From Halorubrum hochsteinianum (GTDB taxonomy: Archaea > Halobacteriota > Halobacteria > Halobacteriales > Haloferacaceae), in the NCBI RefSeq assembly GCF_023702125.1, contig NZ_CP098415.1:1364001-1428000 (forward strand): DNA of 64,000 bases, read 5' to 3'. Shown here in pieces: positions 1 to 64,000 of this stretch. Under the pieces are notes generated by a model. That model searched no databases, was not told where the DNA came from, and saw only the letters and a list, made by a program, of their open reading frames with translations. Position numbers and translations under genes: made by a program. Position 1 is the first letter of the stretch, and every line of letters begins with the position of its first letter.

Positions 1-33
1 GTCGGCGCGGTCGGGGTCCGAGCGGTTCCGGCG

Positions 34-378
34 TTAACCGAAGAGCTCGCCGAGACCCTCGCCGCCGTCGCCGTCTTCCTCGTCGTCCTCGTCGGCCGCT
101 TCCTCGGCGGCGTCTGCCTCGTCGTCCTCGTCGTCGTCGCCGTCGTCGGCGGACGCGTCGGCGTCGGCGGAACCGCCCGCGGCCGCGCCGGCGGCGGGTG
201 CCGCGGCGGCCGTCTCGATGGCCTCCTCGATGTCGACGTCCTCCAGCGCGGCGACGAGCGCCTTGACGCGGGACTCCTCGACGTCGACGCCGGCGGCTTC
301 CAGCACGCCGGTGACGTTGTCTTCGTTGATCTCTGCTCCAGTCTCGTTCAGGATGAGCGCAGCGTAAACGTATTCCAT
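34..378 (-). CDS. rpl12: 50S ribosomal protein P1 / L12
   Basis: This 114-residue protein is the archaeal ribosomal stalk P1/L12, which dimerises on L10 and recruits translation factors to the large subunit. The N-terminal dimerisation domain starts [14 protein letters not shown], followed by an Ala/Gly hinge at about residues 58-70. A very acidic Asp/Glu tail runs to the conserved C-terminal end GLGELFG, close to the usual GLGALFG. It is the last gene of the L1-L10-L12 operon and starts 16 nt after the L10 stop. Length and order are typical of haloarchaea. Confidence 0.97.
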
Positions 379-394
379 TGGTGTGTACCTCGTG

Positions 395-1438
395 TTATCC
401 GAACATCGCGCCGAGTCCGTCGCCGCCGTCGCCGCCGTCGTCCTCGTCGTCGGCGTCGTCGGTGGCCTCCTCGGCGTCTTCCGTCTCTTCGTCCGCCTGT
501 TCCTCCTCGTCGGCGTCGTCGGCCGCCGGCTCGGTCGCCGGCGCGGCCTCGACGCCCTGAAGCTCCTCGGGGAGCGCCTCCTCGTCGTCGATCTGCGCCG
601 CGAGCGCGCGGAGCTGGGCGTCGGCCTTCCCGATCAGGTCGGGCACGACGTCCGGGCTCTCGATCTCCGCGAACAGGCCGACGGACTTCGCCTCGCCGGA
701 CGCCTTCGCGAGAAGGGTGCCGGCGGTGGCGGCCGTCGGGTACGCGGCGTTGACCGAGAGGTTGCGCGCGCCGGCCGCGGCGGACTGGATGTCCGCGCGG
801 TACTCGTCGACGTCGATTTCGAGCTCGTCCGGCTCGAACAGGACGCCCTCGGAGTAGACGGCGCGCAGGTCCAGCCCGACCTCCTTCGGCTCGATGCCGA
901 GTTCGACGAGGACGTTCGCGAGGTCGGCGTCGACGACCTCGCCCTCCGTCAGCACCGTCGAGTCCTCGGTGACCTTGATCGAGCCGTCCTGGATGCGGGC
1001 GGCCGCGCCCACGGTCTGGAGCTCGCCGACGAACGGCCCCGGGTCGACGCCGGTGTCGCCCTCGGGGATCACGATGTCGTTGGGAGCCACCTCGCCCTCG
1101 TTGATCGGGGCGGGGGTCTTCGAGGCTTCGAGCTGCTTGAAGAGGCCGAACGGGTTGTCGTTGGTGCCGACGAGCGCCACCTGACCGCTGACGTACTCCG
1201 TCAGCGCCTCGACCCCGTCGTCGACCTCCTCCAGCGCTCGGTTCGTGAGCGTGTTGCGGCTCATGCGGACGGCGGCCGAGCCGTGAAGCTCCCGGCGCAT
1301 GGCCTGGAGCTGGCGGCTCGGAATGCCGGCCACGCCGACGATCCCGACCGAGTTGTACGAGTCGATGAAGTCGACGAGCTCGTCGACCTCCTCGCGTTTC
1401 CACTCGGGGATCGTCTCGGTCTTGCGGACCGAGCTCAT
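395..1438 (-). CDS. rpl10: 50S ribosomal protein L10 (P0, stalk base)
   Basis: At 347 residues this is the usual length for archaeal P0/L10, the stalk base that binds 23S rRNA and carries several L12 dimers. The N-terminal RNA-binding domain contains the run [18 protein letters not shown]. The C-terminal spine is followed by an extended acidic Asp/Glu region and ends GDGLGAMFG, a tail homologous to that of L12. Its ATG overlaps the L1 stop codon as ATGA, which implies translational coupling. Confidence 0.97.
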
Positions 1439-2073
1439 ACGGGCACCTCCTTCGCGGGACCCATCGTGGTCTTCACGTAGATCCCGTCGATGTTGAGCGG
1501 CCCCTTCTCGAGGTCTGCTTCGAGTCGCCGGATGATGACGTCGATGTTGTCCGAGATCGCGTCAGCGCCCATGTCCTCGGCACCGACGCGGGTGTGGAAC
1601 GTGCGCCGGTCGCGCGACCGGAGCTGCACCGTGTTCTTCATCCGGTTGACTGTGTCGACGACGTCGTCGTCCGGCTGTAGTGGGGTAGGCATCTTCCCGC
1701 GCGGACCGAGGACGGTACCGAGGTACCGACCGATGTCCTGCATCAGGTTGGCCTCCGCGACGAAGAAGTCGGTATCGTCGGCCAGGTCCTTTGCGCGGTC
1801 GTCGTCGTCTCCTAAGTCTTCGAGGTCGTCGCTGTCGAGCACTTCGTCAGCGACCTCCTCTGCGCGGACGGCGGTTTCGCCCTCCGCGAAGACGACGATC
1901 TGTGTCTCCTGCCCCGTTCCAGCCGGCAGCACGACGGACTCGTCGATACGGTTCGACGGATCGTTGAGGTCGAGGTCTCGCAGGTTGATCGCGATGTCCA
2001 CGGTCTCGCGGAAGTTCCGCTCGGGCGCATCGTCGAGTGCGAGGGTTACGGCCTCTTGTATTGTGTCTGCCAT
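1435..2073 (-). CDS. rpl1: 50S ribosomal protein L1
   Basis: This is L1 (212 aa), a large-subunit protein of the L1 stalk that binds 23S rRNA helices 76-78 and, in archaea, also represses translation of its own mRNA. The open frame extends much further upstream, but the family start is MADTIQEAV at 2071-2073, with a GGAGGTGA Shine-Dalgarno element just before it. The family run [10 protein letters not shown] is present. It is the first gene of the operon. Confidence 0.96.
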
Positions 2074-2164
2074 TTTCACCTCCGTAGTACGCAGGTCGCT
2101 CCTACGGGTCAGTGAAACAGGCGAAGCCTGTCTCAACGGAGAGTGGTTCATCGGAGGGTTAAAA
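2074..2164 (-). promoter_or_regulatory. Promoter and structured leader of the L1-L10-L12 operon
   Basis: On the minus strand a TTTTAA TATA-like box lies at 2159-2164. About 25 nt downstream begins a leader of roughly 60 nt that contains a 9-bp stem with a TTC loop (2114-2134; arms GAGACAGGC and GCCTGTTTC, one G.U pair) and ends in a GGAGGTGA Shine-Dalgarno. In halobacteria the corresponding leader is known to mimic the L1 site of 23S rRNA and to mediate autoregulation. That this hairpin is the L1 target here is inference. The rest of the divergent gap to pccB (2165-2401) shows no gene. Confidence 0.6.
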
Positions 2165-2401
2165 CCGTCGAACCGCCCGCGGCCGTGTGAACCGGAGACA
2201 GGGCCTGTGCGGGCGGTCGCGGTCGAGGCCGGGCGGCGCGACGGCGGAACCGACCGGCTGCGCCGGTGGTTCGGCGGGACCGACCGCCCGTCCACGCCGG
2301 CAGTTCGACGCGCGTCGAAGCCGAAAACGTCGGATAGGGGAACCCTTTTGACGGCGCTCGCCGACCCACGAGGTAATGACGCAGGGTGGTCCGCCGTGAC
2401 G

Positions 2402-4305
<1,904 letters not shown>

Positions 4306-4541
4306 GCGTCCGTCGCGCCGAACGCTCCCTCGCGAGACCCGACCGATCGCCGGACCGACCGGTATCGGGATCCGGACACGTCGAACGGAACTCCCGGACG
4401 CGGAGGCGTCCGGCCGCGCGCATTCCCCCGACGACGCGGCGTCGGACCGTCGCGCCGTCGACTCGGCCCTGACTCAGGGCGCGTTCGTAGGTACGCCCGC
4501 TGACATATATACCTGTGGTAACGCGTCTCTCGGTCGCGCGC

Positions 4542-4769
4542 TCAGCGCGCTCCCTCGTCGCCGGTCGGGTCGTCGTCCCCGCCCAGCCCCTCCGACGGCT
4601 CCCGGCCGCCGAGGAGTCGGTTGAGGACGGTCGGCACGACGACGACGAACGCGAGGAGCGCGCCGATCCGGATCGGCAGCGACGCGTCGGTGACGACCGT
4701 GAGGCCGAGGTAGACGGCGGCACCGGCCAGCGTCGACGGCAGCACGTACGGGTTTCCCGCGTCGAGCAT
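4542..4769 (-). CDS. Small membrane protein between pccX and pccA
   Basis: This 75-residue protein has two probable transmembrane helices, at about residues 10-28 (VLPSTLAGAAVYLGLTVV) and 33-52 (IRIGALLAFVVVVPTVL). A charged cytoplasmic-type tail follows, rich in Gly, Asp and Glu. The ATG at 4767-4769 gives the natural N-terminus MLDAGNPYV. It lies on the opposite strand between the carboxylase subunit genes. No enzymatic motif is visible and no function can be assigned. The 236-bp convergent gap before it (4306-4541) holds no gene. Confidence 0.7.
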   Translation of the reverse strand: MLDAGNPYVLPSTLAGAAVYLGLTVVTDASLPIRIGALLAFVVVVPTVLNRLLGGREPSEGLGGDDDPTGDEGAR

Positions 4770-4895
4770 ACCTCGTCGTGTCGCCCGGTGTCCCCTTAAC
4801 CGTCTCGACACGTTCCGCCGGTCGGCGTCGAGCGCCCCCGCGCCCCGGCGCGGACCGACAGAGTTTGGTAGCAGTTCGTGGAAGAACCGACAGGA

Positions 4896-6758
4896 ATGTT
4901 CGATAAGGTTCTCGTGGCGAACCGCGGCGAGATCGCGGTCCGAGTGATGCGCGCCTGTGCGGAGCTCGGCGTCGACACCGTCGCCGTCTACAGCGACGCC
5001 GACAAACACGGCGGCCACGTCCGGTACGCGGACGAGGCGTACAACGTCGGGCCGGCGCGCGCGGCCGACTCGTACCTCGACGGCGAGGCGGTCGTCGAGG
5101 CGGCGCGCGCGGCCGACGCCGACGCGATCCACCCAGGCTACGGCTTCCTCGCGGAGAACGCCGACTTCGCGGCCCGCGTCGAAGCGGCCGACGGGATCAC
5201 GTGGATCGGCCCCGAGAGCGACGCGATGGAGCGCCTCGGAGAGAAGACCCACGCCCGCCGCGTGATGGACGACGCGGGCGTCCCGATCGTCCCCGGGACG
5301 ACGGAGCCGGTCACCGACGTCGAGGCGGTGACCGAGTTCGGCGACGAGTACGGCTACCCGGTCGCGATCAAAGCCGAGGGCGGCGGCGGCGGGCGCGGCA
5401 TGAAGGTCGTCGAGAGCGCCGACGAGGCCGCGGACGCGCTCGAATCGGCGAAACGCGAGGGGGAGGCGTACTTCTCGAACGACTCGGTGTACCTCGAACG
5501 CTACCTCAAGACCCCCCGCCACGTCGAGGTCCAGATCGTGGCGGACGACCCGGACGGGTCGGTGAGCGAGAGCGACGTGGTCCACCTCGGCGAGCGGGAC
5601 TGCTCGCTCCAGCGCCGCCACCAGAAGGTGATCGAGGAGGGGCCCTCCCCCGCGCTCTCCGACGAACTGCGCGAGCGGATCGGCGAGGCCGCGCGTCGGG
5701 GCGTCGCCGCCGCCGACTACACCAACGCCGGGACGGTCGAGTTCCTCGTCGAGGAGGACCCCGACCGCGACCCGTCGGAGCCGCTCGGCCCGGAGACGAA
5801 CTTCTACTTCCTCGAAGTCAACACCCGGATCCAGGTCGAACACACCGTCACGGAGGAGCTGACGGGGATCGACATCGTCAAAGAGCAGCTCAGGGTCGCC
5901 AGCGGCGAGGGCCTCTCCGTCTCGCAGGACGACGTGGAGCTTGAGGGGCACGCGATCGAGTTCCGGATCAACGCCGAGAACGCGGCGAACGACTTCCAGC
6001 CCGCCAACGAGGGGTCGCTGGAGACGTACGACCCGCCGGGCGGGATCGGGGTTCGCGTCGACGACGCGCTCCGGCAGGGCGACGAGCTGGTCACCGACTA
6101 CGACTCGATGATCGCGAAGCTAATCGTGTGGGCCCCGGACCGCGAGGAGTGTCTCGCGCGGTCGAAGCGCGCGCTCGCCGAGTACGACATCGACGGCGTC
6201 GTCACCATCGTCCCCTTCCACCGGCTCATGCTCGACGATCAGCGCTTCGTCGACGGCACGCACACGACGAAGTACCTCGACGAGGAGTTGGACGCCGACC
6301 TCGTCGCCGACGCGCAGGAGCGGTGGGGCTCCGAGACGGCGTCCGCGGGCGACGACGACGAGGAGGTGACGGAACGCGAGTTCACCGTCGAGGTGAACGG
6401 CAAGCGCTTCGAGGTCGAACTGGAGGAGCGCGGCGCGCCCGCCGTCCCGGTCCCGGAGAGTGGCGGCGGCGCGGGCGGCACCCAGCGCCCGCCGCAGGCG
6501 AAATCTGACGACGGCGGCGACGACGGGGTCGACGTCGCCGAGGGCGGCGAGTCGATCGACGCGGAGATGCAGGGGACGATCCTCTCGGTCGACGTGAGCG
6601 AGGGCGACGAGGTCGCCGCCGGCGACGTGGTCTGCGTCCTCGAAGCGATGAAGATGGAGAACGACGTGGTCGCCGAGCGCGGCGGCACCGTCGCGAGCGT
6701 CCACGTCGGCGAAGGCGACAGCGTCGACATGGGCGATGTCCTGATCGTGCTGGAGTAA
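4896..6758 (+). CDS. pccA: Acetyl/propionyl-CoA carboxylase alpha subunit (biotin carboxylase + BCCP)
   Basis: This 620-residue subunit carboxylates its own biotin using ATP and bicarbonate, then hands the carboxyl to PccB. The biotin carboxylase domain spans about residues 1-450 (start [20 protein letters not shown], Gly-rich ATP-grasp loop [12 protein letters not shown], catalytic [14 protein letters not shown]). An acidic, Gly-rich linker leads to a C-terminal biotinyl domain with EAMKMEN, the biotin lysine being about residue 586. ATG 4896 is preferred to GTG 4878 because the family starts at MFDKVL. Confidence 0.95.
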
Positions 6759-6798
6759 TCCGCCACACGCCGCGAGAACCCGTCTTTTCCACTCCGTC

Positions 6799-7051
6799 GG
6801 CGCGTGCCTGCGAGGCCGCCTCGCGGCCGAGCAGCACGCGCGAGGGAGTCGCTGGCGGCCGGAGCGGAGCGACGGCCGTCAGCGACGAGGCTGGGGAGGT
6901 GTGAGGTGCTGCCGCGGTGCGGAACGGGGCGGGAATCGAAGGGGCAGTCGCGAGGATGAAGCACGACGAAGCAAGCACCGCAGGAGCGAACGAAGTGAGC
7001 GACGAGGAGCGCAGGGAGTCGCGCGAGTCCTCGCGACTGGGGCTTCGGTGG
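6799..7051 (+). repeat. Dispersed three-hairpin element, copy D
   Basis: This 253-bp copy belongs to the five-member family described in the findings and is the only one whose putative sense strand is the plus strand. It starts GGCGCGTGCC 40 nt after the pccA stop and ends CTGGGGCTTCGG. Three hairpins are visible: an outer GCGCGTGC/GCACGCGC stem enclosing GGCCGC/GCGGCC, a 14-bp stem (6849-6887) with one G.U pair, and an 11-12 bp stem joining 6947-6958 with 7028-7038. A second GGGGCTTCGG terminus follows at 7090-7099. The rest of the gap to 7191 shows no gene. Confidence 0.8.
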
Positions 7052-7191
7052 TCTCGGTCAGAAAATAGATTTCGTCGCAGCGAGCGGCCGGGGCTTCGGC
7101 GGTCATGCCGGCCAGTGATCGATAATCGGCAACGTATTATCGAGGAGTTTCATCCGGAAAAGAATTTCATCGAGGGCGATCAACGGCCGGT

Positions 7192-7560
7192 ATGCCCTCC
7201 CCGCGTCGCGTCGTCGAGGCGTGGATCGCCCTCTGTCTCACCGTCGGGCAGCTCACGTCGTTTGCCGTCCGAACCGCGTCGTCCGTCTCGCCGACCCTCG
7301 AAGGAATAGCCGGACTCGCCGCTTCCCTCGCCGCCGCGCTCGGCCTGCTCCGACTGCGTCCCGAACTGGACATCGGACGGCTCTAGCGGTTCGCGTTCAC
7401 CGCCTGGGGCCTTCTCATCCTGATGATGGTCGCCTCGCTCGGCGGCCGACTGATCGGCGTCTCCTTCGACGCGTACGAGTCGTACTCGTTCCCGCTCGCG
7501 GTCGTGGTCGCACTCCTCATGGAACCCGTCTACGAGTCCGGGGCGCTGCCGTGGACGTGA
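7192..7560 (+). pseudogene. Membrane protein gene interrupted by an in-frame TAG
   Basis: The frame starts at ATG 7192 (MPSPRRVVEAWIALCLTVGQ) and meets TAG at 7384-7386. It then continues in the same frame for 57 more codons, through hydrophobic helices (AWGLLILMMVASLGGRL and FPLAVVVALLMEP), to TGA at 7558-7560. Read through, it would be a 122-residue protein with about four transmembrane segments. As it stands, only a two-helix 64-residue fragment is encoded. The coherent helices on both sides of the stop indicate a recently inactivated gene or a base-call error. No function is recognised. Confidence 0.6.
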
Positions 7561-7649
7561 CCGCCGGATCCGACGTTCGCGTCCCACCGAGCCGCCCCCG
7601 TTTCGAGCCGACCGACGGGATTTAACCGACCGCCCGAAAAGGAGGGTAC

Positions 7650-7997
7650 ATGGAGCCGGTCGACGACTGGCGCGCCGCGATCGAGGCGGCCGGAGAGCTG
7701 ACCGGCCCGATCGCCGCGGGCATCGTCGACGAACACGGCGACCGCGGGCAGCGCGCGATCGAGGCCGTCGGCGAGGGGCGGGTGAAACAGTACCGCGACT
7801 TCACCGTCGTCGTCGGCCACGAGGACGAGTACGTGGTCGAGGACGGCGAGTGCGACTGCGCCGACGCGACGTACAACCTCGACCCCGATGACCCCTCCGA
7901 GCGCTGCTGGCACGCCATCGCGGTCGACGTCGCGGACGCGCTCGACGCCGTCGACCACCACGACATGTGGTACTCCGAGGTCCGCGAGTTCCTCTGA
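7650..7997 (+). CDS. SWIM-type zinc finger protein
   Basis: This 115-residue protein carries the SWIM pattern CxC...CxH: ECDCADATYN at about residues 70-79, followed by ERCWHAIAVDV. SWIM domains bind zinc and act in DNA or protein contacts, for example in Sws1 recombination partners and MuDR transposases. The N-terminal half is predicted alpha/beta with no other motif. The start MEPVDDW is the only good ATG. No operon partner is apparent, so a specific role cannot be assigned. Confidence 0.75.
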   Translation: MEPVDDWRAAIEAAGELTGPIAAGIVDEHGDRGQRAIEAVGEGRVKQYRDFTVVVGHEDEYVVEDGECDCADATYNLDPDDPSERCWHAIAVDVADALDAVDHHDMWYSEVREFL

Positions 7998-8133
7998 GCC
8001 CCGCCCGGCGCGCGCTCCCCGTCGGTCTCATCCTCTCGGCCGCTCTCGTCCGCGTTCCCACCCGTTCTCATCAGTCGCCGCTCATCCGTGTGAATCGGCC
8101 GTTTTCGCAAATTTCGGTCTGGGAGTCGAAAAC

Positions 8134-8140
8134 GTTTACA
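8134..8140 (+). promoter_or_regulatory. TATA-like element of the TRAM gene
   Basis: GTTTACA lies 25 nt before ATG 8165 in a locally AT-richer stretch. This spacing predicts a transcript starting at or very near the start codon, i.e. a leaderless mRNA, which is common in haloarchaea. Confidence 0.45.
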
Positions 8141-8164
8141 ACGGCGGCCGGTCTCCCCTACGGT

Positions 8165-8638
8165 ATGGCGGACTGTCCACTCGCCGACGAATGCCCCAGT
8201 TTCGACGAACGGATCGAGGGAATGGGGTGTCAACACTACGGCAACAAAGGCGGCGCGGAGTGGTGTAACCACTACGACATGCCGATCTACGAGCTGAAAC
8301 AGCAGCCGGTCCAGCCCGGCGAGGTCGTCACCGTCGAGGTCGACGACATCCACGAGAGCGGTGCCGGCGTCGGCCGCACCGACGACGGGTTCATCGTCCT
8401 CGTCGACGGCCTGCTCCCCCCGGCGCGCGCCGAGGTGAAGATCCACCGGGTGAAGTCCAGCCACGCGACGGCACAGGACGTGGTCGAGCGCCTCCCCGAC
8501 GACCCGGAAGACGAGGAGGCCGACGACGCGACCGACGCGGACGACGGCGAGATCGACGCGGACGACGACGAGAACCACCGCCGCGACCGCCCGGACCGCG
8601 AGCGACTCGGCAGCCGCGAGAACTTCTGGGGCAAGTGA
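8165..8638 (+). CDS. TRAM domain protein with N-terminal Cys/His cluster
   Basis: The 157-residue product starts MADCPLADECPSF and has an N-terminal Cys/His-rich segment (C4, C10, then GMGCQHYGNKGGAEWCNHY) likely to bind a metal. A TRAM beta-barrel follows at about residues 47-103 (VEVDDIHESGAGVGRTDDG, then ARAEVKIHRV), a fold that binds RNA. The tail is acidic and then basic. TRAM proteins in archaea act as RNA chaperones or accompany tRNA modification enzymes. The longer open frame upstream is rejected because the TATA element sits 25 nt before this ATG. Confidence 0.85.
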   Translation: MADCPLADECPSFDERIEGMGCQHYGNKGGAEWCNHYDMPIYELKQQPVQPGEVVTVEVDDIHESGAGVGRTDDGFIVLVDGLLPPARAEVKIHRVKSSHATAQDVVERLPDDPEDEEADDATDADDGEIDADDDENHRRDRPDRERLGSRENFWGK

Positions 8639-8721
8639 CCGGCGTCTCGGGGTGACCCCCGCCCCACGGACAGTCCGGACGCCGCCGATTGCGACGCGAA
8701 CTTCTGACGCTACGTTGCTGT

Positions 8722-8738
8722 GGTGGTCTGAAACCACC
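8722..8738. repeat. Short inverted repeat downstream of the TRAM gene
   Basis: GGTGGT, five spacer bases, then ACCACC could form a 6-bp hairpin about 85 nt after the TRAM stop. There is no T-tract behind it, so a terminator role is only possible. The rest of 8639-8810 shows no gene. Confidence 0.3.
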
Positions 8739-8810
8739 GGACCGGATCGACGCGAACTCGAGTGAACTCATGCCCGTCCACTGCGACGCAGTCGCTTCTA
8801 CGGACACGAC

Positions 8811-9057
8811 CGCCGAAGCCCCAGCCGCGAGGACTCGCGCGGCTCGCTGTGGTCCTCAGTCGCTCACTCCGTTCGCTCCTTGCGGTCCTTGCTTCGCCGG
8901 GCTTCGTCCTCGCGGCTGCCCCTTCGAGTCCCGCCCCACACAGCACCGCAGCCTCACACCTCCCCAGCCTCGTCAGTCGGCCTCCGCTTCGCTCCGGCCG
9001 ACTGACTCCCTCGCGCGTGCTCCTCACGCCCTGACGGGCGTTCGGAGGCACGCGCCG
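8811..9057 (-). repeat. Dispersed three-hairpin element, copy A
   Basis: This 247-bp copy reads CCGAAGCCCC at its left end and CACGCGCC at its right end on the plus strand; the putative sense strand is minus. Its stems are perfect: AGCCGCGAGGAC with GTCCTCGCGGCT (12 bp), GTCAGTCGGCC with GGCCGACTGAC (11 bp), and CGCGTGC with GCACGCG enclosing ACGCCC/GGGCGT. It lies between two plus-strand genes, so the putative sense strand is antisense to both. A CDS-like frame crosses it but has no family resemblance. Confidence 0.8.
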
Positions 9058-9131
9058 GATCGATGGGGATCGGTCCGTCCGCCGCCCGCCGAAACCGCCG
9101 TTTTTTGACCGCCCGGCCCGTCGGTGATCAC

Positions 9132-9617
9132 ATGGTGGCAGACGACGGGCACCCCGACCCCGCGGACGTCGACGCCGACTCGGTCCTCGACCGGGCGGGG
9201 TTCGACGCCGACGAGAGCGTGCTCACCCGCCGACAGGCGGAGGTGCTGGCGCTCCGCGAGCGCGGGCTCCGGCAGTCGGACATCGCGGACCGGCTCGGCA
9301 CCTCGCGTGCGAACGTCTCCAGCGTCGAGGCGAGCGCCCGCGACAACGTCGAGAGCGCCCGCGAGACGGTCGCGTTCGCTGAGGCGCTGTCAGCGCCGGT
9401 CCGCGTCGAGATCGAGGCGGGGACCGACCTCTACGACGCCCCCAAGCGCGTGTACGACGCCTGCGACGAGGCCGGCGTGAAGGTGAACCAGACCGCGCCG
9501 GAGCTGATGCGAGCGATCGGCGACCGCGCGGGCGACGCGGTCCACGGCCGCGAGGTCCGCCGCCGGCTGTTCGTCACGGTCGCGGCGGACGGACAGATCC
9601 GGGTCCGACGACCGTAA
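9132..9617 (+). CDS. Tfx family DNA-binding protein
   Basis: This 161-residue protein has an N-terminal helix-turn-helix at about residues 33-70 (LTRRQAEVLALRERGLRQSD, then IADRLGTSRANVSSVE), characteristic of Tfx, first described as a regulator of the Methanothermobacter fmd operon. The C-terminal domain, which includes AFAEALSAPVRVEI, is the Tfx ligand or dimer domain. The ATG at 9132 gives MVADDGHPD; upstream in-frame codons lie next to repeat copy A and are less likely. No operator could be recognised. Confidence 0.85.
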   Translation: MVADDGHPDPADVDADSVLDRAGFDADESVLTRRQAEVLALRERGLRQSDIADRLGTSRANVSSVEASARDNVESARETVAFAEALSAPVRVEIEAGTDLYDAPKRVYDACDEAGVKVNQTAPELMRAIGDRAGDAVHGREVRRRLFVTVAADGQIRVRRP

Positions 9618-9668
9618 CCGGCGCTCGAACGCGTTCGCCCCGATTCTCACTCCTCGACGCTCCGCTTC

Positions 9669-10730
9669 TCACTCGCCGTCGATCCGCTCGGCGACGCCGA
9701 CGAGCGTCGCGCCCGCGGTGACGGTCGACTCCCGGGCGACCGAGTACGCGATCCCGTCGCGGTCGGCGCGCGCGACCTGAAGCGTCTCGAACGTCGTCGG
9801 GTCGAACACCTCGCCGACGCGCTCCCCGTCCTCGACCCGATCCCCGACGGCGAGGTTCGGTTCGGGGACGAACAGCCCGGAGTCGTCGGCGATCACCCGA
9901 CCGAGGTGGTTGCGCGCGACGGTCCCGTCCCACGGGTCGGGGTCGCCGCCGAGCAGCCCCTCGCGCCGCAACACGCCGAGCATCCCCGTCACGCCGGTCG
10001 CGACCGCCTCCGGAACGACCTCCCGGCTGTGGGCGAGTTCGGGCGTGATCGTCGGGATCCCCTCGCGGGTGGCGGCGACGCGGAACTTCCCGGCGAACCC
10101 GCGTTCGTCCCACTCCGTGTCCGCGTCGTCCCCGGCCGCCTCCGCGAGCAGGAGGTCGGTGCCGAACGCCTCCGCCAGCCCGCGGCAGTCCTCGTCGCCG
10201 CGCATGTACACCGTGTGCGTCGCCATCGCCGGCGACCCGGTGTGGAGGTCGACGACCGCGTCGGCCTCGCTCGCGAACGCCCAGAGCCGGGCCGCCATCC
10301 GCTCGTGGAGCGATCCCTCGGGGTCGCCGGGCCAACACCGGTTCATGTTCGGCTGCCGCGAATCGAGCGACTCCGGCGTCGTGTACGACACGCGGTCGAA
10401 CGTGAGCGGGTCGGCGACGGGGACCGTCACGAGCGTCCCGTCGAGGTCGGCGGCCGACGGTTCCTCCCCGCCGCCGGGCTCGGGGGCGTCCGCGGCTTCG
10501 GACGCCGCCCCGACGAGCCGGTCGTGGAGTCGCCGGAGGACCGCGGCCCCGTTCACCTCGCGGCCGTGCTGTGCCGCCTGCGCGTACACGACCGGCGAGT
10601 CCGCCGGTGCGTCGAGTTCGGGGCCGTCGTCGCCGTCGACGAGTTCGCCCTCGCCGTACGCGTGGACGGTCGTCCGGATCGGCACGCCCGAGGGGAGCCG
10701 AGCGAGGGTGAGGCTGCGACTGGTGTGCAT
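9669..10730 (-). CDS. Succinylglutamate desuccinylase/aspartoacylase family protein
   Basis: This 353-residue zinc carboxypeptidase-like amidohydrolase resembles AstE and AspA. The zinc and substrate motif VVDLHTGSPAMATHTVY lies near residue 175. The active-site region continues with FAGKFRVAATREGIPTIT. The C-terminal beta-rich domain (LGRVIADDSGLFVPEPNLAV) resembles the lipoyl-like domain of the AF_1800-type subfamily. The start at 10728-10730 (MHTSRSLTLARL) follows the family; the longer frame is compositionally repetitive. The substrate cannot be deduced. Confidence 0.85.
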   Translation of the reverse strand: MHTSRSLTLARLPSGVPIRTTVHAYGEGELVDGDDGPELDAPADSPVVYAQAAQHGREVNGAAVLRRLHDRLVGAASEAADAPEPGGGEEPSAADLDGTLVTVPVADPLTFDRVSYTTPESLDSRQPNMNRCWPGDPEGSLHERMAARLWAFASEADAVVDLHTGSPAMATHTVYMRGDEDCRGLAEAFGTDLLLAEAAGDDADTEWDERGFAGKFRVAATREGIPTITPELAHSREVVPEAVATGVTGMLGVLRREGLLGGDPDPWDGTVARNHLGRVIADDSGLFVPEPNLAVGDRVEDGERVGEVFDPTTFETLQVARADRDGIAYSVARESTVTAGATLVGVAERIDGE

Positions 10731-10802
10731 GCGTCCCGGTCGGTCCGGCTCCGGGTTATACGTCCGGGATGCGGTCCGGGCGAGCGCGCGGCGGTTCCGC
10801 CG

Positions 10803-10916
10803 CCGCGGCCGCCTCCACCACCCGATTGCCTCCACCACCTGACCGTCTCCGCCACCGCGGCCGCTTCCACCACCCGATTGGCTCCACCACGTGACCGTCT
10901 CCGCCACCGCGGCCGC
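10803..10916. repeat. 52-bp tandem repeat, 2.2 copies
   Basis: A 52-bp unit starting CCGCGGCCGC is repeated at 10803, 10855 and, partially, 10907. The two full units differ at only a few positions. Each contains the paired words CCACCACCCGATTG and CTCCACCAC followed by TGACCGTCTCCGCC. The array fills most of the divergent gap between the deacylase (minus) and the MBL hydrolase (plus), so it overlaps both promoter regions. Confidence 0.85.
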
Positions 10917-10959
10917 CGCGACCGCGGACGCTAAGGCCGTGGCCCGTCCATCACGTCCC

Positions 10960-11787
10960 ATGCGCGTCACCCTGCTCGGGACGGGCGACACGACCGGGAC
11001 CCCGACGGTCGGCTGCGACTGCGACACCTGTCGGACGGCCCGCGAGCGCGGGGTGTCGCGGTCGCGCTTCTCTGTCCACGTCGCCAACGAGCGCACCGGA
11101 GAGTCGCTGCTCGTCGACTTCAGCCCGGACTTCAGACAGCAGTTCCTCGCGGCCGACGTCCCCCTCCCGGACGCCGGGCTCGTGACGCACATCCACTTCG
11201 ATCACCTCGACGGGCTCGGGAACGTCTACCGCCTCGTCGACGGGCTCCCGGTCCACGCCCCGTCTGAGACCGACCCTGCGACCGACGAGAGCGTCGCGGA
11301 GACGATCCGCCGCAAGTACGACTATCTCGAAGACCGGATCGGCGTCCACGCCCGCGACCCGTTCGAGCCGTTCGAGACCTGCGGGTTCGAGGTTCGGTTC
11401 GTCCCTGTCGATCACCCCCCGCTCGTCTGTTACGGCGTCGTGATCGAAGAGCCCGAGACGGGCGCGAAGCTCTCTCTCACGGGCGACACGAGCTACGACG
11501 TCCCCGAGCGCTCCCGCGAGGCGCTCGCCGACCCGGACCTCCTGCTCGCCGACGCCATCGTCCCGGCCTCGCTCTGTGACCACCACCCGATCGGCGGGCG
11601 GCACGAGGGCCCTGACGGCGTCCCGCGCACCTTCGGCACGAAGCACATGACTCGCGAGGGCGCGCTCGCGCTCGCCGACGACCTCGACGCCCACCGGACC
11701 CGGCTCGTCCACCTCGCGCACTACTACCCGGCCGACGAGGCGTTCGAGGAACCGCTGGCGGTCGACGGCGAGACCTACGAGTTGTAG
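10960..11787 (+). CDS. MBL-fold metallohydrolase (PhnP/PqqB-like)
   Basis: At 275 residues it has the core motifs of PhnP-type metallo-beta-lactamases: MRVTLLGTGDTTGTPTVGC, a Cys pair CDCDTC that can bind a structural zinc, the metal motif THIHFDHLDGLG, and the later LTGDTSYD and HLAHYYPADEAF segments. PhnP hydrolyses cyclic phosphodiesters and PqqB acts in cofactor synthesis. Neither pathway is evident next to it, so the substrate is open. The start follows the family; upstream codons lie in the 52-bp repeat. Confidence 0.85.
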   Translation: MRVTLLGTGDTTGTPTVGCDCDTCRTARERGVSRSRFSVHVANERTGESLLVDFSPDFRQQFLAADVPLPDAGLVTHIHFDHLDGLGNVYRLVDGLPVHAPSETDPATDESVAETIRRKYDYLEDRIGVHARDPFEPFETCGFEVRFVPVDHPPLVCYGVVIEEPETGAKLSLTGDTSYDVPERSREALADPDLLLADAIVPASLCDHHPIGGRHEGPDGVPRTFGTKHMTREGALALADDLDAHRTRLVHLAHYYPADEAFEEPLAVDGETYEL

Positions 11788-11849
11788 TCCGGCGGAAGCG
11801 GTCCCGCTCGACTGTACCCTTTTGTCTCGGTAGCACTTATCACGCGTAG

Positions 11850-12938
11850 ATGGCTGCGACGGACCGACTCCGCGCCGCGCTCGACCGGCTGGAGCCGCCG
11901 CCGCGGGCGGTCGACTGGTCGCTGTTCGCGTTCGTCGTCGCCGAGGCGCTCACGGGGCTGGTCTCGTTCACGGTCGGCGTTCCCGAGGGCTGGCCGCTGT
12001 TCTGGCTCCACCGCGCGCTCGGGGTCGGTATCGTCGCGCTGCTCGCGTGGAAGCTCGCCCGGGTCCGCCGCCGCCTCACGGACCCCGGCCTCTGGAGACG
12101 CTCGACCGCGCTCTCCGTCCTCACGCTCGTCGCCGCCGTCGGCGCGATCGGGACCGGCGTCGCGTGGGTGTTCGGCGTCGACGTACGGCTCTCGTACTGG
12201 ACGCTGCTCTCAGTTCACGTCGGCTTCGGGCTCGCTCTGGTCCCGCTCGTGGCCGCGCACGCGGCGACCCGGTTCCGGCTCCCGCGCCGCGTCGATTTCG
12301 AGCGGCGACGGACCGCAGTTAGCTACTTCGCGCTGCTCGCGGCCGGCGGCGCGGCCTACCGGCTTCAGCAGGCCGCGAACGACGCGCTCGACACCGCGGG
12401 GGCCGACCGCCGGTTCACCGGCTCACAGCCCCGCGAGGGGGCGGGCAACGCCGCCTTCCCGATCACCTCGTGGGTCGCTGACGACCCCGCCCCGATCGAC
12501 CGCGACGACTACCGGCTGACGGTCGGGGGGCTCGTCTCCGACCCCGCCGAACTGACGGTCGACGACCTCGCCGCCGGCCACGAGACGGAGGCGCTGCTCG
12601 ACTGTACGAGCGGCTGGTACACGGTCCAGAAATGGGGCGGGATCCGCGTCGGCGACCTGCTGGACGCGGCCGGCGAACTCGGTGACGACGCGGCCTACGT
12701 CCGGTTCACCTCGGTCACGGGCTACCGCTGGAGCCTCCCGATCGACGAAGCCGAGGACGCCCTGCTCGCCACGCGCGTCGGGGGCGAACCGCTCTCGCAC
12801 GGCCACGGCGCGCCCGCCCGTCTCGTCGCTCCCGACCGGCGCGGCTTCCAGTGGGTGAAGTGGGTGACGCGCGTCGAGGTGCGGGCGGAGTACGACCTCG
12901 GCCAGTGGGTCGTGACGCTGGTGAGCGGGTTCGACTGA
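11850..12938 (+). CDS. Membrane-anchored molybdopterin-dependent oxidoreductase (sulfite oxidase/YedY-like)
   Basis: In this 362-residue protein, residues 1-150 hold about four transmembrane helices resembling a cytochrome b561-type or ferric-reductase-like module (HRALGVGIVALLAWK and YWTLLSVHVGFGLALVPLV). Residues about 190-362 form the Oxidored_molyb domain: YRLTVGGLVSDPAELT, the Moco-ligating Cys in LLDCTSGWYTVQKWGG, and ARLVAPDRRGFQWVKWV. Fusion of the electron-transfer anchor to the Moco domain suggests a respiratory-chain-linked reductase or oxidase facing outwards. The substrate is unknown. Confidence 0.85.
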   Translation: MAATDRLRAALDRLEPPPRAVDWSLFAFVVAEALTGLVSFTVGVPEGWPLFWLHRALGVGIVALLAWKLARVRRRLTDPGLWRRSTALSVLTLVAAVGAIGTGVAWVFGVDVRLSYWTLLSVHVGFGLALVPLVAAHAATRFRLPRRVDFERRRTAVSYFALLAAGGAAYRLQQAANDALDTAGADRRFTGSQPREGAGNAAFPITSWVADDPAPIDRDDYRLTVGGLVSDPAELTVDDLAAGHETEALLDCTSGWYTVQKWGGIRVGDLLDAAGELGDDAAYVRFTSVTGYRWSLPIDEAEDALLATRVGGEPLSHGHGAPARLVAPDRRGFQWVKWVTRVEVRAEYDLGQWVVTLVSGFD

Positions 12939-12943
12939 TCGAT

Positions 12944-13336
12944 TCAGACAAAGTCGACGATGAGTCGATCCGTGATCCCGTCCACGTCGAAGTCGGCGTC
13001 GGCCACTGCGAGTCGTTCGCCCCGAAGCGCGGCGACGCCGGCGATGTACGCGTCACGGGCGGCGAGCGGCTCGCCCGTCGCTCGCAGTTCGTCTTGAAGG
13101 GTCGCCGCCGCCCGAGCGCTCGCCGCCGACATCTCGATCACGTCGATCCAGGTCAACGCCTCGTCGATTGCGTCGAGATCCGTCTCGCCCGTCTTGAAAA
13201 CTTCTCCTTGATACACCTCGAACAGTACCAGCGGCGGGGCGACCGCCCGCTCGTCGGCGTGTAACTCGACGTATTCGACCGCAGCGTCACGTCCCGCGAG
13301 GTAGTCAATGAGGACGCTACTGTCGTACAGCGTCAC
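12944..13336 (-). CDS. vapC: VapC-type PIN domain ribonuclease toxin
   Basis: This 130-residue PIN domain nuclease has the first catalytic Asp in MTLYDSSVLIDYLAG, an acidic residue in LFEVYQGE and later Asp residues in AARDAYIAGVA and VADADFDVDG. VapC toxins cleave tRNA or rRNA and are held inactive by VapB. Its start overlaps the antitoxin gene (13333-13336), as expected of a coupled pair. All four acidic positions seem intact, so it is probably active. Confidence 0.88.
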   Translation of the reverse strand: MTLYDSSVLIDYLAGRDAAVEYVELHADERAVAPPLVLFEVYQGEVFKTGETDLDAIDEALTWIDVIEMSAASARAAATLQDELRATGEPLAARDAYIAGVAALRGERLAVADADFDVDGITDRLIVDFV

Positions 13337-13545
13337 CGCGAGTCGACCCCGCGTTTCATCTCTCGACGCTTAGCTCGCGCACGTTCCGCCGCGTCGGTCC
13401 CTTCCCACAGGCCAGCACCCGAGCGGACGTTTTCACGACGTTCGCGGAGCAGCCGCGTCAACAGCTCGTCGAACGTCTCGTCGTCTCCCTTGAGCGACGC
13501 GAGCGCGGCGTGTGTCTCCTCGTCGACGCGGATACTCTTGCTCAT
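13333..13545 (-). CDS. vapB: VapB-type antitoxin (DUF217 family)
   Basis: This 70-residue ribbon-helix-helix-type antitoxin has the family start MSKSIRVDEETHAALASLKG followed by DETFDELLTRLL. A charged C-terminal half would wrap the toxin. ATG 13545 is chosen; the six-codon longer form (MCIRNC...) would cover the repeat sites. It precedes and overlaps vapC. The AT-rich upstream repeats fit an autorepressed operon. Confidence 0.88.
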   Translation of the reverse strand: MSKSIRVDEETHAALASLKGDDETFDELLTRLLRERRENVRSGAGLWEGTDAAERARAKRREMKRGVDSR

Positions 13546-13576
13546 ACAGTTCCGTATACACATCTGTATACAATAT
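13546..13576 (-). promoter_or_regulatory. vapBC promoter with TGTATAC repeats (probable autoregulatory operator)
   Basis: On the minus strand TGTATAC occurs twice, separated by a few bases (13554-13575), with a weaker CTGTATG just before the ATG. GTATAC is self-complementary, so each site is also a small dyad. The AT-rich run ATATTGTATAC probably includes the TATA box. Repeats covering the promoter are the usual binding sites of VapBC complexes; direct binding is inferred. Confidence 0.5.
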
Positions 13577-13609
13577 TGTTTCGCCGGTCGACGCGCTCGT
13601 CGTCCGATG

Positions 13610-16075
13610 TTACTCGTACTCGCTCCCGACGACTTCGCGGATGCGCTCCGCGGTCACCGGGCCGACGCCGTCGACCTCCAGCAGGTCGTCCTCGGGCGCG
13701 GTCATCACGGCCTCGACCGTGCCGAAGTGTTCGAGCAGGGTGCGCGCGGTGACCGGGCCGATGTCGGCGATGGAGGAGACGACGTACTCCTGCTGTTCGG
13801 CGCGGGTCTTCGTCGTCTTCTCGCCGTGGACGCTCACCTCGCGGTCGCGCGTCTCCTGTTCCCGTTTCGCGACCGTCGCGAGCAGTTCGGTGGTGTCCTC
13901 CTCGCCCTCAGTCCGGAGGACGCTCACGTCGAAGTCGACCGCGAGCGACGCGAGCGCGCCGCGGATCGCGTTGGGGTCGATGTCGCGCTGCCCGTAGAGG
14001 TTCGTCCCCTCGACGACCATCACGGGGCGGGCGTACGCCCGCGAGAGCTCGCCGACCTGCTCGAACATCGAGCGGTCGGAATCGAGCATGGAGTCGACGA
14101 AGTCGGCCGCGGACTTCCGCTCGACGGCGACCCGGTCGGAGAGCACGTAGTCGCCGACCGCGAGCGTCTCCAGCCGCGTGACGAGCCCGTCGCGCGTCGA
14201 GAGGTCCTTCGCGATCGAGGAGTCGAGCTCGCGCTGGTCGACGACGACCTCGACCCCGTCGTCGACGCCCGCGGTCGCGACGACGCCGTCGTCGTCATTA
14301 TCGTCGTCTTCGCCGGTCTCCTCCTCGGCGGTCTCCTCGCCGTCGCCTTCCGCTCCGTCCCGGGCTTCGGCCGCGAAGTCCGTGAGTCCGGCGTCGGTCT
14401 CCCCGTCGCCGCCGGACTCCTCGCCCGCGTCGTCCGCCCCCTCGTCGACTTCGGCGTCCGCGTCGTCGCCCTCGCCGTCGGATCCCCCGGAGAACGCGTC
14501 GAGGCCGGCCTGCCCGTCGTCGCCGACGGTCTCCTCGATGTCGTCGGTCGCCTCCTTCAGCTCGGCGAGCTGGCTCGCCATCTCCTTCTCGCGGCGGCGC
14601 GAGATCCAGAAGAACGCCTCGTCGCGGGTGTCCTCGGCCATCAGGACGACCACCTTCCCCTCGGCCTGCCGGCCGGTCCGCCCCTTGCGCTGGATCGAGC
14701 GGATCGCGGTCGGGACCGGTTCGTAGAAGCAGACCAGATCGACCTCGGGCACGTCCAGCCCCTCCTCGGCGACGCTCGTGGAGACGAGCACCTCGAACTC
14801 GCCGGCCTTGAACTCGTCGAGCGTCTCCTGCTGCTGTTTCTGGCTCATCCCGTCGGAGCCGTCCTTGTCGCCCTGCCCGACGAACTTCCGCACGTCGAAG
14901 CTCGCGGAGAGGAACTCCACGAGCGCCTCCGCGGTGTCGCGGGACTCGGTGAACAGGATGGCGCGCTCGCCCTCGTTGATCCCGAGCGTCTCCGCGAGCA
15001 GGATCCGGGCCTTCGAGAACTTCGGGTGGAGGCCGTCGAACGACTCCGCCTTCCGCATCGCCTCGCGCACCTTCGGGTCCGCGACCATCCGCTGGCTCGC
15101 CTTCGACGCGCCCGACGACCTGGCGGCCTCGCGCTGGCGCTCGAAGTAGCGCCGGACGGACTCGACCGACTGCGTCTCGACCAGTTCGGTCGCGCGCCGG
15201 AGCTTCATCACCTCGGCGTGGGTGGACATCCCCTTGTACCCGTCCGACTGGTCGTTGTCCATCATCTTCTTCAGCTTCCCCCGCATCGCGTTGAGGTCCT
15301 TCTGTGACAGGTCGGGGTTCGTCGTGTTCGTCACGCCGAGCGACTTGAGCTTCTCCAGCCGGTCGGTGATCACCTCGTTGAGCGCGTCGCGGATCGCGAG
15401 CACCTCGTCCGGGAGGGTGACCTGCTCCCACTGGACGTCGGTGTCGTGGGTGTACTCGTCGACGTCGGCGTCCTCCTCGGTCATCACCTCGACGTTGACC
15501 AGCCCGAGGTTCTCACAGACCGTCTCGATCTCCTCGGTGTCGCCGCCGGGCGAGGCCGACATCCCGGTGACGAGCGGGTCGGCCGCGTCGGCGTGGTAGC
15601 GCTCCGCGATGTACACGTACGCGTAGTCGCCGGTCGCGCGGTGGCACTCGTCGAACGTGAGGTGGGTCACGTCCCGCAGCGAGATCCGGTTGCCGACGAG
15701 GTCGTTCTCGACCACCTGCGGGGTCGCGATCACGATCCGGGCGTCGTCCCACAGCGCCGCGCGGTCGTCGGGCTTCACGTCGCCCGTGAACACGACGACC
15801 TCGTCGTCGGGGATCGAGAGCGCCTCGCGGTAGAAGTCCGCGTGCTGCTGGACGAGGGGTTTCGTGGGGGCCAAAAAGAGCGCCTTCCCGCCCGCCTCGT
15901 GGAGCCGTTCCGCGGTGACGAGCAGGCTGACCGTCGTCTTGCCGAGGCCGGTCGGGAGACAGACGAGGGTGTGTTCGTCGGCGGCGGCGTCAGCCAGCTG
16001 GAGCTGGTAACGGCGTCGCTGTAGGAACCCGTCGACGAGCAGGTCTCGGTCGATCCCGGCGGCTTCGGTCGCCAT
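13610..16075 (-). CDS. hef: Hef helicase/nuclease (XPF/FANCM family)
   Basis: This 821-residue Hef protein processes stalled replication forks. The N-terminal SF2 helicase (about 1-510) has Walker A LPTGLGKT, DECH box, GMSASP motif III and the motif VI run IQRKGRTGRQAEG. An acidic, non-conserved linker of about 90 residues separates it from an ERCC4 nuclease domain with VERKSAADF. Two C-terminal helix-hairpin-helix motifs follow (SIADIGPVTARTLLEHFG and LLEVDGVGPVTAERI). Length and order are as in haloarchaeal Hef, and all catalytic motifs look intact. Confidence 0.95.
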   Translation of the reverse strand: MATEAAGIDRDLLVDGFLQRRRYQLQLADAAADEHTLVCLPTGLGKTTVSLLVTAERLHEAGGKALFLAPTKPLVQQHADFYREALSIPDDEVVVFTGDVKPDDRAALWDDARIVIATPQVVENDLVGNRISLRDVTHLTFDECHRATGDYAYVYIAERYHADAADPLVTGMSASPGGDTEEIETVCENLGLVNVEVMTEEDADVDEYTHDTDVQWEQVTLPDEVLAIRDALNEVITDRLEKLKSLGVTNTTNPDLSQKDLNAMRGKLKKMMDNDQSDGYKGMSTHAEVMKLRRATELVETQSVESVRRYFERQREAARSSGASKASQRMVADPKVREAMRKAESFDGLHPKFSKARILLAETLGINEGERAILFTESRDTAEALVEFLSASFDVRKFVGQGDKDGSDGMSQKQQQETLDEFKAGEFEVLVSTSVAEEGLDVPEVDLVCFYEPVPTAIRSIQRKGRTGRQAEGKVVVLMAEDTRDEAFFWISRRREKEMASQLAELKEATDDIEETVGDDGQAGLDAFSGGSDGEGDDADAEVDEGADDAGEESGGDGETDAGLTDFAAEARDGAEGDGEETAEEETGEDDDNDDDGVVATAGVDDGVEVVVDQRELDSSIAKDLSTRDGLVTRLETLAVGDYVLSDRVAVERKSAADFVDSMLDSDRSMFEQVGELSRAYARPVMVVEGTNLYGQRDIDPNAIRGALASLAVDFDVSVLRTEGEEDTTELLATVAKREQETRDREVSVHGEKTTKTRAEQQEYVVSSIADIGPVTARTLLEHFGTVEAVMTAPEDDLLEVDGVGPVTAERIREVVGSEYE

Positions 16076-16127
16076 CGCCGGTGCTTCGCCGCCTTCGGCC
16101 TAAAGCCTTCGCGAAGCGGGGTGAAAG

Positions 16128-16232
16128 TTATCTGTCCCCGGAGCGCTCCTCTCGGAATTCCTCCGGGACGTCCTCGTCGACCAGCTGCGCCCACTCCGCG
16201 AGCCGGTCGCCGGATCGTGTCTGCGCGCTCAT
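16128..16232 (-). CDS. Small 34-residue protein upstream of hef
   Basis: A 35-codon frame on the minus strand encodes MSAQTRSGDRLAEWAQLVDE followed by DVPEEFREERSGDR, with TAA at 16128-16130. It is highly charged, probably one amphipathic helix, with no membrane segment or cysteines. A GTTAATA TATA-like stretch lies about 30 nt before its ATG, and hef begins 52 nt after its stop on the same strand. Codon composition matches the neighbours. It may be a real microprotein or an upstream leader frame of hef. Confidence 0.5.
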   Translation of the reverse strand: MSAQTRSGDRLAEWAQLVDEDVPEEFREERSGDR

Positions 16233-16387
16233 CACGCGACGGATCTCCGTGGTACGTATTAACGCTTACCCCTATTCTACACGATTTAGCATCGGTCGGC
16301 GCGGAACGACCTCCCTTCGCCGCGCCGCGACCCGCGCCCTCGGCCGCGACTCGCACGCCTTTTACCGCTCACGCGCCTCCGGCCGGC

Positions 16388-16828
16388 ATGAGCAACCTCG
16401 ACGAGTTCCTCGCGGGCGAGCGGCTCGACGACGTGGTCTTCTACGTGAGCGACGCGTACCTCGACGACGACTCCCGGCTCCGGAGCGTCGGCACCGAGGT
16501 CGACGGCGGCGTCCGGCTGATCCTCGACGGCGAGACCGGCCGGTCCGCGTTCCAGGCCGGTACGGGCATGGGCGCGATGGAGTTCGCGAAGACGGCGATG
16601 GGGGCCGAAGGCGAGATCGCGCGCTCGCTCGACGACGGGGCGTGTCCCTTCGCCGCGGAGAACCCCGACGACGACCACGGGATCCGGTTCGTCTTCGCGT
16701 TCGCGGAGGCGCAAAACGAGGAGGTCGGCGGGCTCTACGCCGAGGGCGACGTGGTCCACGCGTACGCCCACTGTACCTGCGGCGAGAGCTACTCGCACAA
16801 GTGGGTCGTCGGCGACCGCGACGACTGA
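16388..16828 (+). CDS. Haloarchaeal conserved protein (DUF5807-like)
   Basis: A 146-residue protein starting MSNLDEFLAGERLDDVVFYV. The C-terminal part has a Cys/His cluster (HAYAHCTCGESYSHKWVVG) that may bind a metal, plus one earlier Cys in DDGACPFAAENPDDDHG. It looks like the haloarchaeal family known only as DUF5807; this is recognition by pattern and not certain. It is soluble and acidic. Its last codons and stop are the first unit of the 20-bp tandem repeat that follows. Confidence 0.75.
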   Translation: MSNLDEFLAGERLDDVVFYVSDAYLDDDSRLRSVGTEVDGGVRLILDGETGRSAFQAGTGMGAMEFAKTAMGAEGEIARSLDDGACPFAAENPDDDHGIRFVFAFAEAQNEEVGGLYAEGDVVHAYAHCTCGESYSHKWVVGDRDD

Positions 16829-16945
16829 AAAGCGGCTGCGACGACTGAAAAGCGGCTGCGACGACTGAAAAGCGGCTGCGACGACTGAAAAGCGGCTGCG
16901 ACGACTGAAAAGCGGCTGCGACGACTGAAAAGCGGCTGCGACGAC
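16817..16945. repeat. 20-bp tandem repeat, six copies, spanning a stop codon
   Basis: The unit ACGACTGAAAAGCGGCTGCG repeats without change from 16821 to 16940 (six units), followed by a partial ACGAC. The first unit contains the last GAC codon and TGA stop of the upstream gene, so the array is made of copies of that gene's 3' end. Units are not a multiple of three and have no spacers, so this is neither a coding repeat nor CRISPR. It fills the gap to the convergent acyl-CoA ligase gene. Confidence 0.95.
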
Positions 16946-16975
16946 CGGGCCCGCAGAATCCGGGCTACGACGCCG

Positions 16976-18628
16976 TCACTCGGCGTCGGGCGCGTCGTCC
17001 TCGGGGACCGCGCCCTCGACGAGCGACTGGTCGCCGTACTGCTCGCGGAGGTCCTTCTTCGAGAACTTCCCGGTGGCGGTCTTCGGCACCTCGTCGATGA
17101 ACTCCACCGCGTCCGGCAGCCACCACTTGGGGTACTCCTCGCGGAGGCCGGACTCGATCCGGTCGACGAGCTCCTCGCGGTCGACGCCCTCGGCCACGAC
17201 GACGAACGCCACGGGGCGCTCCTGCCAGCGCTCGTGGGGTACGCCCACCACGGCCGCCTCGCTGACGCCGTCGTACGCCATGATCGCGTTCTCCAACTCG
17301 ACGCTGGAGATCCACTCCCCGCCCGACTTGATCACGTCTTTCGTCCGGTCGACGAGCTGCATGTAGCCGTCCTCGTCGACGGTGACAACGTCGCCGGTCT
17401 TCAGCCAGCCGTCGACGAACTCCTCCTCGTTGGCCTCGGGGCGCTTGAAGTACTCCTTCGTGACCCACGGCCCGCGGATGCGCAGTTCGCCGAACGCCTC
17501 GCCGTCCCACGGGATCTCCTCGCCGTCCTCGTCGATGACCTCGAACTCCAGCCCCGGCGCGACGAGCCCCTGCTTCGAGCGCTTGTTCACCTGCGTCTCG
17601 TAGTCGGCGTCGCGGAGGTCGTCCTTGAGGTGCGAGACGGTGCCGATCGGCGACAGCTCCGTCATGCCCCACGCGTGGAGCACCTCGACGTCGCGCTCGT
17701 CGTACCACTCGACCAGCGCCTTCGGCGCGGCCGCGCCGCCGATGATCACGGTGTCGAGCGTCGAGAGGTCCACCTCGTTACCCTCCTCGATGTACTCGCG
17801 GAGCCCGAGCCACACCGTCGGGACGCCCGCGGAGACGGTGACGCCCTCCTCCTCGATCAGCGCCGCGAGGTCGGCCGGATCCGGCGAGGGACCGGGATAG
17901 ACGTGCTTCGCGCCCGCGGCGGTCGCCGTGAACGGCATCCCCCACGCGTTGACGTGGAACATGGGGACGACGGGCATGACCACGTCGGAGTCCTCCATCG
18001 GGATCCCCTGCGGCGTCTGGGAGGCCATCGTGTGGCTCCACAGCATCGACTGGGTGTACTCGACCCCCTTCGGCTTCCCCGTCGTGCCGGAGGTGTAACA
18101 GAGGCCGGCGGGCTGGTCGCCGTCGAGGTCGGGCCAGTCGTACTCGGTCGAGTGGTCCGCGATGAACTCCTCGTAGGCGGGCGCGTCGAGCGCGTCGATC
18201 CCCTCCGATCCCATCGCGACGAAGTCGACCCCCTCGAACTCCTCCGCGCCCTCCGCCGCGCCCGCGATCTTCTCCGCCAGCGACGGGTCGACGAAGATGA
18301 TCTCGTCGTCCGCGTCGTCGACGATGTACTGGATGTGTTCGTCGGGCAGCAGCGGGTTGATCGTGTGGAGCTGCGCGCCGGTGTTCGGGACGCCGAAGTA
18401 CGTCTCGAAGTGCCGCGTGTTGTTCCAGCAGAACGTCGCTACCCGGTCGCCGCGCTCGATCCCGTGAGCGTCCAAGGCGTTCGCGAGCCGCGCGGTTCGG
18501 TCGGCGTACTCGGCGTACGTGTGCCGCGTGCGCCCCTCGTGGGTGCGCGAGACGATCTCGGTGTCCGGGTACAGTCGTTCTGCGCGCCACATGAACGGTC
18601 GCAGGGTCTGAGCGTGTCCGCCTGGCAT
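16976..18628 (-). CDS. Fatty-acyl-CoA synthetase (AMP-forming acid-CoA ligase)
   Basis: This 550-residue member of the ANL superfamily activates a medium- or long-chain fatty acid to its CoA thioester through an acyl-AMP. Motifs seen: P-loop YTSGTTGKPKGVEYTQ, the A5 region LHAWGMTELSPIGTVS, and hinge/A8 YMQLVDRTKDVIKSGGEWIS. The catalytic Lys near the C-terminus is in ATGKFSKKDLREQYG. The start MPGGHAQTLRPFMW at 18628 fits the family. A 10-bp palindrome ACCACGTGGT (18638-18647) lies just before the start. Confidence 0.93.
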   Translation of the reverse strand: MPGGHAQTLRPFMWRAERLYPDTEIVSRTHEGRTRHTYAEYADRTARLANALDAHGIERGDRVATFCWNNTRHFETYFGVPNTGAQLHTINPLLPDEHIQYIVDDADDEIIFVDPSLAEKIAGAAEGAEEFEGVDFVAMGSEGIDALDAPAYEEFIADHSTEYDWPDLDGDQPAGLCYTSGTTGKPKGVEYTQSMLWSHTMASQTPQGIPMEDSDVVMPVVPMFHVNAWGMPFTATAAGAKHVYPGPSPDPADLAALIEEEGVTVSAGVPTVWLGLREYIEEGNEVDLSTLDTVIIGGAAAPKALVEWYDERDVEVLHAWGMTELSPIGTVSHLKDDLRDADYETQVNKRSKQGLVAPGLEFEVIDEDGEEIPWDGEAFGELRIRGPWVTKEYFKRPEANEEEFVDGWLKTGDVVTVDEDGYMQLVDRTKDVIKSGGEWISSVELENAIMAYDGVSEAAVVGVPHERWQERPVAFVVVAEGVDREELVDRIESGLREEYPKWWLPDAVEFIDEVPKTATGKFSKKDLREQYGDQSLVEGAVPEDDAPDAE

Positions 18629-18830
18629 ACCTCTCACACCACGTGGTCGGGAACTATGAACGTTGTCATGATTGATCGGGATGGTCCTTCGGGGCCGCGG
18701 CTTCCAGCGATTCACTCGGAATATTCGGTTCCTGCGGCCTGAGCGATGTTAATCGACACTCGCCGCCGAAGATCCAATCGCCCGGCTATCCGCGACTGGC
18801 CTCGTTGAGGTCGACTCGTGAGCGAACCCG

Positions 18831-19044
18831 TCGAAGCCCCGCACAGCCTCACGCCTCCCCAGCCTCGTCGGCGGTCCTCCGCTTCGCTTCGGACCGCCGA
18901 CTCCAGCGAGAATCGGAGATTCTCTGGCAGCGAGGGACACGGTCCCTCTGGCAACCGGGCTTCGCCCGACTGCCCGTGGCACGTCGCGCCACGCTGTCGC
19001 CCGTGCTGACTCGCGGCGCTCCGCGCAGCTCGCAGGCACGCGCC
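18831..19044 (-). repeat. Dispersed three-hairpin element, copy E (rearranged)
   Basis: In this 214-bp variant the left terminus CGAAGCCCC is joined directly to the CACAGCCTCACGCCTCCCC segment, so the first hairpin is missing. The central stem is perfect (GTCGGCGGTCC with GGACCGCCGAC). Between it and the right end lie extra small hairpins (GAGGGAC/GTCCCTC, CGGGC/GCCCG, GTGGC/GCCAC) absent from other copies. The putative sense (minus) strand begins 36 nt after the metX stop. The remainder of 18629-19079 shows no gene. Confidence 0.75.
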
Positions 19045-19079
19045 ACCGCTATACTCCCGTTCCCTCGAACGACGCTTCG

Positions 19080-20384
19080 CTATCCCTTGAACAGGCTCGC
19101 GTGGACGGGGGCGTGGTCGGCGTCGCCGCGGTCCGGGCGGTCGTCGCCGTCGTCGCTCCCCTCGTCGGAGACCGCCCGCCCGTCGACGCCGTCCGCGAGA
19201 AAGTCCCGGACCGGCGGGCCGACGCGTTCGGGTTCGACGAGGAACGCGTCGTGGCCGTGGTCGGAGTCGATCACGTGGTGTGCGGCCGGGGCCTCGGCCT
19301 CGTCGAAGGCGTCGGCGAGGGAGGCCGACTGCTCGACGGTGAAGTGCCAGTCGGCGGTGAAGCTCACGAGCAGCGCCTCGCCCTCGAACGCGGCGAGCGC
19401 GTCGGCGTCGGTGCCGTGGCCCGCGGCGAGGTCGTACTCGTCCATCGCGCGCGTCAGGTAGAGGTAGCTGTTCGCGTCGAAGCGGTCGCCGAACCCCTCG
19501 GCCTGGTAGTCGAGGTACGACTCGACCTCGCGGTACGGGAAGAAGCCGGCCGTCGGCTCCGGCGGGAGCCCGAGGTCGCCGTCCTCGCGCGTGAGCGAGT
19601 CGCGGCCCGCCGAGCGCCGCCCGAACTTCCGCTCCATCGACGCCTTCGAGAGGTACATGACGTGACCGATCTGGCGCGCGATGGCGAGCCCCTCCGTCGG
19701 GTCCGGCCGGTCGTCGCCGTAGTAGTCGCCGCCGTTCCAGTACTCGTCCGCGCGGATCGCCCGCCGCGCGACCGCGTCGAGCGCGAGACACTGCGCGTCG
19801 AGCCGTCCGGCGGTCGCGATGGCCACCACGCGGTCGACGTCGTCGGGGTACCGCTTCGCCCACTCCAGGGCGTTCATCCCGCCGACGCTGCCGCCGACGA
19901 CCGCCCGGAGCCGCCCGACGCCGAGGTGGTCGAGCAGCCGCCGCTGCGCCCGCGCCCAGTCCTCGACCTGGACCGGCGGGAACGCGGTCCCCCACCGGTC
20001 GTGGTCGGGCTCCTCCCGGAGGTCGAGGTCCGCGGGCCGCTCGCTGGCCGGGCCGGTCGTCCCGTAACAGGAGCCGGGGACGTTCGCGCAGACGACGTAG
20101 TACTCCGTCGTGTCGATGGCCTTCCCCGGTCCGACCACGTCGTCCCACCACGCGCGGGCCTGTCCGGCCTGCCCGGCCCCGGCGGTGTCCGCGTCGCGTT
20201 CCGGTGCGGGCGACCGCGCGACGTTCTGGCTGCCGGTGAGCGCGTGACAGACCAGCACGACGTTGTCGCCGTCGAACTCGCCGTGGGTCTCGTAGGCGAC
20301 CTCGAAGTCGGGCACCGACTGCCCGCACTCGAAGGTGAACTCGCCGAGCGAGGCGACGCCGTGGTCGGTCGGGACGGCGCTCAT
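19080..20384 (-). CDS. metX: Homoserine O-acetyltransferase
   Basis: This 434-residue alpha/beta hydrolase acetylates homoserine with acetyl-CoA, the first committed step of methionine synthesis by direct sulfhydrylation. Seen: [13 protein letters not shown], a nucleophile elbow [12 protein letters not shown] (most relatives have GGSMGG), and the C-terminal His in [14 protein letters not shown]. An acidic tail of about 35 residues follows the conserved domain. Its ATG overlaps the metY stop (ATGA), so metY-metX is a coupled operon. Confidence 0.93.
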
Positions 20385-21697
20385 CGATTCCCCCCTCCCT
20401 CCCCGGCCTCTCCCGTCGCGGCGCGCTCGCCCGCGGCCAGTCCCGCGTCGAGGTCGTGGATTACGTCCTCGGCGTCCTCGATGCCGACCGAGAGCCGGAG
20501 CATCTCGGGGTAGACGCCCGCGAGCCGCTGTTGATCCGCGTCCATCTGCGCGTGCGTCGTGGAGGCCGGGTGGATGACGAGGGTCTTCGCGTCGCCGATG
20601 TTCGCGAGGAAACTCGTCAGGTCGACCGACTCGCAGAACGTCTTCGCGGCCTCGTAGCCGCCGTCGACGCCGAAGGTGACCATCCCGCCGAAGCCGTCGA
20701 GGTACTCGGCGGCGTTGCCGTGGCTCTCGTGGTCCTCGAACCCCGGGTACGACACCCAGTCGACGCGGTCGTCGTCGCGGAGGAACTCGGCCACCCGCCG
20801 CGCGTTCTCGCAGTGCCGCTCCATCCGCAGCGGGAGGGTGTTGAGGCCCTGGATCGTCTGCCACGCGTCGAAGGGCGACTGCTGGCCGCCGGTCGGCCGC
20901 ACCCCGCGCTGGCGGGCGACGTTGGCGAACGCGGCGTCGCCGAACTGCTCGACGAAGTCGATCGGGTACGCGGGCGACTCGCCGTCGAGTTCGTCGTAGT
21001 CGGCGTCCGGGTGGTCCCACGGGAACCGCCCGCCGTCGACGACGACCCCGCCGACGGTGGTGCCGTTGCCCGTGATCCACTTCGTCGTCGACTCCCACGT
21101 GATGTCAGCGCCGTGCTCGAACGGCCGGCAGAGGTACGGGGTCGCGAACGTGTTGTCGACGACGAGCGGGACCGCGCGGTCGTGGGCGATGTCGGCGAGC
21201 CGCTCGAAGTCGGGCGTGACGAGCGAGGGGTTCGCGATCGTCTCCACGTGGACGAACGCGGTGTCGTCGTCGATCGCGTCCGCGTACGCCTCGTAGTCGA
21301 GCATGTCGACCAGCCGCGCCTCGATCCCCCGGCGGTCCGCGATGCTGGTGAGGTACGCGGCGGTGCCGCCGTACATCTCCGAGCTGGCGACGACGTTGTC
21401 GCCCGCGCTCGCGAGGACCGTCGTGATCGCGTCGAACGCGGCCATCCCCGAGCCGGTCGCGACCGCGTCCGCCCCGCCCGAGAGGTCCGCCAGCCGGTCC
21501 TCTAAGACGTTCACCGTCGGGTTCGACAGCCGGGAGTAGATGTGGCCCTCCGCCCGGAGCGCGTACAGCTCCGCCGCCGTGTCCGCGTCGTCGAAGACGT
21601 ACGAGGTCGTCTGGTGGATCGGCGTGGCGCGGGCACCGGTGGCCGAGTCGGGCTCGGCTCCGGCGTGGAGACTCCGGGTGGAAAACCCACGTGTCAT
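20381..21697 (-). CDS. metY: O-acetylhomoserine sulfhydrylase (aminocarboxypropyltransferase)
   Basis: This 438-residue PLP enzyme of the Cys/Met metabolism family replaces the acetyl group of O-acetylhomoserine with sulfide. The start [17 protein letters not shown] is typical. Seen: SGMAAFDAI, the cofactor Asp in [17 protein letters not shown], and the PLP-lysine region [17 protein letters not shown]. It is the first gene of metY-metX, and a TATAG element lies about 35 nt upstream at 21724-21735 in the divergent gap with the DHH gene. Confidence 0.93.
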
Positions 21698-21849
21698 GTT
21701 TGTTGCTCATACGTCTACGTACTTCTATAACCGTCAGTTACGGCAATTGATGCCCCTTCGACGGGGTCCGCGGCCCCGCTCCGCCGCCCGCGGCGCTCCC
21801 GTCCCGCCGAAGCGTGCGTTTATGACCGATCGGGCACCAACCGGTCGTA

Positions 21850-23268
21850 ATGGCAGTCGCCGCCCCAGTCCCCGACCTCGCCGACCGCGCGACCGACTGC
21901 GCCGACCGACTGCGCGAGGCCGGTCGGGTCCTCCTGGCCTCCCACATCGACGCCGACGGGATCACGAGCGCCGCGATCGCGTCCACCGCGCTCGCTCGGG
22001 CCGGCATCGACCACGAGGTCGTCTTCGAGAAGCAGCTGGACGAGGAGTCGATCGCGGGGATCGCGGCCCGCGAGTACGACGTGGTGCTGTTCACCGACTT
22101 CGGCTCCGGCCAGTTGGACATCATCGCCGACCACGAGGCGGCCGGGGACTTCGTCCCCGTCATCGCCGACCACCACCAGCCCGCCGACCGCGACACGCGG
22201 TACCACCTCAACCCGCTGCTGGAGGGGATCGACGGCGCGAGCGAGCTCTCCGGGGCCGGCGCGAGCTACCTGCTCGCCCGCGCGCTGGAGGGGCCCGACG
22301 GCGACAACCGCGACCTCGCCGGCCTCGCGGTCGTCGGCGCGGTCGGCGACATGCAGGACTCGACCGACGGCCTCGTCGGTGCCAACGAGGCGGTCGTCGC
22401 CGACGGCGTCGACGCGGGCGTCCTTGACGCGCGGACCGACCTCGACCTGTACGGCAGACAGACCCGACCGCTCCCGAAGTTCCTGGAGTACGCCTCCGAC
22501 GTGAAGATCCCCGGGATCACCAACGACGAGTCGGGGGCGATCTCCTTCCTCACCGACCTCGACGTCGACGTGAAACGCGACGGGGAGTGGCGGCGCTGGG
22601 TCGACCTCGACGCCGACGAGCGCCGGGCGGTCGCCTCCGCGCTGATGCGCCGGGCGGTCGCCTCTGGCGTCCCCTCGGACCGCATCGAGGCGCTCGTCGG
22701 CACGGCGTACACGCTCGTCGACGAGGAGGTCGGCACCGAACTCCGCGACGTGAGCGAGTTCTCCACGCTGCTCAACGCGACCGCCCGCTACGAGCGCGGC
22801 GACGTCGGCCTCGCGGTGTGTCTCGGCGACCGCGGCGACGCGCTCGCGGAGGCCCGGCGGCTCCTCCGGACCCACCGCCGGAACCTCTCGGAGGGGCTCC
22901 AGTGGGTCAAAAACGAGGGCGTCACCCACGAGGAGCACCTCCAGTGGTTCGACGCCGGGTCGCGCATCCGCGAGACCATCGTCGGCATCGTCGCCGGGAT
23001 GGCGGTCGGCTCGCCTGCCGTCGACCGCTCGAAGCCCGTGATCGCCTTCGCCGAGAAGAGCGCCGGGGAGCTGAAGGTGTCCTCGCGCGGGTCGCACGCG
23101 CTCGTCCGGCGGGGCCTCGACCTCTCGACGGTGATGCGCGAGGCGAGCCAGTCGGTCGGCGGCGACGGCGGCGGCCACGACGTCGCCGCGGGCGCGACGA
23201 TCCCGACCGGCGAGCGCGACGCGTTCCTCGCCGAGGCGGACCGGATCGTCGGCGAACAGCTCTCGTGA
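21850..23268 (+). CDS. DHH-family phosphoesterase (archaeal RecJ/GAN-like)
   Basis: This 472-residue protein has the DHH metal motifs LLASHIDADGITSAAIA, FTDFGSGQLD and VIADHHQPADRDTRYH, and a DHHA1 region near the C-terminus with GGDGGGHDVAAGATIP. Archaeal members act as single-strand exonucleases; one of them (GAN) binds the GINS complex of the replisome. Which of the haloarchaeal RecJ paralogues this is cannot be decided. It is transcribed divergently from metY. Confidence 0.9.
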   Translation: MAVAAPVPDLADRATDCADRLREAGRVLLASHIDADGITSAAIASTALARAGIDHEVVFEKQLDEESIAGIAAREYDVVLFTDFGSGQLDIIADHEAAGDFVPVIADHHQPADRDTRYHLNPLLEGIDGASELSGAGASYLLARALEGPDGDNRDLAGLAVVGAVGDMQDSTDGLVGANEAVVADGVDAGVLDARTDLDLYGRQTRPLPKFLEYASDVKIPGITNDESGAISFLTDLDVDVKRDGEWRRWVDLDADERRAVASALMRRAVASGVPSDRIEALVGTAYTLVDEEVGTELRDVSEFSTLLNATARYERGDVGLAVCLGDRGDALAEARRLLRTHRRNLSEGLQWVKNEGVTHEEHLQWFDAGSRIRETIVGIVAGMAVGSPAVDRSKPVIAFAEKSAGELKVSSRGSHALVRRGLDLSTVMREASQSVGGDGGGHDVAAGATIPTGERDAFLAEADRIVGEQLS

Positions 23269-23319
23269 GCCGTTTCGTCCGCGCTCGGGGTCGGTGGCGG
23301 CCGGACCGGGACGGCCACG

Positions 23320-24837
23320 TCAGCCGACCGTCCGGCGCACCCACCCCGCCGCGCCGTCCGGAACCGACCCCGTGGGATCTTCGGTCTGGAGCGTCCCCTC
23401 GCCGTCGACCGCGCGGACGACGACCTCGCGTTCCCCGTCGGGCTCGAAGACGTGTCGCCACTGCCGCCAGACGTCGGCGTCGGGGAGCGCCTCGGAGAGG
23501 TCGGCGTCGGTCCACGTGTCGCCGCCGTCGGTCGACACCTCGACGCGGTCGATCCCGCGGGTCCCCGCGTAGGCGTGGCCGGCGAGTTCGATCCGCCCGT
23601 CGCCGAGCTCCGTGATCCCCTCGTCCCAGAGCTTGGCGACCGTCTTCACCTCGCCGGTCCCCTCCCAGCCGCGCTCCTCCCAGTAGCCGTCGTCCTCGAC
23701 GCTTAACAGCTCGATCTCGGAGAGCCACTTCACGTTCGTTTCGCCCCAGTGACCCGGGATCAGCACCCGGACCGGGTGGCCGTGGCCGGACGGCAGCTCC
23801 TTCCCGTTCATCCCCCACGCGAGGAAGCCGTCGGCGAGCACGTCGACCGGGAACTGGACGTAGTACCCGTCCTCGCCCCGCAGCATCGCGCAGTCGCACT
23901 CGCCCTGCGGGTCGATGGACTCCAGCAGCGGCCGGATCGGGGTCCCCGTCCAGACGGCGTTGTCCAGCTTCGGCCCGTTCAGGTCCTCCCCGACGCAGCG
24001 GAGCGTTATCGCCCGGTGTTCGACCGGGCGGTCGATCAGTTCGTCGAAGTCGACCGTCCGGTCGGACCCCGTCTCGCCGGTGAACGTCAGCGACCACTCC
24101 CCGGCGGTGACCTCCGGGTCGAACTCCGCGATGTCGACGTTGTAGAACTCGCCGATCGGACTCACCATCCCGTGGAGGTCGTCGCTCTCGACCGACAGCG
24201 CCGCCGTCTCCAGTTCCCCGAGCCGCGCGGCCGCGCCCTCGGACCGCGGCGCGTCGGGGAGCGGGTCGTCGCCCGACGCGAGCGCCCGTCGCGCCGCCGC
24301 GGCCGCGCCGACGAACCCGAGCGCCCCGGCGACGACCCCGAGAGTCCGACGGCGCACCGCGTCGACGACCGCCGACGAGTTCCTCGCGGCGGCGGGATCG
24401 TCTCCGGACGGCGTCGCGGACGAGGGGAGCCACCCGACTCCGACGACCGTCGCCGCGGGGAGCGCCGCGCCCAGCGCCCCGGTCGAGACGCCGGTCAGCC
24501 CCGCGGCGAGCAGCCACGACCCGACGCCGGCGACGGCGACGCCCGCGGCCCGCCGCTCGGTGCGCGCGGCGACCCGGAGGCCCGCGAACGCGACCGCGGC
24601 GAACAGCCCGGCCGCGACCGCGACCGCCATCGCGATGTGGATCAGGTGTCCCGCGTCGCCGAGGGTCTCGATCGCGGTCGTCACGATCGGGCCGGGGGTC
24701 AGGTTGACGAGCGCCTGGTCGATCGGCCGGACGACGAACGACGGCGTCCACCCCGTGACGAGGTACGACCCGGCGACCGCGGCCGCGCCGGCCGCCGCCG
24801 CGAGGAACGCGTCTCGATGCTCGGAAACGCTGATCAC
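23320..24837 (-). CDS. Molybdopterin-dependent oxidoreductase with N-terminal membrane domain
   Basis: In this 505-residue sulfite-oxidase-family protein the first 190 residues hold four or five hydrophobic helices (FLAAAAGAAAVAGSYLV, LIHIAMAVAVAAGLFAAVAF and others). The Moco domain has a Cys in AITLRCVGEDLNGPKLDNA and the run LPSGHGHPVRVLIPGHWG. A C-terminal Mo-co dimerisation domain follows (VEVSTDGGDTWTDADL). The start is GTG 24837, 3 nt after a 50-codon lipoprotein frame. It differs from the 11850 gene by having the dimerisation domain. Confidence 0.9.
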   Translation of the reverse strand: MISVSEHRDAFLAAAAGAAAVAGSYLVTGWTPSFVVRPIDQALVNLTPGPIVTTAIETLGDAGHLIHIAMAVAVAAGLFAAVAFAGLRVAARTERRAAGVAVAGVGSWLLAAGLTGVSTGALGAALPAATVVGVGWLPSSATPSGDDPAAARNSSAVVDAVRRRTLGVVAGALGFVGAAAAARRALASGDDPLPDAPRSEGAAARLGELETAALSVESDDLHGMVSPIGEFYNVDIAEFDPEVTAGEWSLTFTGETGSDRTVDFDELIDRPVEHRAITLRCVGEDLNGPKLDNAVWTGTPIRPLLESIDPQGECDCAMLRGEDGYYVQFPVDVLADGFLAWGMNGKELPSGHGHPVRVLIPGHWGETNVKWLSEIELLSVEDDGYWEERGWEGTGEVKTVAKLWDEGITELGDGRIELAGHAYAGTRGIDRVEVSTDGGDTWTDADLSEALPDADVWRQWRHVFEPDGEREVVVRAVDGEGTLQTEDPTGSVPDGAAGWVRRTVG

Positions 24838-24840
24838 GAT

Positions 24841-24993
24841 CTACGTAGGGGTCACGGTCACTTGAACCACGTCCTCGACCGTCGGGTACTCGTGGCCGTC
24901 CCCCGTCCCCCCGCCGAGACATCCGGCGAGTGCCGGCGTCGCGAGTCCGCCGCTCGTCGTCGGGAACCGCCGCCGCGCGCCTCGTCTCGTCAT
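24841..24993 (-). CDS. Short lipoprotein-like ORF preceding the Moco oxidoreductase
   Basis: A 50-residue frame starts MTRRGARRRF and has a basic N-terminus, a short hydrophobic stretch and a lipobox-like LAGC at about residues 22-25, then GGGTGDGHEYPTVEDVVQVT and TAG. A CTATAT element lies 25-35 nt upstream of its ATG. This looks like the N-terminus of a Tat-type lipoprotein, either a genuine mini-lipoprotein or a truncated gene. The RR in the signal is followed by GARRRF, so Tat export is plausible but atypical. Confidence 0.5.
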   Translation of the reverse strand: MTRRGARRRFPTTSGGLATPALAGCLGGGTGDGHEYPTVEDVVQVTVTPT

Positions 24994-25165
24994 GGTCTCC
25001 ACGAGGGCGATGGCGGGGATATAGATTTTTCAACTACCGGACGAATTCGGGGCGGAATCGGGGCGAAGTCCGCTCAAACTTCGTTCCGGATCGCGTCGCT
25101 GTCGGCGGATTCTCTGACGGTACGGGAGCACAGTATCGGCGGACGAACGAACGAGACGCGCCGCG

Positions 25166-25729
25166 TCAGGCCTCGCCGAGGTCGCGGAACATCGCGCGGT
25201 AGTCGTCGGTCGACAGCGACTCGCCGAGGTCGTCGATGTCGGCGTCCAAGTCCTCAAGGCGCTCGACGAGCTCGGCGTACGCCTCGTTCCCCTCGCGCTG
25301 TGCGGCCGGCTTCTGTGAACTCAACACGGCGCGCTTGCTGGCGAGCGCGGCGGCCTCTCGGACGAGGTCGTCGTACTCGCTGCGCGTCAGGAGGGTGTCG
25401 ATGGCCGCGAGCAGCTTCGAGCGGCTCACCGGCTTGGTGAGGTACAGGTCGAACCCCATGTCGATGATGTCGAAGTCGGGCTCGACCGCGGTGACCATCG
25501 CCACGCGGCAGTCGTACCCCTCCTCGCGGATGTGCGCTAAGACGTCGTCGCCGCTCCCGTCCGGGAGCCGCCGGTCGAGCAGCACCACGTCGACGGCGGC
25601 GTCGACCCGATCGATCGCCTCGGCGGCGGTCTCGGCGACGTCGACCGCGTACTGCTCCTCGAGGAAGCCGGCGTACAGCGCCGCGATGTCGGGCTCGTCC
25701 TCCACGACGAGTATCGACGGCTCGCTCAC
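25166..25729 (-). CDS. Response regulator with HalX domain
   Basis: This 187-residue protein has an N-terminal receiver domain (about 1-120) with acidic pocket VVEDEPDIA, phosphoacceptor Asp in VVLLDRRLPDGSG, Thr in VAMVTAVEPD and Lys in YLTKPVSRSKL. The C-terminal HalX domain (about 125-187, coiled coil AYAELVERLEDLDADIDDLG) is specific to haloarchaea and of unknown activity. There is no DNA-binding domain. A TTTTATC element at 25797-25803 is a plausible distant promoter. Confidence 0.92.
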   Translation of the reverse strand: MSEPSILVVEDEPDIAALYAGFLEEQYAVDVAETAAEAIDRVDAAVDVVLLDRRLPDGSGDDVLAHIREEGYDCRVAMVTAVEPDFDIIDMGFDLYLTKPVSRSKLLAAIDTLLTRSEYDDLVREAAALASKRAVLSSQKPAAQREGNEAYAELVERLEDLDADIDDLGESLSTDDYRAMFRDLGEA

Positions 25730-25841
25730 CGTCGATCACCGTCGCGCGTGACGGGGCGCGCTTCACCGGGCATACACGAAGGAGCGGTATGTCGAGAGAT
25801 AAAACTGTCGCCGTTTGTTCGCCCGATGTACTGAACCGTCT

Positions 25842-25850
25842 TTTATATAC
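25842..25850 (+). promoter_or_regulatory. TATA box of the KaiC-like gene
   Basis: TTTATATA lies about 25-30 nt before ATG 25874 in a locally AT-rich segment, indicating a leaderless or nearly leaderless transcript. Confidence 0.5.
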
Positions 25851-25873
25851 ACCGCCCGCCAAAGGGGAGACGA

Positions 25874-26605
25874 ATGTCAGAACTCGTCTCCACCGGGGTC
25901 GAGGGGCTCGACTCCATTCTCACCGGCGGCATCACCGAGCGATCGACGGTCCTCGTCTCGGGGAACCCGGGCACGGGCAAGAGTATCTTCGGAATCCAGT
26001 ACCTCCACCACGGCGTCTCCGAACACGGCGAGCGCGGCGTCTACGTCTCCTTCGAGGAGGACGAGGCCGACATCCGCGGCGCGGCCGAGTCCGTCGGCTT
26101 CGAAGGGTTCGACGAGATGGTCGACGACGGCGACGTCGTCATCTTAGACAAACGCGAGATGCTCCGCGAGACCGACTTCTCGACGGCGGTCGACCGCCTG
26201 CTGGACACCGTCGAGGACGGCGACTTCGACCGGCTCGTCCTCGACTCGCTGTCGATGTTCCAGCTCTTCTTCGACGCCGAACAGGAGAAGCGCACGTACC
26301 TGCTGAAGTTCTCGGACATCCTCAAGGCGAACGGACTCACCTCGCTGCTCATCAACGAGCAGGGCGCTGTCTTCCCAGACACCGAGGTCGGCTTGGAGAA
26401 CTTCCTCACCGACGGGAACATCTACTTCATCCAGACGCCGACCGACTCCGGCGTCAACCGCTACGTTTGGGTTGCGAAGATGCGGAAACAGGACATCGAC
26501 ACGGACATCTTCCCGATGGAGATCGGACAGGGAGGGATCACGGTCCACGAGCGCGCGGGCGGCTTCTCGATGATGGGTCGCTCCGACGACCAGCCGTCGT
26601 TCTGA
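25874..26605 (+). CDS. KaiC-like RecA-superfamily ATPase
   Basis: This 243-residue single-domain KaiC homologue starts MSELVSTGVEGLDSILTGG, with Walker A SGNPGTGKSIF and Walker B-like DRLVLDSLSMF. KaiC-like proteins of this size in archaea often signal to partner regulators. It stands beside a winged-helix gene on the opposite strand and close to the archaellum genes, where its relative ArlH also resides. The partner is unknown; a regulatory role is inference. Confidence 0.88.
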   Translation: MSELVSTGVEGLDSILTGGITERSTVLVSGNPGTGKSIFGIQYLHHGVSEHGERGVYVSFEEDEADIRGAAESVGFEGFDEMVDDGDVVILDKREMLRETDFSTAVDRLLDTVEDGDFDRLVLDSLSMFQLFFDAEQEKRTYLLKFSDILKANGLTSLLINEQGAVFPDTEVGLENFLTDGNIYFIQTPTDSGVNRYVWVAKMRKQDIDTDIFPMEIGQGGITVHERAGGFSMMGRSDDQPSF

Positions 26606-26627
26606 CGGCGGGGGCCGGTCCGGCCGA

Positions 26628-26966
26628 CTACTCCCGCGAGGAGAGGTCGCGCCAGACGTCGTCGAGCCGGTTCTTCACCGCCGAGCGCTCCTCCACTTCG
26701 ACGGTGAGGCCGTCGCGGAAGTCGACCTCGACCCCGTCGACCTTCCGGCGGTACACCTTCACGCGCCGGTGTTCGTCCGAGAGCGGCCGGTCGTGTAATT
26801 CCAGCAGGTCCGCCTCCTCCAACTCGTTTATCCGTCGGTAACACGTCGCTATCGGGACGTCCAACTGGTCGCTGAGGTCCTGCGCCGACTTCGCGTCGCC
26901 CGTCGCCGTCAGGATGTCCGTGTTGTATTTGTTACCGAGTACGGTGATCAGATCGTCCCCCACCAT
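26628..26966 (-). CDS. Winged-helix (ArsR-like) transcriptional regulator
   Basis: This 112-residue DNA-binding protein has a winged HTH at about residues 10-60 (TATGDAKSAQDLSDQLDVPI, then ATCYRRINELEEADLLE), followed by a basic wing and a C-terminal beta/helix segment. It is convergent with the KaiC-like gene with a 22-nt gap. A TTATAAG...ATAAAAATC region just upstream (26975-27003) is probably its promoter. It has no membrane helix, unlike crenarchaeal ArnR. Confidence 0.85.
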   Translation of the reverse strand: MVGDDLITVLGNKYNTDILTATGDAKSAQDLSDQLDVPIATCYRRINELEEADLLELHDRPLSDEHRRVKVYRRKVDGVEVDFRDGLTVEVEERSAVKNRLDDVWRDLSSRE

Positions 26967-27152
26967 TCACGTTATCGATATTGATTTTTATGGCTTATAA
27001 GGGTACCGGTCGTTGCCTCGATCGGCGAACGCTCCGGCTTCGGCGGACGGGAAGGAACCACGCCCGCTTCGACCCGACGCTCGGCTCGACCGTGTTATCG
27101 CCGCTGATACCCGCCACCGTGGGTTTATTATCGGCGTTCGAGCAGGAGCAGT

Positions 27153-27491
27153 ATGGAGCTCATCGAGGGGTTGTACCTGATGACCACCACCGTGTTGGCC
27201 GGCGCGAGCGCGACGCTCGTCGCCTTTGCGGTCGCGGCCTATCGGTCGTCCGGTCGCACGGCGATGGCGTACCTGGCGGTCGGCTTCGGGCTCGTCGTCC
27301 TCGCGGCGGTCGGCACGCCCGCGGTCGCGTTTCGGACGGGGTTCGCGAACCCGGAGGCGCTGTTTCTGGTGAACACCGGGCTGCTCGCGGCGTCGATGGC
27401 GCTCGTCGCCGGGAGCCTCGCCGTCTACGAGCCCGGGACACAGGAGTTCGTCATTCCCGAGTCGGAGCTGTCGCGTCTGCGCGACCGGTAG
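27153..27491 (+). CDS. Small integral membrane protein
   Basis: In this 112-residue protein three transmembrane helices are clear, at about residues 10-30 (VLAGASATLVAFAVAAY), 40-60 (YLAVGFGLVVLAAVGTPAV) and 72-92 (LVNTGLLAASMALVAGSLAVY). A short tail follows (SELSRLRDR). Similar three-helix proteins are often encoded beside wHTH regulators in haloarchaea, which fits its divergent position to the regulator at 26628. No function is known to me. Confidence 0.7.
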   Translation: MELIEGLYLMTTTVLAGASATLVAFAVAAYRSSGRTAMAYLAVGFGLVVLAAVGTPAVAFRTGFANPEALFLVNTGLLAASMALVAGSLAVYEPGTQEFVIPESELSRLRDR

Positions 27492-27721
27492 AGAGCGCGG
27501 CTACGCTCCCCTCGTAGCTGTCGGACTATGTTTGCGGTCGACCCCGCGCCCGCATAAACGAGACATCGATCCTCGGAAATCGGGGACCTTGGTGTTCCAC
27601 TTTTCCTACCAATCTCGGCCGTCCCTGACTGCCTGTCCGGTTTCCGGCCAGTCTTCAGGCTTCGGGAGCGCTGCCGCCGATCCGAGACGGATCCAGTCCT
27701 GATACTGCCGTGACGAAATCG

Positions 27722-27818
27722 TTGATAAATTCTGTAACTATTAAGGTGAAAATAGTCCAAAAATCGCAAGACAGCAGTCGTTTATCAATCTGAATAACCG
27801 GGCAAGTGATCTTAAGTA
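27722..27818 (+). promoter_or_regulatory. Archaellin promoter with inverted repeat
   Basis: TTAAGTA (about 27812-27818) is a probable TATA box about 65 nt before the first archaellin. Upstream, TTGATAAA (27722-27729) and TTTATCAA (27781-27788) form an exact 8-bp inverted repeat 51 bp apart, in a segment clearly AT-richer than its surroundings. The pair could be a regulator site or loop. The rest of the 390-bp gap 27492-27881 has no gene. Confidence 0.45.
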
Positions 27819-27881
27819 GGAACTTCCCATCGCTATCGATAACGCCCACCGGGCAGGCCGGGGGCCGACGCAACACAACCA

Positions 27882-28481
27882 ATGTTCGAAACCATACTGG
27901 ACGAGGAAGAGCGCGGTCAAGTGGGGATCGGCACTCTCATCGTGTTCATCGCGATGGTGCTGGTGGCGGCGATCGCCGCCGGCGTGCTGATCAACACGGC
28001 CGGGTTCCTCCAGACGCAGGCGGAAGCAACGGGCGAAGAGAGTACAAGTCAGGTCTCTGATCGGCTTCAGGTCGTGAGTACCTCCGGGAACGTGACTGAA
28101 GATCCGGATGACGCTGGCACTTACGTTGTCGACAACGTCACCTTCGTCGTCGCGAAGGCTCCTGGCGCTGGACTGGTCGATCTGAAAGAAACGACTGTTC
28201 AGGTTATCGGAGAACAGGGACAGAACAGCACACAGCTTGATAGCCTTGACGCTAACATCGAGAGCGTCCTTGACGTCAACAATGGCGTTCTCACAGACAA
28301 TAGCGACCGTGCTGCGCTCCACGTGAATTTCTCTGACCCTGGTGACTTCGCCAACTACAACGAGCTCAGCTCTGGTGAGCAATTAACAGTTACGTTCACG
28401 ACGGCATCTGGCGCATCGACGACGAAAGAAATCCGCGTCCCGACGACGCTCACGCAGGATCAGGACTCGGTGAGGCTGTAA
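27882..28481 (+). CDS. arlA1: Archaellin (major filament subunit 1)
   Basis: This 199-residue prearchaellin has a class III signal peptide [12 protein letters not shown], cut before [19 protein letters not shown] by the PibD/ArlK-type peptidase. The hydrophobic N-terminal helix forms the filament core. The variable beta-rich outer domain carries N-glycosylation sequons (NVT, NST, NFS). The outer-domain DNA is less GC-rich than neighbouring genes. It starts about 65 nt after the TATA box, and the second archaellin follows 2 nt after its stop. Confidence 0.95.
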
Positions 28482-28483
28482 CA

Positions 28484-29167
28484 ATGTTCGAATTCATCAC
28501 TAACAACGAGGACCGCGGTCAGGTGGGGATCGGCACCCTCATCGTGTTCATCGCGATGGTGCTGGTGGCAGCGATCGCCGCCGGCGTCCTGATCAACACG
28601 GCCGGATTCCTCCAGTCACAGGCGGAAGCGACCGGTCAAGAGAGTACGGATCTCGTTTCTGAGCGGATCGACGTGACGAGTACCGTGGGTATCGTGGAAG
28701 ATAGTGGAATATACGGCCAGACCGTTGGCGACAACCCGCAGAATCTTTCGCAAGTTCGCGTCGGAGTAACGGCTGCGTCCGGTGCCGACCAAATCGACCT
28801 GAACAAGACAACCGTTCAGGTCGTCGGTCCGAACGGTCAGGCGACGTTGACCTTCGATGATACGGCAGATGGCTCGTACGGTGATGCCTCCGGCATCAAT
28901 TCGGGAACGTTCGCTATTCAAAACGCCAGTGGGGGATACATTAGCTCTGACAATGCTGTCCTCAACTCCAGCAATTCGTTCACGCTAGTATTCAATACGA
29001 ACAACGAACCGCTTGGAGACGGAGAAGACGCCAGTACCGGTGGAGTCCTGTTCGGCGAGAGCGAGTCCTCATCGCTTGACATCGTTTCCCCGTCTGGTGC
29101 GACGACATCCGTCGAACTGACTGCTCCGGACCTGTTCAGTAAAAAGGGCGCAGCGGTCCGGCTCTAA
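28484..29167 (+). CDS. arlA2: Archaellin (filament subunit 2)
   Basis: This 227-residue prearchaellin has signal [12 protein letters not shown] followed by mature [19 protein letters not shown], the same as the first copy. DNA over the first 45 codons is nearly identical to arlA1 while the outer domains diverge and differ in length. Sequons include NLS, NKT, NAS and NSS. It is co-transcribed with arlA1 with a 2-nt gap and ends in the conserved KKGAAVRL. Confidence 0.95.
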
Positions 29168-29250
29168 CGAGCCTCGAATAGCACAGTAACCACCTTGCGG
29201 CGGCTCGGCCGCCCGCAACACCTATTCTTCGGCGCGCGCTACCGTGACCC

Positions 29251-30015
29251 ATGAGTGACGACGAGGCGCTGCCGGCCGACCCGGAGGAGCTCGACTTCAC
29301 CGACGACGAGAACGTCGTCGAGATCGGGGACGGCCGCTACGTCGTCGGGACGAACGGCCGGCCCAACGTCGGCCGGTCGCGCGGGCAGCGTCGCGCTCCG
29401 CCCGCGGACGACGACTCCGGCTTCACCGCGGCGGACCCGGCGAACCCCTCGGACCGCCGCCCCGCCGGCGACGACCCGCAGGCGAGCGCGGCCGGTCCCG
29501 GCGTCGGCGAACGCGGTCAGCCCACTGGCGGCCAACCCAACGCCGGGGGGCAACCCGGTGGCGGGCGACAGTCCGGTGGGGGGCCGCCCGGCGGCGGGCA
29601 ACCGCCGCCGAACGCCGCCGGAGGGCAGCGTCGGAACCAGTCCGCAACCGGGGGCGACGCGGTCGACCGACAGGCGGTGAGCCGGTGGCTGGCCGACTCC
29701 TTCGAGGGCGACGGGTTCGCGTACGGCATCGACGCGACGCTCCACGCGAACGGCGACACTACCCGCCAGCGGATGGTCTCGAACGACGTGACGGCGACGT
29801 TCGACACGCTCATCTCGTGGTTCGCGTCGAACGCCGGCCCGAGTTCGCCGACGCCGGAGGCGATCGGACTGCTGCTCGCCGCGAGCGAGACCACCGTCGA
29901 CGTCCCGCCGGTGATGATAAAGCGGTTCGCGGCGAGTCAGGGGCTCTCCGCGAGCGACAGCATCGGGGACCTGGTGCGCGCCGCCGAAGAGCAGGGCGGG
30001 TTCAGGATCGAGTGA
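29251..30015 (+). CDS. Haloarchaeal protein with Gly/Pro-rich linker
   Basis: This 254-residue protein has an N-terminal acidic segment (DFTDDENVVEIGDGRYVVGT). A linker of about 80 residues consists of GGGQP/GGQPNAGG-type repeats. The C-terminal domain is alpha-helical (AVSRWLADSFEGDGFAYGID, then ISWFASNAGPSSPTPEAIGL). No membrane segment is seen. Proteins with this kind of short C-terminal helical domain are found beside haloarchaeal archaellum genes but I cannot name a function. It sits 83 nt after arlA2. Confidence 0.7.
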   Translation: MSDDEALPADPEELDFTDDENVVEIGDGRYVVGTNGRPNVGRSRGQRRAPPADDDSGFTAADPANPSDRRPAGDDPQASAAGPGVGERGQPTGGQPNAGGQPGGGRQSGGGPPGGGQPPPNAAGGQRRNQSATGGDAVDRQAVSRWLADSFEGDGFAYGIDATLHANGDTTRQRMVSNDVTATFDTLISWFASNAGPSSPTPEAIGLLLAASETTVDVPPVMIKRFAASQGLSASDSIGDLVRAAEEQGGFRIE

Positions 30016-30050
30016 CGCCCGTCAGTAGACTGGGACGCTCGCTTCGATCC

Positions 30051-30497
30051 TCACAGTAGCACGTACAGCGCCACGCCGATCAGGGCGAATATCGCGTAGA
30101 GCCCGGCCATCACCTCTCGCTTCAGGGAACTCCCCAGCGGCCGGGCGGTGAGCCGTCGGATCGGCGGGAGGATCGCGATCCCCGCGAGGATCAGCGGGAT
30201 GGAGCTGATCTTCCCGATGCTGAGCGCGATGACGATCGTTCCGTACCCGACGACGTAACAGCCGCGCCGCCAGAGCTGCTCGCGGTCGTTGAGGTCGGCC
30301 ATGTCCGCGAAGCCGTCGCCCCCGCCACTGTCGCCGCCTCCCTCTCCGCCGCCCCCGCCGCCGGCGACCTGTTGCGCCTGCCGCTGGACGTACTCGTCGA
30401 GCTCCTCGGCCGCGTCCTCCGTCTGCGGAGCGCCACACTCCGCGCAGTATCGGTCTCCGTCGTCGGTCGGCGCGTCACAGCGGGGACACGATGGCAT
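30051..30497 (-). CDS. Zinc-ribbon membrane protein
   Basis: In this 148-residue protein an N-terminal zinc ribbon (CPRCDAPTDDGDRYCAECG) is followed by an acidic/coiled segment, a Gly-rich linker, and two C-terminal transmembrane regions (YGTIVIALSIGKISSIPLIL and VMAGLYAIFALIGVALYVLL). This is a common haloarchaeal layout of unknown role. It is on the strand opposite to the archaellum genes, convergent with the 29251 gene. Confidence 0.75.
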   Translation of the reverse strand: MPSCPRCDAPTDDGDRYCAECGAPQTEDAAEELDEYVQRQAQQVAGGGGGGEGGGDSGGGDGFADMADLNDREQLWRRGCYVVGYGTIVIALSIGKISSIPLILAGIAILPPIRRLTARPLGSSLKREVMAGLYAIFALIGVALYVLL

Positions 30498-30722
30498 TCT
30501 GATCGAAATCCCACTCCCGTCGGATTTAATTCTTCGGGGAACGCCCGATCGGTGAGCCCCGCCGCCGTCTCCCGGTCTCCCCGATCGAGACGTTCGACCT
30601 CGCGCTGCGATTTTTGTCGGTGATAATCGAGAGGGTACCCTTTAGTCGGTGACTCGCGGAGTCCCGTCCAACCGACGGTGGGCCGATCCCCGGCCCGCCA
30701 CTCAAGAACTCACACACACACG

Positions 30723-33083
30723 ATGACATCCGAACGCCCTCCGGACGACGCCGATCTCGCTTCGGCCGACGCTGACCGCCCCGCGGACGATCCGACTCCG
30801 CGCGACGAGCGCCCCGCCGCCGCGGAGCAGATCGCGCAGCGCTCGACGCACCGAGCTGCGCTCCTCGCGCTGGTCGCCTGCCTCGCGCTCGTCGTCGCCG
30901 CGGCTGCCGGCCCCGGAGCCGTCGCCCTCTCGCCCGAGGCTCCGACCCCGACGGCTCAGGCCGGAGACGCCGCCCCGCTCACCGGCGATGACCGCCGAGC
31001 GATCGCCGCCGACCCGTCCGACCGCGCCGAGATCAGCGGCGGGTTCAGCCGGGACGTGTACACGGGTATCGCCGGCGATCCGGTCACGATCAGACACGCC
31101 GTCGACGCCTCCGACGGCGACGAGGCGTACCTCCTCATCGGGGGGAACCGGCTCACCGACACGGGACAGTCGGTCGGATTCATCGACGTTATCAGAGTGA
31201 GCGGCTCCGAGACCACGATCAACACGCGAACCCTCGGGACCGACGCGACGAACGTCGAGAGCTGTAGCGAGGTCAACTGTAGCATCGAGTTCCGTGACGA
31301 GAACGGGGAACCGATTGCTGGAAATCTCTCTGCTGCCCGAAATTCTTCGGAAATTCCGGGCGCGACTGGTGCCGGCGGGCTCCCCCGCCCGATAGCCCCG
31401 CAGCGATACCGGCTCGCGATCACCAACGGGACGTTCGTCGTCGAAGACTCCGGGCAGGTGACGCCAGTCGAAATGGCCGGGCGGGCGGAACTCGTCTTAG
31501 AGAAGCCGACGCTTCACGAGGAGGTTGAAGTGTTCACCACCGCGGACCGCAGTGATATCCCGGATACCGACCCCGACGCCGAGGAGTCGATCGACGCGCT
31601 CCGGGAGAACGGACTCGACCGGACCACGGTAACGAAGGGCGACCGCGTCGTGCTCGGCTTCGAGTCGAGCGGCATCTGGGGCGCGCTCTCGCACTTCGCC
31701 GGGTCGACCGAGGACGTACAGGCGGGAACGGAACTCAACCACACCGTCTTGGACAGCTTCCTCGGTGCCGAGGAAGGGGTCTCGCTCCGGGTCCGACAGA
31801 CCAACCCCGGCCGGAACCAAGCGGCGTCGGAGTTCGATCTCTCGGCGGCCGACTCGGACGACGTCTCCCTGATCCTGGCCGACGCGAGCGAGGGAACGGC
31901 CGGCGACGACGACCCGACTGCGGGCCGCTTCTACCTCGTCTTGGACACGAGCGACGGGGGGCCGTTCACGAGGGACCCCGAACCCGGCGACGAGTTCGCC
32001 GCCGAGTTCGCGCTGGAGGGAACCGAGGGCGAGCGGTACGCGTTCGCCGACGGCGGCGAGCCGCCCGCGGCGTTCGACGGAACCTCGTCGGCGTCCGGGC
32101 AGTTCCCCTACTGGGAGGCGGCGGACGAGACCGTGAGCGCCGAGGCGTCGTTCAGTGTCCGGGAGCGGTACATCCGGTACGACCACGTCACCGACGACGG
32201 CGAACTCCTCGTTGAGGCGGACGGCGGAACGGTCACGGGGACGACCTCGATAATTCCGGTCGAGGAGATGGCCGCGAACTTCGTGAATGACGCCGGCGAG
32301 CCGATCCGGACGGAGGCGTCGATGGAGGTCTCGGACGGGAACTTCACCATCGACGCCGACCTCGACGACGTTTCGCCCGGCACCCGCCTGAACTACGAGC
32401 TGTACCAAGGCACGTCACTCAAGGACAGTCGGAACGTCGTCGTCGTCTCCAACACGTCGGAGCCGGACCGGCTCGCGATCGAGAACGTCACCGCGAACGT
32501 CACCGTCATCGAGGACGGGAACCTCTCCGCGCTCGATGTCGACGTTCGCAACGTCGGGGGGGTCGAAGGCGAGGGAACCCTCGCGCTCGACGTCGACGAC
32601 AGGAACCTCACCGCCTCGCGCGACCTGACGCTGTCCGGGAACGAGTCGCGCACCGTGGCGTTCTCGTCCGTTAGCGTCGACCGTCTCGACCCCGGCGAGT
32701 ACCAGTTCTCGGTCGCGCTCGACAACGATGTCCGGAACGGGACGCTCGTCGTCACCGACGACCCGGCGAAGACGACGCTCGACGACGATGACGACGCGGG
32801 CGACGACGGCAACGGTACCGACGGCGGGGATTCGACCGACTCCTCAGACGCGGGAGAGGGCGGGTCGGCCGACGGCTCGTCGACGGGAAGCGAGAACGGC
32901 TCGGAGTCGGAGGATAACGGCTCGGAGTCGGACGGCGACTCCCCGGACCCGGACGGCGAGCCGGGCGGCGAGGACGGGGACGACGGGGCGGCGACGTTCC
33001 TCCCGTTCGGCATCGGGACGCGCGAGACGTTCGGCGGAACGGTCCTCGTCGGGGCGACGTACCTCCTCGGTCACTGGGTGTGA
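30723..33083 (+). CDS. Large surface glycoprotein-like protein
   Basis: This 786-residue protein has an N-terminal cytoplasmic, Asp/Pro-rich lead of about 45 residues. A signal/anchor helix follows (AALLALVACLALVVAAAAGP), then a large ectodomain of beta domains resembling the haloarchaeal S-layer/BGTF type (start GGFSRDVYTGIAGDPVTIRH). A CARDB-like region (LDVDVRNVGGVEGEGTLALD) lies near residue 620. An Asp/Ser/Gly-rich stalk leads to a C-terminal hydrophobic end (FGGTVLVGATYLLGHWV). More than ten N-x-S/T sequons are present. It lacks a PGF-CTERM motif. Its position between archaellin and che genes suggests a surface role linked to motility or adhesion. Confidence 0.75.
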   Translation: MTSERPPDDADLASADADRPADDPTPRDERPAAAEQIAQRSTHRAALLALVACLALVVAAAAGPGAVALSPEAPTPTAQAGDAAPLTGDDRRAIAADPSDRAEISGGFSRDVYTGIAGDPVTIRHAVDASDGDEAYLLIGGNRLTDTGQSVGFIDVIRVSGSETTINTRTLGTDATNVESCSEVNCSIEFRDENGEPIAGNLSAARNSSEIPGATGAGGLPRPIAPQRYRLAITNGTFVVEDSGQVTPVEMAGRAELVLEKPTLHEEVEVFTTADRSDIPDTDPDAEESIDALRENGLDRTTVTKGDRVVLGFESSGIWGALSHFAGSTEDVQAGTELNHTVLDSFLGAEEGVSLRVRQTNPGRNQAASEFDLSAADSDDVSLILADASEGTAGDDDPTAGRFYLVLDTSDGGPFTRDPEPGDEFAAEFALEGTEGERYAFADGGEPPAAFDGTSSASGQFPYWEAADETVSAEASFSVRERYIRYDHVTDDGELLVEADGGTVTGTTSIIPVEEMAANFVNDAGEPIRTEASMEVSDGNFTIDADLDDVSPGTRLNYELYQGTSLKDSRNVVVVSNTSEPDRLAIENVTANVTVIEDGNLSALDVDVRNVGGVEGEGTLALDVDDRNLTASRDLTLSGNESRTVAFSSVSVDRLDPGEYQFSVALDNDVRNGTLVVTDDPAKTTLDDDDDAGDDGNGTDGGDSTDSSDAGEGGSADGSSTGSENGSESEDNGSESDGDSPDPDGEPGGEDGDDGAATFLPFGIGTRETFGGTVLVGATYLLGHWV

Positions 33084-33125
33084 CTCGCCGTTCGGTTCGC
33101 AGCTGCTCCTCGCCTCCCCGATCCA

Positions 33126-33168
33126 TTCTCAGCGCTGAGAACCGCGGGGGAGCGATTAAGTGATCGCT
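33126..33168 (+). promoter_or_regulatory. Two palindromes in front of cheY
   Basis: TTCTCAGCGCTGAGAA (33126-33141) is a perfect 16-bp palindrome. Ten bases on, AGCGAT-TAAGTG-ATCGCT (33151-33168) has perfect 6-bp arms around a TTAAG TATA-like core. cheY starts at 33189. The first could be a terminator hairpin for the upstream gene or an operator; the second overlaps the likely promoter. Confidence 0.5.
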
Positions 33169-33188
33169 ACACCCCGATTCAGACAACA

Positions 33189-33545
33189 ATGGCTACGCGG
33201 GTACTCATCGCCGACGACTCGGAGTTCATGCGGAACCTCCTCCGGGAGATCCTCGAAGGAGAGTTCGAGATCGTCGGGGAGGCGGAAAACGGCGTCGAGG
33301 CGGTCAACATGTACGAAGAGCACGGGCCGGACCTCGTGATGATGGACATCGTGATGCCGATCCGCGACGGGATCGAGGCGACGACGGAGATCTTAGAGGA
33401 CAACCCCGACGCGACGGTGATCATGTGTACCAGCGTCGGACAGGAGGAGAAGATGAAGGCGGCGATCAAGGCGGGCGCGGAGGGGTACATCACGAAGCCG
33501 TTCCAGAAGCCGAACGTGCTCGACGCCATCGGTTCGGCGGTATAA
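33189..33545 (+). CDS. cheY: Chemotaxis response regulator CheY
   Basis: This 118-residue single receiver domain has acidic residues in LIADDSEFMRNLL, the phosphoacceptor Asp in DLVMMDIVMPIRDG, Thr in MCTSVGQEEKM and Lys in YITKPFQKP. Phosphorylated by CheA, archaeal CheY acts on the archaellum motor through the CheF adaptor. It overlaps cheC by one base (TAATG). cheA, cheB, cheW, cheR and cheF are not in the window. Confidence 0.96.
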   Translation: MATRVLIADDSEFMRNLLREILEGEFEIVGEAENGVEAVNMYEEHGPDLVMMDIVMPIRDGIEATTEILEDNPDATVIMCTSVGQEEKMKAAIKAGAEGYITKPFQKPNVLDAIGSAV

Positions 33546-34747
33546 TGCGCGTCGACGTCCGCGCGCTCGGCGCTTGTAACCGTCTCGCGGAGCAGGGGGC
33601 GAAACAGGCTGCGGGTGCGCTCTCGGACCTCACCGGGACGGACCTCGCGGTCGAGGTGACCGGCGCGAGCGTCGCCAGCGGCGAGGACCTCGCGGAGTCG
33701 TTCGCGGGCCGGGAGTCCATCGGCGTGAGCGTCGGGCTCCGCGGCGGACTGGACGGCGAGGCGGTCCTCGCGTTCGACGCCGTCAACGCCGACGCGCTGC
33801 TCTCGCTGCTCCCCGGCGGACAGTCGATGGAGCGGAGCGCGGTGACGGAGGTCGGCAACATCGCGCTGGGCGGGTTCCTCGACGGCTGGGCGAACTACCT
33901 CGGGAAGGCGATCGACATGTCGCCGCCGCGGTACTTCGAGGCGGACGGCGCGGCGGTGCTGCCGGACGGGGCGCTCGCCGGCGACGGCGTGTTCCTCTTC
34001 GAGAGCCGGCTGGACGCGACGACGACGGACCTCGACTTCTCCATCTACATGCTGCCCGACTCGGGCCCGTTCCGGGACCTCATCGTCGGGAAGACGGCCC
34101 CCGCGGCGGCGGCCGGTGACGCGCCCGGCGCGGCGGCGAACGACGGCACCACCAGCACGGCGGTCCCCTACGAGTCGCTGTCGACGTTCTCGTCGCTGGC
34201 GAAGGAGGGGTCGGCCAACGCCGCCGACAACATCGCGATGATGACCGGGCTGGAGACGAGCGTCGACGTGAGCCGGCTCCGGTTCGTCCCGCTCGCCGAC
34301 GTGCCCGCGGAGGTCGGCACCGAGCCGCACGCGGGTACGGTGTTCGAGCTACAGGGCCAGCCGAGCGGCTACCTCGCCATCCTCTTCGAGGAGTCGTCGG
34401 CGGCGGCCGTCGCGGACGCGATGCTCCCGATGGAGCCCGACGAACCGCTCGGCGACATGGCCGAGAACGCGCTCTGCGAGCTCGGCAACGTGATGACGAG
34501 CGGGTTCATCGACGGCTGGGCGAACGTGCTCGGCACGACGATCACGCACTCCCCGCCGGAGTTCGTCCACGACATCGGCGCGTCGACGATCAGCCCGCTC
34601 GTCGCGAAGCTGAGCGAGCGACAGGACTACGGGTTCGTGATCGACACCGCCATCCGGACGGAGGGGATTCAGGCGCGGTGCGACGTGTACGCGCTCCCCG
34701 ACGAGCGCGAACTAGCCCGGGCGCTCGACCAGCTCTCAGAGTCGTGA
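33545..34747 (+). CDS. cheC: Chemotaxis protein CheC (two CheC/CheX-type modules)
   Basis: This 400-residue protein has two CheC-like repeats. Each has the phosphatase-type helix pattern: VTEVGNIALGGFLDGWANYL and later AENALCELGNVMTSGFIDGW, each followed by a SPP motif. CheC dephosphorylates CheY-P and interacts with CheD. The start MRVDVRALGACNRLAEQGAK overlaps the cheY stop. The fused two-module form is longer than bacterial CheC (about 200 aa). Confidence 0.92.
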   Translation: MRVDVRALGACNRLAEQGAKQAAGALSDLTGTDLAVEVTGASVASGEDLAESFAGRESIGVSVGLRGGLDGEAVLAFDAVNADALLSLLPGGQSMERSAVTEVGNIALGGFLDGWANYLGKAIDMSPPRYFEADGAAVLPDGALAGDGVFLFESRLDATTTDLDFSIYMLPDSGPFRDLIVGKTAPAAAAGDAPGAAANDGTTSTAVPYESLSTFSSLAKEGSANAADNIAMMTGLETSVDVSRLRFVPLADVPAEVGTEPHAGTVFELQGQPSGYLAILFEESSAAAVADAMLPMEPDEPLGDMAENALCELGNVMTSGFIDGWANVLGTTITHSPPEFVHDIGASTISPLVAKLSERQDYGFVIDTAIRTEGIQARCDVYALPDERELARALDQLSES

Positions 34748-35325
34748 CCCGCTCGCTCTCCGACGATCGGCCGGACGACCCGGCGGACCGAACGGGGAGC
34801 GACGCGGTCGCCGACGCGGAGCCGACCGCCGTCACCGGCGGTCCTTCGGCCGACGACCGCGGCCGGATCAAGGTCGGCGTGGGCGAGCTCGCGGTCACGA
34901 GCGAGGACGCGACGCTGACGACCAGCGGCCTCGGCTCCTGCGTCGCGGTCGCGCTCGTCGACGAGCGGGCGGGCGTCCGCGGGCTCCTCCACGCCATGCT
35001 GCCGGCGGGCGAGGGGCGAACCACGGCCGCCTCCCGGCCCGCGAAGTACGTCGACACCGGGGTCGACACCCTGATCGCGGCCATCGACGACGCCGGCGGC
35101 GACCCCCGGCGATTGGAGGCGCGGGTCGCCGGCGGGGCCGAGATGCTCGACCTCACCGACGCGGTCGGGCCGCGGAACGTCGAACGGGTCGGCGAAGTGC
35201 TCGACGCGGCCGGCGTTCCGATCGTCGCCAGCGACGTCGGCGACACCGTCGGCCGGACGGTTCGGTTCGGTCCCGACGGCCGCCTCGTCGTCAGGGCCGC
35301 GGACGGGTTCGAACGCGCGATCTGA
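34744..35325 (+). CDS. cheD: Chemoreceptor glutamine deamidase CheD
   Basis: This 193-residue protein starts with GTG overlapping the cheC stop (GTGA). The catalytic triad region is present: Cys in TTSGLGSCVAVALVD and His in GVRGLLHAMLPAGEG, with a Thr/Asp nearby. CheD deamidates receptor glutamines and is regulated by CheC. The first 45 residues are a poorly conserved acidic lead, so a later start is possible. Confidence 0.93.
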   Translation: MTRSLSDDRPDDPADRTGSDAVADAEPTAVTGGPSADDRGRIKVGVGELAVTSEDATLTTSGLGSCVAVALVDERAGVRGLLHAMLPAGEGRTTAASRPAKYVDTGVDTLIAAIDDAGGDPRRLEARVAGGAEMLDLTDAVGPRNVERVGEVLDAAGVPIVASDVGDTVGRTVRFGPDGRLVVRAADGFERAI

Positions 35326-35475
35326 CCGCCGTTCGACCGCCGGCTTCTCACCTCTGCGTTTCGCGTTCTCCCGTTACAGCGCTCCGTCGGAGCGATTTCC
35401 GTCTCGTGACGTGCTTTCTCATGGCTGATATTTTGAGGGGTGAATTGAAGTAGCTTCTGCGGGTCGTACACGGTA

Positions 35476-37386
35476 ATGGGCCTCGAACTACCGGTGTGGG
35501 GAGCTCCAACCGCCGCCTGGGCAGTCGCCACGCTGGGGCTCGTCGGTGCGAGCGTCCTCGACAGGTTCCTCGACGACGACGGATCCGACGACGACGGTTC
35601 CGGTGGTATGGACGGTAACGACGACCCCTTCGGCGGCGACATGGGCGGCGGAGGGATGGGCGGCGGCATGGGCGGTGGCGACGGCGGCGGTGGCGGCGGC
35701 GGCGACGGCTTCGACGACTTCGACGGCATGGACGAGTGGGACGACGAGTTCGACGACGGCGGCGGCGGCGGTGGCGGTGCCGCGACCGACGAGCTGGAGA
35801 ACCGGCTCGACGAACTGGAGAACGAGGTCGCCTCGCTCTCCTCGACCGTCTCGACGGTCCGCTCCGAGAACGAGGAGATCTCCGCCGCGGTCGACGACAT
35901 CGAGGAGGACGTCCGCAACCTCCTCGACATCTACGAGATGGTCACGCGCGGCATCAACCCCTTCGTCGACGACGGCGGCGGCTTCGACAGCGTCGCCGGC
36001 GGCGGCGAGGGCTCGTTCGGCATCTTCGACGACGAGGACGGCGGCGAGGAGGAGGACCTCGACGAGGACGTGGCGAACGCGGACGCCGACGGGTTCTTCG
36101 ACGACGACCTCCTCGACGAGGAGGAGTCGGACGGCTTCGACGACGAGGCCGACGACGGCGGCGAGTTCGACGACCTCGACGGCGACCTCGACGACGGGGA
36201 CGGGTTCGACGACCTCGACGACGACTTCGGGGAACTGGACGACGACAGCACGGACGACGCCGCGTCCGAGACCGAAACGGCGGACGACGGAGACGATATG
36301 AACGACGATGGAAAGAGTTTCAGCGAACTGAAAGAAGAGTACGATTCCGGGGAGGCCGACTGGGCCGAGGAGGGCGACGACGCCGCGGACGAGGACCCGT
36401 TCGACGACGGGGATGACTCGTTCGACGACCCCGGCGACGAGACCGACTCGTTCGGCGAGGCCGACGACGGCTTCGAGGACGACGGCTTCGAGGACGACGG
36501 CCTCGGGGACGACCTCGGCGGCGTCGACGACGGCTTCGACGAACCGGCCGACCCGGAGCCGGCCGGGACAGCCGCCGACCCCGAACCGGCCGCAGACCCC
36601 GAACCGGCCGCCGACCCCGCGCCCGACCGACAGCCCGGCGGCGATCCCGCCGAGGCCTCCGGGGGCTTCCAGTACGTCGGCGAGGACGACCTCTCGAGCG
36701 GGAGCGGCCGTGGCAAGCCGTACCTCACCGAGCTGCCCGGCGACTACGTGGGCGACCTCCTCGTGATGGAGTGGCTGGAGTTCCTCGTCTCCGAGAGCGA
36801 CGTCACCGACGCGGTGCGCGCGATCAACTACTACGAGCGGATCGAATGGATCGGCCCCGACGCCGCGGCGCGGCTCCGGGACTTCCTCTCCGGGTTCGGC
36901 ACCATCGACCGCAACCTCGTCGACCGGCCGGGCACCGACCGGCTCGTCCGCGAGCACCACACCCGCAGCCTCCGATACGTGACCCAGCTCAACGGCACCA
37001 ACAGCCACACGGTCCTCCTGGACCGCTGGGACGACCTCGCCGGGGGGTCGCTCGTCGGCGGCGGGCGACCGGTCGGCGGTCGCCGGGGCGGCCGCCACCG
37101 CGGGCGGGGCGACTCCGGCCACGACGGCCGAGCGAACCGCGCCGACCGCAACGGCCACGACGGCCGCGGCGAGCCGCCGGCACCGGAGCGGAACGGTCAC
37201 GGTGCGTCCGGTCACAGCGACGCGCCCGATGCCCGGGAGCGGCGGACGAACGGCGCGGACCACGGCGATGCGGACCACCGCGACGACCGACGCGATCGGA
37301 ACGGCTCGACGCGACCGATGAACGACCCGAATCCCCGTTCCGACCGCGCCGATCCGGCCGACGGAGGGTGGGGAGATGGGCGTTAG
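35476..37386 (+). CDS. arlCE: Archaellum accessory protein ArlCE (FlaCE)
   Basis: This 636-residue fusion has an N-terminal hydrophobic segment (TAAWAVATLGLVGASVLD), a Gly/Asp-rich stretch and a coiled coil at about residues 110-160 (ENRLDELENEVASLSSTV), i.e. the ArlC-type part. An exceptionally acidic spacer of about 230 residues follows. The ArlD/E domain is at about 410-510 (KPYLTELPGDYVGDLLVMEW, then DFLSGFGTIDRNLVD). The His/Arg/Asp-rich tail is unlike typical relatives. It links chemotaxis signalling to the motor and overlaps arlF by 11 bases. Confidence 0.93.
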   Translation: MGLELPVWGAPTAAWAVATLGLVGASVLDRFLDDDGSDDDGSGGMDGNDDPFGGDMGGGGMGGGMGGGDGGGGGGGDGFDDFDGMDEWDDEFDDGGGGGGGAATDELENRLDELENEVASLSSTVSTVRSENEEISAAVDDIEEDVRNLLDIYEMVTRGINPFVDDGGGFDSVAGGGEGSFGIFDDEDGGEEEDLDEDVANADADGFFDDDLLDEEESDGFDDEADDGGEFDDLDGDLDDGDGFDDLDDDFGELDDDSTDDAASETETADDGDDMNDDGKSFSELKEEYDSGEADWAEEGDDAADEDPFDDGDDSFDDPGDETDSFGEADDGFEDDGFEDDGLGDDLGGVDDGFDEPADPEPAGTAADPEPAADPEPAADPAPDRQPGGDPAEASGGFQYVGEDDLSSGSGRGKPYLTELPGDYVGDLLVMEWLEFLVSESDVTDAVRAINYYERIEWIGPDAAARLRDFLSGFGTIDRNLVDRPGTDRLVREHHTRSLRYVTQLNGTNSHTVLLDRWDDLAGGSLVGGGRPVGGRRGGRHRGRGDSGHDGRANRADRNGHDGRGEPPAPERNGHGASGHSDAPDARERRTNGADHGDADHRDDRRDRNGSTRPMNDPNPRSDRADPADGGWGDGR

Positions 37387-37846
37387 CGTCTCCGCGTCCA
37401 CGGCCATCATCGTCGCGGGGCTGTTCTTCGCGTTCACGACGTTTTACCCCGTGGCGGCCAACGGGCTCGACCGCGTCTCCGAAGCGCAACACGGCGTCAA
37501 CGAGCGCGCGCTCGAACGCCAGAACACCGACTTCACCGTGACGAACGCGACCACCGACGGGACGACGCTCACGGTCAACGCCACGAACGAGGGCTCCGTC
37601 GGGCTCGTCGCCGACGACGCGACGCTCGTCGTCGGCAACGAGTACGTCGACGCGGGCGGGCCGAACGCGAGTACGACCGTCGACGGCGACGGCGACACCG
37701 CGCTCTGGCTCGGCGACGAGACGCTGCGCGTCGAGATCGCCGAGAGCGACCTCTCGACCGACGTGGTCGGGAACGAGACCCGCGTCGTCCTCGTCGTCGA
37801 GTCCGGCGTCCGCGACGCCGCGACCGTGACGGAGGTGAGCGCGTAG
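37376..37846 (+). CDS. arlF: Archaellum stator protein ArlF
   Basis: This 156-residue protein has an N-terminal archaellin-like helix (MGVSVSASTAIIVAGLFFAF) and a beta-sandwich ectodomain with several NxS/T sequons (NAT, NAS, NET). ArlF binds S-layer protein and, with ArlG, forms the stator. Its ATG lies inside the end of arlCE and its stop TAG abuts the arlG ATG. Confidence 0.92.
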   Translation: MGVSVSASTAIIVAGLFFAFTTFYPVAANGLDRVSEAQHGVNERALERQNTDFTVTNATTDGTTLTVNATNEGSVGLVADDATLVVGNEYVDAGGPNASTTVDGDGDTALWLGDETLRVEIAESDLSTDVVGNETRVVLVVESGVRDAATVTEVSA

Positions 37847-38344
37847 ATGGCCAGCGTTCCCGTCTCGCACCTCATCCTGTTCATCGCGAGCCTCGTCATC
37901 GCCGCCGGCGTCGTCGGCACGATCACCACCGGCGTCGACCGGGTGAGCGCCGCCGTCGACGACGCGGGACTCGACGCGACCGAACAGCTCCGGACCGACG
38001 TGACGATCATCTCCGACGCGAACGCGGGGGTGTACAACGCGAGCGGCGACCAGAACGTGACGCTGCTGATCAAGAACACGGGCACCTACCGGCTCGCGCC
38101 CGACGGTTCCGACCTCGACGTCGTCCTCGACGGCTCGTACGTCCGGCCGGGCGCGCTCTCCGGGGAGCTCGTCTCCGCGGACGGCGCGAACGCCTGGGGG
38201 CGCGGCGACGTGCTCCGGCTCACGGTCGACGTCAACGAGATCGAGGAAACGAGCGACGGCCTCGCCGACGGCGACCACCGGGTGTTCCTCTCGGTGAACG
38301 GCGACGAGGAGCTGTTCCAGTTCCGCGTGGAGGGGGAGAACTGA
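37847..38344 (+). CDS. arlG: Archaellum stator protein ArlG
   Basis: This 165-residue protein has an N-terminal hydrophobic helix (VSHLILFIASLVIAAGVVGT) and a beta-sandwich with NAS and NVT sequons (VYNASGDQNVTLLIKNTGTY). ArlG forms filaments capped by ArlF in the pseudoperiplasm and anchors the motor. It starts directly after the arlF stop, and arlH starts one base after its stop. Confidence 0.92.
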   Translation: MASVPVSHLILFIASLVIAAGVVGTITTGVDRVSAAVDDAGLDATEQLRTDVTIISDANAGVYNASGDQNVTLLIKNTGTYRLAPDGSDLDVVLDGSYVRPGALSGELVSADGANAWGRGDVLRLTVDVNEIEETSDGLADGDHRVFLSVNGDEELFQFRVEGEN

Positions 38345-38345
38345 G

Positions 38346-39095
38346 ATGCCCCACGACAACCTGCTCTCCTTAGGCCTCGGCGACCGCGACCGGCTGAACA
38401 AGGAGCTCGGCGGCGGCATCCCGCGCGGCAGCATCGTCCTCATGGAGGGCGACTACGGGGCCGGCAAGAGCGCCATCTCCCAGCGGTTCGCCTACGGGCT
38501 GGTTCAGGAGGGCGCGTCGGTGACGATGATGTCGACGGAGCTCACCGTCCGCGGCTTCATCGACCAGATGCACTCGCTGGAGTACGACATGGTGAAGCCC
38601 CTCCTTCAGGAGGAACTGCTCTTCCTCCACGCCGACTTCGACTCCGGCGGTGCGTTCTCCGACGACGACGGCGAGCGCAAGGAGCTGCTCAAGCGGCTGA
38701 TGAACGCCGAGGCGATGTGGAACTCCGACGTGGTGTTCCTCGACACGTTCGACGCCATCTTCCGGAACGACCCCACGTTCGAGGCCTTGGTCCGGAAGAA
38801 CGAGGAGCGACAGGCCGCCCTCGAGATCATCTCCTTCTTCCGCGAGATCATCTCGCAGGGGAAGGTGGTGGTGCTCACCGTCGACCCCTCCGCGGTCGAC
38901 GACGAGGCGATCGGTCCGTTCCGCTCCATCGCCGACGTGTTCCTCGAACTGGAGATGATCGAGGTCGGTAACGACATCCGGCGACAGATCAACGTCAAGC
39001 GGTTCGCGGGCATGGGCGAGCAGGTCGGCGACACGATCGGGTTCTCGGTCCGTTCCGGAACCGGTATCGTGATAGAGAGCCGCAGCGTCGCCTGA
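38346..39095 (+). CDS. arlH: Archaellum motor regulator ArlH (RecA-like ATP-binding protein)
   Basis: This 249-residue protein has Walker A MEGDYGAGKSAISQRF and Walker B DVVFLDTFDAIFR. ArlH binds ATP and ArlI and is thought to control assembly or switching of the motor. It is related to KaiC, like the 25874 gene. The stop is followed after 3 nt by a 23-codon microORF that runs into arlI. Confidence 0.94.
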   Translation: MPHDNLLSLGLGDRDRLNKELGGGIPRGSIVLMEGDYGAGKSAISQRFAYGLVQEGASVTMMSTELTVRGFIDQMHSLEYDMVKPLLQEELLFLHADFDSGGAFSDDDGERKELLKRLMNAEAMWNSDVVFLDTFDAIFRNDPTFEALVRKNEERQAALEIISFFREIISQGKVVVLTVDPSAVDDEAIGPFRSIADVFLELEMIEVGNDIRRQINVKRFAGMGEQVGDTIGFSVRSGTGIVIESRSVA

Positions 39096-39098
39096 CAC

Positions 39099-39170
39099 AT
39101 GACCCGCAGACGCACAGTCGGTCCGCGCGCCCGGACCGCGATCAACACGGCGACCCAGCGTGGGACATGA
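39099..39170 (+). CDS. MicroORF bridging arlH and arlI
   Basis: A 23-codon frame (MTRRRTVGPRARTAINTATQ, then RGT) begins 3 nt after the arlH stop and ends in ATGA overlapping the arlI start. It is strongly basic, unlike the acidic proteins of the organism. It may only carry ribosomes across the spacer (translational coupling), or may be chance. No homologue is known to me. Confidence 0.35.
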   Translation: MTRRRTVGPRARTAINTATQRGT

Positions 39171-40840
39171 CCGAACACGGCACCGCCAAACCGTCCGACG
39201 AGCTCCGGAAGGCCGCCATGCGGCGGCCCCACCTCCGGGAACACCTCCGCGAGTTCAAACAGATCACGGGGGAGTTCCCGCAGTTCATCGAGGAGCCGAA
39301 AGACGAGTACGAGTCGCCCCGCCCGAACGTCATCTACCCCGTGGGCGGTCCCATCTACAGCCACATCTACGGCGACCTCGGGCAGGACACGAAGTACTAC
39401 GCCATCGAGCCGGAGGTCACCGGTCCGCAGGTGGAGGTGCTCAACGAGGTGAAAAACCGGCTGCTTACCGCCAGCGGCCAGCACACCGCGCCGGACAACG
39501 AGGCGGAGTACGACGACCTCATCGAGGAGCTGTTAGAGGAGGTGACCCACGTCGACGACTCGGCCTCCGGCTGGCGGAAGGGCCTCTCGAAACTGAAGAA
39601 CTTCGGGAAGCTGTCGGTCACCGAGGAGACCTACGAGAACATCCGGTACCGGCTCAACCGCGACATCGTCGGGCTCGGCCCCCTCGAACCGGTGATGCGC
39701 GACCCGGCCAACGAGGACATTCACGTCATCGGCCCCAAGGAGTGTCACGTCGATCACGGCACGTTCGGCATGCTGGAGACGACCGTCGACTTCGGCACGC
39801 CACAGGAGTTCGACAACTGGCTGCGCAACATGGGCGAGCGGATCGGCGACCCCCTCTCCGACTCCGACCCCATCGTCGACTCCACGCTGCCGGACGGGTC
39901 GCGTATCAACATCATCTACTCCGACGACGTCTCGCTGAAGGGCTCCTCGCTCACGATCCGGCAGGGCGAGGAGGTCCCCCTCTCCATCAACCAGATCACC
40001 AACTGGGGGACGCTCTCGCCGGAGCTTGCGGCGTACCTCTGGCTCTGTCTGGAGAACGAGCAGACCGTGTTCGTCGTCGGCGAGACGGCGTCCGGGAAGA
40101 CGACGACGCTGAACGCCATCCTCTCGTACATTCCCGACGACTCGAAGATATACACCGCGGAGGACACCGCCGAGGTCATCCCGCCGCACAACACGTGGCA
40201 GCAGCTGTTGACACGCGAGGGCGGCGGCGAGGGCTCCTCGGACGTCGACATGTTCGACCTGGTCGCCGCCGCGCTGCGGTCGCGTCCCGACTACATCATC
40301 GTGGGGGAGGTCCGCGGTGCCGAGGGGCGCATGGCGTTCCAGGCGGCCCAGACCGGTCACCCGGTCATGCTGACGTTCCACGCGTCGGACATCGTCTCGA
40401 TGATCCAGCGGTTCACCTCCGAGCCGATCAACGTCCCGGAGACGTTCATGGACAACGCCGACGTGGCGCTGTTCCAGAACCGCGTGAAACAGGGCGATCA
40501 GGTCCTGCGCCGGGTGACGAGCGTTCAGGAGATCGAGGGGTACTCCAAGGAGATGGAGGGGGTCGTCACCCGCGAGGTGTTCAGCTGGGACCCCGTCGAA
40601 GACGAGATCGTCTTCCAGGGGATGAACAACTCCTACGTGTTAGAAGAGCAGATCGCGACGCTGCTCGGGTACGCGGACACCCGCGACATCTACGACGACC
40701 TCGACTTCCGCGCGGAGCTGATCGAGCGGATGATCCAGGAGGGGATCTTGGGCTACCACGAGGTGAACGACGCGATCAACTCCTTCCAGCGCGACGGCGT
40801 CGAGGGGCTTCCCTTCGACATGCACCGGAACACGAGGTAG
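39167..40840 (+). CDS. arlI: Archaellum motor ATPase ArlI
   Basis: This 557-residue secretion-superfamily ATPase powers filament assembly and rotation. Seen: an N-terminal three-helix/acidic part, the N-domain region YRLNRDIVGLGPLEPVMRD, Walker A VVGETASGKTTTLNAIL, Asp box ... IYTAEDTAEVIPPH, Walker B DYIIVGEVRGAEGR and the His box HPVMLTFHASD. The start ATG 39167 (MTEHGTAKPSDELRK) overlaps the preceding microORF; downstream starts would cut the conserved N-terminus. Confidence 0.96.
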   Translation: MTEHGTAKPSDELRKAAMRRPHLREHLREFKQITGEFPQFIEEPKDEYESPRPNVIYPVGGPIYSHIYGDLGQDTKYYAIEPEVTGPQVEVLNEVKNRLLTASGQHTAPDNEAEYDDLIEELLEEVTHVDDSASGWRKGLSKLKNFGKLSVTEETYENIRYRLNRDIVGLGPLEPVMRDPANEDIHVIGPKECHVDHGTFGMLETTVDFGTPQEFDNWLRNMGERIGDPLSDSDPIVDSTLPDGSRINIIYSDDVSLKGSSLTIRQGEEVPLSINQITNWGTLSPELAAYLWLCLENEQTVFVVGETASGKTTTLNAILSYIPDDSKIYTAEDTAEVIPPHNTWQQLLTREGGGEGSSDVDMFDLVAAALRSRPDYIIVGEVRGAEGRMAFQAAQTGHPVMLTFHASDIVSMIQRFTSEPINVPETFMDNADVALFQNRVKQGDQVLRRVTSVQEIEGYSKEMEGVVTREVFSWDPVEDEIVFQGMNNSYVLEEQIATLLGYADTRDIYDDLDFRAELIERMIQEGILGYHEVNDAINSFQRDGVEGLPFDMHRNTR

Positions 40841-40845
40841 CGATC

Positions 40846-40902
40846 ATGAAGGCACGCGCGACGACCGAGGCGAACGCGACGACCGCGAGGAGGGTGTACT
40901 GA
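40846..40902 (+). CDS. MicroORF bridging arlI and arlJ
   Basis: An 18-codon frame (MKARATTEANATTARRVY) begins 5 nt after the arlI stop and ends 1 nt before the arlJ ATG. Like the arlH-arlI microORF it is basic and fills the whole spacer. A role in re-initiation is inferred; it could be random. Confidence 0.35.
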   Translation: MKARATTEANATTARRVY

Positions 40903-40903
40903 G

Positions 40904-42640
40904 ATGGCGGTAAAGGAGATGGGCGACGGGCTCGCGACGGCCGCGCAGCTGACCTCCGAGGTCATGGAGTCGTACGACAAGCTCGACATCTCCAAGCGGA
41001 AGTACGTCGGGCTCGTGTTGATGCCGGCCGTGCTCGTCTTCCTCGCGAGCGTCGTCGGGCTGGTCGCGCTCCCGCTCCCCATCGCCGCCCGGGTTCCGAT
41101 CCCGATGTTCGGCGCGCTCGTGCTGTTCGCGGCCGTCATCTACCCGAAGATCTACCTCTCCAGTCTGGAGACGAAGATCGACAACCAGCTGCACCTCGTG
41201 ATGACGCACATGACGGTGCTGTCGACGACGAACATCGACCGCATGGAGGTGTTCCGAACGCTGGCGAAACAGGAGGAGTACGGCGTCGCCGCCGAGGAGA
41301 TCGGTCGCGTTGTCCACCTCGTCGACACGTGGAACCAGAGCCTCGACGACGCGTGTCGTCGCCGGGCCGAGGAGGTCCCCTCCGACGCGATGGCCGACTT
41401 CTTCGACCGGCTCGGCTACACGATGGGCGCAGGGCAGTCGTTAGAGGAGTTCCTCGTCTCCGAGCAGGACGTGATGCTCGCGCAGTACGAGACCCGCTAC
41501 GAGTCCGCGCTCTCGAACCTGGAGGTGATGAAGGACCTGTACATGTCGATGATCCTCTCGATGACGTTCGCCTTGGTGTTCGCGGTCGTCCTCCCGATCC
41601 TCACCGGCAACGACCCGACCGCGACGGTCGCGGCCGTCATCGTCCTCTTCGTGTTCGTCCAGCTCGGCTTCTACGCGATGATCCGCGCGACGTCCCCGTA
41701 CGACCCGATCTGGTACCACCCGGACGAACGCGCCCCCGGCGACCTGAAGCTGTGGGCGTCGCTCATCGGCGGCGGCGCGCTCTCGTTCGTGATCATCGGG
41801 ATCACGGCCGCCGGGATGTTCGGGTACGGGCCGGGGCTGCCGGGACTCCTCTTCTTCCTCGACGACGTCCGGCTGCCGCTGTACCTCGCGGTCCCCATCT
41901 CCCCGCTCATCGTCACCGGCGTGGTCCTCCGGCAGGAAGAGCAGGCGATCACCGCCCGCGACGGCGAGTTCCCGTCGTTCGTCCGCGCGCTCGGGGCGAC
42001 GGAGAGCGCGAAGCAGTCGACGACGACCGACGTGCTCACCACGCTCCGCGACAAGAACTTCGGGAAGCTCTCCGAGTCGATAGAGCGGCTCTACCGGCGG
42101 CTCAACATGCGGATCAGCACCGAGGGCGCGTGGCGGGCGTTCACGCGCGACACGCGCTCGTACCTGATCCAGAAGTTCTCCGAGATGTACCTCGTCGGTC
42201 GCCGGATGGGCGGGGACCCGAAGATGCTCGGCGAGCTGATCTCGAAGAACATGAACGCCGTCAACCAGCTGCGCGAGCAGCGCCGGCAGGCGGCGATGAC
42301 GTTCATCGGGCTGCTGTACGGGATCACGGCGGCGGCGACGTTCGCCTTCTTCATCGGGCTGGAGATCGTCGCCATCCTCGCGGACCTGACCGCCGACTTC
42401 GGGCTCGAAGAGATGGACATCGGCCAGATCGTCTACCCCGGGGCCTACGACATCCCGCTCATCGAGTACCTGCTGCTCACGGTGGTCCTGTTCAACGCGG
42501 CGCTCTCCTCGCAGATGATCCGCCGGATCGACGGCGGCAACCCGGCGAACGGCTACATCCACTTCGTCCTCCTGACGTGGCTCGGCGCGGTCACCGCCAT
42601 CGCGACGCGGACGCTGGTCAACGCGATCCTGTCGATCTGA
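40904..42640 (+). CDS. arlJ: Archaellum platform membrane protein ArlJ
   Basis: This 578-residue polytopic protein has T2SF-type domains. About nine hydrophobic helices are visible (first LVLMPAVLVFLASVVGLVAL, last AALSSQMIRRI followed by IHFVLLTWLGAVTAIATRTL). Cytosolic basic regions contact ArlI. Paired motifs of the family are seen in AEEVPSDAMADFFDRLGYTM and LISKNMNAVNQLREQR. It is the last gene of the arl operon. Confidence 0.95.
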   Translation: MAVKEMGDGLATAAQLTSEVMESYDKLDISKRKYVGLVLMPAVLVFLASVVGLVALPLPIAARVPIPMFGALVLFAAVIYPKIYLSSLETKIDNQLHLVMTHMTVLSTTNIDRMEVFRTLAKQEEYGVAAEEIGRVVHLVDTWNQSLDDACRRRAEEVPSDAMADFFDRLGYTMGAGQSLEEFLVSEQDVMLAQYETRYESALSNLEVMKDLYMSMILSMTFALVFAVVLPILTGNDPTATVAAVIVLFVFVQLGFYAMIRATSPYDPIWYHPDERAPGDLKLWASLIGGGALSFVIIGITAAGMFGYGPGLPGLLFFLDDVRLPLYLAVPISPLIVTGVVLRQEEQAITARDGEFPSFVRALGATESAKQSTTTDVLTTLRDKNFGKLSESIERLYRRLNMRISTEGAWRAFTRDTRSYLIQKFSEMYLVGRRMGGDPKMLGELISKNMNAVNQLREQRRQAAMTFIGLLYGITAAATFAFFIGLEIVAILADLTADFGLEEMDIGQIVYPGAYDIPLIEYLLLTVVLFNAALSSQMIRRIDGGNPANGYIHFVLLTWLGAVTAIATRTLVNAILSI

Positions 42641-42675
42641 GGGCGGTCCGTTCCCGGGGACCGACCGGCCCGCGG

Positions 42676-43599
42676 CTACCCCTCGAACAGCGTCGGCTCG
42701 GTGACGGCCTCGTCAGCGGCGTCGCGCCACGAGCGCGACGGTTCCCAGTCGAACAGCCGCTCGGCCTTGTCGATCGCGTACGCGCCACGGTCGTCGCCCT
42801 CCTCGACGGCGCAGTCGTCGGGGACGCCGCCGTACGCCTCGCGGAGGAGGTCGAGCAGCGGGCGGCCGAGCGCGTTGTCGGCCGCGACGCAGTTCACCGC
42901 CTCGTGGGTGCCGGGTTCGACCGAGGTGTCGTCGTCGCCCGTCGCCGCGAGCGCGGCCGCGACGAGGTCGGCCACGTCGCGGACGTCGACGTACGACCAG
43001 AAGTTGCCCGCGCCGGCGTCGAGGTCGTCGACGTACTCGTCCGCGCGGCAGGCGTACGCGCCGGGGTACTGGATCCACGACGGGCGGATCGAGACGGCGG
43101 GCACGTCGTGGCGGCGCGCGACCGCGCCCGCCGCCGCCTCCGCGGTCACCTTCGAGAGCCCGTACGGGTCCTCCGGGCGGAGCGGGTGCGTCTCGCGGAT
43201 CGGCAGCCCCTCCGGGAGCGGCGTCGGGTCGGCGAAGAAGAAGCCGTACGCGCCGTCGCTGGAGGCCTGAACGACCCGCGCGCCGGCGCGGCCGGCGGCG
43301 TCGAGGACGTGTTTCGCGGCGAGCGCGTTCGTCTCGAACACCCGGCCCTCGGGGTGGGTGCCGGCGACCGGAATCGCGGCCCAGTGGACGACGGCGTCGG
43401 GGTCGACCGCGGCGACGACGTCGAGCGCCTCGCCGCGCTCCGCGAGGTCGGCCGCGCGGAACGAGACGTGTGGCGCGGGGTCGACGCCGAGCCCGGGGTG
43501 GTCGTAGTCGACGACGACGACCTCGTAGTCGCCGGCGAGCCGGTCGGCGACCCAGCGCCCGGAGGCCCCGCGGCCGCCCGTGACGAGTACCGTTTCCAT
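42676..43599 (-). CDS. NAD-dependent epimerase/dehydratase family protein
   Basis: This 307-residue extended SDR has the Rossmann motif VLVTGGRGASGRWVADRL (GGxGxxG) and the catalytic Tyr and Lys in PYGLSKVTAEAA. A Ser-rich segment (VVQASSDGAYGFF) precedes it. Substrate specificity, e.g. a nucleotide sugar, cannot be read. Its neighbours give no pathway. The ATG at 43599 fits the start of the Rossmann fold. Confidence 0.9.
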   Translation of the reverse strand: METVLVTGGRGASGRWVADRLAGDYEVVVVDYDHPGLGVDPAPHVSFRAADLAERGEALDVVAAVDPDAVVHWAAIPVAGTHPEGRVFETNALAAKHVLDAAGRAGARVVQASSDGAYGFFFADPTPLPEGLPIRETHPLRPEDPYGLSKVTAEAAAGAVARRHDVPAVSIRPSWIQYPGAYACRADEYVDDLDAGAGNFWSYVDVRDVADLVAAALAATGDDDTSVEPGTHEAVNCVAADNALGRPLLDLLREAYGGVPDDCAVEEGDDRGAYAIDKAERLFDWEPSRSWRDAADEAVTEPTLFEG

Positions 43600-43739
43600 G
43601 CGAACGCCTCGCGCAGCGCGGGCAAAAGGCCGTTGTTCGCCGTCGACCGGGTCCGTCCGGGACCGACTCCGGCCGCAAATCGACGACCGCGCCTTCCCGC
43701 TCCGGCAGGCTTTAACGCGCTGAACGATTATTCAACACC

Positions 43740-44612
43740 ATGGAATGGAAGACAGATTGGGGGTTACGTGGACGGATGGGACTGACGATGTTCCTCCTGT
43801 TCGCCCTCTACGTCGCTTTCGTCGGTGTCCTCCTGACGTTCTTCGACGTGGGTAACCTGACGGTCCTGCTCATGCTCGGCGGGTTCTCGCTCGCGCAGTA
43901 CTTCTTCAGCGACAAGCTGGCGCTCCGGAGCATGGGGGCCCGCGAGGTCGACCCCGACGAGTACCCCGGCCTCCACCGCCGGATCGAGCGGCTGAGCCAG
44001 CAGGCCGACCTGCCGAAGCCGACCGTCGCGGTCGCGAACACGCAAGTGCCGAACGCGTTTGCCACCGGCCGGAACAAGAAGAACGCCACCGTCGCGGTGA
44101 CGACCGGCCTCTTGGAGAGCTTAGACGAGGACGAGCTGGACGGCGTCCTCGCCCACGAACTGGCGCACGTCAAGAACCGCGACGTGATGGTGATGACCAT
44201 CGCCTCGTTCCTCTCGACTATCGCCTTCTTCATCGTGCGGTGGGGGTGGCTGTTCAGCGGCGACAACCGGCAGGGCGCGCCGGTCATCGTGGCGATCCTC
44301 GTGTCGCTGGTCGTCTGGGTGATCTCGTTCCTGCTCATCCGCGCGCTCTCGCGCTACCGCGAGTACTCCGCGGACCGCGGCGCGGCGCTGATCACCGGCC
44401 AGCCCGGCGCGCTCGCCTCGGCGCTGATGACGATCGACGGCCGGATGGACAAGGTTCCCAAGGAGGACCTCCGCGAGGAGGCGGAGATGAACGCGTTCTT
44501 CATCATCCCGATCAAGGCCGGCTTCGTCGGCCGGATCGCCTCCACGCACCCGTCGACGGAGAACCGCATCGAGCGGCTCCGCGAGATGGAGAAGGAACTG
44601 GAAACGGCCTGA
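43740..44612 (+). CDS. htpX: Zinc metalloprotease HtpX
   Basis: This 290-residue membrane M48 protease has two N-terminal helices (MFLLFALYVAFVGVLLTF and FSLAQYFF), the zinc motif LAHELAHVKNRDVMVM, and two more helices (ASFLSTIAFFIVRWGWLF and VIVAILVSLVVWVISFLLI). The third-ligand helix is YREYSADRGAA, and THPSTENRIERL closes it as in the family. HtpX degrades damaged membrane proteins. An ATTATT element lies about 13 nt before the start and a TTTAAC 28 nt before it. Confidence 0.95.
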   Translation: MEWKTDWGLRGRMGLTMFLLFALYVAFVGVLLTFFDVGNLTVLLMLGGFSLAQYFFSDKLALRSMGAREVDPDEYPGLHRRIERLSQQADLPKPTVAVANTQVPNAFATGRNKKNATVAVTTGLLESLDEDELDGVLAHELAHVKNRDVMVMTIASFLSTIAFFIVRWGWLFSGDNRQGAPVIVAILVSLVVWVISFLLIRALSRYREYSADRGAALITGQPGALASALMTIDGRMDKVPKEDLREEAEMNAFFIIPIKAGFVGRIASTHPSTENRIERLREMEKELETA

Positions 44613-44720
44613 TACGAATTTCAGTCTAATCTTCGTCGAGTTCCCGTTTCGCGTGCGTCCGAGGCTCCAGCCGTTCGACCGTACGTAACTTCCTTCGCTG
44701 AGAGTGACTCCGTGAACGGG

Positions 44721-44967
44721 GCCACCGAAGCCCCAACCGGGAGGACTCGCGCGGCTCGCTGTGCGCTTCGGTCGCTCACTTCGTTCGCTCCCTCCAGTGC
44801 TTGCGTCGCCGTGCTTCGCCCTCTCGGCTGCCCCTTCGAGTCCCGCCCCGCACCGCACAGCACCTCATGCCTCCCCAGCCTCGTCGGTCGCCCTCCGCGT
44901 TGCTCCGGGCGACCGACTCCCTCGCGCGTGCTGCTCGGCCGCAGCGCGGCCTCGCAGGCACGCGCCG
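44721..44967 (-). repeat. Dispersed three-hairpin element, copy B
   Basis: This 247-bp copy has the termini CCGAAGCCCC and GCACGCGCC. The central stem is perfect: GTCGGTCGCCC with GGGCGACCGAC. The right hairpin has CGCGTGC/GCACGCG around GGCCGC/GCGGCC. The left stem (AACCGGGAGGAC with GCCCTCTCGGCT) has three non-Watson-Crick positions, two of which are G.U on the minus strand. The putative sense strand (minus) starts about 45 nt after the RNase P RNA 3' end. The rest of 44613-45011 has no gene. Confidence 0.8.
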
Positions 44968-45011
44968 GTTGTATCTCGTCAAGAGAGGTAGTCGCGCCGC
45001 TCGTCGGTACG

Positions 45012-45353
45012 AGCGGACTGAGGGGAGTAAGCCCCCTTCGGTTCGTCCCGACATTCGGCTGAGCGTCCGTGCCGTGGCCGGACTACCTTGTGGCACGGAC
45101 TTGCACCGGCGAGGATTCGCCGTTCCATCCGTTCCCGCCCGTCCGTGGCGTGGCGGAGCCACGCGCCCTCTCCGGGTTAACTCCCTTCCCTCGCGGGTCG
45201 GTTCGCACGGATCATCGGTCGGGGCGGGGGGTGTCGTTGCTGTTCCAGCGCCAGCCGTCTCCGACTCCGGGCGTGTGCCCGGTCGCCTGTCCGGCCGGTG
45301 GGGGGACTTTCCTCATGCCGGAGGCACGGGAGTCGGGCTCCCTCTGTCCGGTT
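45012..45353 (-). ncRNA. rnpB: RNase P RNA
   Basis: The roughly 340-nt catalytic RNA that matures tRNA 5' ends. On the minus strand the CR-I/P4 5' motif GAGGAAAGTCC is at 45304-45314 and the matching P4 3'/CR-V motif GGGGGCTTACTC at 45025-45036. P1 pairs GGACAGAGGG (45342-45351) with CCCTCAGTCC (45015-45024) apart from one A.A mismatch, which fixes both ends to within a few bases. A CTTATT element at about 45371-45377, some 20-25 nt upstream, is a likely TATA box. Identification rests on these conserved core motifs in the right order. Confidence 0.93.
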
Positions 45354-45477
45354 CGCCCTTTCGCCCGCCGGCGAATAAGCGGTTCGGTCGGGCGCGTCTC
45401 CGGCGAGACGTCGGAAGCGCCGCGAGAACGCTGTTCCAAGGGAAGCGTTCAAGTCGTCAGCAACGTAATAGTCTCTC

Positions 45478-46080
45478 ATGTCCGAGGCTCAGACCGTTCA
45501 GCTGTCGTACGACGACGGTGCACGAGCGGTCGAACTCGCGCGGGAAGCGGTCGAGTCGTTCGTCCAACACGGACAACGCGAACAACCCGGCAGCATGCGG
45601 GAGGCGTTCTACGCCCGCACCGGAGCCTTCGTTCGACTCGAATCGACGCGGGGCCGCGGCCGCCTCCGCGGCTGCGCCGGCGCGTGGGAGACCTCCGACC
45701 AGCTCGGCCACGCAATCGTCGAGGCCGCCATCAAGGCGGCGTCCGACGACTCCTGCGGCTCCGAGGTGGAGCCCAAGGAGCTCGACAACCTCACGGTCTC
45801 GGTGTTCGTCGTCTCGAACTCCGTCCTCACGAACGATCCGCTCGAAGACCTCGAGATCGGCACCCACGGCGTCGCCGTCGACAGCGGCAACGCCCACGGC
45901 TGGCTCTACCCGACGGTCCCCGTCGAGAACGGCTGGTCCGGCGCGGAGTTCCTCTCGCGCGCCTGCCGGAAGGCGAAGCTCTCGCCCACCGCGTGGCAGG
46001 AGGAGGACACGATGGTGACGCTCATCGAGGGGCAGGTGTTCCGAGAGCGCGCCGACGGCGGTGCCGTCGAGGAGCTGTAA
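45478..46080 (+). CDS. AMMECR1 family protein
   Basis: At 200 residues it matches archaeal AMMECR1 (TIGR00296). The hallmark RGCAG, here in GRLRGCAGAWETSD, follows GAFVRLESTRG. The conserved core continues with LDNLTVSVFVVSN and IGTHGVAVDSG and ends near YPTVPVENGWSGAEFL and ACRKAKLSP. The molecular function is unknown, though the gene is conserved from archaea to humans. It is divergent from rnpB; a TAATAG element lies about 15-25 nt before the ATG. Confidence 0.92.
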   Translation: MSEAQTVQLSYDDGARAVELAREAVESFVQHGQREQPGSMREAFYARTGAFVRLESTRGRGRLRGCAGAWETSDQLGHAIVEAAIKAASDDSCGSEVEPKELDNLTVSVFVVSNSVLTNDPLEDLEIGTHGVAVDSGNAHGWLYPTVPVENGWSGAEFLSRACRKAKLSPTAWQEEDTMVTLIEGQVFRERADGGAVEEL

Positions 46081-46230
46081 CCCGCCCGGCCGCACCGCCC
46101 GGCCGCCCCGTACGGTCCCGTCTGATCGATCGCCCCCCGACCGCGTTCTCCCGCTCGACGCCGACCGCAGAGCCGCGGCCCCGTCCGTCGCGTCCCGGTC
46201 CGTCGCGCCCCGCTCTCGACGCCCAATTTC

Positions 46231-46280
46231 TTAGGCCGTCCTAAAAATCGGTGGCTTTTTGATGTTTTAGGTTGGCCTAA
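46231..46280 (+). promoter_or_regulatory. Two TTAGG-N4-CCTAA operators (DtxR/SirR-type)
   Basis: Perfect 14-bp dyads TTAGGCCGTCCTAA (46231-46244) and TTAGGTTGGCCTAA (46267-46280) have centres 36 bp apart and sit just before a four-gene operon that ends with a DtxR-family regulator. TTAGG-N4-CCTAA-like dyads are the type bound by archaeal DtxR-family metal regulators such as SirR/MDR1 and Idr. Autoregulation by the gene at 47333 is inferred. Confidence 0.75.
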
Positions 46281-46285
46281 AATCC

Positions 46286-46342
46286 ATGAGACGCTCGGAC
46301 GACGCGCGCGCAGACCCCTCCGACGGCGGTGATCCGCGATGA
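46286..46342 (+). CDS. 18-residue microORF at the head of the DtxR operon
   Basis: The frame (MRRSDDARADPSDGGDPR) starts 5 nt after the second operator dyad and ends in ATGA overlapping the next gene. The tight coupling suggests it is translated as a leader peptide, but it is too short to support from composition alone. Confidence 0.4.
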   Translation: MRRSDDARADPSDGGDPR

Positions 46343-47154
46343 GCGTCGAAACTCACGTCGACCGCGCTCGCGACCGCGTGGCCGCCGAGCGCGACGCCGT
46401 CGCGGACGAGCGACGGGCCTACGAGCGCTTCGGATCCGCCGTCGCGTCGATCCCCACGACTTCCGGGCCGACGGCCGCCCGCGGGGAGACGACCGCCGGC
46501 ACCGGACCGGGGACCGGCGGCGTCCGCGCGGCCGTCGGCGGACGGGCCGCCTCGGCGACCGACGGCTGCCGGCGGGTCCGCGAGGCGTTCGCCGAGACGG
46601 TGCGCCCGCACAGCGTCGCCGACCGGGCCGCCGACGAGCCCCTGTTGGCGACGGTCCGCGAAGAGTTGGGCGACGCCGTCGCGGTCGCGCTCTCGCCGAA
46701 GACGGACCACGACTTCACCCCGCCGGTCGCGTCCGCGATCGGGTCCGCCGTCGACGACCGGCTCGCGGAGATCGCGGTGTTCGACCGGACGTTAAAGCGG
46801 GAGGCCGCGTCCCTCCGGTCGGCGGGCGAGACGATCCGGGAGGTCACCGACTGGCTGGCGGCCGCGGACGAGACGCCCCTCCTGACGCTCGGGTTCGACG
46901 AGCTACGCCGCCGCCACGAGGCGCTCGCGGACCGGATCGCGACCTGCGAGTCGCTGCTCGCGGACCGGCAGGCAGACCTCGACCGGACCGCCAGCCGCGG
47001 CGCGTCGGTCGGGCTCCGGCAGCGCTCGACGGTCGCGTACCTCTACGACGACTTCCCGGTGTCGTATCCCGTCCTCTCGACCGTCGCGCGGCTCGTCGAG
47101 ACCCTCACCGAGTGCCAGCGGGCGGTCCGCGACCACCTGACGCGGAGGGCGTGA
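46339..47154 (+). CDS. Haloarchaeal helical protein (DUF7260-like) in the DtxR operon
   Basis: This 271-residue protein is almost entirely alpha-helical and rich in Ala, Arg and Glu. It starts MSVETHVDRARDRVAAERDA. Coiled-coil-like stretches are seen at about residues 1-30 and 190-225. A single Cys in CESLLADR and a conserved-looking YLYDDFPVSYPVLSTVARL lie near the C-terminus. No membrane helix or metal cluster is present. It matches a haloarchaea-specific family of unknown role (DUF7260, from memory). Position behind metal-regulator operators suggests metal-responsive expression. Confidence 0.7.
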   Translation: MSVETHVDRARDRVAAERDAVADERRAYERFGSAVASIPTTSGPTAARGETTAGTGPGTGGVRAAVGGRAASATDGCRRVREAFAETVRPHSVADRAADEPLLATVREELGDAVAVALSPKTDHDFTPPVASAIGSAVDDRLAEIAVFDRTLKREAASLRSAGETIREVTDWLAAADETPLLTLGFDELRRRHEALADRIATCESLLADRQADLDRTASRGASVGLRQRSTVAYLYDDFPVSYPVLSTVARLVETLTECQRAVRDHLTRRA

Positions 47155-47336
47155 CCGTGTCGGACTCGCCGCGCCGCACTCGGGCGACCGGCTGGGCGTG
47201 GGCCTGCCTCGCGCTGTTCGGCGGCGACGCCGAAAGCGTCGACCCCGAGAGCGCCGACCCGCGCGAGGACGAGTCGAGAGACGACGGGATGAGCGGAGAC
47301 GGAGCGAGCGAGGGCAGTCCGACCGCCCCGGAATGA
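47151..47336 (+). CDS. Small protein (59-61 aa) upstream of the DtxR regulator
   Basis: GTG 47151 overlaps the previous stop (GTGA); GTG 47157 is an alternative. The product VTVSDSPRRTRATGWAWACL continues ALFGG and then an acidic Asp/Glu/Ser tail. The Trp-rich hydrophobic patch with one Cys is short (about 11 residues), so membrane insertion is doubtful. Its stop overlaps the regulator start (ATGA). The unbroken chain of overlaps supports translation. Confidence 0.55.
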   Translation: MTVSDSPRRTRATGWAWACLALFGGDAESVDPESADPREDESRDDGMSGDGASEGSPTAPE

Positions 47337-47746
47337 CGAGCGAGACGGAGTACCTGCTCGCGCTGTACATCGCGGAACAGCGGTCGTCGCCGCCGGTCCC
47401 GCCGGGGCGGATCGCCGACGCGGTCGGGCGGTCGCCCGCCGCGACGACGGAGATGCTCCAGCGGCTCGAAGACCGCGGGCTCGTGGACCGGAAGCCGTAC
47501 GACGGCGTGGCGCTGACCGAGGCGGGCCGGGAGCGCGCCGCTGACCGCCACGAGGCGTACGTCGCGCTCTCGTGGTTCTTCCGCGACGCGCTGGGGCTCG
47601 ACGCCCACGAGCGCGAGGCGATGGAGATGTCGGGGCTGGTGAGCCCGACGGTCGCCGACCGGCTCGTCGACCTGCTGCTCGACGAGGTGCCGAACGAGCC
47701 GGCCGCTCCCGGAGCGCTGTCGCTCCCGCGGTCGGACGCGGACTGA
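47333..47746 (+). CDS. DtxR/MntR-family metal-dependent transcriptional regulator
   Basis: This 137-residue regulator has an N-terminal wHTH (MTSETEYLLALYIAEQRSSP, then VGRSPAATTEMLQRLEDRGL) and a dimerisation/metal domain with HEAYVALSWFFRDALGLDAH and EAMEMSGLVSPTVADRLV. It lacks the C-terminal SH3/FeoA domain of DtxR, like MntR. The usual Cys/His metal ligands are only partly visible (the two His shown plus Glu and Met). It ends the operon controlled by two TTAGG dyads, convergent with dpsA. Confidence 0.88.
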   Translation: MTSETEYLLALYIAEQRSSPPVPPGRIADAVGRSPAATTEMLQRLEDRGLVDRKPYDGVALTEAGRERAADRHEAYVALSWFFRDALGLDAHEREAMEMSGLVSPTVADRLVDLLLDEVPNEPAAPGALSLPRSDAD

Positions 47747-47792
47747 AAAAGGGAGATTCGGCAGATCGACGCTCGGCCGCCGCCTCGTCGGC

Positions 47793-48338
47793 TCAGTTCG
47801 TCGCGGACTCGACGACGAGCGAGTCGTCCTCGAGGTAGTGCTCGATGTGGTGGGCGTGCTCTTCGAGGGTCTCCAGCTGCTCGCGGAGCATCTGGCTCGT
47901 CGCGTAGTCGCCGAGCCCGTCCGCGAGCGCGACGTGCTCGCGGTAGCTCTCGATGATGTCGCCCATCATCTCCAGGTCGTTCGCGAGCGACGTCCGCACG
48001 TCGTACACGTCCTCGTCTTCCGGCTCCACCGTCGCCTCGTCGGTGAGCGTCGCCATGCTCGCGTGCGGCACGCCGCCGAGCGCCTGGAGCCGCTCCGCGA
48101 GCTCGTCGGCGGCGGCCTCGACGTCCTCGTACACCTCCTGGAGGAACACGTGGACCTCGAGGAACTCCGCGCCCTCGACGTTCCAGTGGTGTTTGTGGAG
48201 CTGGTGATAGAGGACGTACGCGTTCGCGAGGTCGCCGTTCAGCGCCTCGACTATCTGTTCCGCCTTCTCTGTGTCCAGCCGTAGCGCGTTCTCGTCGACC
48301 GTATCCGCCCGCTGGCGCGTTGACTTCTGGGTGCTCAT
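47793..48338 (-). CDS. dpsA: DNA protection during starvation ferritin DpsA
   Basis: This 181-residue ferritin-like protein oxidises Fe(II) and stores it in a 12-mer, as shown for Halobacterium DpsA. Ferroxidase residues are in YHQLHKHHWNVEGAEFLEVH and ELAERLQALGG, and His-rich EEHAHHIEHYLEDD lies near the end. ATG 48338 (MSTQKSTRQRADTVDENAL) is chosen because the 15 extra upstream codons cover the promoter region. It is convergent with the DtxR-type regulator (46-nt gap). Confidence 0.95.
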   Translation of the reverse strand: MSTQKSTRQRADTVDENALRLDTEKAEQIVEALNGDLANAYVLYHQLHKHHWNVEGAEFLEVHVFLQEVYEDVEAAADELAERLQALGGVPHASMATLTDEATVEPEDEDVYDVRTSLANDLEMMGDIIESYREHVALADGLGDYATSQMLREQLETLEEHAHHIEHYLEDDSLVVESATN

Positions 48339-48363
48339 TACGTCTCCCTCTTTGTGCGCCCCC

Positions 48364-48410
48364 GACTTATATCTTATCAACATACAAACAATTTTTCGTG
48401 CCGCCTAAAA
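48364..48410 (-). promoter_or_regulatory. dpsA promoter region with a TTTTAGG half-site
   Basis: On the minus strand GATATAAG (about 48369-48376), some 30 nt before the ATG, is a probable TATA box. Further upstream TTTTAGGCGGC (from 48410) contains one arm of the TTAGG dyad seen at 46231 and 46267 but no matching CCTAA arm. It could be a weak metal-regulator site; this is speculative. Confidence 0.35.
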
Positions 48411-48476
48411 GTCGATAGCGTACGGAGATGAAGCGCTGTCAGCGCCGATCCGCGAAGTATTATACGCTATCTGAAA

Positions 48477-49637
48477 CTACTCGCCGCTCCCGTAGCCCAC
48501 CGCCTCCGCGTCCGCGAGCGCCCGCTCCGTCGCGGCCGACAGGTCGAACGCGTCGCCGGCGACGACATCGCCGTCGCGGATCACCGGCTCCATGAGCGGC
48601 TCGGCCCCCTCGGGCCCGGAGCGGTCCGCGAGCCCGACGGCGTGGGCACCGTCCGCGGTGCGGTAGACGGACTTCGCGCCCGAGAGCTTCCCGCGCTTGG
48701 CGGCCGGTTCGCCGTCGACCGCGACCAGATCGAGCGCGAAGTCGACCGGGTCCGCGTTGGAGACGTACCCGCCGACGCCGAACCCGTCGACGACGTCGCG
48801 CAGCCCCCGGAGGTCCGCGGGGCCGAGCCCGCCGGAGACGTACACGTCGACGTCCCCGCGGCCACGCGCGTCGAGTTCCCACCGGACCTCTCGCACGATG
48901 TGCCGGAAGTCGCCGCGCCGGGAACCGGTCGTGTCGAGGCGGACGCCGTCGAGGTCTTCGCCGAGCGTCTCCACCGCCCGCAGCACCTCGTCCACCTCGT
49001 CGGAGTATGTGTCACACAGCGCGATCCGGGGCGCGTCCGCCGGGACGCCCTCGTCGTAGGCGCGCCACGCGGCCTCCTGCTCGCCCCGCCCGAAGCAGAT
49101 GGCGAGCGCGTGCGGCATCGTCCCGGACGCCTCCCGCCCGATCAGCTCCCCGGCGGCGACGTGCGAGAAGCCGTCGAACCCGCCGACGAGCGCGGAGCGC
49201 TCGACCGCCGCGGTCATCGCGGGGTGGACGTGGCGCGCGCCGAAGGAGAGCACCGACGACTCCGGCGCGGCGACCCGGCAGTCCAGCGCCGCCGTCGCCA
49301 TCCCGGACGCGTGCGAGAGGAAGCCGAGGAGGGAGGTCTCCAGCCGCGCGAACTCCAGATACGGTCCCTCGATCCGCATCACCGGGCCGCCGTCGAACAG
49401 CCGCCCCTCCGGGATCGCGCGGACGTCGACGTCGCGGCCGGCCAGCAGTTCGACCGCGTTCCCCAGCCCGGCGAACAGCTCGAACGAACCGTCCGGGAAC
49501 TGGTCCGCGGTCACCTCGGCGACGACGCGGGGGTTCCGCCCCGCGGCCGAAAGCGCCGCCTCGGTCCGCTCGAAGTACGCGTCGGTCGCGCGCCCCTCCC
49601 GGACCGCGGCCGCGTCGACGATGTCGAACTCGCTCAT
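48477..49637 (-). CDS. pncB: Nicotinate phosphoribosyltransferase
   Basis: This 386-residue enzyme converts nicotinate and PRPP to nicotinate mononucleotide in NAD salvage. Family motifs include ATDAYFERTEAAL, LLGFLSHASGMATAAL, SFGARHVHPAMTAAVERSAL, GTMPHALAICFG, VRLDTTGSRRGDF and the phosphate-binding YVSGGLGPADLRGL. The start MSEFDIVDAAAVREGRATDA at 49637 fits. The nicotinamidase gene lies 2 kb away. Confidence 0.92.
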   Translation of the reverse strand: MSEFDIVDAAAVREGRATDAYFERTEAALSAAGRNPRVVAEVTADQFPDGSFELFAGLGNAVELLAGRDVDVRAIPEGRLFDGGPVMRIEGPYLEFARLETSLLGFLSHASGMATAALDCRVAAPESSVLSFGARHVHPAMTAAVERSALVGGFDGFSHVAAGELIGREASGTMPHALAICFGRGEQEAAWRAYDEGVPADAPRIALCDTYSDEVDEVLRAVETLGEDLDGVRLDTTGSRRGDFRHIVREVRWELDARGRGDVDVYVSGGLGPADLRGLRDVVDGFGVGGYVSNADPVDFALDLVAVDGEPAAKRGKLSGAKSVYRTADGAHAVGLADRSGPEGAEPLMEPVIRDGDVVAGDAFDLSAATERALADAEAVGYGSGE

Positions 49638-49712
49638 GGCCGACCGTTCGGCCGCGGGGACGAAAAGCCACCCGTGTCGGAGCGCCCGCCAGCGCCGCGC
49701 CGACACCCCAGA

Positions 49713-51449
49713 CTACGACGACCGCCGCGCGGACAGCCCCAGCGCGGCCGCGAGGGCGGCGAGCGCCGCCGCGACGCCGAACCCGGGCGCGCTGCCGCCG
49801 GTGCTGTCGCCGTCGCTTCCGTCGGCGTCCTCGCTCCCGTTCCCGTCGTCGGTGTCGGTCCCGTCGTCGGTGTCGGTGCCGTCGCCGCCCTCGGTCCCGT
49901 TAGTCCCGTCGGTGTCCGGGAGCGCGAGGTCGGCGTCCGGGCGCAGTTCGAGGACGCCCTCCGGGGACGGCGCGTGGGTTATCGTCACGCTCGTCCCGTC
50001 GCGCTCGACGCCGTACGCGCCGGGGAAGTCGCTCCCGTCGCCGATCGCGTAGACGGTCCCGTCCTCGTAGCCGCCGTCGCCGTGCGCGTTCAGCATCCGG
50101 ACGTAGGCGTCGCGGAACTCGGCGGCGTCGGCCTCGGTCTGCCACTCCGTCGCCCAGACGTACCCGTCGCGGTCGCCGTTCCGGTACGGGTACAGCTCGT
50201 CGCCCGCCCACCCGTCCGTCGCGGGGTGCGCGTAGTTGTAGGTCGCGCGGGTCTGTAGCTGCGCGTCCGTCCGGAGGTGGAGGTTGTAGTTCGCCCCGGG
50301 GGACCGCCCCGGATCGAGGACCGAGTACTCGTACGCGCCGTCGAACTGGACGCCGGCGCTCTGGTACCAGAACATCACGAACATCGACGCCTCGCCGGCG
50401 GTCTCCGCGCCGTCGACGCCCTCGTTCCCGTACGTCTCCCAGCCGCCCGTCGCCGCGTCCTCGAAGGCGACCTCGGTCGTCTCGTAGTCCGGGTTCCGGT
50501 GGATCACCTCCGCGGTCGACGCCGGCGGGTCGTTCATCGTCTCGTTGACCGCCGCCCAGCCTCCCTCGTCGACGAGCTCGCGGACGTAGAGGGCCCCGTC
50601 GCCGTACGGCTGGAGGACGGTCTGGAGGATGCCGATGTTCCCGGAGAACCCGCCGCCGCCCCCGCCGCTCTCGGGCGCGTCGACGCAGGTCCAGTTGTCC
50701 GCACAGCGGGCGTCGTACCGCTCCTCGACGTGGACCGCCTCCCCCTCGACGATCCCGTCGACCGCGAGGTCGCCGTCCTGCGTGACGCCGACGTAGCGCG
50801 GGTCGGTGAGGTCGTGGTACTGGTCTTGCATCGCGTGGAGCAGCTCGTGCGCGAGCGTCGAGGGGTCGATGTCGGGCGACTCGCCGTCCGGGACGACGAT
50901 GACGATCCGGTCCTCGGACGGCGAGTAGAAGCCGGAGACCGCGCCGCCGAGCACCGAGTCGATCTCGTCGTTCGCGTTCTCCTCGTCGCCGACGACGAAC
51001 AGCGCCTCCCACACCTGGTCGTTCCAGCGGCGGTACGCCTCGGACTGGTTGCCGCCCGCGGTGTCGTTCGCGTACTCGCTGCGCGACACCGTTTCGACCG
51101 GGATGTCCTGCTTGAAGGGGCGCTGCCGGACGTGCTCGACGCGCGCCATCGTCAGGTCCGTCAGCGCCGACAACTGCGTCTCGTTGAGCCCGTCCGCCTC
51201 CTCGAAGTCGACCGACTCCTCGTAGTGCGTCCCGTTCCAGCAGCCGACCAACTCGGTGCCGTCGCCGGCGTCGCACTCGTCGGCGGACGCGGAGGGCATG
51301 GCCTCGGACGCCCCCGGGTCGCCGACGGACGCGGCGTGGGAAACGCCGGCGTCCGGCGCGGCGGCGGCACCGGCGGTGAACGCGACACACAGGACGGCGA
51401 GCGCGGCCACGACGGCGGCCGCGGTCGAGAGGGTGAGAACCCGTCGCAT
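49713..51449 (-). CDS. Hvo_1808-family surface protein with HELLH motif and PGF-CTERM
   Basis: This 578-residue secreted protein has a signal peptide MRRVLTLSTAAAVVAALAVL ending near AGAAAAPDA. The zinc-protease-like motif STLAHELLHAMQDQYHDL is near residue 200 (HExxH) and EGEAVHVEERYDARC may supply further ligands. A Thr/Asp/Gly-rich stalk and a C-terminal APGFGVAAALAALAAALGLS followed by ARR form a PGF-CTERM sorting signal for archaeosortase lipid anchoring. Many sequons are present (NGT, NET, NQS). The start at 51447-51449 fits the signal peptide. Confidence 0.88.
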   Translation of the reverse strand: MRRVLTLSTAAAVVAALAVLCVAFTAGAAAAPDAGVSHAASVGDPGASEAMPSASADECDAGDGTELVGCWNGTHYEESVDFEEADGLNETQLSALTDLTMARVEHVRQRPFKQDIPVETVSRSEYANDTAGGNQSEAYRRWNDQVWEALFVVGDEENANDEIDSVLGGAVSGFYSPSEDRIVIVVPDGESPDIDPSTLAHELLHAMQDQYHDLTDPRYVGVTQDGDLAVDGIVEGEAVHVEERYDARCADNWTCVDAPESGGGGGGFSGNIGILQTVLQPYGDGALYVRELVDEGGWAAVNETMNDPPASTAEVIHRNPDYETTEVAFEDAATGGWETYGNEGVDGAETAGEASMFVMFWYQSAGVQFDGAYEYSVLDPGRSPGANYNLHLRTDAQLQTRATYNYAHPATDGWAGDELYPYRNGDRDGYVWATEWQTEADAAEFRDAYVRMLNAHGDGGYEDGTVYAIGDGSDFPGAYGVERDGTSVTITHAPSPEGVLELRPDADLALPDTDGTNGTEGGDGTDTDDGTDTDDGNGSEDADGSDGDSTGGSAPGFGVAAALAALAAALGLSARRSS

Positions 51450-51654
51450 AGGAATCGTATCGGACGCCCCGGTAAGTAGTCTGTCGGTTCCTTCGGGGCC
51501 GCGGCCGGCGGATTTTTTCGGCGAGCTCGGTCCCCGCCGACGGCGGTCGGGTCGGCGGACCCGGCGCTCGGTCCGACGCGACGGAATCGCCGATCCCCCG
51601 CCGCGATTGCGGACGCGGACCACGGTTTTTGAAGACCGCGCTCCAACTCTTGGC

Positions 51655-52233
51655 ATGGCGTTCGATCCGACCGAGACCGCGGTGGTCGTCGTCGACATGC
51701 AAAACGGGTTCTGTCACTCCGACGGGAGCCTCTACGCCGAGCCGAGCGAGGCGGCGGTCGAGCCGGTGACGGCGCTCGTCGACCGCGCCCGCGACGCCGG
51801 CGCGTCAATCGTCTACACCCGCGACGTCCACCCGCCCGAGCAGTTCGACGGGGCGCACTACTACGACGAGTTCGACCGCTGGGGCGAACACGTCGTCGAG
51901 GGGTCGTGGGACGCCGAACTCGTCGGCGACCTCGACGTGCGCGACGCGGACCACGTCGTCGAGAAGCACACCTACGACGCCTTCTATCAGACGGATCTGG
52001 AGGGATATCTTGACGCGCACGGAATCCGCGACCTCCTGATCTGCGGCACGCTCGCGAACGTCTGCGTCCTCCACACCGCGGGCAGCGCGGGGCTCCGGGA
52101 CTACCGCCCGGTCGTCGTCGAGGACGCGCTCGGCTACATCACCGAGGAGCACCGGGAGTACGCGGTCGACCACGCCGACTGGCTGTTCGGCGAGACGGCG
52201 ACCCGCGACGAGGTCGCCTTCGACTCCGCGTAG
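51655..52233 (+). CDS. pncA: Nicotinamidase/isochorismatase-family cysteine hydrolase
   Basis: At 192 residues it has the catalytic Asp in AVVVVDMQNGFCHSDGS, Lys in VEKHTYDAFYQTDL and Cys in GTLANVCVLHTAGSAG. This triad, the length and the metal-site-like DVHPPEQFD suggest nicotinamidase, which makes nicotinate for the phosphoribosyltransferase at 48477. The family also includes isochorismatases, so the substrate is inferred from context. A GGTTTTTGAAG stretch about 30 nt upstream may hold the promoter. Confidence 0.85.
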   Translation: MAFDPTETAVVVVDMQNGFCHSDGSLYAEPSEAAVEPVTALVDRARDAGASIVYTRDVHPPEQFDGAHYYDEFDRWGEHVVEGSWDAELVGDLDVRDADHVVEKHTYDAFYQTDLEGYLDAHGIRDLLICGTLANVCVLHTAGSAGLRDYRPVVVEDALGYITEEHREYAVDHADWLFGETATRDEVAFDSA

Positions 52234-52325
52234 CGGGAACTGACTCCCCGATCGGTCAAGACCGCGATTATCACGCGCGGCAATCGGCGTGTAACCCTTT
52301 TTGCCGCTCGCCGGAACCGCGAAGT

Positions 52326-52883
52326 ATGGACATCTCTCGGCGGGGCGTACTCGGCGGTCTCGGCGCGGTCTGTGGGGTCGGTGCCGTCGGGTTTGCCGGC
52401 GCGACGCGGGTGACGGACGGCGAGGCGCTCGAAGGCATCGGCGGGGAGGGCCCGGGACCGGCGGGCGGCGAGGAAGACGGGAGCGACGACGGGCCGACCG
52501 CGGCTCCCGTCGACCCCGACGCGCCGTTCGCGGCCACGCTCACCGGCGACGACGGGACCGAGGCGCGGCTGTTCGACGCGAGCGACCTCGACCGCGTCAA
52601 GGGCGTCTTCGCCGAGGACGGCGAGTACCTCGTTCAGGTCGTCCTCTCCGAGGCGGGCGTCGAGTCGTTCCGGAGCCGCCTCGACGACGCGGGCGCGACC
52701 GACGACCCGGCGGCGTTCGTGGTGTCGATGGCGCTCGACGGGACCGAGGTCAGGCGCGTCGAACTCGACGAGGAGACCGTCGACTCCCTCACCGCGTCCG
52801 AGTGGGGCGGCGTGCTGACGCTCCCGTTCGGCGAGGAGTCGGTCGCCGAGTCCGTCTTCGAGCGCCTCGCCGCCGAGGAGTGA
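52326..52883 (+). CDS. Tat-exported protein of unknown function
   Basis: This 185-residue protein has a twin-arginine signal MDISRRGVLGGLGAVCGVGA followed by VGFAGATRVTDG, then an acidic Gly-rich linker. The compact alpha/beta domain (about 70-185; FAATLTGDDGTEARLFDASD, GEYLVQVVLSEAGVESFRSR) resembles the extracytoplasmic domain found in preprotein-translocase SecD-like and other exported proteins. There is a Cys at position 16 but no lipobox, so it is probably released or non-lipidated. Function unknown. Confidence 0.7.
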   Translation: MDISRRGVLGGLGAVCGVGAVGFAGATRVTDGEALEGIGGEGPGPAGGEEDGSDDGPTAAPVDPDAPFAATLTGDDGTEARLFDASDLDRVKGVFAEDGEYLVQVVLSEAGVESFRSRLDDAGATDDPAAFVVSMALDGTEVRRVELDEETVDSLTASEWGGVLTLPFGEESVAESVFERLAAEE

Positions 52884-53000
52884 GTCGCCGCGGGCGGTTC
52901 GGGCGAGCGGCTCGTCGCGGGTCCGCCCCCGACGGCTGACTGGTCAGGTCCCGGTGAGGCGCGTAGACAGCGTTTTGCCTCCGGGCCCCGTGTCTCAGCC

Positions 53001-53132
53001 GTGAGCGACGCAACCGCTGACGACGGCGGTCGCCCGTGTCCGGTCTGCGAGACGCCGATGTACCACCGGCACTGTAAGTACGTCTGTCCGGCGCACGGCG
53101 TCGTCTACGACTGTAGCGACACGTTCTACTGA
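53001..53132 (+). CDS. HVO_2523-family zinc finger microprotein
   Basis: This 43-residue protein starts at GTG 53001. Two Cys/His pairs are visible in RPCPVCETPMYHRHCKY, and VCPAHGVVYDCSDTFY follows. It corresponds to the haloarchaeal family named after Haloferax HVO_2523, which sits next to phytoene synthase HVO_2524, the same neighbourhood as here. It probably binds one or two zinc ions; its role is unknown. TGA is at 53130-53132. Confidence 0.85.
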   Translation: MSDATADDGGRPCPVCETPMYHRHCKYVCPAHGVVYDCSDTFY

Positions 53133-53291
53133 CCGAACGGTCGGTTCACATGCCCCGATCGCGGGCGGAATTAACGGGTCCGCAAGGGGACCAAACTGAG
53201 CCGTGCGAACTGTTATGTTCTTGGAGTCCGACTTTTCAGACATGATGGGCGACCCGTACGCGACCCTCCCTGCCGACCTCCTGGGGTCAGC

Positions 53292-54257
53292 ATGGTAGAG
53301 CAAAATCAGGTTGCCCGGAGCAAGCGGATCCAGCGCCGCACCGGGAAGACGTTCCACGTCGCCACCCGGTTGCTGCCGCAGCGGATCCGTCATCCGACGT
53401 ACGTGCTGTACGGCTTCTTCCGGATCGCCGACGAGGTCGTCGACGCGGAGGACACCGCGCCGCCGGCCGAGCAGCGTGCCGAACTCGACCGGCTCCGGGC
53501 GGCCGCGCTCGGCGAGGAGCCGACCGACGACCCGGTGTTGGAGGCGTTCGCCGAGGTGTGCGAGCGCAACGACATCCCCGACGCGGACGTCCACTCGTTC
53601 GTGGACGCGATGGCGAGCGACATCGACACCGACCGGTACGAGACCTACGCGGACCTGGAGGCGTACATGGACGGCTCCGCGGCCGCCGTCGGCCGGATGA
53701 TGACGGCGATCATGGACCTCGACCCCGAGGCGGAGGCCGAGGCGCTCCCCCACGCCACGAAGCTCGGCGAGGCGTTCCAGATGACGAACTTCCTCCGGGA
53801 CGTCCGCGAGGACGTGGTGGAGCGCGACCGGATCTACCTCCCGCTGGAGACGCTCCGCCGCCACGGCGTGAGCGAGGAGCAGATCCTCGACCTGGAGTTC
53901 GACGAGAACGTCGCGGCCGCGGTCCGCGAGGAGATGGCCCGCACCGAACGCCTCTACGAGGAGGGCGTCGCGGGCATCAAGTACCTCCCCGAGGACTGCC
54001 AGCTCGCGGTGCTGCTCGCGGCGGTGCTGTACGTCGACCACCACCGCCTCATCCGCGACCGCGGCTACGACACCGTCTCGGCGACGCCGGAGCTGTCGTT
54101 CGCCCGGAAGATCTCGCTGCTGGTCCGCACCCGCTGGAAGTGGCAGTGGAACCGCGACCCGGAGGCCGTGTTCTACGACATGTGCACCGACTTCGAGCCG
54201 AGCCGCGAACACCACGGCCACGGCCCGCACGGCGCGGGCGTCCCGCAGACGGACTGA
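53292..54257 (+). CDS. crtB: Phytoene synthase
   Basis: This 321-residue squalene/phytoene synthase condenses two geranylgeranyl-PP to phytoene, the first step to bacterioruberin. The first Asp-rich motif is in YVLYGFFRIADEVVDAEDT and the second in AFQMTNFLRDVREDVVERDR, with YMDGSAAAVGRMM between. The start MVEQNQVARSKRIQRRTGKT is usual. It follows the zinc-finger microprotein and precedes a small membrane protein by 10 nt. Confidence 0.94.
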   Translation: MVEQNQVARSKRIQRRTGKTFHVATRLLPQRIRHPTYVLYGFFRIADEVVDAEDTAPPAEQRAELDRLRAAALGEEPTDDPVLEAFAEVCERNDIPDADVHSFVDAMASDIDTDRYETYADLEAYMDGSAAAVGRMMTAIMDLDPEAEAEALPHATKLGEAFQMTNFLRDVREDVVERDRIYLPLETLRRHGVSEEQILDLEFDENVAAAVREEMARTERLYEEGVAGIKYLPEDCQLAVLLAAVLYVDHHRLIRDRGYDTVSATPELSFARKISLLVRTRWKWQWNRDPEAVFYDMCTDFEPSREHHGHGPHGAGVPQTD

Positions 54258-54267
54258 GCCGGCCCGC

Positions 54268-54477
54268 ATGGATCGCTCCCGGTTCGTCTCGCTCGCGGTC
54301 GCCGCGTTCGGGCTCGTGTTCGTCTCCTTTCTCATCCGCGGCCTGACCCGACTGGTCGCCCCCTACGGGGTCGCCGTCGCCGCGTCGGCACCGCTCCTCT
54401 TCGCGGCCGCCGCGCTGTTGGCCGGGCTCTTCGCCCTCGCGGTCCTCGACGCGACCGGGATCCGGCCGATGAGGTAG
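54268..54477 (+). CDS. Small membrane protein downstream of crtB
   Basis: This 69-residue protein has two transmembrane helices, at about residues 5-28 (FVSLAVAAFGLVFVSFLI) and 33-60 (VAVAASAPLLFAAAALLAGL). It starts 10 nt after the crtB stop, so it is probably co-transcribed. It resembles a small haloarchaeal DUF family (DUF7534, from memory); function unknown. Confidence 0.7.
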   Translation: MDRSRFVSLAVAAFGLVFVSFLIRGLTRLVAPYGVAVAASAPLLFAAAALLAGLFALAVLDATGIRPMR

Positions 54478-54597
54478 CCGGCGGACGGAGTAGCCGGCCG
54501 ATGGGGTAGCCGGCGGACGGGTGACTGGGGAACTGACCCCCCGTGTCGCCCCCGCCCGAGCCGGAACGCCCTTGCCCCGCCGCGCCCGACGAGACGT

Positions 54598-55875
54598 ATG
54601 GACGTACGAACCGTCGCGGACCTCTCGCCGGCCGAGCGGCGCGCCTTCTTCGAGCGCGACGCGGGCGTCGAGGGGGTCCGCGAAGACGTGCGGGAGATAG
54701 TCGACCGGGTCCGCGAGGAGGGCGACGTCGCGGTCCGCGAGTTCGCCGAGGAGTTCGACGGCGTCGCCGTCGGCAACGTCGACGTGTCCGACGCGGCGGA
54801 GCGGGCCCACGACGAGCTGGCGGACGCGGACGACCCGGTCCTCGACGCGGTCGAGGCGGCGGCGGCGAACGTCCGCGAGTTCCACGAGCGCCAGCGCCCG
54901 GAAGACTGGCGCGACGACTTCGGCGGCCGGGAGCTCGGCCGACGCTTCCGCCCGCTCGACCGCGTCGGCGTGTACGTGCCCGGCGGCGCGGCCTCGTACC
55001 CCTCCAGCGCGCTGATGGGGATCATCCCCGCGGTCGTCGCCGGCGTCGACCACGTCGCGGTCGCGACCCCCCCGGCGGAGGAGCTCGACCCGGTCACGCT
55101 CGCGGCGATCCACGAGGCGGGGGCCGACGCGGTGTATCAGGTCGGCGGCGCGCAGGCCGTCGCCGCGCTCGCGTACGGCACGGAGACCCTCACCCGCGTC
55201 CAGAAGGTGGTCGGCCCGGGCAACAAGTGGGTCACCGCCGCCAAGTCGATCGTCCAGGGCGACGTGGAGATCGACTTCCTCGCCGGCCCGAGCGAGGTGC
55301 TCGTCCTCGCCGACGAAACGGCCGACCCCGAACTGGTCGCGGCCGATCTGGTCGCGCAGGCCGAACACGACCCGAACGCCTCCGTGGTCGCGGTCACCGC
55401 CGACGCCGACCTCGCCGACGCCGTCGCCGACGCCGTCGCCGAGCAGGCCGCCAAGCGCGAGCGCGAGGAGACGATCCGGGCCGCCCTCGACAACGAGGCG
55501 TCGGGAGTTCTCCGGGCGCGCTCGATGCCCGAGGCCGTGCTGTTCGCCGAGGAGTACGCCGCCGAACACCTCTCGATCGTGGCCGACGACGACGAGGAAC
55601 TCCTCGACCGGATCACGAACGCGGGCTCCGTGTTCCTCGGCCCGTACTCCCCCGTGGCGGCCGGCGACTACGCGACCGGGACGAACCACGTGCTGCCGAC
55701 GAACGGCGGCGCGAAGCGCTACGGCGGGCTCTCCGTCGATACCTTCCTCCGGTCGTCGACGGTCCAGCGGCTCGACCGCGACGCGCTCGACGACCTCTCG
55801 GAGACGGTCACGTCGCTCGCGGAGGCGGAGGGGCTGGAGGGCCACGCCGAGAGCGTGCGGAAGCGGTTCGAGTGA
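54598..55875 (+). CDS. hisD: Histidinol dehydrogenase
   Basis: This 425-residue enzyme catalyses the last two steps of histidine synthesis (histidinol to histidine, NAD, zinc). Motifs: RVGVYVPGGAASYPSSALMG, VGGAQAVAALAYGTETL, VVGPGNKWVTAAKSIVQG, LVAQAEHDPNASVVAVT, AAEHLSIVAD, and the catalytic region GDYATGTNHVLPTNGGAKRY. The start MDVRTVADLSPAERR is preferred. It is monocistronic here, as often in haloarchaea. Confidence 0.95.
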   Translation: MDVRTVADLSPAERRAFFERDAGVEGVREDVREIVDRVREEGDVAVREFAEEFDGVAVGNVDVSDAAERAHDELADADDPVLDAVEAAAANVREFHERQRPEDWRDDFGGRELGRRFRPLDRVGVYVPGGAASYPSSALMGIIPAVVAGVDHVAVATPPAEELDPVTLAAIHEAGADAVYQVGGAQAVAALAYGTETLTRVQKVVGPGNKWVTAAKSIVQGDVEIDFLAGPSEVLVLADETADPELVAADLVAQAEHDPNASVVAVTADADLADAVADAVAEQAAKREREETIRAALDNEASGVLRARSMPEAVLFAEEYAAEHLSIVADDDEELLDRITNAGSVFLGPYSPVAAGDYATGTNHVLPTNGGAKRYGGLSVDTFLRSSTVQRLDRDALDDLSETVTSLAEAEGLEGHAESVRKRFE

Positions 55876-55897
55876 GGCGGGTGTCGATGCGGCGGCC

Positions 55898-55942
55898 GGT
55901 CGAGCCGCGATGGGTCGAGCCGTGACGGGTCGAGCCGCGGCG
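55898..55942. repeat. 15-bp tandem repeat, three copies
   Basis: Three 15-bp units of the form GGTCGAGCCGYGRYG follow the hisD stop by 22 nt (55898, 55913, 55928). A degenerate GATCGATCGAGGCGG follows. The units lie in the non-coding gap between hisD and the phnD promoter. No function is apparent. Confidence 0.75.
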
Positions 55943-55985
55943 GATCGATCGAGGCGGCGACTCGCGCGCGAGCGGTTCGGTAGCG

Positions 55986-56066
55986 GTATATATCGGCATA
56001 TACGGTAACAGTTCGCACGTAACCGTCCGAGCGGTACGTTCCCCTTCCGAGCGGAACGTGTCCCTC
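55986..56066 (+). promoter_or_regulatory. phnD upstream region: dyad and 20-bp direct repeats
   Basis: GTATAT-ATCGGC-ATATAC (55986-56003) is a 6-bp dyad that may include a TATA box. Two adjacent 20-bp repeats (56027-56046 and 56047-56066), each starting CCGAGCGGWACGT, match at 16 of 20 positions. They lie 60-100 nt before the phnD ATG and could be a phosphate-responsive regulator site. No regulator gene is nearby. Confidence 0.45.
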
Positions 56067-56128
56067 CGATCGCCCATATTCGGCTCATAGCAGCCTTCTT
56101 ACCCCGAAAAACGGCCTTTCTACCCGTA

Positions 56129-57358
56129 ATGTCGGACGACACCGACGGACGGCGCGAATCGAGTTCCAGGCGGCGGTTCCTTCTGGCCGGGGGCGCGGCG
56201 GCGCTCACCGGGCTCGCCGGGTGCTCCGGCGGCTCGGGGAGCACCGGCGGCGACGGTGATTCCGGGGGCGACGGCGCGTCCAGCAGCGCCAGCGGGAACT
56301 CCGGCGACGGCGAGTCCGGGGAGTCCGGCGACCCGATGCTGGCGGACGCGAGCGCGTTCGACCCCGAGAGCCCGAACTGGGAGGAGAACAACTACCTCTC
56401 GACGCCCCTCATCGACGCCGGCTACGAGCGCGGGAGCCGCGCGGATCTGGAGAGCATGGGGAGCCGCGAGGTCGACGAGGTCCCCCACGGCGACCCGGTT
56501 CGGGAGACCCCCGACGACGAGAGCGAGTGGCTCGAACCGGACACGCTCGTCTTCACCGAGAGCCCGAGCGAGGACGTCCAGGGCCGCTACGAGGAGGACT
56601 TCCAGGCGGTCTTCGACCGCATCGAGGAGGAGACGGGCCTCCCGGTCGAGTACAACCGCGTCAACAGCTACGCGGCGTCCGTGGAGGCCATGCGCTCCGA
56701 GCGCGCCCACATCGCGAACTTCTCGACGGGGACGACCTGCTTCGCGGTCAACCTCGCCGGGGCGGTCCCGTTCGCGGCCGGCATCGCGCCGGACGGCTCC
56801 TTCGGCTACCGGCTGTTCGCGACGACGCGCGCCGACGCCGACGGCATCCAGAGCGTCTCGGACTTCGCGAACGACGACGTGCGGATGGCCCACGCGGAGC
56901 CGGCGTCGAACTCCGGCCACCAGGCCCCCTCGGCGCTGTTCGACCAGTACTTCGACGTGACCGCCGGCGAGGACTACGAGATCAACTTCTCCGGCGGCCA
57001 CTCCCAGACGACGCGCGGCATCGCCGCCGGCGACTACGACGCCGGCCCGATCTGTTCGACCTGCTTCCTCGACACCGTCGAGGCCGACAGCAACCTGCGC
57101 TTCGACGACTTCAAAGTGGTCTGGGCGTCGAACCCGTTCCCGAACGGCCCGGTCGCGTACCGCTACAACCTCCACCCCGATATCCAGGAGGGGATCCGGG
57201 CGGCGTGGCTCGACTCGGACTTCGCCGGGACGACGTACGCGGAGCGCACCGGCTACGAGGAGTACGTCCCCATCGAGTACCGGCGGCACTGGTACGACAT
57301 CATGGTCATCCAGCGGTACAACGACGTCGAGTACACGCAGGGCGCGCTGAGCGAGTGA
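56129..57358 (+). CDS. phnD: Phosphonate ABC transporter substrate-binding lipoprotein
   Basis: This 409-residue protein has a Tat signal with [20 protein letters not shown] (twin Arg plus lipobox LAGC), a Gly/Ser-rich linker, then a PhnD-type domain. The ligand-binding motif is in [40 protein letters not shown] is the conserved S/T-containing segment. The ligand may be phosphonate, phosphite or phosphate ester. It is first in phnD-C-E1-E2-HAD with 4-nt or overlapping spacings. Confidence 0.92.
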
Positions 57359-57362
57359 TCCG

Positions 57363-58244
57363 ATGACGCTCAACGTGACCGACCTGCGGAAGACGTACGA
57401 GTCGGGCGACGAGGCGCTGAAGGGCGTCGACCTCTCGGTCGGCGGCAGCGAGACGACCGCGATGATCGGCCCGAGCGGTGCCGGGAAGAGCACCTTCATC
57501 AGGTGCGTCAACCGGCTCACGGAGCCGACCTCGGGGACGGTCGAACTCGACGGGACCGACCTGACCGCCCTCGACGACGACGGGCTCCGCGCGGCGCGCC
57601 GCGACATCGGGATGATCTTCCAGGAGTACAACCTCGTCGAGCGGCTCACCGTGATGGAGAACGTGCTCACCGGGCGGCTCGGCTACGTCTCCGCGTGGCG
57701 CGCCTTCCGTCGGAACTTCCCGCCCGAGGACGTCGAGCGCGCCTACGAGATCCTGGAGCGCGTCGGCCTCGGCGACATGGAGAACAAGCGCGTCGACGAG
57801 CTGTCGGGCGGCCAGCGCCAGCGCGTCGGCATCGCCCGCGCCGTCGTCCAGCAGCCGAAGATCCTCCTCGTCGACGAGCCGACCTCCAGCCTCGACCCCG
57901 AGACGTCGAACACGGTGATGCGGCTGCTCACCGAGATTGCCGCCGAGCGCGAGGTCCCCGTGCTGATCAACATCCACGAGGTGGACCTCGCGGTCGAACA
58001 CGCCGACCGGATCGTCGGGCTCCACGACGGCGAGGTCGTCTTCGAGGGGTCGGCGAGCGAACTGGACGAGGGGGCGCTCGACCGGGTGTACCGCGGCGGC
58101 GACCCGCCGGCGTCGCGCGGCTCGGATGCGTCCGGGGAGGACGCGCCGGTCGGCGACGGCTCCGACGGCGGCCCGCTCGTCGGCGACGGCGTCGTCTCGA
58201 CGGACGGACACGCGCCGGAGCGACCGACTTCGGGTGGGTCCTGA
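57363..58244 (+). CDS. phnC: Phosphonate ABC transporter ATP-binding protein
   Basis: This 293-residue ATPase has Walker [21 protein letters not shown]-loop [17 protein letters not shown], signature [19 protein letters not shown] and Walker [17 protein letters not shown], plus H-loop [15 protein letters not shown]. An acidic/Gly-rich tail of about 45 residues after the conserved domain is longer than bacterial PhnC. It starts 4 nt after phnD and ends 1 nt before phnE1. Confidence 0.94.
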
Positions 58245-58245
58245 G

Positions 58246-59046
58246 ATGGCGACGGGACAGCGCACCTGGCGGCGACCGACCGCGTTCGGCCGGCGGGAGT
58301 TCAAGTGGGCGGCGTACCTCGCGGTCGTCGGCTTCTTCCTCTGGTCGGCGTGGGGGATCGGTGCCGACCCGGCGCGGATCGCCAGCGGCTTCGGCCGGGG
58401 GCTGACGCTGCTCGGCGACTTCTTCCCGCCGGACGCGACCCCGCGGCAGGCCCGGCGGATCGTCGACAAGATGGTCGAGAGCGTCGCCATGGCGATGATC
58501 TCGACGGTCACCGGGATCGCCCTCAGCGTCCCGGTCGCGTTCATGGCGGCGGAGAACCTCTCCCCGAAGCCGCTGTACTACCTCAACCGCGGGTTCATCT
58601 CGCTGTCGCGGGCGCTCAACGCCATCATCGTCGCCATCCTCGTCGTGAAGGCGGTCGGGCTCGGGCCGCTCGCCGGGATCATCACGATCACGTTCAAGAC
58701 GGTCGGTTTCTTCGCGAAACTGCTCGCCGAGGACTTGGAGGACATCGACATGGGGAGCGTCGACGCCGTGCGGGCGACGGGAGCGTCTCCGGTCCAGACG
58801 CTCGCGTACGGCGTCGTCCCGCAGATAATTCCGCGGTTCGCGGGCCTCAGCGTCTACCGCTGGGACATCAACATCCGCACCTCGACGGTCGTCGGCATCG
58901 TCGGCGCGGGCGGCATCGGCTCGGTGCTGCTCACCGCGTTCAACCGCTACTCCCACCAGTACGTCTCCGCCATCCTCGTGGCGATCGTCGCGGTCGTCCT
59001 CGTCGCCGAGGGGGTCAGCGCGGTCGTCAGACGGAGGTACCAATGA
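58246..59046 (+). CDS. phnE: Phosphonate ABC transporter permease 1
   Basis: This 266-residue membrane permease has about six helices (AAYLAVVGFFLWSAWGI, AMAMISTVTGIALSVPVAF, LVKAVGL-type segment near 130). The EAA-like coupling loop is VDAVRATGASPVQTLAYGVV, followed by VYRWDINIRTSTVVGIVGAG. Its start is 1 nt after phnC and its stop overlaps the second permease (ATGA). The two permeases probably form a heterodimer. Confidence 0.93.
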   Translation: MATGQRTWRRPTAFGRREFKWAAYLAVVGFFLWSAWGIGADPARIASGFGRGLTLLGDFFPPDATPRQARRIVDKMVESVAMAMISTVTGIALSVPVAFMAAENLSPKPLYYLNRGFISLSRALNAIIVAILVVKAVGLGPLAGIITITFKTVGFFAKLLAEDLEDIDMGSVDAVRATGASPVQTLAYGVVPQIIPRFAGLSVYRWDINIRTSTVVGIVGAGGIGSVLLTAFNRYSHQYVSAILVAIVAVVLVAEGVSAVVRRRYQ

Positions 59047-59843
59047 GCGAGGTCGACGCCGCGCGCTCGTGGCGACGCTTCGACCGCCGCCGCCGGATCG
59101 GCCGGTTCGTCGGCGTCCTCGCCGCGCTCGTCGTCTTCGCCGCCTCGTGGCGGTTCCTCGACATGGGGATCACGAACGTCGAGACGGTCCCGCGCGAGAT
59201 CCGCGACCTCCTCACGCGGATGTACCCGCCCGACTTCGCGTACGCCCCGGAGATCGTCGACCCGCTCGTCGAGACGGTCCACATCGCGGCGCTCGGAACG
59301 CTCGGGGCCTTGGTGCTGGCGGTCCCGGTCGCGCTGCTCGCCGCCGAGAACACGACGCCGAACGCGGTCACCTACTGGCTCGGCAAGCTGATCGTCACCG
59401 TGAGCCGGTCGGTGAACACGATCGTCTGGGCGCTGATATTCGTCGTTGTGTTCGGCAGCGGGCCCCTCGCGGGCGCGGTCGCCATCGCCTTCCGGTCGGT
59501 CGGGTTCCTCGGAAAGCTGCTCGGCGAGGAGATAGAGGAGATCGACTTCGGGCAGGTCGAGGCGGTCCGCGCCGCCGGCGCGTCGTCGACGCAGGTGCTG
59601 TTGTACGGGATCCTCCCGCAGGTGAAGCCGGCGCTCGTCGGGCTCAGCGTCTACCGGTGGGACATCAACGTCCGCGACTCGACGATCCTCGGGTTCGTCG
59701 GCGCGGGCGGGATCGGCGTCCAGCTGTTCCGCGCCGTCAACGCCTTCGCGTGGCAGTCGGTCGCGACGATCCTGATCGTGATCCTCGCCGTCGTCCTCGT
59801 CAGCGAGGGGATCTCGGCGTCCGCACGGAGGATGACCCGATGA
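59043..59843 (+). CDS. phnE: Phosphonate ABC transporter permease 2
   Basis: This second PhnE-type permease has exactly the same length as the first (266 residues) and a parallel layout: cytoplasmic Arg-rich start, helices such as IGRFVGVLAALVVFAASWRF, the coupling loop VEAVRAAGASSTQVLLYGIL and VYRWDINVRDSTILGFVGAG. The pair arose by duplication; sequence identity is moderate away from the coupling loops. Its stop overlaps the HAD gene. Confidence 0.93.
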   Translation: MSEVDAARSWRRFDRRRRIGRFVGVLAALVVFAASWRFLDMGITNVETVPREIRDLLTRMYPPDFAYAPEIVDPLVETVHIAALGTLGALVLAVPVALLAAENTTPNAVTYWLGKLIVTVSRSVNTIVWALIFVVVFGSGPLAGAVAIAFRSVGFLGKLLGEEIEEIDFGQVEAVRAAGASSTQVLLYGILPQVKPALVGLSVYRWDINVRDSTILGFVGAGGIGVQLFRAVNAFAWQSVATILIVILAVVLVSEGISASARRMTR

Positions 59844-60616
59844 CGCCCGTCGGCGACGACACGACGACGCTCGTCGGCGACGACGCGGCGATCCTCTTCG
59901 ACATGGACGGCGTGGTTCTCGAAGGCCGGGAGACCGACCCGGCGGTCCGCTCGCGCGCGCTCGACGACGTCCTCGCCGACCGCGGGCTGACCGCGTCGGG
60001 GGCGCTCCGCCGGCCGCTGGAGCGCGCCCCTTACGACGAGGCGTTCCGGGCCGCCTGCGACGAGCTCGGCGTCGACGCCCCGGCGTTCTTCCGGGCGCGC
60101 GAGGAGCGGACCGCCGAGCGCGCCGTCGCGCGCCTCTCGGCCGGGGCGAGGCGGCTCCACCGCGACGTGGACGCCCTCGACGAGCTGACCGAGGGCGCGC
60201 GGATCGGACTCGTCAGCAACAACTACCACCCGACCGTCGAGTTCGTCGTCGACCACTTCCGGCTCGACGCGTTCTCGTTCGTCCGCGGCCGCGACCTCGG
60301 TCCGGACGGCTTCCGGCGGCGGAAGCCGGACCCGCACTACCTGAACGAGGCGCTCGACGCGCTCGGCGCGGCCGGCGGCCTCTACGTCGGCGACCGCGCG
60401 ACCGACGTGATCGCCGCCGAGCGCGCCGGCCTCGACAGCGCGTTCCTCAGGCGCGACCACAACGCTGACCGCGACCTCGACGTGGAGCCCACCGTCGAGA
60501 TCGGGAGCCTCCGCGACCTCGTCGAGTTCGTCGACGCCGGGTCGGTCGACTCCGCGGCGGCCGACTCCGCGGCGACCGACTCCGCGGCGACCGACCCGCC
60601 CGGCGACACGCCCTGA
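59840..60616 (+). CDS. HAD-superfamily hydrolase encoded with the phn transporter
   Basis: In this 258-residue protein the nucleophile motif is LFDMDGVVLEG (motif I). Motif II is GLVSNNYH, motif III Lys in FRRRKPDPHYLNEALDAL, and motif IV Asp in LYVGDRATDVIAAERAG. The C-terminal 25 residues are (DS/DP)AATDSAA-type repeats. It overlaps phnE2 by four bases, so it is co-transcribed. It could dephosphorylate an imported organophosphate, or be phosphonatase-like, but the substrate is unknown. Confidence 0.85.
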   Translation: MTPVGDDTTTLVGDDAAILFDMDGVVLEGRETDPAVRSRALDDVLADRGLTASGALRRPLERAPYDEAFRAACDELGVDAPAFFRAREERTAERAVARLSAGARRLHRDVDALDELTEGARIGLVSNNYHPTVEFVVDHFRLDAFSFVRGRDLGPDGFRRRKPDPHYLNEALDALGAAGGLYVGDRATDVIAAERAGLDSAFLRRDHNADRDLDVEPTVEIGSLRDLVEFVDAGSVDSAAADSAATDSAATDPPGDTP

Positions 60617-60737
60617 CGCGGCCCTCCGAGCTCTTTCCGACCGGTCTGCGGCGGTCTCGGTCGCGGCGGTCGACACCCGGGACGAACGGATCGCTTCCGC
60701 CGGCAGGGTTTTGAGTGTCCGTGCCGAACCCGTTCGC

Positions 60738-61112
60738 ATGAGTACCGAACCGGCCGACACCGGGACCGAGGGGAACGACCCGGCGATCGAGGTCACGCCG
60801 GACGCCGCCGAGGAGGCGCTCTCGCTGTTGGAAGGCGAGGGGCTCGACACGGACATCGCCGGACTGCGGCTGTTCGTCCAGCAGGGCGGCTGCGCGGGGC
60901 TGTCGTACGGGATGCGCTTCGACACCGAACCGGAGGAGGACGACCTCGTCGTGGAACACCACGGGCTTCGGGTGTTCGTCGACCCCGCGAGCCGCAACTA
61001 CATCGGCGGCAGCACGCTCGACTACGAACACGGGCTTCAGGCCGCGGGCTTCGAGGTCGAGAACCCCAACGTCGTCTCCGAGTGCGGCTGCGGCGAGTCG
61101 TTCCGGACGTAA
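60738..61112 (+). CDS. Iron-sulfur cluster assembly accessory protein (IscA/ErpA type)
   Basis: This 124-residue A-type carrier has the three conserved Cys: one in LFVQQGGCAGLSYGM and two in VVSECGCGESFRT. The family fold runs IEVTPDAAEEALSLLEGEGL to IGGSTLDYEHGLQAAGFEV. It carries or delivers Fe-S clusters to apoproteins. The ATG at 60738 gives an acidic lead of about 20 residues typical of haloarchaeal members. No other Fe-S assembly gene is nearby. Confidence 0.92.
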   Translation: MSTEPADTGTEGNDPAIEVTPDAAEEALSLLEGEGLDTDIAGLRLFVQQGGCAGLSYGMRFDTEPEEDDLVVEHHGLRVFVDPASRNYIGGSTLDYEHGLQAAGFEVENPNVVSECGCGESFRT

Positions 61113-61224
61113 CCGTCTCGTCTCCGAAGCGCTCTTTCCGACCTCCGAAGCGCTCTCTCGGTTCCGATCATTTTCGCGACGCGCGAGTCCCCCGCTTAAG
61201 TCGCTCCGCCGGGTAGCGGGAGCC

Positions 61225-61470
61225 ATGACTCTGGAAGCGACGACGACGCCGAGCGGCGAGCGGGTGTACACCGACCGGTCGCGCACCGAGCGCGGCGCGG
61301 ACGGTCCCTTCTATCTGGTGTTCGCGGACGAGGCGGGCGAGTCGCGCTGGGGGTTCCGCTGCGGCAACTGCGAGTCGCTCGACACCGCGATGGACACGAT
61401 GGGCCGGATCCAGTGTACCGAGTGCGGCAACCTCCGGAAGCCGGACGAGTGGGACGCCGCCCACGAGTGA
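61225..61470 (+). CDS. Small zinc-ribbon protein (DUF5816-like)
   Basis: This 81-residue protein has the zinc ribbon RCGNCESLDTAMDTMGRIQC, then TECGNL (CxxC...CxxC) in the C-terminal half, and a beta-strand region PFYLVFADEAGESRWGF before it. It resembles a haloarchaeal family that I recall as DUF5816. It may bind nucleic acid or protein; unknown. It starts about 110 nt after the IscA-type gene. Confidence 0.75.
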   Translation: MTLEATTTPSGERVYTDRSRTERGADGPFYLVFADEAGESRWGFRCGNCESLDTAMDTMGRIQCTECGNLRKPDEWDAAHE

Positions 61471-61535
61471 GCGGCGCTCGCGCCTCTCTCGCCCGTTCTC
61501 GACGCCGCGCCGATTCTCCGCGAGCGAAATTGTGA

Positions 61536-61547
61536 GAAAGTTTATCA
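61536..61547 (+). promoter_or_regulatory. TATA-like element of the 61573 gene
   Basis: AAAGTTTATCAC lies about 26-37 nt before ATG 61573, consistent with a leaderless transcript. This spacing supports 61573 over the out-of-frame ATG at 61551. Confidence 0.45.
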
Positions 61548-61572
61548 CGGATGGCGACCAACTCCGAGGTAG

Positions 61573-61911
61573 ATGGCCACTGCGAGCATCCCCCCGACGA
61601 CCGAGGCCAGAGACGTCTTCCGCGAACTGGGATACACCGTCTCCGAGGGCGGACGAGAGTTCGTCGCGGAACGCAAGTGGCGGCGCGTGCTCGTGACGGT
61701 GTTGTGTCTCGACGACGACGACCTCGACCCGTATCTCGCAGACGGGGGCGAGACACCGCGACTCCGGTGTTTCGTGACGTGGCGCGACCGCGCAGCCGAC
61801 CTCCAAGAGCGGCTCGTCTCCGCGAAGCCGCCCTACGACTGGGCGGTCATCGGGGTCGACCGCGACGGCGAGGACTTCGCCGTGATGGAAGGCGCGCCGG
61901 GCAGTCCGTAG
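61573..61911 (+). CDS. Haloarchaeal conserved hypothetical protein (DUF7116-like)
   Basis: A 112-residue soluble alpha/beta protein starting MATASIPPTTEARDVFRELG. The middle is basic (AERKWRRVLVTVLCLDDDDL) and the end conserved-looking (PYDWAVIGVDRDGEDFAVME). No catalytic motif is visible. It resembles a haloarchaea-specific family of unknown role (DUF7116, from memory). A leaderless promoter is likely. Confidence 0.7.
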   Translation: MATASIPPTTEARDVFRELGYTVSEGGREFVAERKWRRVLVTVLCLDDDDLDPYLADGGETPRLRCFVTWRDRAADLQERLVSAKPPYDWAVIGVDRDGEDFAVMEGAPGSP

Positions 61912-61998
61912 CCGCCGCCTTTTGAGGGCCGACCCGCGGCCGGGTCGGCACGCCGGACGCGTATTTTTATCCCACCGTGCGCCCTACTCACACGCGGC

Positions 61999-62199
61999 AT
62001 GGTGTTCAAGAAGATCACGCTGATCGGGACGAGCGAGGAGAGCTTCGACGCCGCGGCCGACGACGCCCTCGACCGCGCCGAGGACACCCTCGATAACGTG
62101 TACTGGGCCGAGGTGGAGGAGTTCGGGGTCGAGCTACAGGGGGACGCCGACCGCGAGTATCAGGCCGAAGTCGAGGTCGCGTTCGAGCTGGAGGGCTGA
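61999..62199 (+). CDS. Dodecin
   Basis: This 66-residue protein is the flavin-binding dodecamer that stores riboflavin/lumichrome in Halobacterium. Family features: [20 protein letters not shown], the flavin-stacking Trp in [16 protein letters not shown], and ending [24 protein letters not shown] element (61961-61970) lies about 28 nt before the ATG, predicting a leaderless mRNA. Confidence 0.95.
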
Positions 62200-62210
62200 G
62201 CGGCCGGATC

Positions 62211-62226
62211 GCGTTTTTATTTTTGG
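62211..62226 (+). terminator. T-rich terminator after dodecin
   Basis: The T-rich run CGTTTTTATTTTTGG (62211-62225) begins 12 nt after the dodecin stop. T-tracts of this kind act as archaeal terminators without a hairpin. Confidence 0.55.
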
Positions 62227-62299
62227 AGTGAACACGCCGAAGCCCCAGTCGCTCGGCGATACGAGGTTGCTATTTATAAACGACCGATCGCCACGAACA

Positions 62300-62542
62300 C
62301 CACCGAAGCCCCAGTCGCGAGGCGGGCAGACGCTCGCTGTGCTCCTCGTCGCTCACTCCGTTCGCTCCTGCGGTGCTTACGTCGCCTCTGCCCGCCTCCC
62401 GGCTGCCCCTTCGAGTCCCGCCCCGCACAGCACGGCCTCACGCCTCCCCAGCCTCGTCGCTGGCGGTCTTCGCTTCGCTCGACCGCCAACGACTCCCTCG
62501 CACGCGCTCCTCGCGCCCGGTGGGCGCTCGGAGGCGCGCGCC
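62300..62542 (-). repeat. Dispersed three-hairpin element, copy C
   Basis: A 243-bp copy. The first stem is GAGGCGGGCAGA with TCTGCCCGCCTC (perfect, sequence unlike other copies). The second is GTCGCTGGCGGTC with GACCGCCAACGAC (one position G.U on the minus strand only). The third is a GCGCGCGC/GCGCGTGC type outer stem around GCGCCC/GGGCGC. A second left terminus CCGAAGCCCCAGTCGC lies at 62237-62252, identical to 62303-62318. The remainder of 62200-62615 contains only TATA-like elements. Confidence 0.8.
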
Positions 62543-62585
62543 ACCGCCCGGTCGAGGAGTTAAAAATGATCTCGCGGCGGCCACC

Positions 62586-62592
62586 TATTTAT
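62586..62592 (+). promoter_or_regulatory. TATA box of the alanyl-tRNA editing gene
   Basis: TATTTAT at about 62586-62592 lies 24-30 nt before ATG 62616, suggesting a leaderless transcript and supporting this start over the upstream open frame through repeat copy C. Confidence 0.5.
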
Positions 62593-62615
62593 CCGCCCGC
62601 CCCCACGACCCGCCA

Positions 62616-63896
62616 ATGACCGCTTCACGCGCACCGGCCGAGCCGACGGTCCGGGACTTCGAAGCGACGGTCGAGTCCGTCCACGGCCGCGAGATCGTCC
62701 TCGACGAGACGTACTTCTACCCCGAGTCCGGCGGCCAGCCGGCCGACAGGGGGACGCTCGACGGCCACCTCGTCGACGACGTGGTCGAGCGCGACGGCGT
62801 CGTCGTCCACTCGCTCGATGCCGACCCGGAGGCCCTCTCGCTCGCGGCCGGCGACGCGGTGACGGGGCTGATCGACGACGCGTTCCGCACCTACTGCGCC
62901 CGCGCCCACACCGCCTCGCACGTGCTGTACGGAGCCGCGCGCCGGATCGCCGACGACCTCGGCTACGCCGGCTTCGACATCTCCGAGACGAAGGTCCGCG
63001 TCGACCTGACGACCGCCGAGCCGCTGGGCGACGGCGACCTGATCGAGTTGGAGCGGCTCGCCAACCGTGCCGTCTGGGACTCGCTGCCCGTCTCGTGGGA
63101 GACCCACTCGGCCGAAGACGCGCGCGATATCGACGGGATCGCCTTCAACACGAAGACGGAGGAGGGCGCGATGAGCGACGGCGCGGTCCGCGTCGTGACC
63201 GTCGGCGGCGCGAGCCCGGCGGGGGACGACGAGACCCCGGACGCCGAGCCGTGGGACGTCGCCGCCTGCGGTGGCACCCACGTCTCGAACACCGCGGAGA
63301 TCGGCCCGGTCGCGGTGCTGGACCGGTCGAACCCCGGCGAGGGCGTCACGCGCGTCGAGTTCGCCGTCGGCCCGACGGCGATAGACGAGATCGGCGCGGT
63401 CCACGCCGCGGCGCTCGACGCCGCGACGACGCTCGACGCACGCGTCGGCGACCTCCCGGACGCGGTCGCCCGCCTCCGAGAGGAGGCCGATCGGCTGGAG
63501 GCCGACCTGCGGGACGCCCGCGAGGAGCTGCTCGCGGCCCGGCTGCGCGACCTGCCGACCGCCGAGGTCGACGGCGCGCGGTGGGCGATCGGTACGGTCG
63601 ACGACGCCGACCCGAACGAGCTCCGGGAGCCGGCCGCCGAGGCGCTCGCCGCGGGGGCGGGAGACGCCGGCGACGGTCCCGACGCCCTCGCCGCGGTCGG
63701 AACGGGTGACGCCCCGTTCGTCGTAGTCGCGGTCGCGGACGACGCCGCGGGCGACGCCGGGATCGACGCGGGCGAGGTCGTCGACGCGGTCACCGACGAG
63801 TTCGGCGGCGGCGGGGGCGGGGGCCCGACGTTCGCGCAGGGCGGCGGGCTCGACGCCGACCCCGCGGCGGTCGCGGCGTGGCTCCGGGAGCGATGA
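62616..63896 (+). CDS. Alanyl-tRNA editing protein AlaX (long form with DHHA1)
   Basis: This 426-residue free-standing editing factor hydrolyses Ser- or Gly-tRNA(Ala). Zinc-site motifs are HTASHVLYGAARRI (HxxxH) and CGGTHVSNTAEIG (CxxxH). The N-terminal beta domain contains DETYFYPESGGQPADRGTL. A coiled coil (RLREEADRLEADLRDAREEL) leads to a C-terminal DHHA1 domain with a Gly-rich end (FGGGGGGGPTFAQGGG), as in AlaX-L. It overlaps the next gene by four bases. Confidence 0.92.
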   Translation: MTASRAPAEPTVRDFEATVESVHGREIVLDETYFYPESGGQPADRGTLDGHLVDDVVERDGVVVHSLDADPEALSLAAGDAVTGLIDDAFRTYCARAHTASHVLYGAARRIADDLGYAGFDISETKVRVDLTTAEPLGDGDLIELERLANRAVWDSLPVSWETHSAEDARDIDGIAFNTKTEEGAMSDGAVRVVTVGGASPAGDDETPDAEPWDVAACGGTHVSNTAEIGPVAVLDRSNPGEGVTRVEFAVGPTAIDEIGAVHAAALDAATTLDARVGDLPDAVARLREEADRLEADLRDAREELLAARLRDLPTAEVDGARWAIGTVDDADPNELREPAAEALAAGAGDAGDGPDALAAVGTGDAPFVVVAVADDAAGDAGIDAGEVVDAVTDEFGGGGGGGPTFAQGGGLDADPAAVAAWLRER

Positions 63897-64000
63897 CCGG
63901 GAAGCTCGGTCCCGACGCCCTCGCGGCCGCGCTCGCGGCGACCGGCGCGGACGACCCGGCGGTGCGGCAGGGACCCGCCTACGGCGAGGACGCGGCCGCG
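63893..64000 (+). CDS. AIR synthase-like (HypE/PurM superfamily) protein, 5' part only
   Basis: ATG 63893 overlaps the AlaX stop (ATGA) and the frame is open to the window end. The 36 visible codons read MTGKLGPDALAAALAATGAD, then DPAVRQGPAYGEDAAA. The run PAYGEDAAA is the start of the ATP-binding segment typical of AIR-synthase-related and HypE-like proteins. The rest lies outside the window, so the subfamily cannot be settled. Confidence 0.7.
   Translation, partial: MTGKLGPDALAAALAATGADDPAVRQGPAYGEDAAA

Follow-up and report, generated by a model that had tools for sequence, protein, structure and literature searches.

The 64-kb stretch of the Halorubrum hochsteinianum genome (3.06 Mb) analysed here, referred to below as the window, holds an element whose hairpin-rich body of about 250 bases is repeated at scattered sites between genes. 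This raises the question of which of its strands is the functional one, and whether that strand acts as RNA or as DNA. The boundaries of the copy at 6799-7051 (+) and its three stems, as originally predicted, proved to be real, with fold z-scores of -5.65 for the plus strand and -4.61 for the minus strand. Altogether, the window contains five copies, four of them intact and one decayed (Table 1), and their strands agree with the earlier assignment of one copy as sense on plus and four on minus.

Table 1. Coordinates in the window of the element at 6799-7051, its parts and the other copies.
Feature	Position	Strand	Remarks
Body of the noted copy	6799-7051	+	Sense on plus
Stem-loop P1	6800-6841	+	Tandem G.A mismatch conserved within the helix
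Stem-loop P2	6848-6886	+	Apex GC-GGA-GC with G.A/A.G mismatches; swapped between copies as a unit
Unpaired core GAGGCTGGGGAGGTGTGAGG, near-invariant	6887-6906	+
G-rich linker, variable	6907-6936	+	TGCGGT-like units; length differs among copies
P3	6937-7047	+	CGAAG-GGG-CAGTCGCGAGG pairs with CCTCGCGACTG-GGG-CTTCG; further helices inside
3' tail unit	7048-7102	+	GGGGCTTCGGCGG recurs at its end
Intact copy	8811-9056	-	Orthologous site empty in eight relatives, occupied in G020
3' tail region of the 8811-9056 copy	8690-8810 (approximate)	-	Unaligned to the empty sites
Decayed copy	about 18834-19045	-	P1, P2 and core retained; P3 lost; small hairpins inserted
Intact copy	44723-44966	-	RNase P RNA gene located about 50 bases upstream
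Intact copy	62300-62542	-

With the body at 6799-7051 as query, blastn matched at least 41 places in the same genome, with identities of 77-88% when the self-match is excluded. Allowing no more than one mismatch, the pattern of the 20-base core was counted 127 times in this genome (67 on the plus and 60 on the minus strand), and the same pattern read backwards occurs 0 times. Core counts range from about 15 to 195 across the other Halorubrum species, and the core was present in every Halorubrum genome searched. Outside Halorubrum it occurs patchily in a few haloarchaeal genera, one of them ranging from 0 to 141 copies, and the core is absent from most haloarchaea searched. Named records that share it are nearly all from Halorubrum, and the closest relatives of the window genome belong to one genus. 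Six haloarchaeal plasmids carry diverged or partial copies, no match to the element was obtained in the phage sequences searched, and a core match in Rhizobium (L128) was dismissed as a chance event. All 135 full-length copies that could be placed are intergenic, in either orientation, relative to genes predicted with a simple custom gene caller. The neighbouring genes show all four combinations of orientation (37, 35, 27 and 24 copies); because the orientation of these neighbours is mixed, a role as terminator or leader was dismissed. The bodies of the element alone make up about 1% of the genome, yet the literature searched on Halorubrum repeats yielded nothing specific and no description of it.

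The secondary structure was supported by RNAalifold, which recovered P1, P2 and P3 from 35 copies of the window genome. Over the whole structure in this 35-copy alignment, paired cells amounted to 97.6% versus 83.9% in shuffles, and cells in which both sides had changed numbered 263 versus 78. These two-sided changes affect 31 pairs, and the covariation score was 0.376, compared to 0.133 for shuffled alignments and at most 0.06 when the pairing partners were slid. The element therefore displays the covarying secondary structure expected of structured non-coding RNA families. It should be noted, however, that hairpins are exchanged between copies as whole units (see below), so that fewer compensatory events have arisen independently than the covariation among copies suggests. 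None of the Rfam covariance models gave a gathering-score match in the window copies, and for positions 6700-7200 no match was found up to an E-value of 10. Near-invariant sequence is found in the core GAGGYTGGGGAGGNGTGAGG and in the G-runs of P3, where there is also an internal GGG/GGG loop, and the several conserved G-runs suggest that a G-quadruplex is possible. C-GNA-G triloops close P2 in 77 of 122 copies and the inner P3 hairpin in 86 of 111, and the P1 loop is three bases long in 100 of 120 copies. In DNA, the C-GNA-G triloop is known to be a stable motif.

The strand preference had been proposed from wobble positions in copies B, C and D, six of which were said to form G.U on one strand and only one on the other. 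When P1, P2 and P3 of the four intact copies were recounted with strand-neutral pairing, 4 G.U and 2 A.C were found, with 2 more A.C in the inner part of P3; the ratio of six to one was not reproduced exactly, and the original tally alone is too small to carry weight. A larger tally of 110 distinct copies gave 76 G.U versus 23 A.C for the strand starting GGCGCGTGCC, distributed as 32:7 in P1, 14:6 in P2, 3:2 in P3a and 27:8 in P3b (binomial p-value of 8.5e-8, the copies being drawn from many genomes and not independent of each other). The inner helix P3c shows the opposite, with 1 G.U versus 37 A.C, and the A.C is conserved there. Moreover, C-to-T changes in the unpaired core (131/735, 17.8%) exceed G-to-A changes (21/2542, 0.8%). 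Since the C-to-T excess also occurs where there is no pairing, the G.U excess is not wholly a pairing signal, and part of it may reflect constraint on G. A cleaner strand test than the stem tally is provided by a P3 pair that is freely C-G (58 copies) or T-A (39 copies), for which the intermediates were T.G in 17 cases and C.A in 1 (p-value of 1.4e-4). Likewise, the strand starting GGCGCGTGCC carries 433 tandem G.A mismatches in P1 and P2 versus 10 of the mirror T.C/C.T type, and for all 129 of 129 copies it is the strand with the more stable fold, RNA and DNA parameters being in agreement. All four comparisons bear out the sense strand of the original prediction. The further step from tolerance of G.U to RNA is not secure, because folded single-stranded DNA shows the same preferences for G.T and sheared G.A, and the DNA energies agree; the strand starting GGCGCGTGCC may act as RNA or as single-stranded DNA.

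How the stems have changed can be read from orthologous copies. Among the loci compared, 34 locus pairs had both flanks in common, two of which represent the same locus twice. In most of the 18 aligned pairs, the P1 apex, P2 or the inner part of P3 had been swapped for a different, but still self-complementary sequence. For example, the copy at 8811-9056 and its counterpart in G020 share an upstream flank that is 97% identical as well as P1 and most of P3, which are unchanged, but P2 is a different hairpin; the replacement P2 is also carried by a third species and, within the window genome, by a different copy. An exact P2 is shared with another copy in 52 of 116 cases (a set that contains a few orthologous pairs), and P1 and P3 mostly differ. 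Where no replacement has taken place, conservation of the body can exceed that of its flanks (99.6% versus 94% and 98.8% versus 90% in orthologous pairs). A four-gamete test on exact module types, most of which are unique, revealed no case. Hairpin replacement is most likely the result of ectopic gene conversion from other copies, which explains these patterns best. Haloarchaea are polyploid, and ectopic gene conversion is plausible in such organisms.

Evidence on mobility comes from the copy at 8811-9056, whose orthologous site is empty in G026, G022, G016, G027, G028, G008, G015 and G018. In these genomes the flanking genes match, and between a few and about 90 bases separate the matched flanks. 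The inserted DNA also takes in a leader of about 25 bases and at least one tail unit. Alternatively, the empty site may represent a loss instead of a gain. In the intergenic region past the gene that ends at window position 6758, four relatives (L191, L195, L196 and L198) have copies in opposite orientation, which suggests that this region is an insertion hotspot.

In some species the body lies within a unit of about 440 bp that is bounded by terminal inverted repeats of 22-26 bp. Three unrelated loci of G015 carry copies that are identical over about 400 bp and end in the inverted repeats GANYGATAGCGGGAGTRNGTATTGCA. The inverted-repeat pattern was counted about 100 times in G015, 73 times in G003, 47 times in G005, 44 times in G012 and 0 times in the window genome, and such repeats are present in a few further genomes; for the window genome's own copies, flanking inverted repeats did not exceed a shuffled control. 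The core is enclosed by 15 of 17 inverted-repeat pairs in the loci examined, some of which were chosen for carrying the core and others for carrying the repeat. At the right ends of L215, L216 and L217 the terminal inverted repeats differ, though the three G015 interiors are almost identical; such locus-specific ends fit gene conversion of older copies as well as transposition. The outer flank of G015 copies is often T-rich (CTTTT before GATC). As regards target duplications, the longest words shared by the two flanks equalled those of a control with shuffled pairing.

No helper gene or transposase for the element was found by searches for Y1, TnpB, RVT_1 and inverted repeats. The Y1 transposase domain (PF01797) has no match in the window genome, and comparison of the element with the four TnpB loci of its own genome and with 10 Y1-transposase loci from relatives revealed no similarity, so that a Y1/REP-type or TnpB partner was rejected; a more distant relation to IS605-type palindromes may exist. 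Spread by reverse transcription in the manner of SINEs was rejected as well, as none of 39 Halorubrum genomes had a match to PF00078 (RVT_1). An autonomous partner with the same terminal repeats, of the kind that supplies the transposase of a MITE, would be longer than the element; no inverted-repeat pair spanning more than about 570 bp was seen among the places listed for G015.

About a third of the copies have a TATA-like box resembling TTTATAAA upstream of the body, at -21 to -14, and about two fifths have one downstream of it, at around +29 (or +21). Such boxes are present whatever the direction of the neighbouring genes, and therefore appear to belong to the element. Judged by the usual archaeal spacing, a sense transcript from the upstream box would begin inside P1 and would not include its 5' half. 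Read in reverse, the downstream box would by that spacing give an antisense transcript beginning at the 3' end of the body. The 3' tail unit comprises about 50-68 bases with GGGGCTTCGG again at its end; it is locus-specific and sometimes occurs in tandem.

With about even confidence, we favour the view that the element is a non-autonomous, palindrome-rich mobile element of haloarchaea, marked by a single-strand fold, intergenic spread and whole-hairpin replacement. This view is supported by its copy number on both strands, its patchy high-copy distribution and its exclusively intergenic placement; by the empty site, the identical G015 units with their inverted repeats and the enclosure of the core by most repeat pairs; by hairpin replacement with matched arms and the sharing of P2 across unrelated loci; and by the strand-polar fold with its C-GNA-G triloops and tandem G.A mismatches. 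It is weakened by the failure of our searches to find a transposase, a target duplication or an autonomous partner, by the lack of inverted repeats around the genome's own copies, and by G015 ends that fit gene conversion; a transcribed RNA would be equally consistent with the invariance of the unpaired core and with the constant placement of the TATA-like boxes. In such an element, the body would be kept foldable as a single strand of one polarity, starting GGCGCGTGCC, with three stem-loops arranged around the G-rich unpaired core, and it would spread into intergenic sites regardless of gene direction. Resident hairpins would be replaced whole, most likely through ectopic gene conversion with other copies as donors, and their arms would stay matched. 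The folded strand would probably be DNA that becomes exposed on mobilisation or replication, and an enzyme supplied from elsewhere may act on it.

Several known repeats resemble this element in part. The palindrome-associated transposable elements (PATEs) of Haloquadratum walsbyi, whose palindromes resemble those of IS605-type transposons (PMC3119063), are likewise haloarchaeal, non-coding and numerous, with divergent copies, palindromes near the ends and no target duplication found (PMC3119063). In common with the copies of the window genome, though not with the G015-type unit, they lack terminal inverted repeats (PMC3119063). Unlike PATEs, the element has no match to the TnpB or Y1 loci examined; its body also combines three stems with a long near-invariant core, and in some species it lies between inverted repeats. 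The small mobile repeats of H. walsbyi, such as SMR-A of about 110 bp, which often lie within PATE/IS605 elements (PMC3119063), resemble the G015-type unit in having terminal inverted repeats, no target duplication, too little length for a transposase and no known mobiliser. This unit, however, measures about 440 bp and encloses a structured body, and the copies of the window genome lack inverted repeats. Bacterial REP/BIME and ERIC (IRU) sequences are also high-copy, extragenic, imperfect palindromes with arm-matched stem changes and no encoded protein, but REP units are 20-40 bp long and often linked to a Y1 transposase (PMC2817692, PMC3733652), whereas the archaeal body of about 250 bases contains three dissimilar stems along with an unpaired core, and the window genome is without Y1. 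Lastly, omega RNA and the sense-overlapping RNAs of IS200/IS605 (TnpB) share with the element strand-polar stem-loops, occurrence in haloarchaea and a tie to mobile DNA, but the element matches none of the genome's four TnpB loci in sequence and has no associated gene. By the tests made, it is comparable to PATE, SMR and REP/ERIC sequences, but a clean member of none.

A different explanation would be a multi-copy family of structured non-coding RNAs, in which sense-strand transcripts form P1-P3 about the G-rich core, and the covariation and the tolerance of G.U result from selection acting on this RNA. We regard this as possible, though unlikely. Covariation of the three stems, the G.U and T.G excesses, the near-invariant unpaired core and the fixed positions of the TATA-like boxes are all in line with it. 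However, the upstream box, 14-21 bases before the body, would be too close for a full-length sense RNA, the loops are GNA triloops and not tetraloops, an A.C is conserved in P3c, and Rfam gave no match; the patchy presence and the mobility also argue against it, and the covariation is inflated by hairpin exchange. That haloarchaeal genomes would each harbour more than 100 self-spreading loci of a new large structured RNA (about 250 nt with a G-rich core), its hairpins staying both diverse and functional through continual exchange of cassettes among loci, is rather doubtful.

A chromosomal DNA site, kept by the host for a nucleoid, condensin-like or transcription-ending factor as proposed for some REP/BIME sequences, appears improbable, since a double-stranded site predicts no strand asymmetry and ratios of 76:23 and 17:1 were observed. 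The strictly intergenic location, the conservation of the body above its flanks in some orthologous pairs and the presence in every Halorubrum genome searched would fit such a site, but copy numbers of about 15 to 195 within one genus, the empty site in close relatives and the absence of a preferred orientation to genes would not. We give very little credence to the view that the structure has no current function, with repeats homogenised by gene conversion and by palindrome-perfecting replication errors and covariation as a by-product. Hairpins do travel as units, and tails and outer flanks are free to vary, but the G-rich core is retained across genera, and the arms of P3, about 90 bases apart, remain matched with a 17:1 bias towards T.G. 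Whichever explanation applies, orthologous copies with swapped, arm-matched hairpins serve as a natural experiment in which gene conversion and selection on structure can be told apart. Covariation is usually taken as strong evidence for a functional RNA; here, it can in part be attributed to whole-hairpin exchange, which calls for caution in RNA discovery methods that pool paralogous repeats.

Some minor observations concern the surroundings of individual copies. The RNase P RNA gene (45016-45348) is encoded on the same strand (-) as the copy downstream of it. Just downstream of the copy at 6799-7051, at about 7380-7388 (+), a small ORF has the sequence CTCTAGCGG, which includes an in-frame TAG, in contrast to CTCTGGCGG in the G020 orthologue; this gene may be broken in the H. 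hochsteinianum genome. Finally, small perfect hairpins flanked by GCCAG (e.g. GAGGGACCGTGTCCCTC and GAGAATCTCCGATTCTC) are inserted in or beside several copies, namely at about 18880-18990 (-) in the window, in the L037 insert, in the 5' flank of L020 and at about 2430-2560 of L199, and they appear to form a distinct family of very small palindromic insertions.
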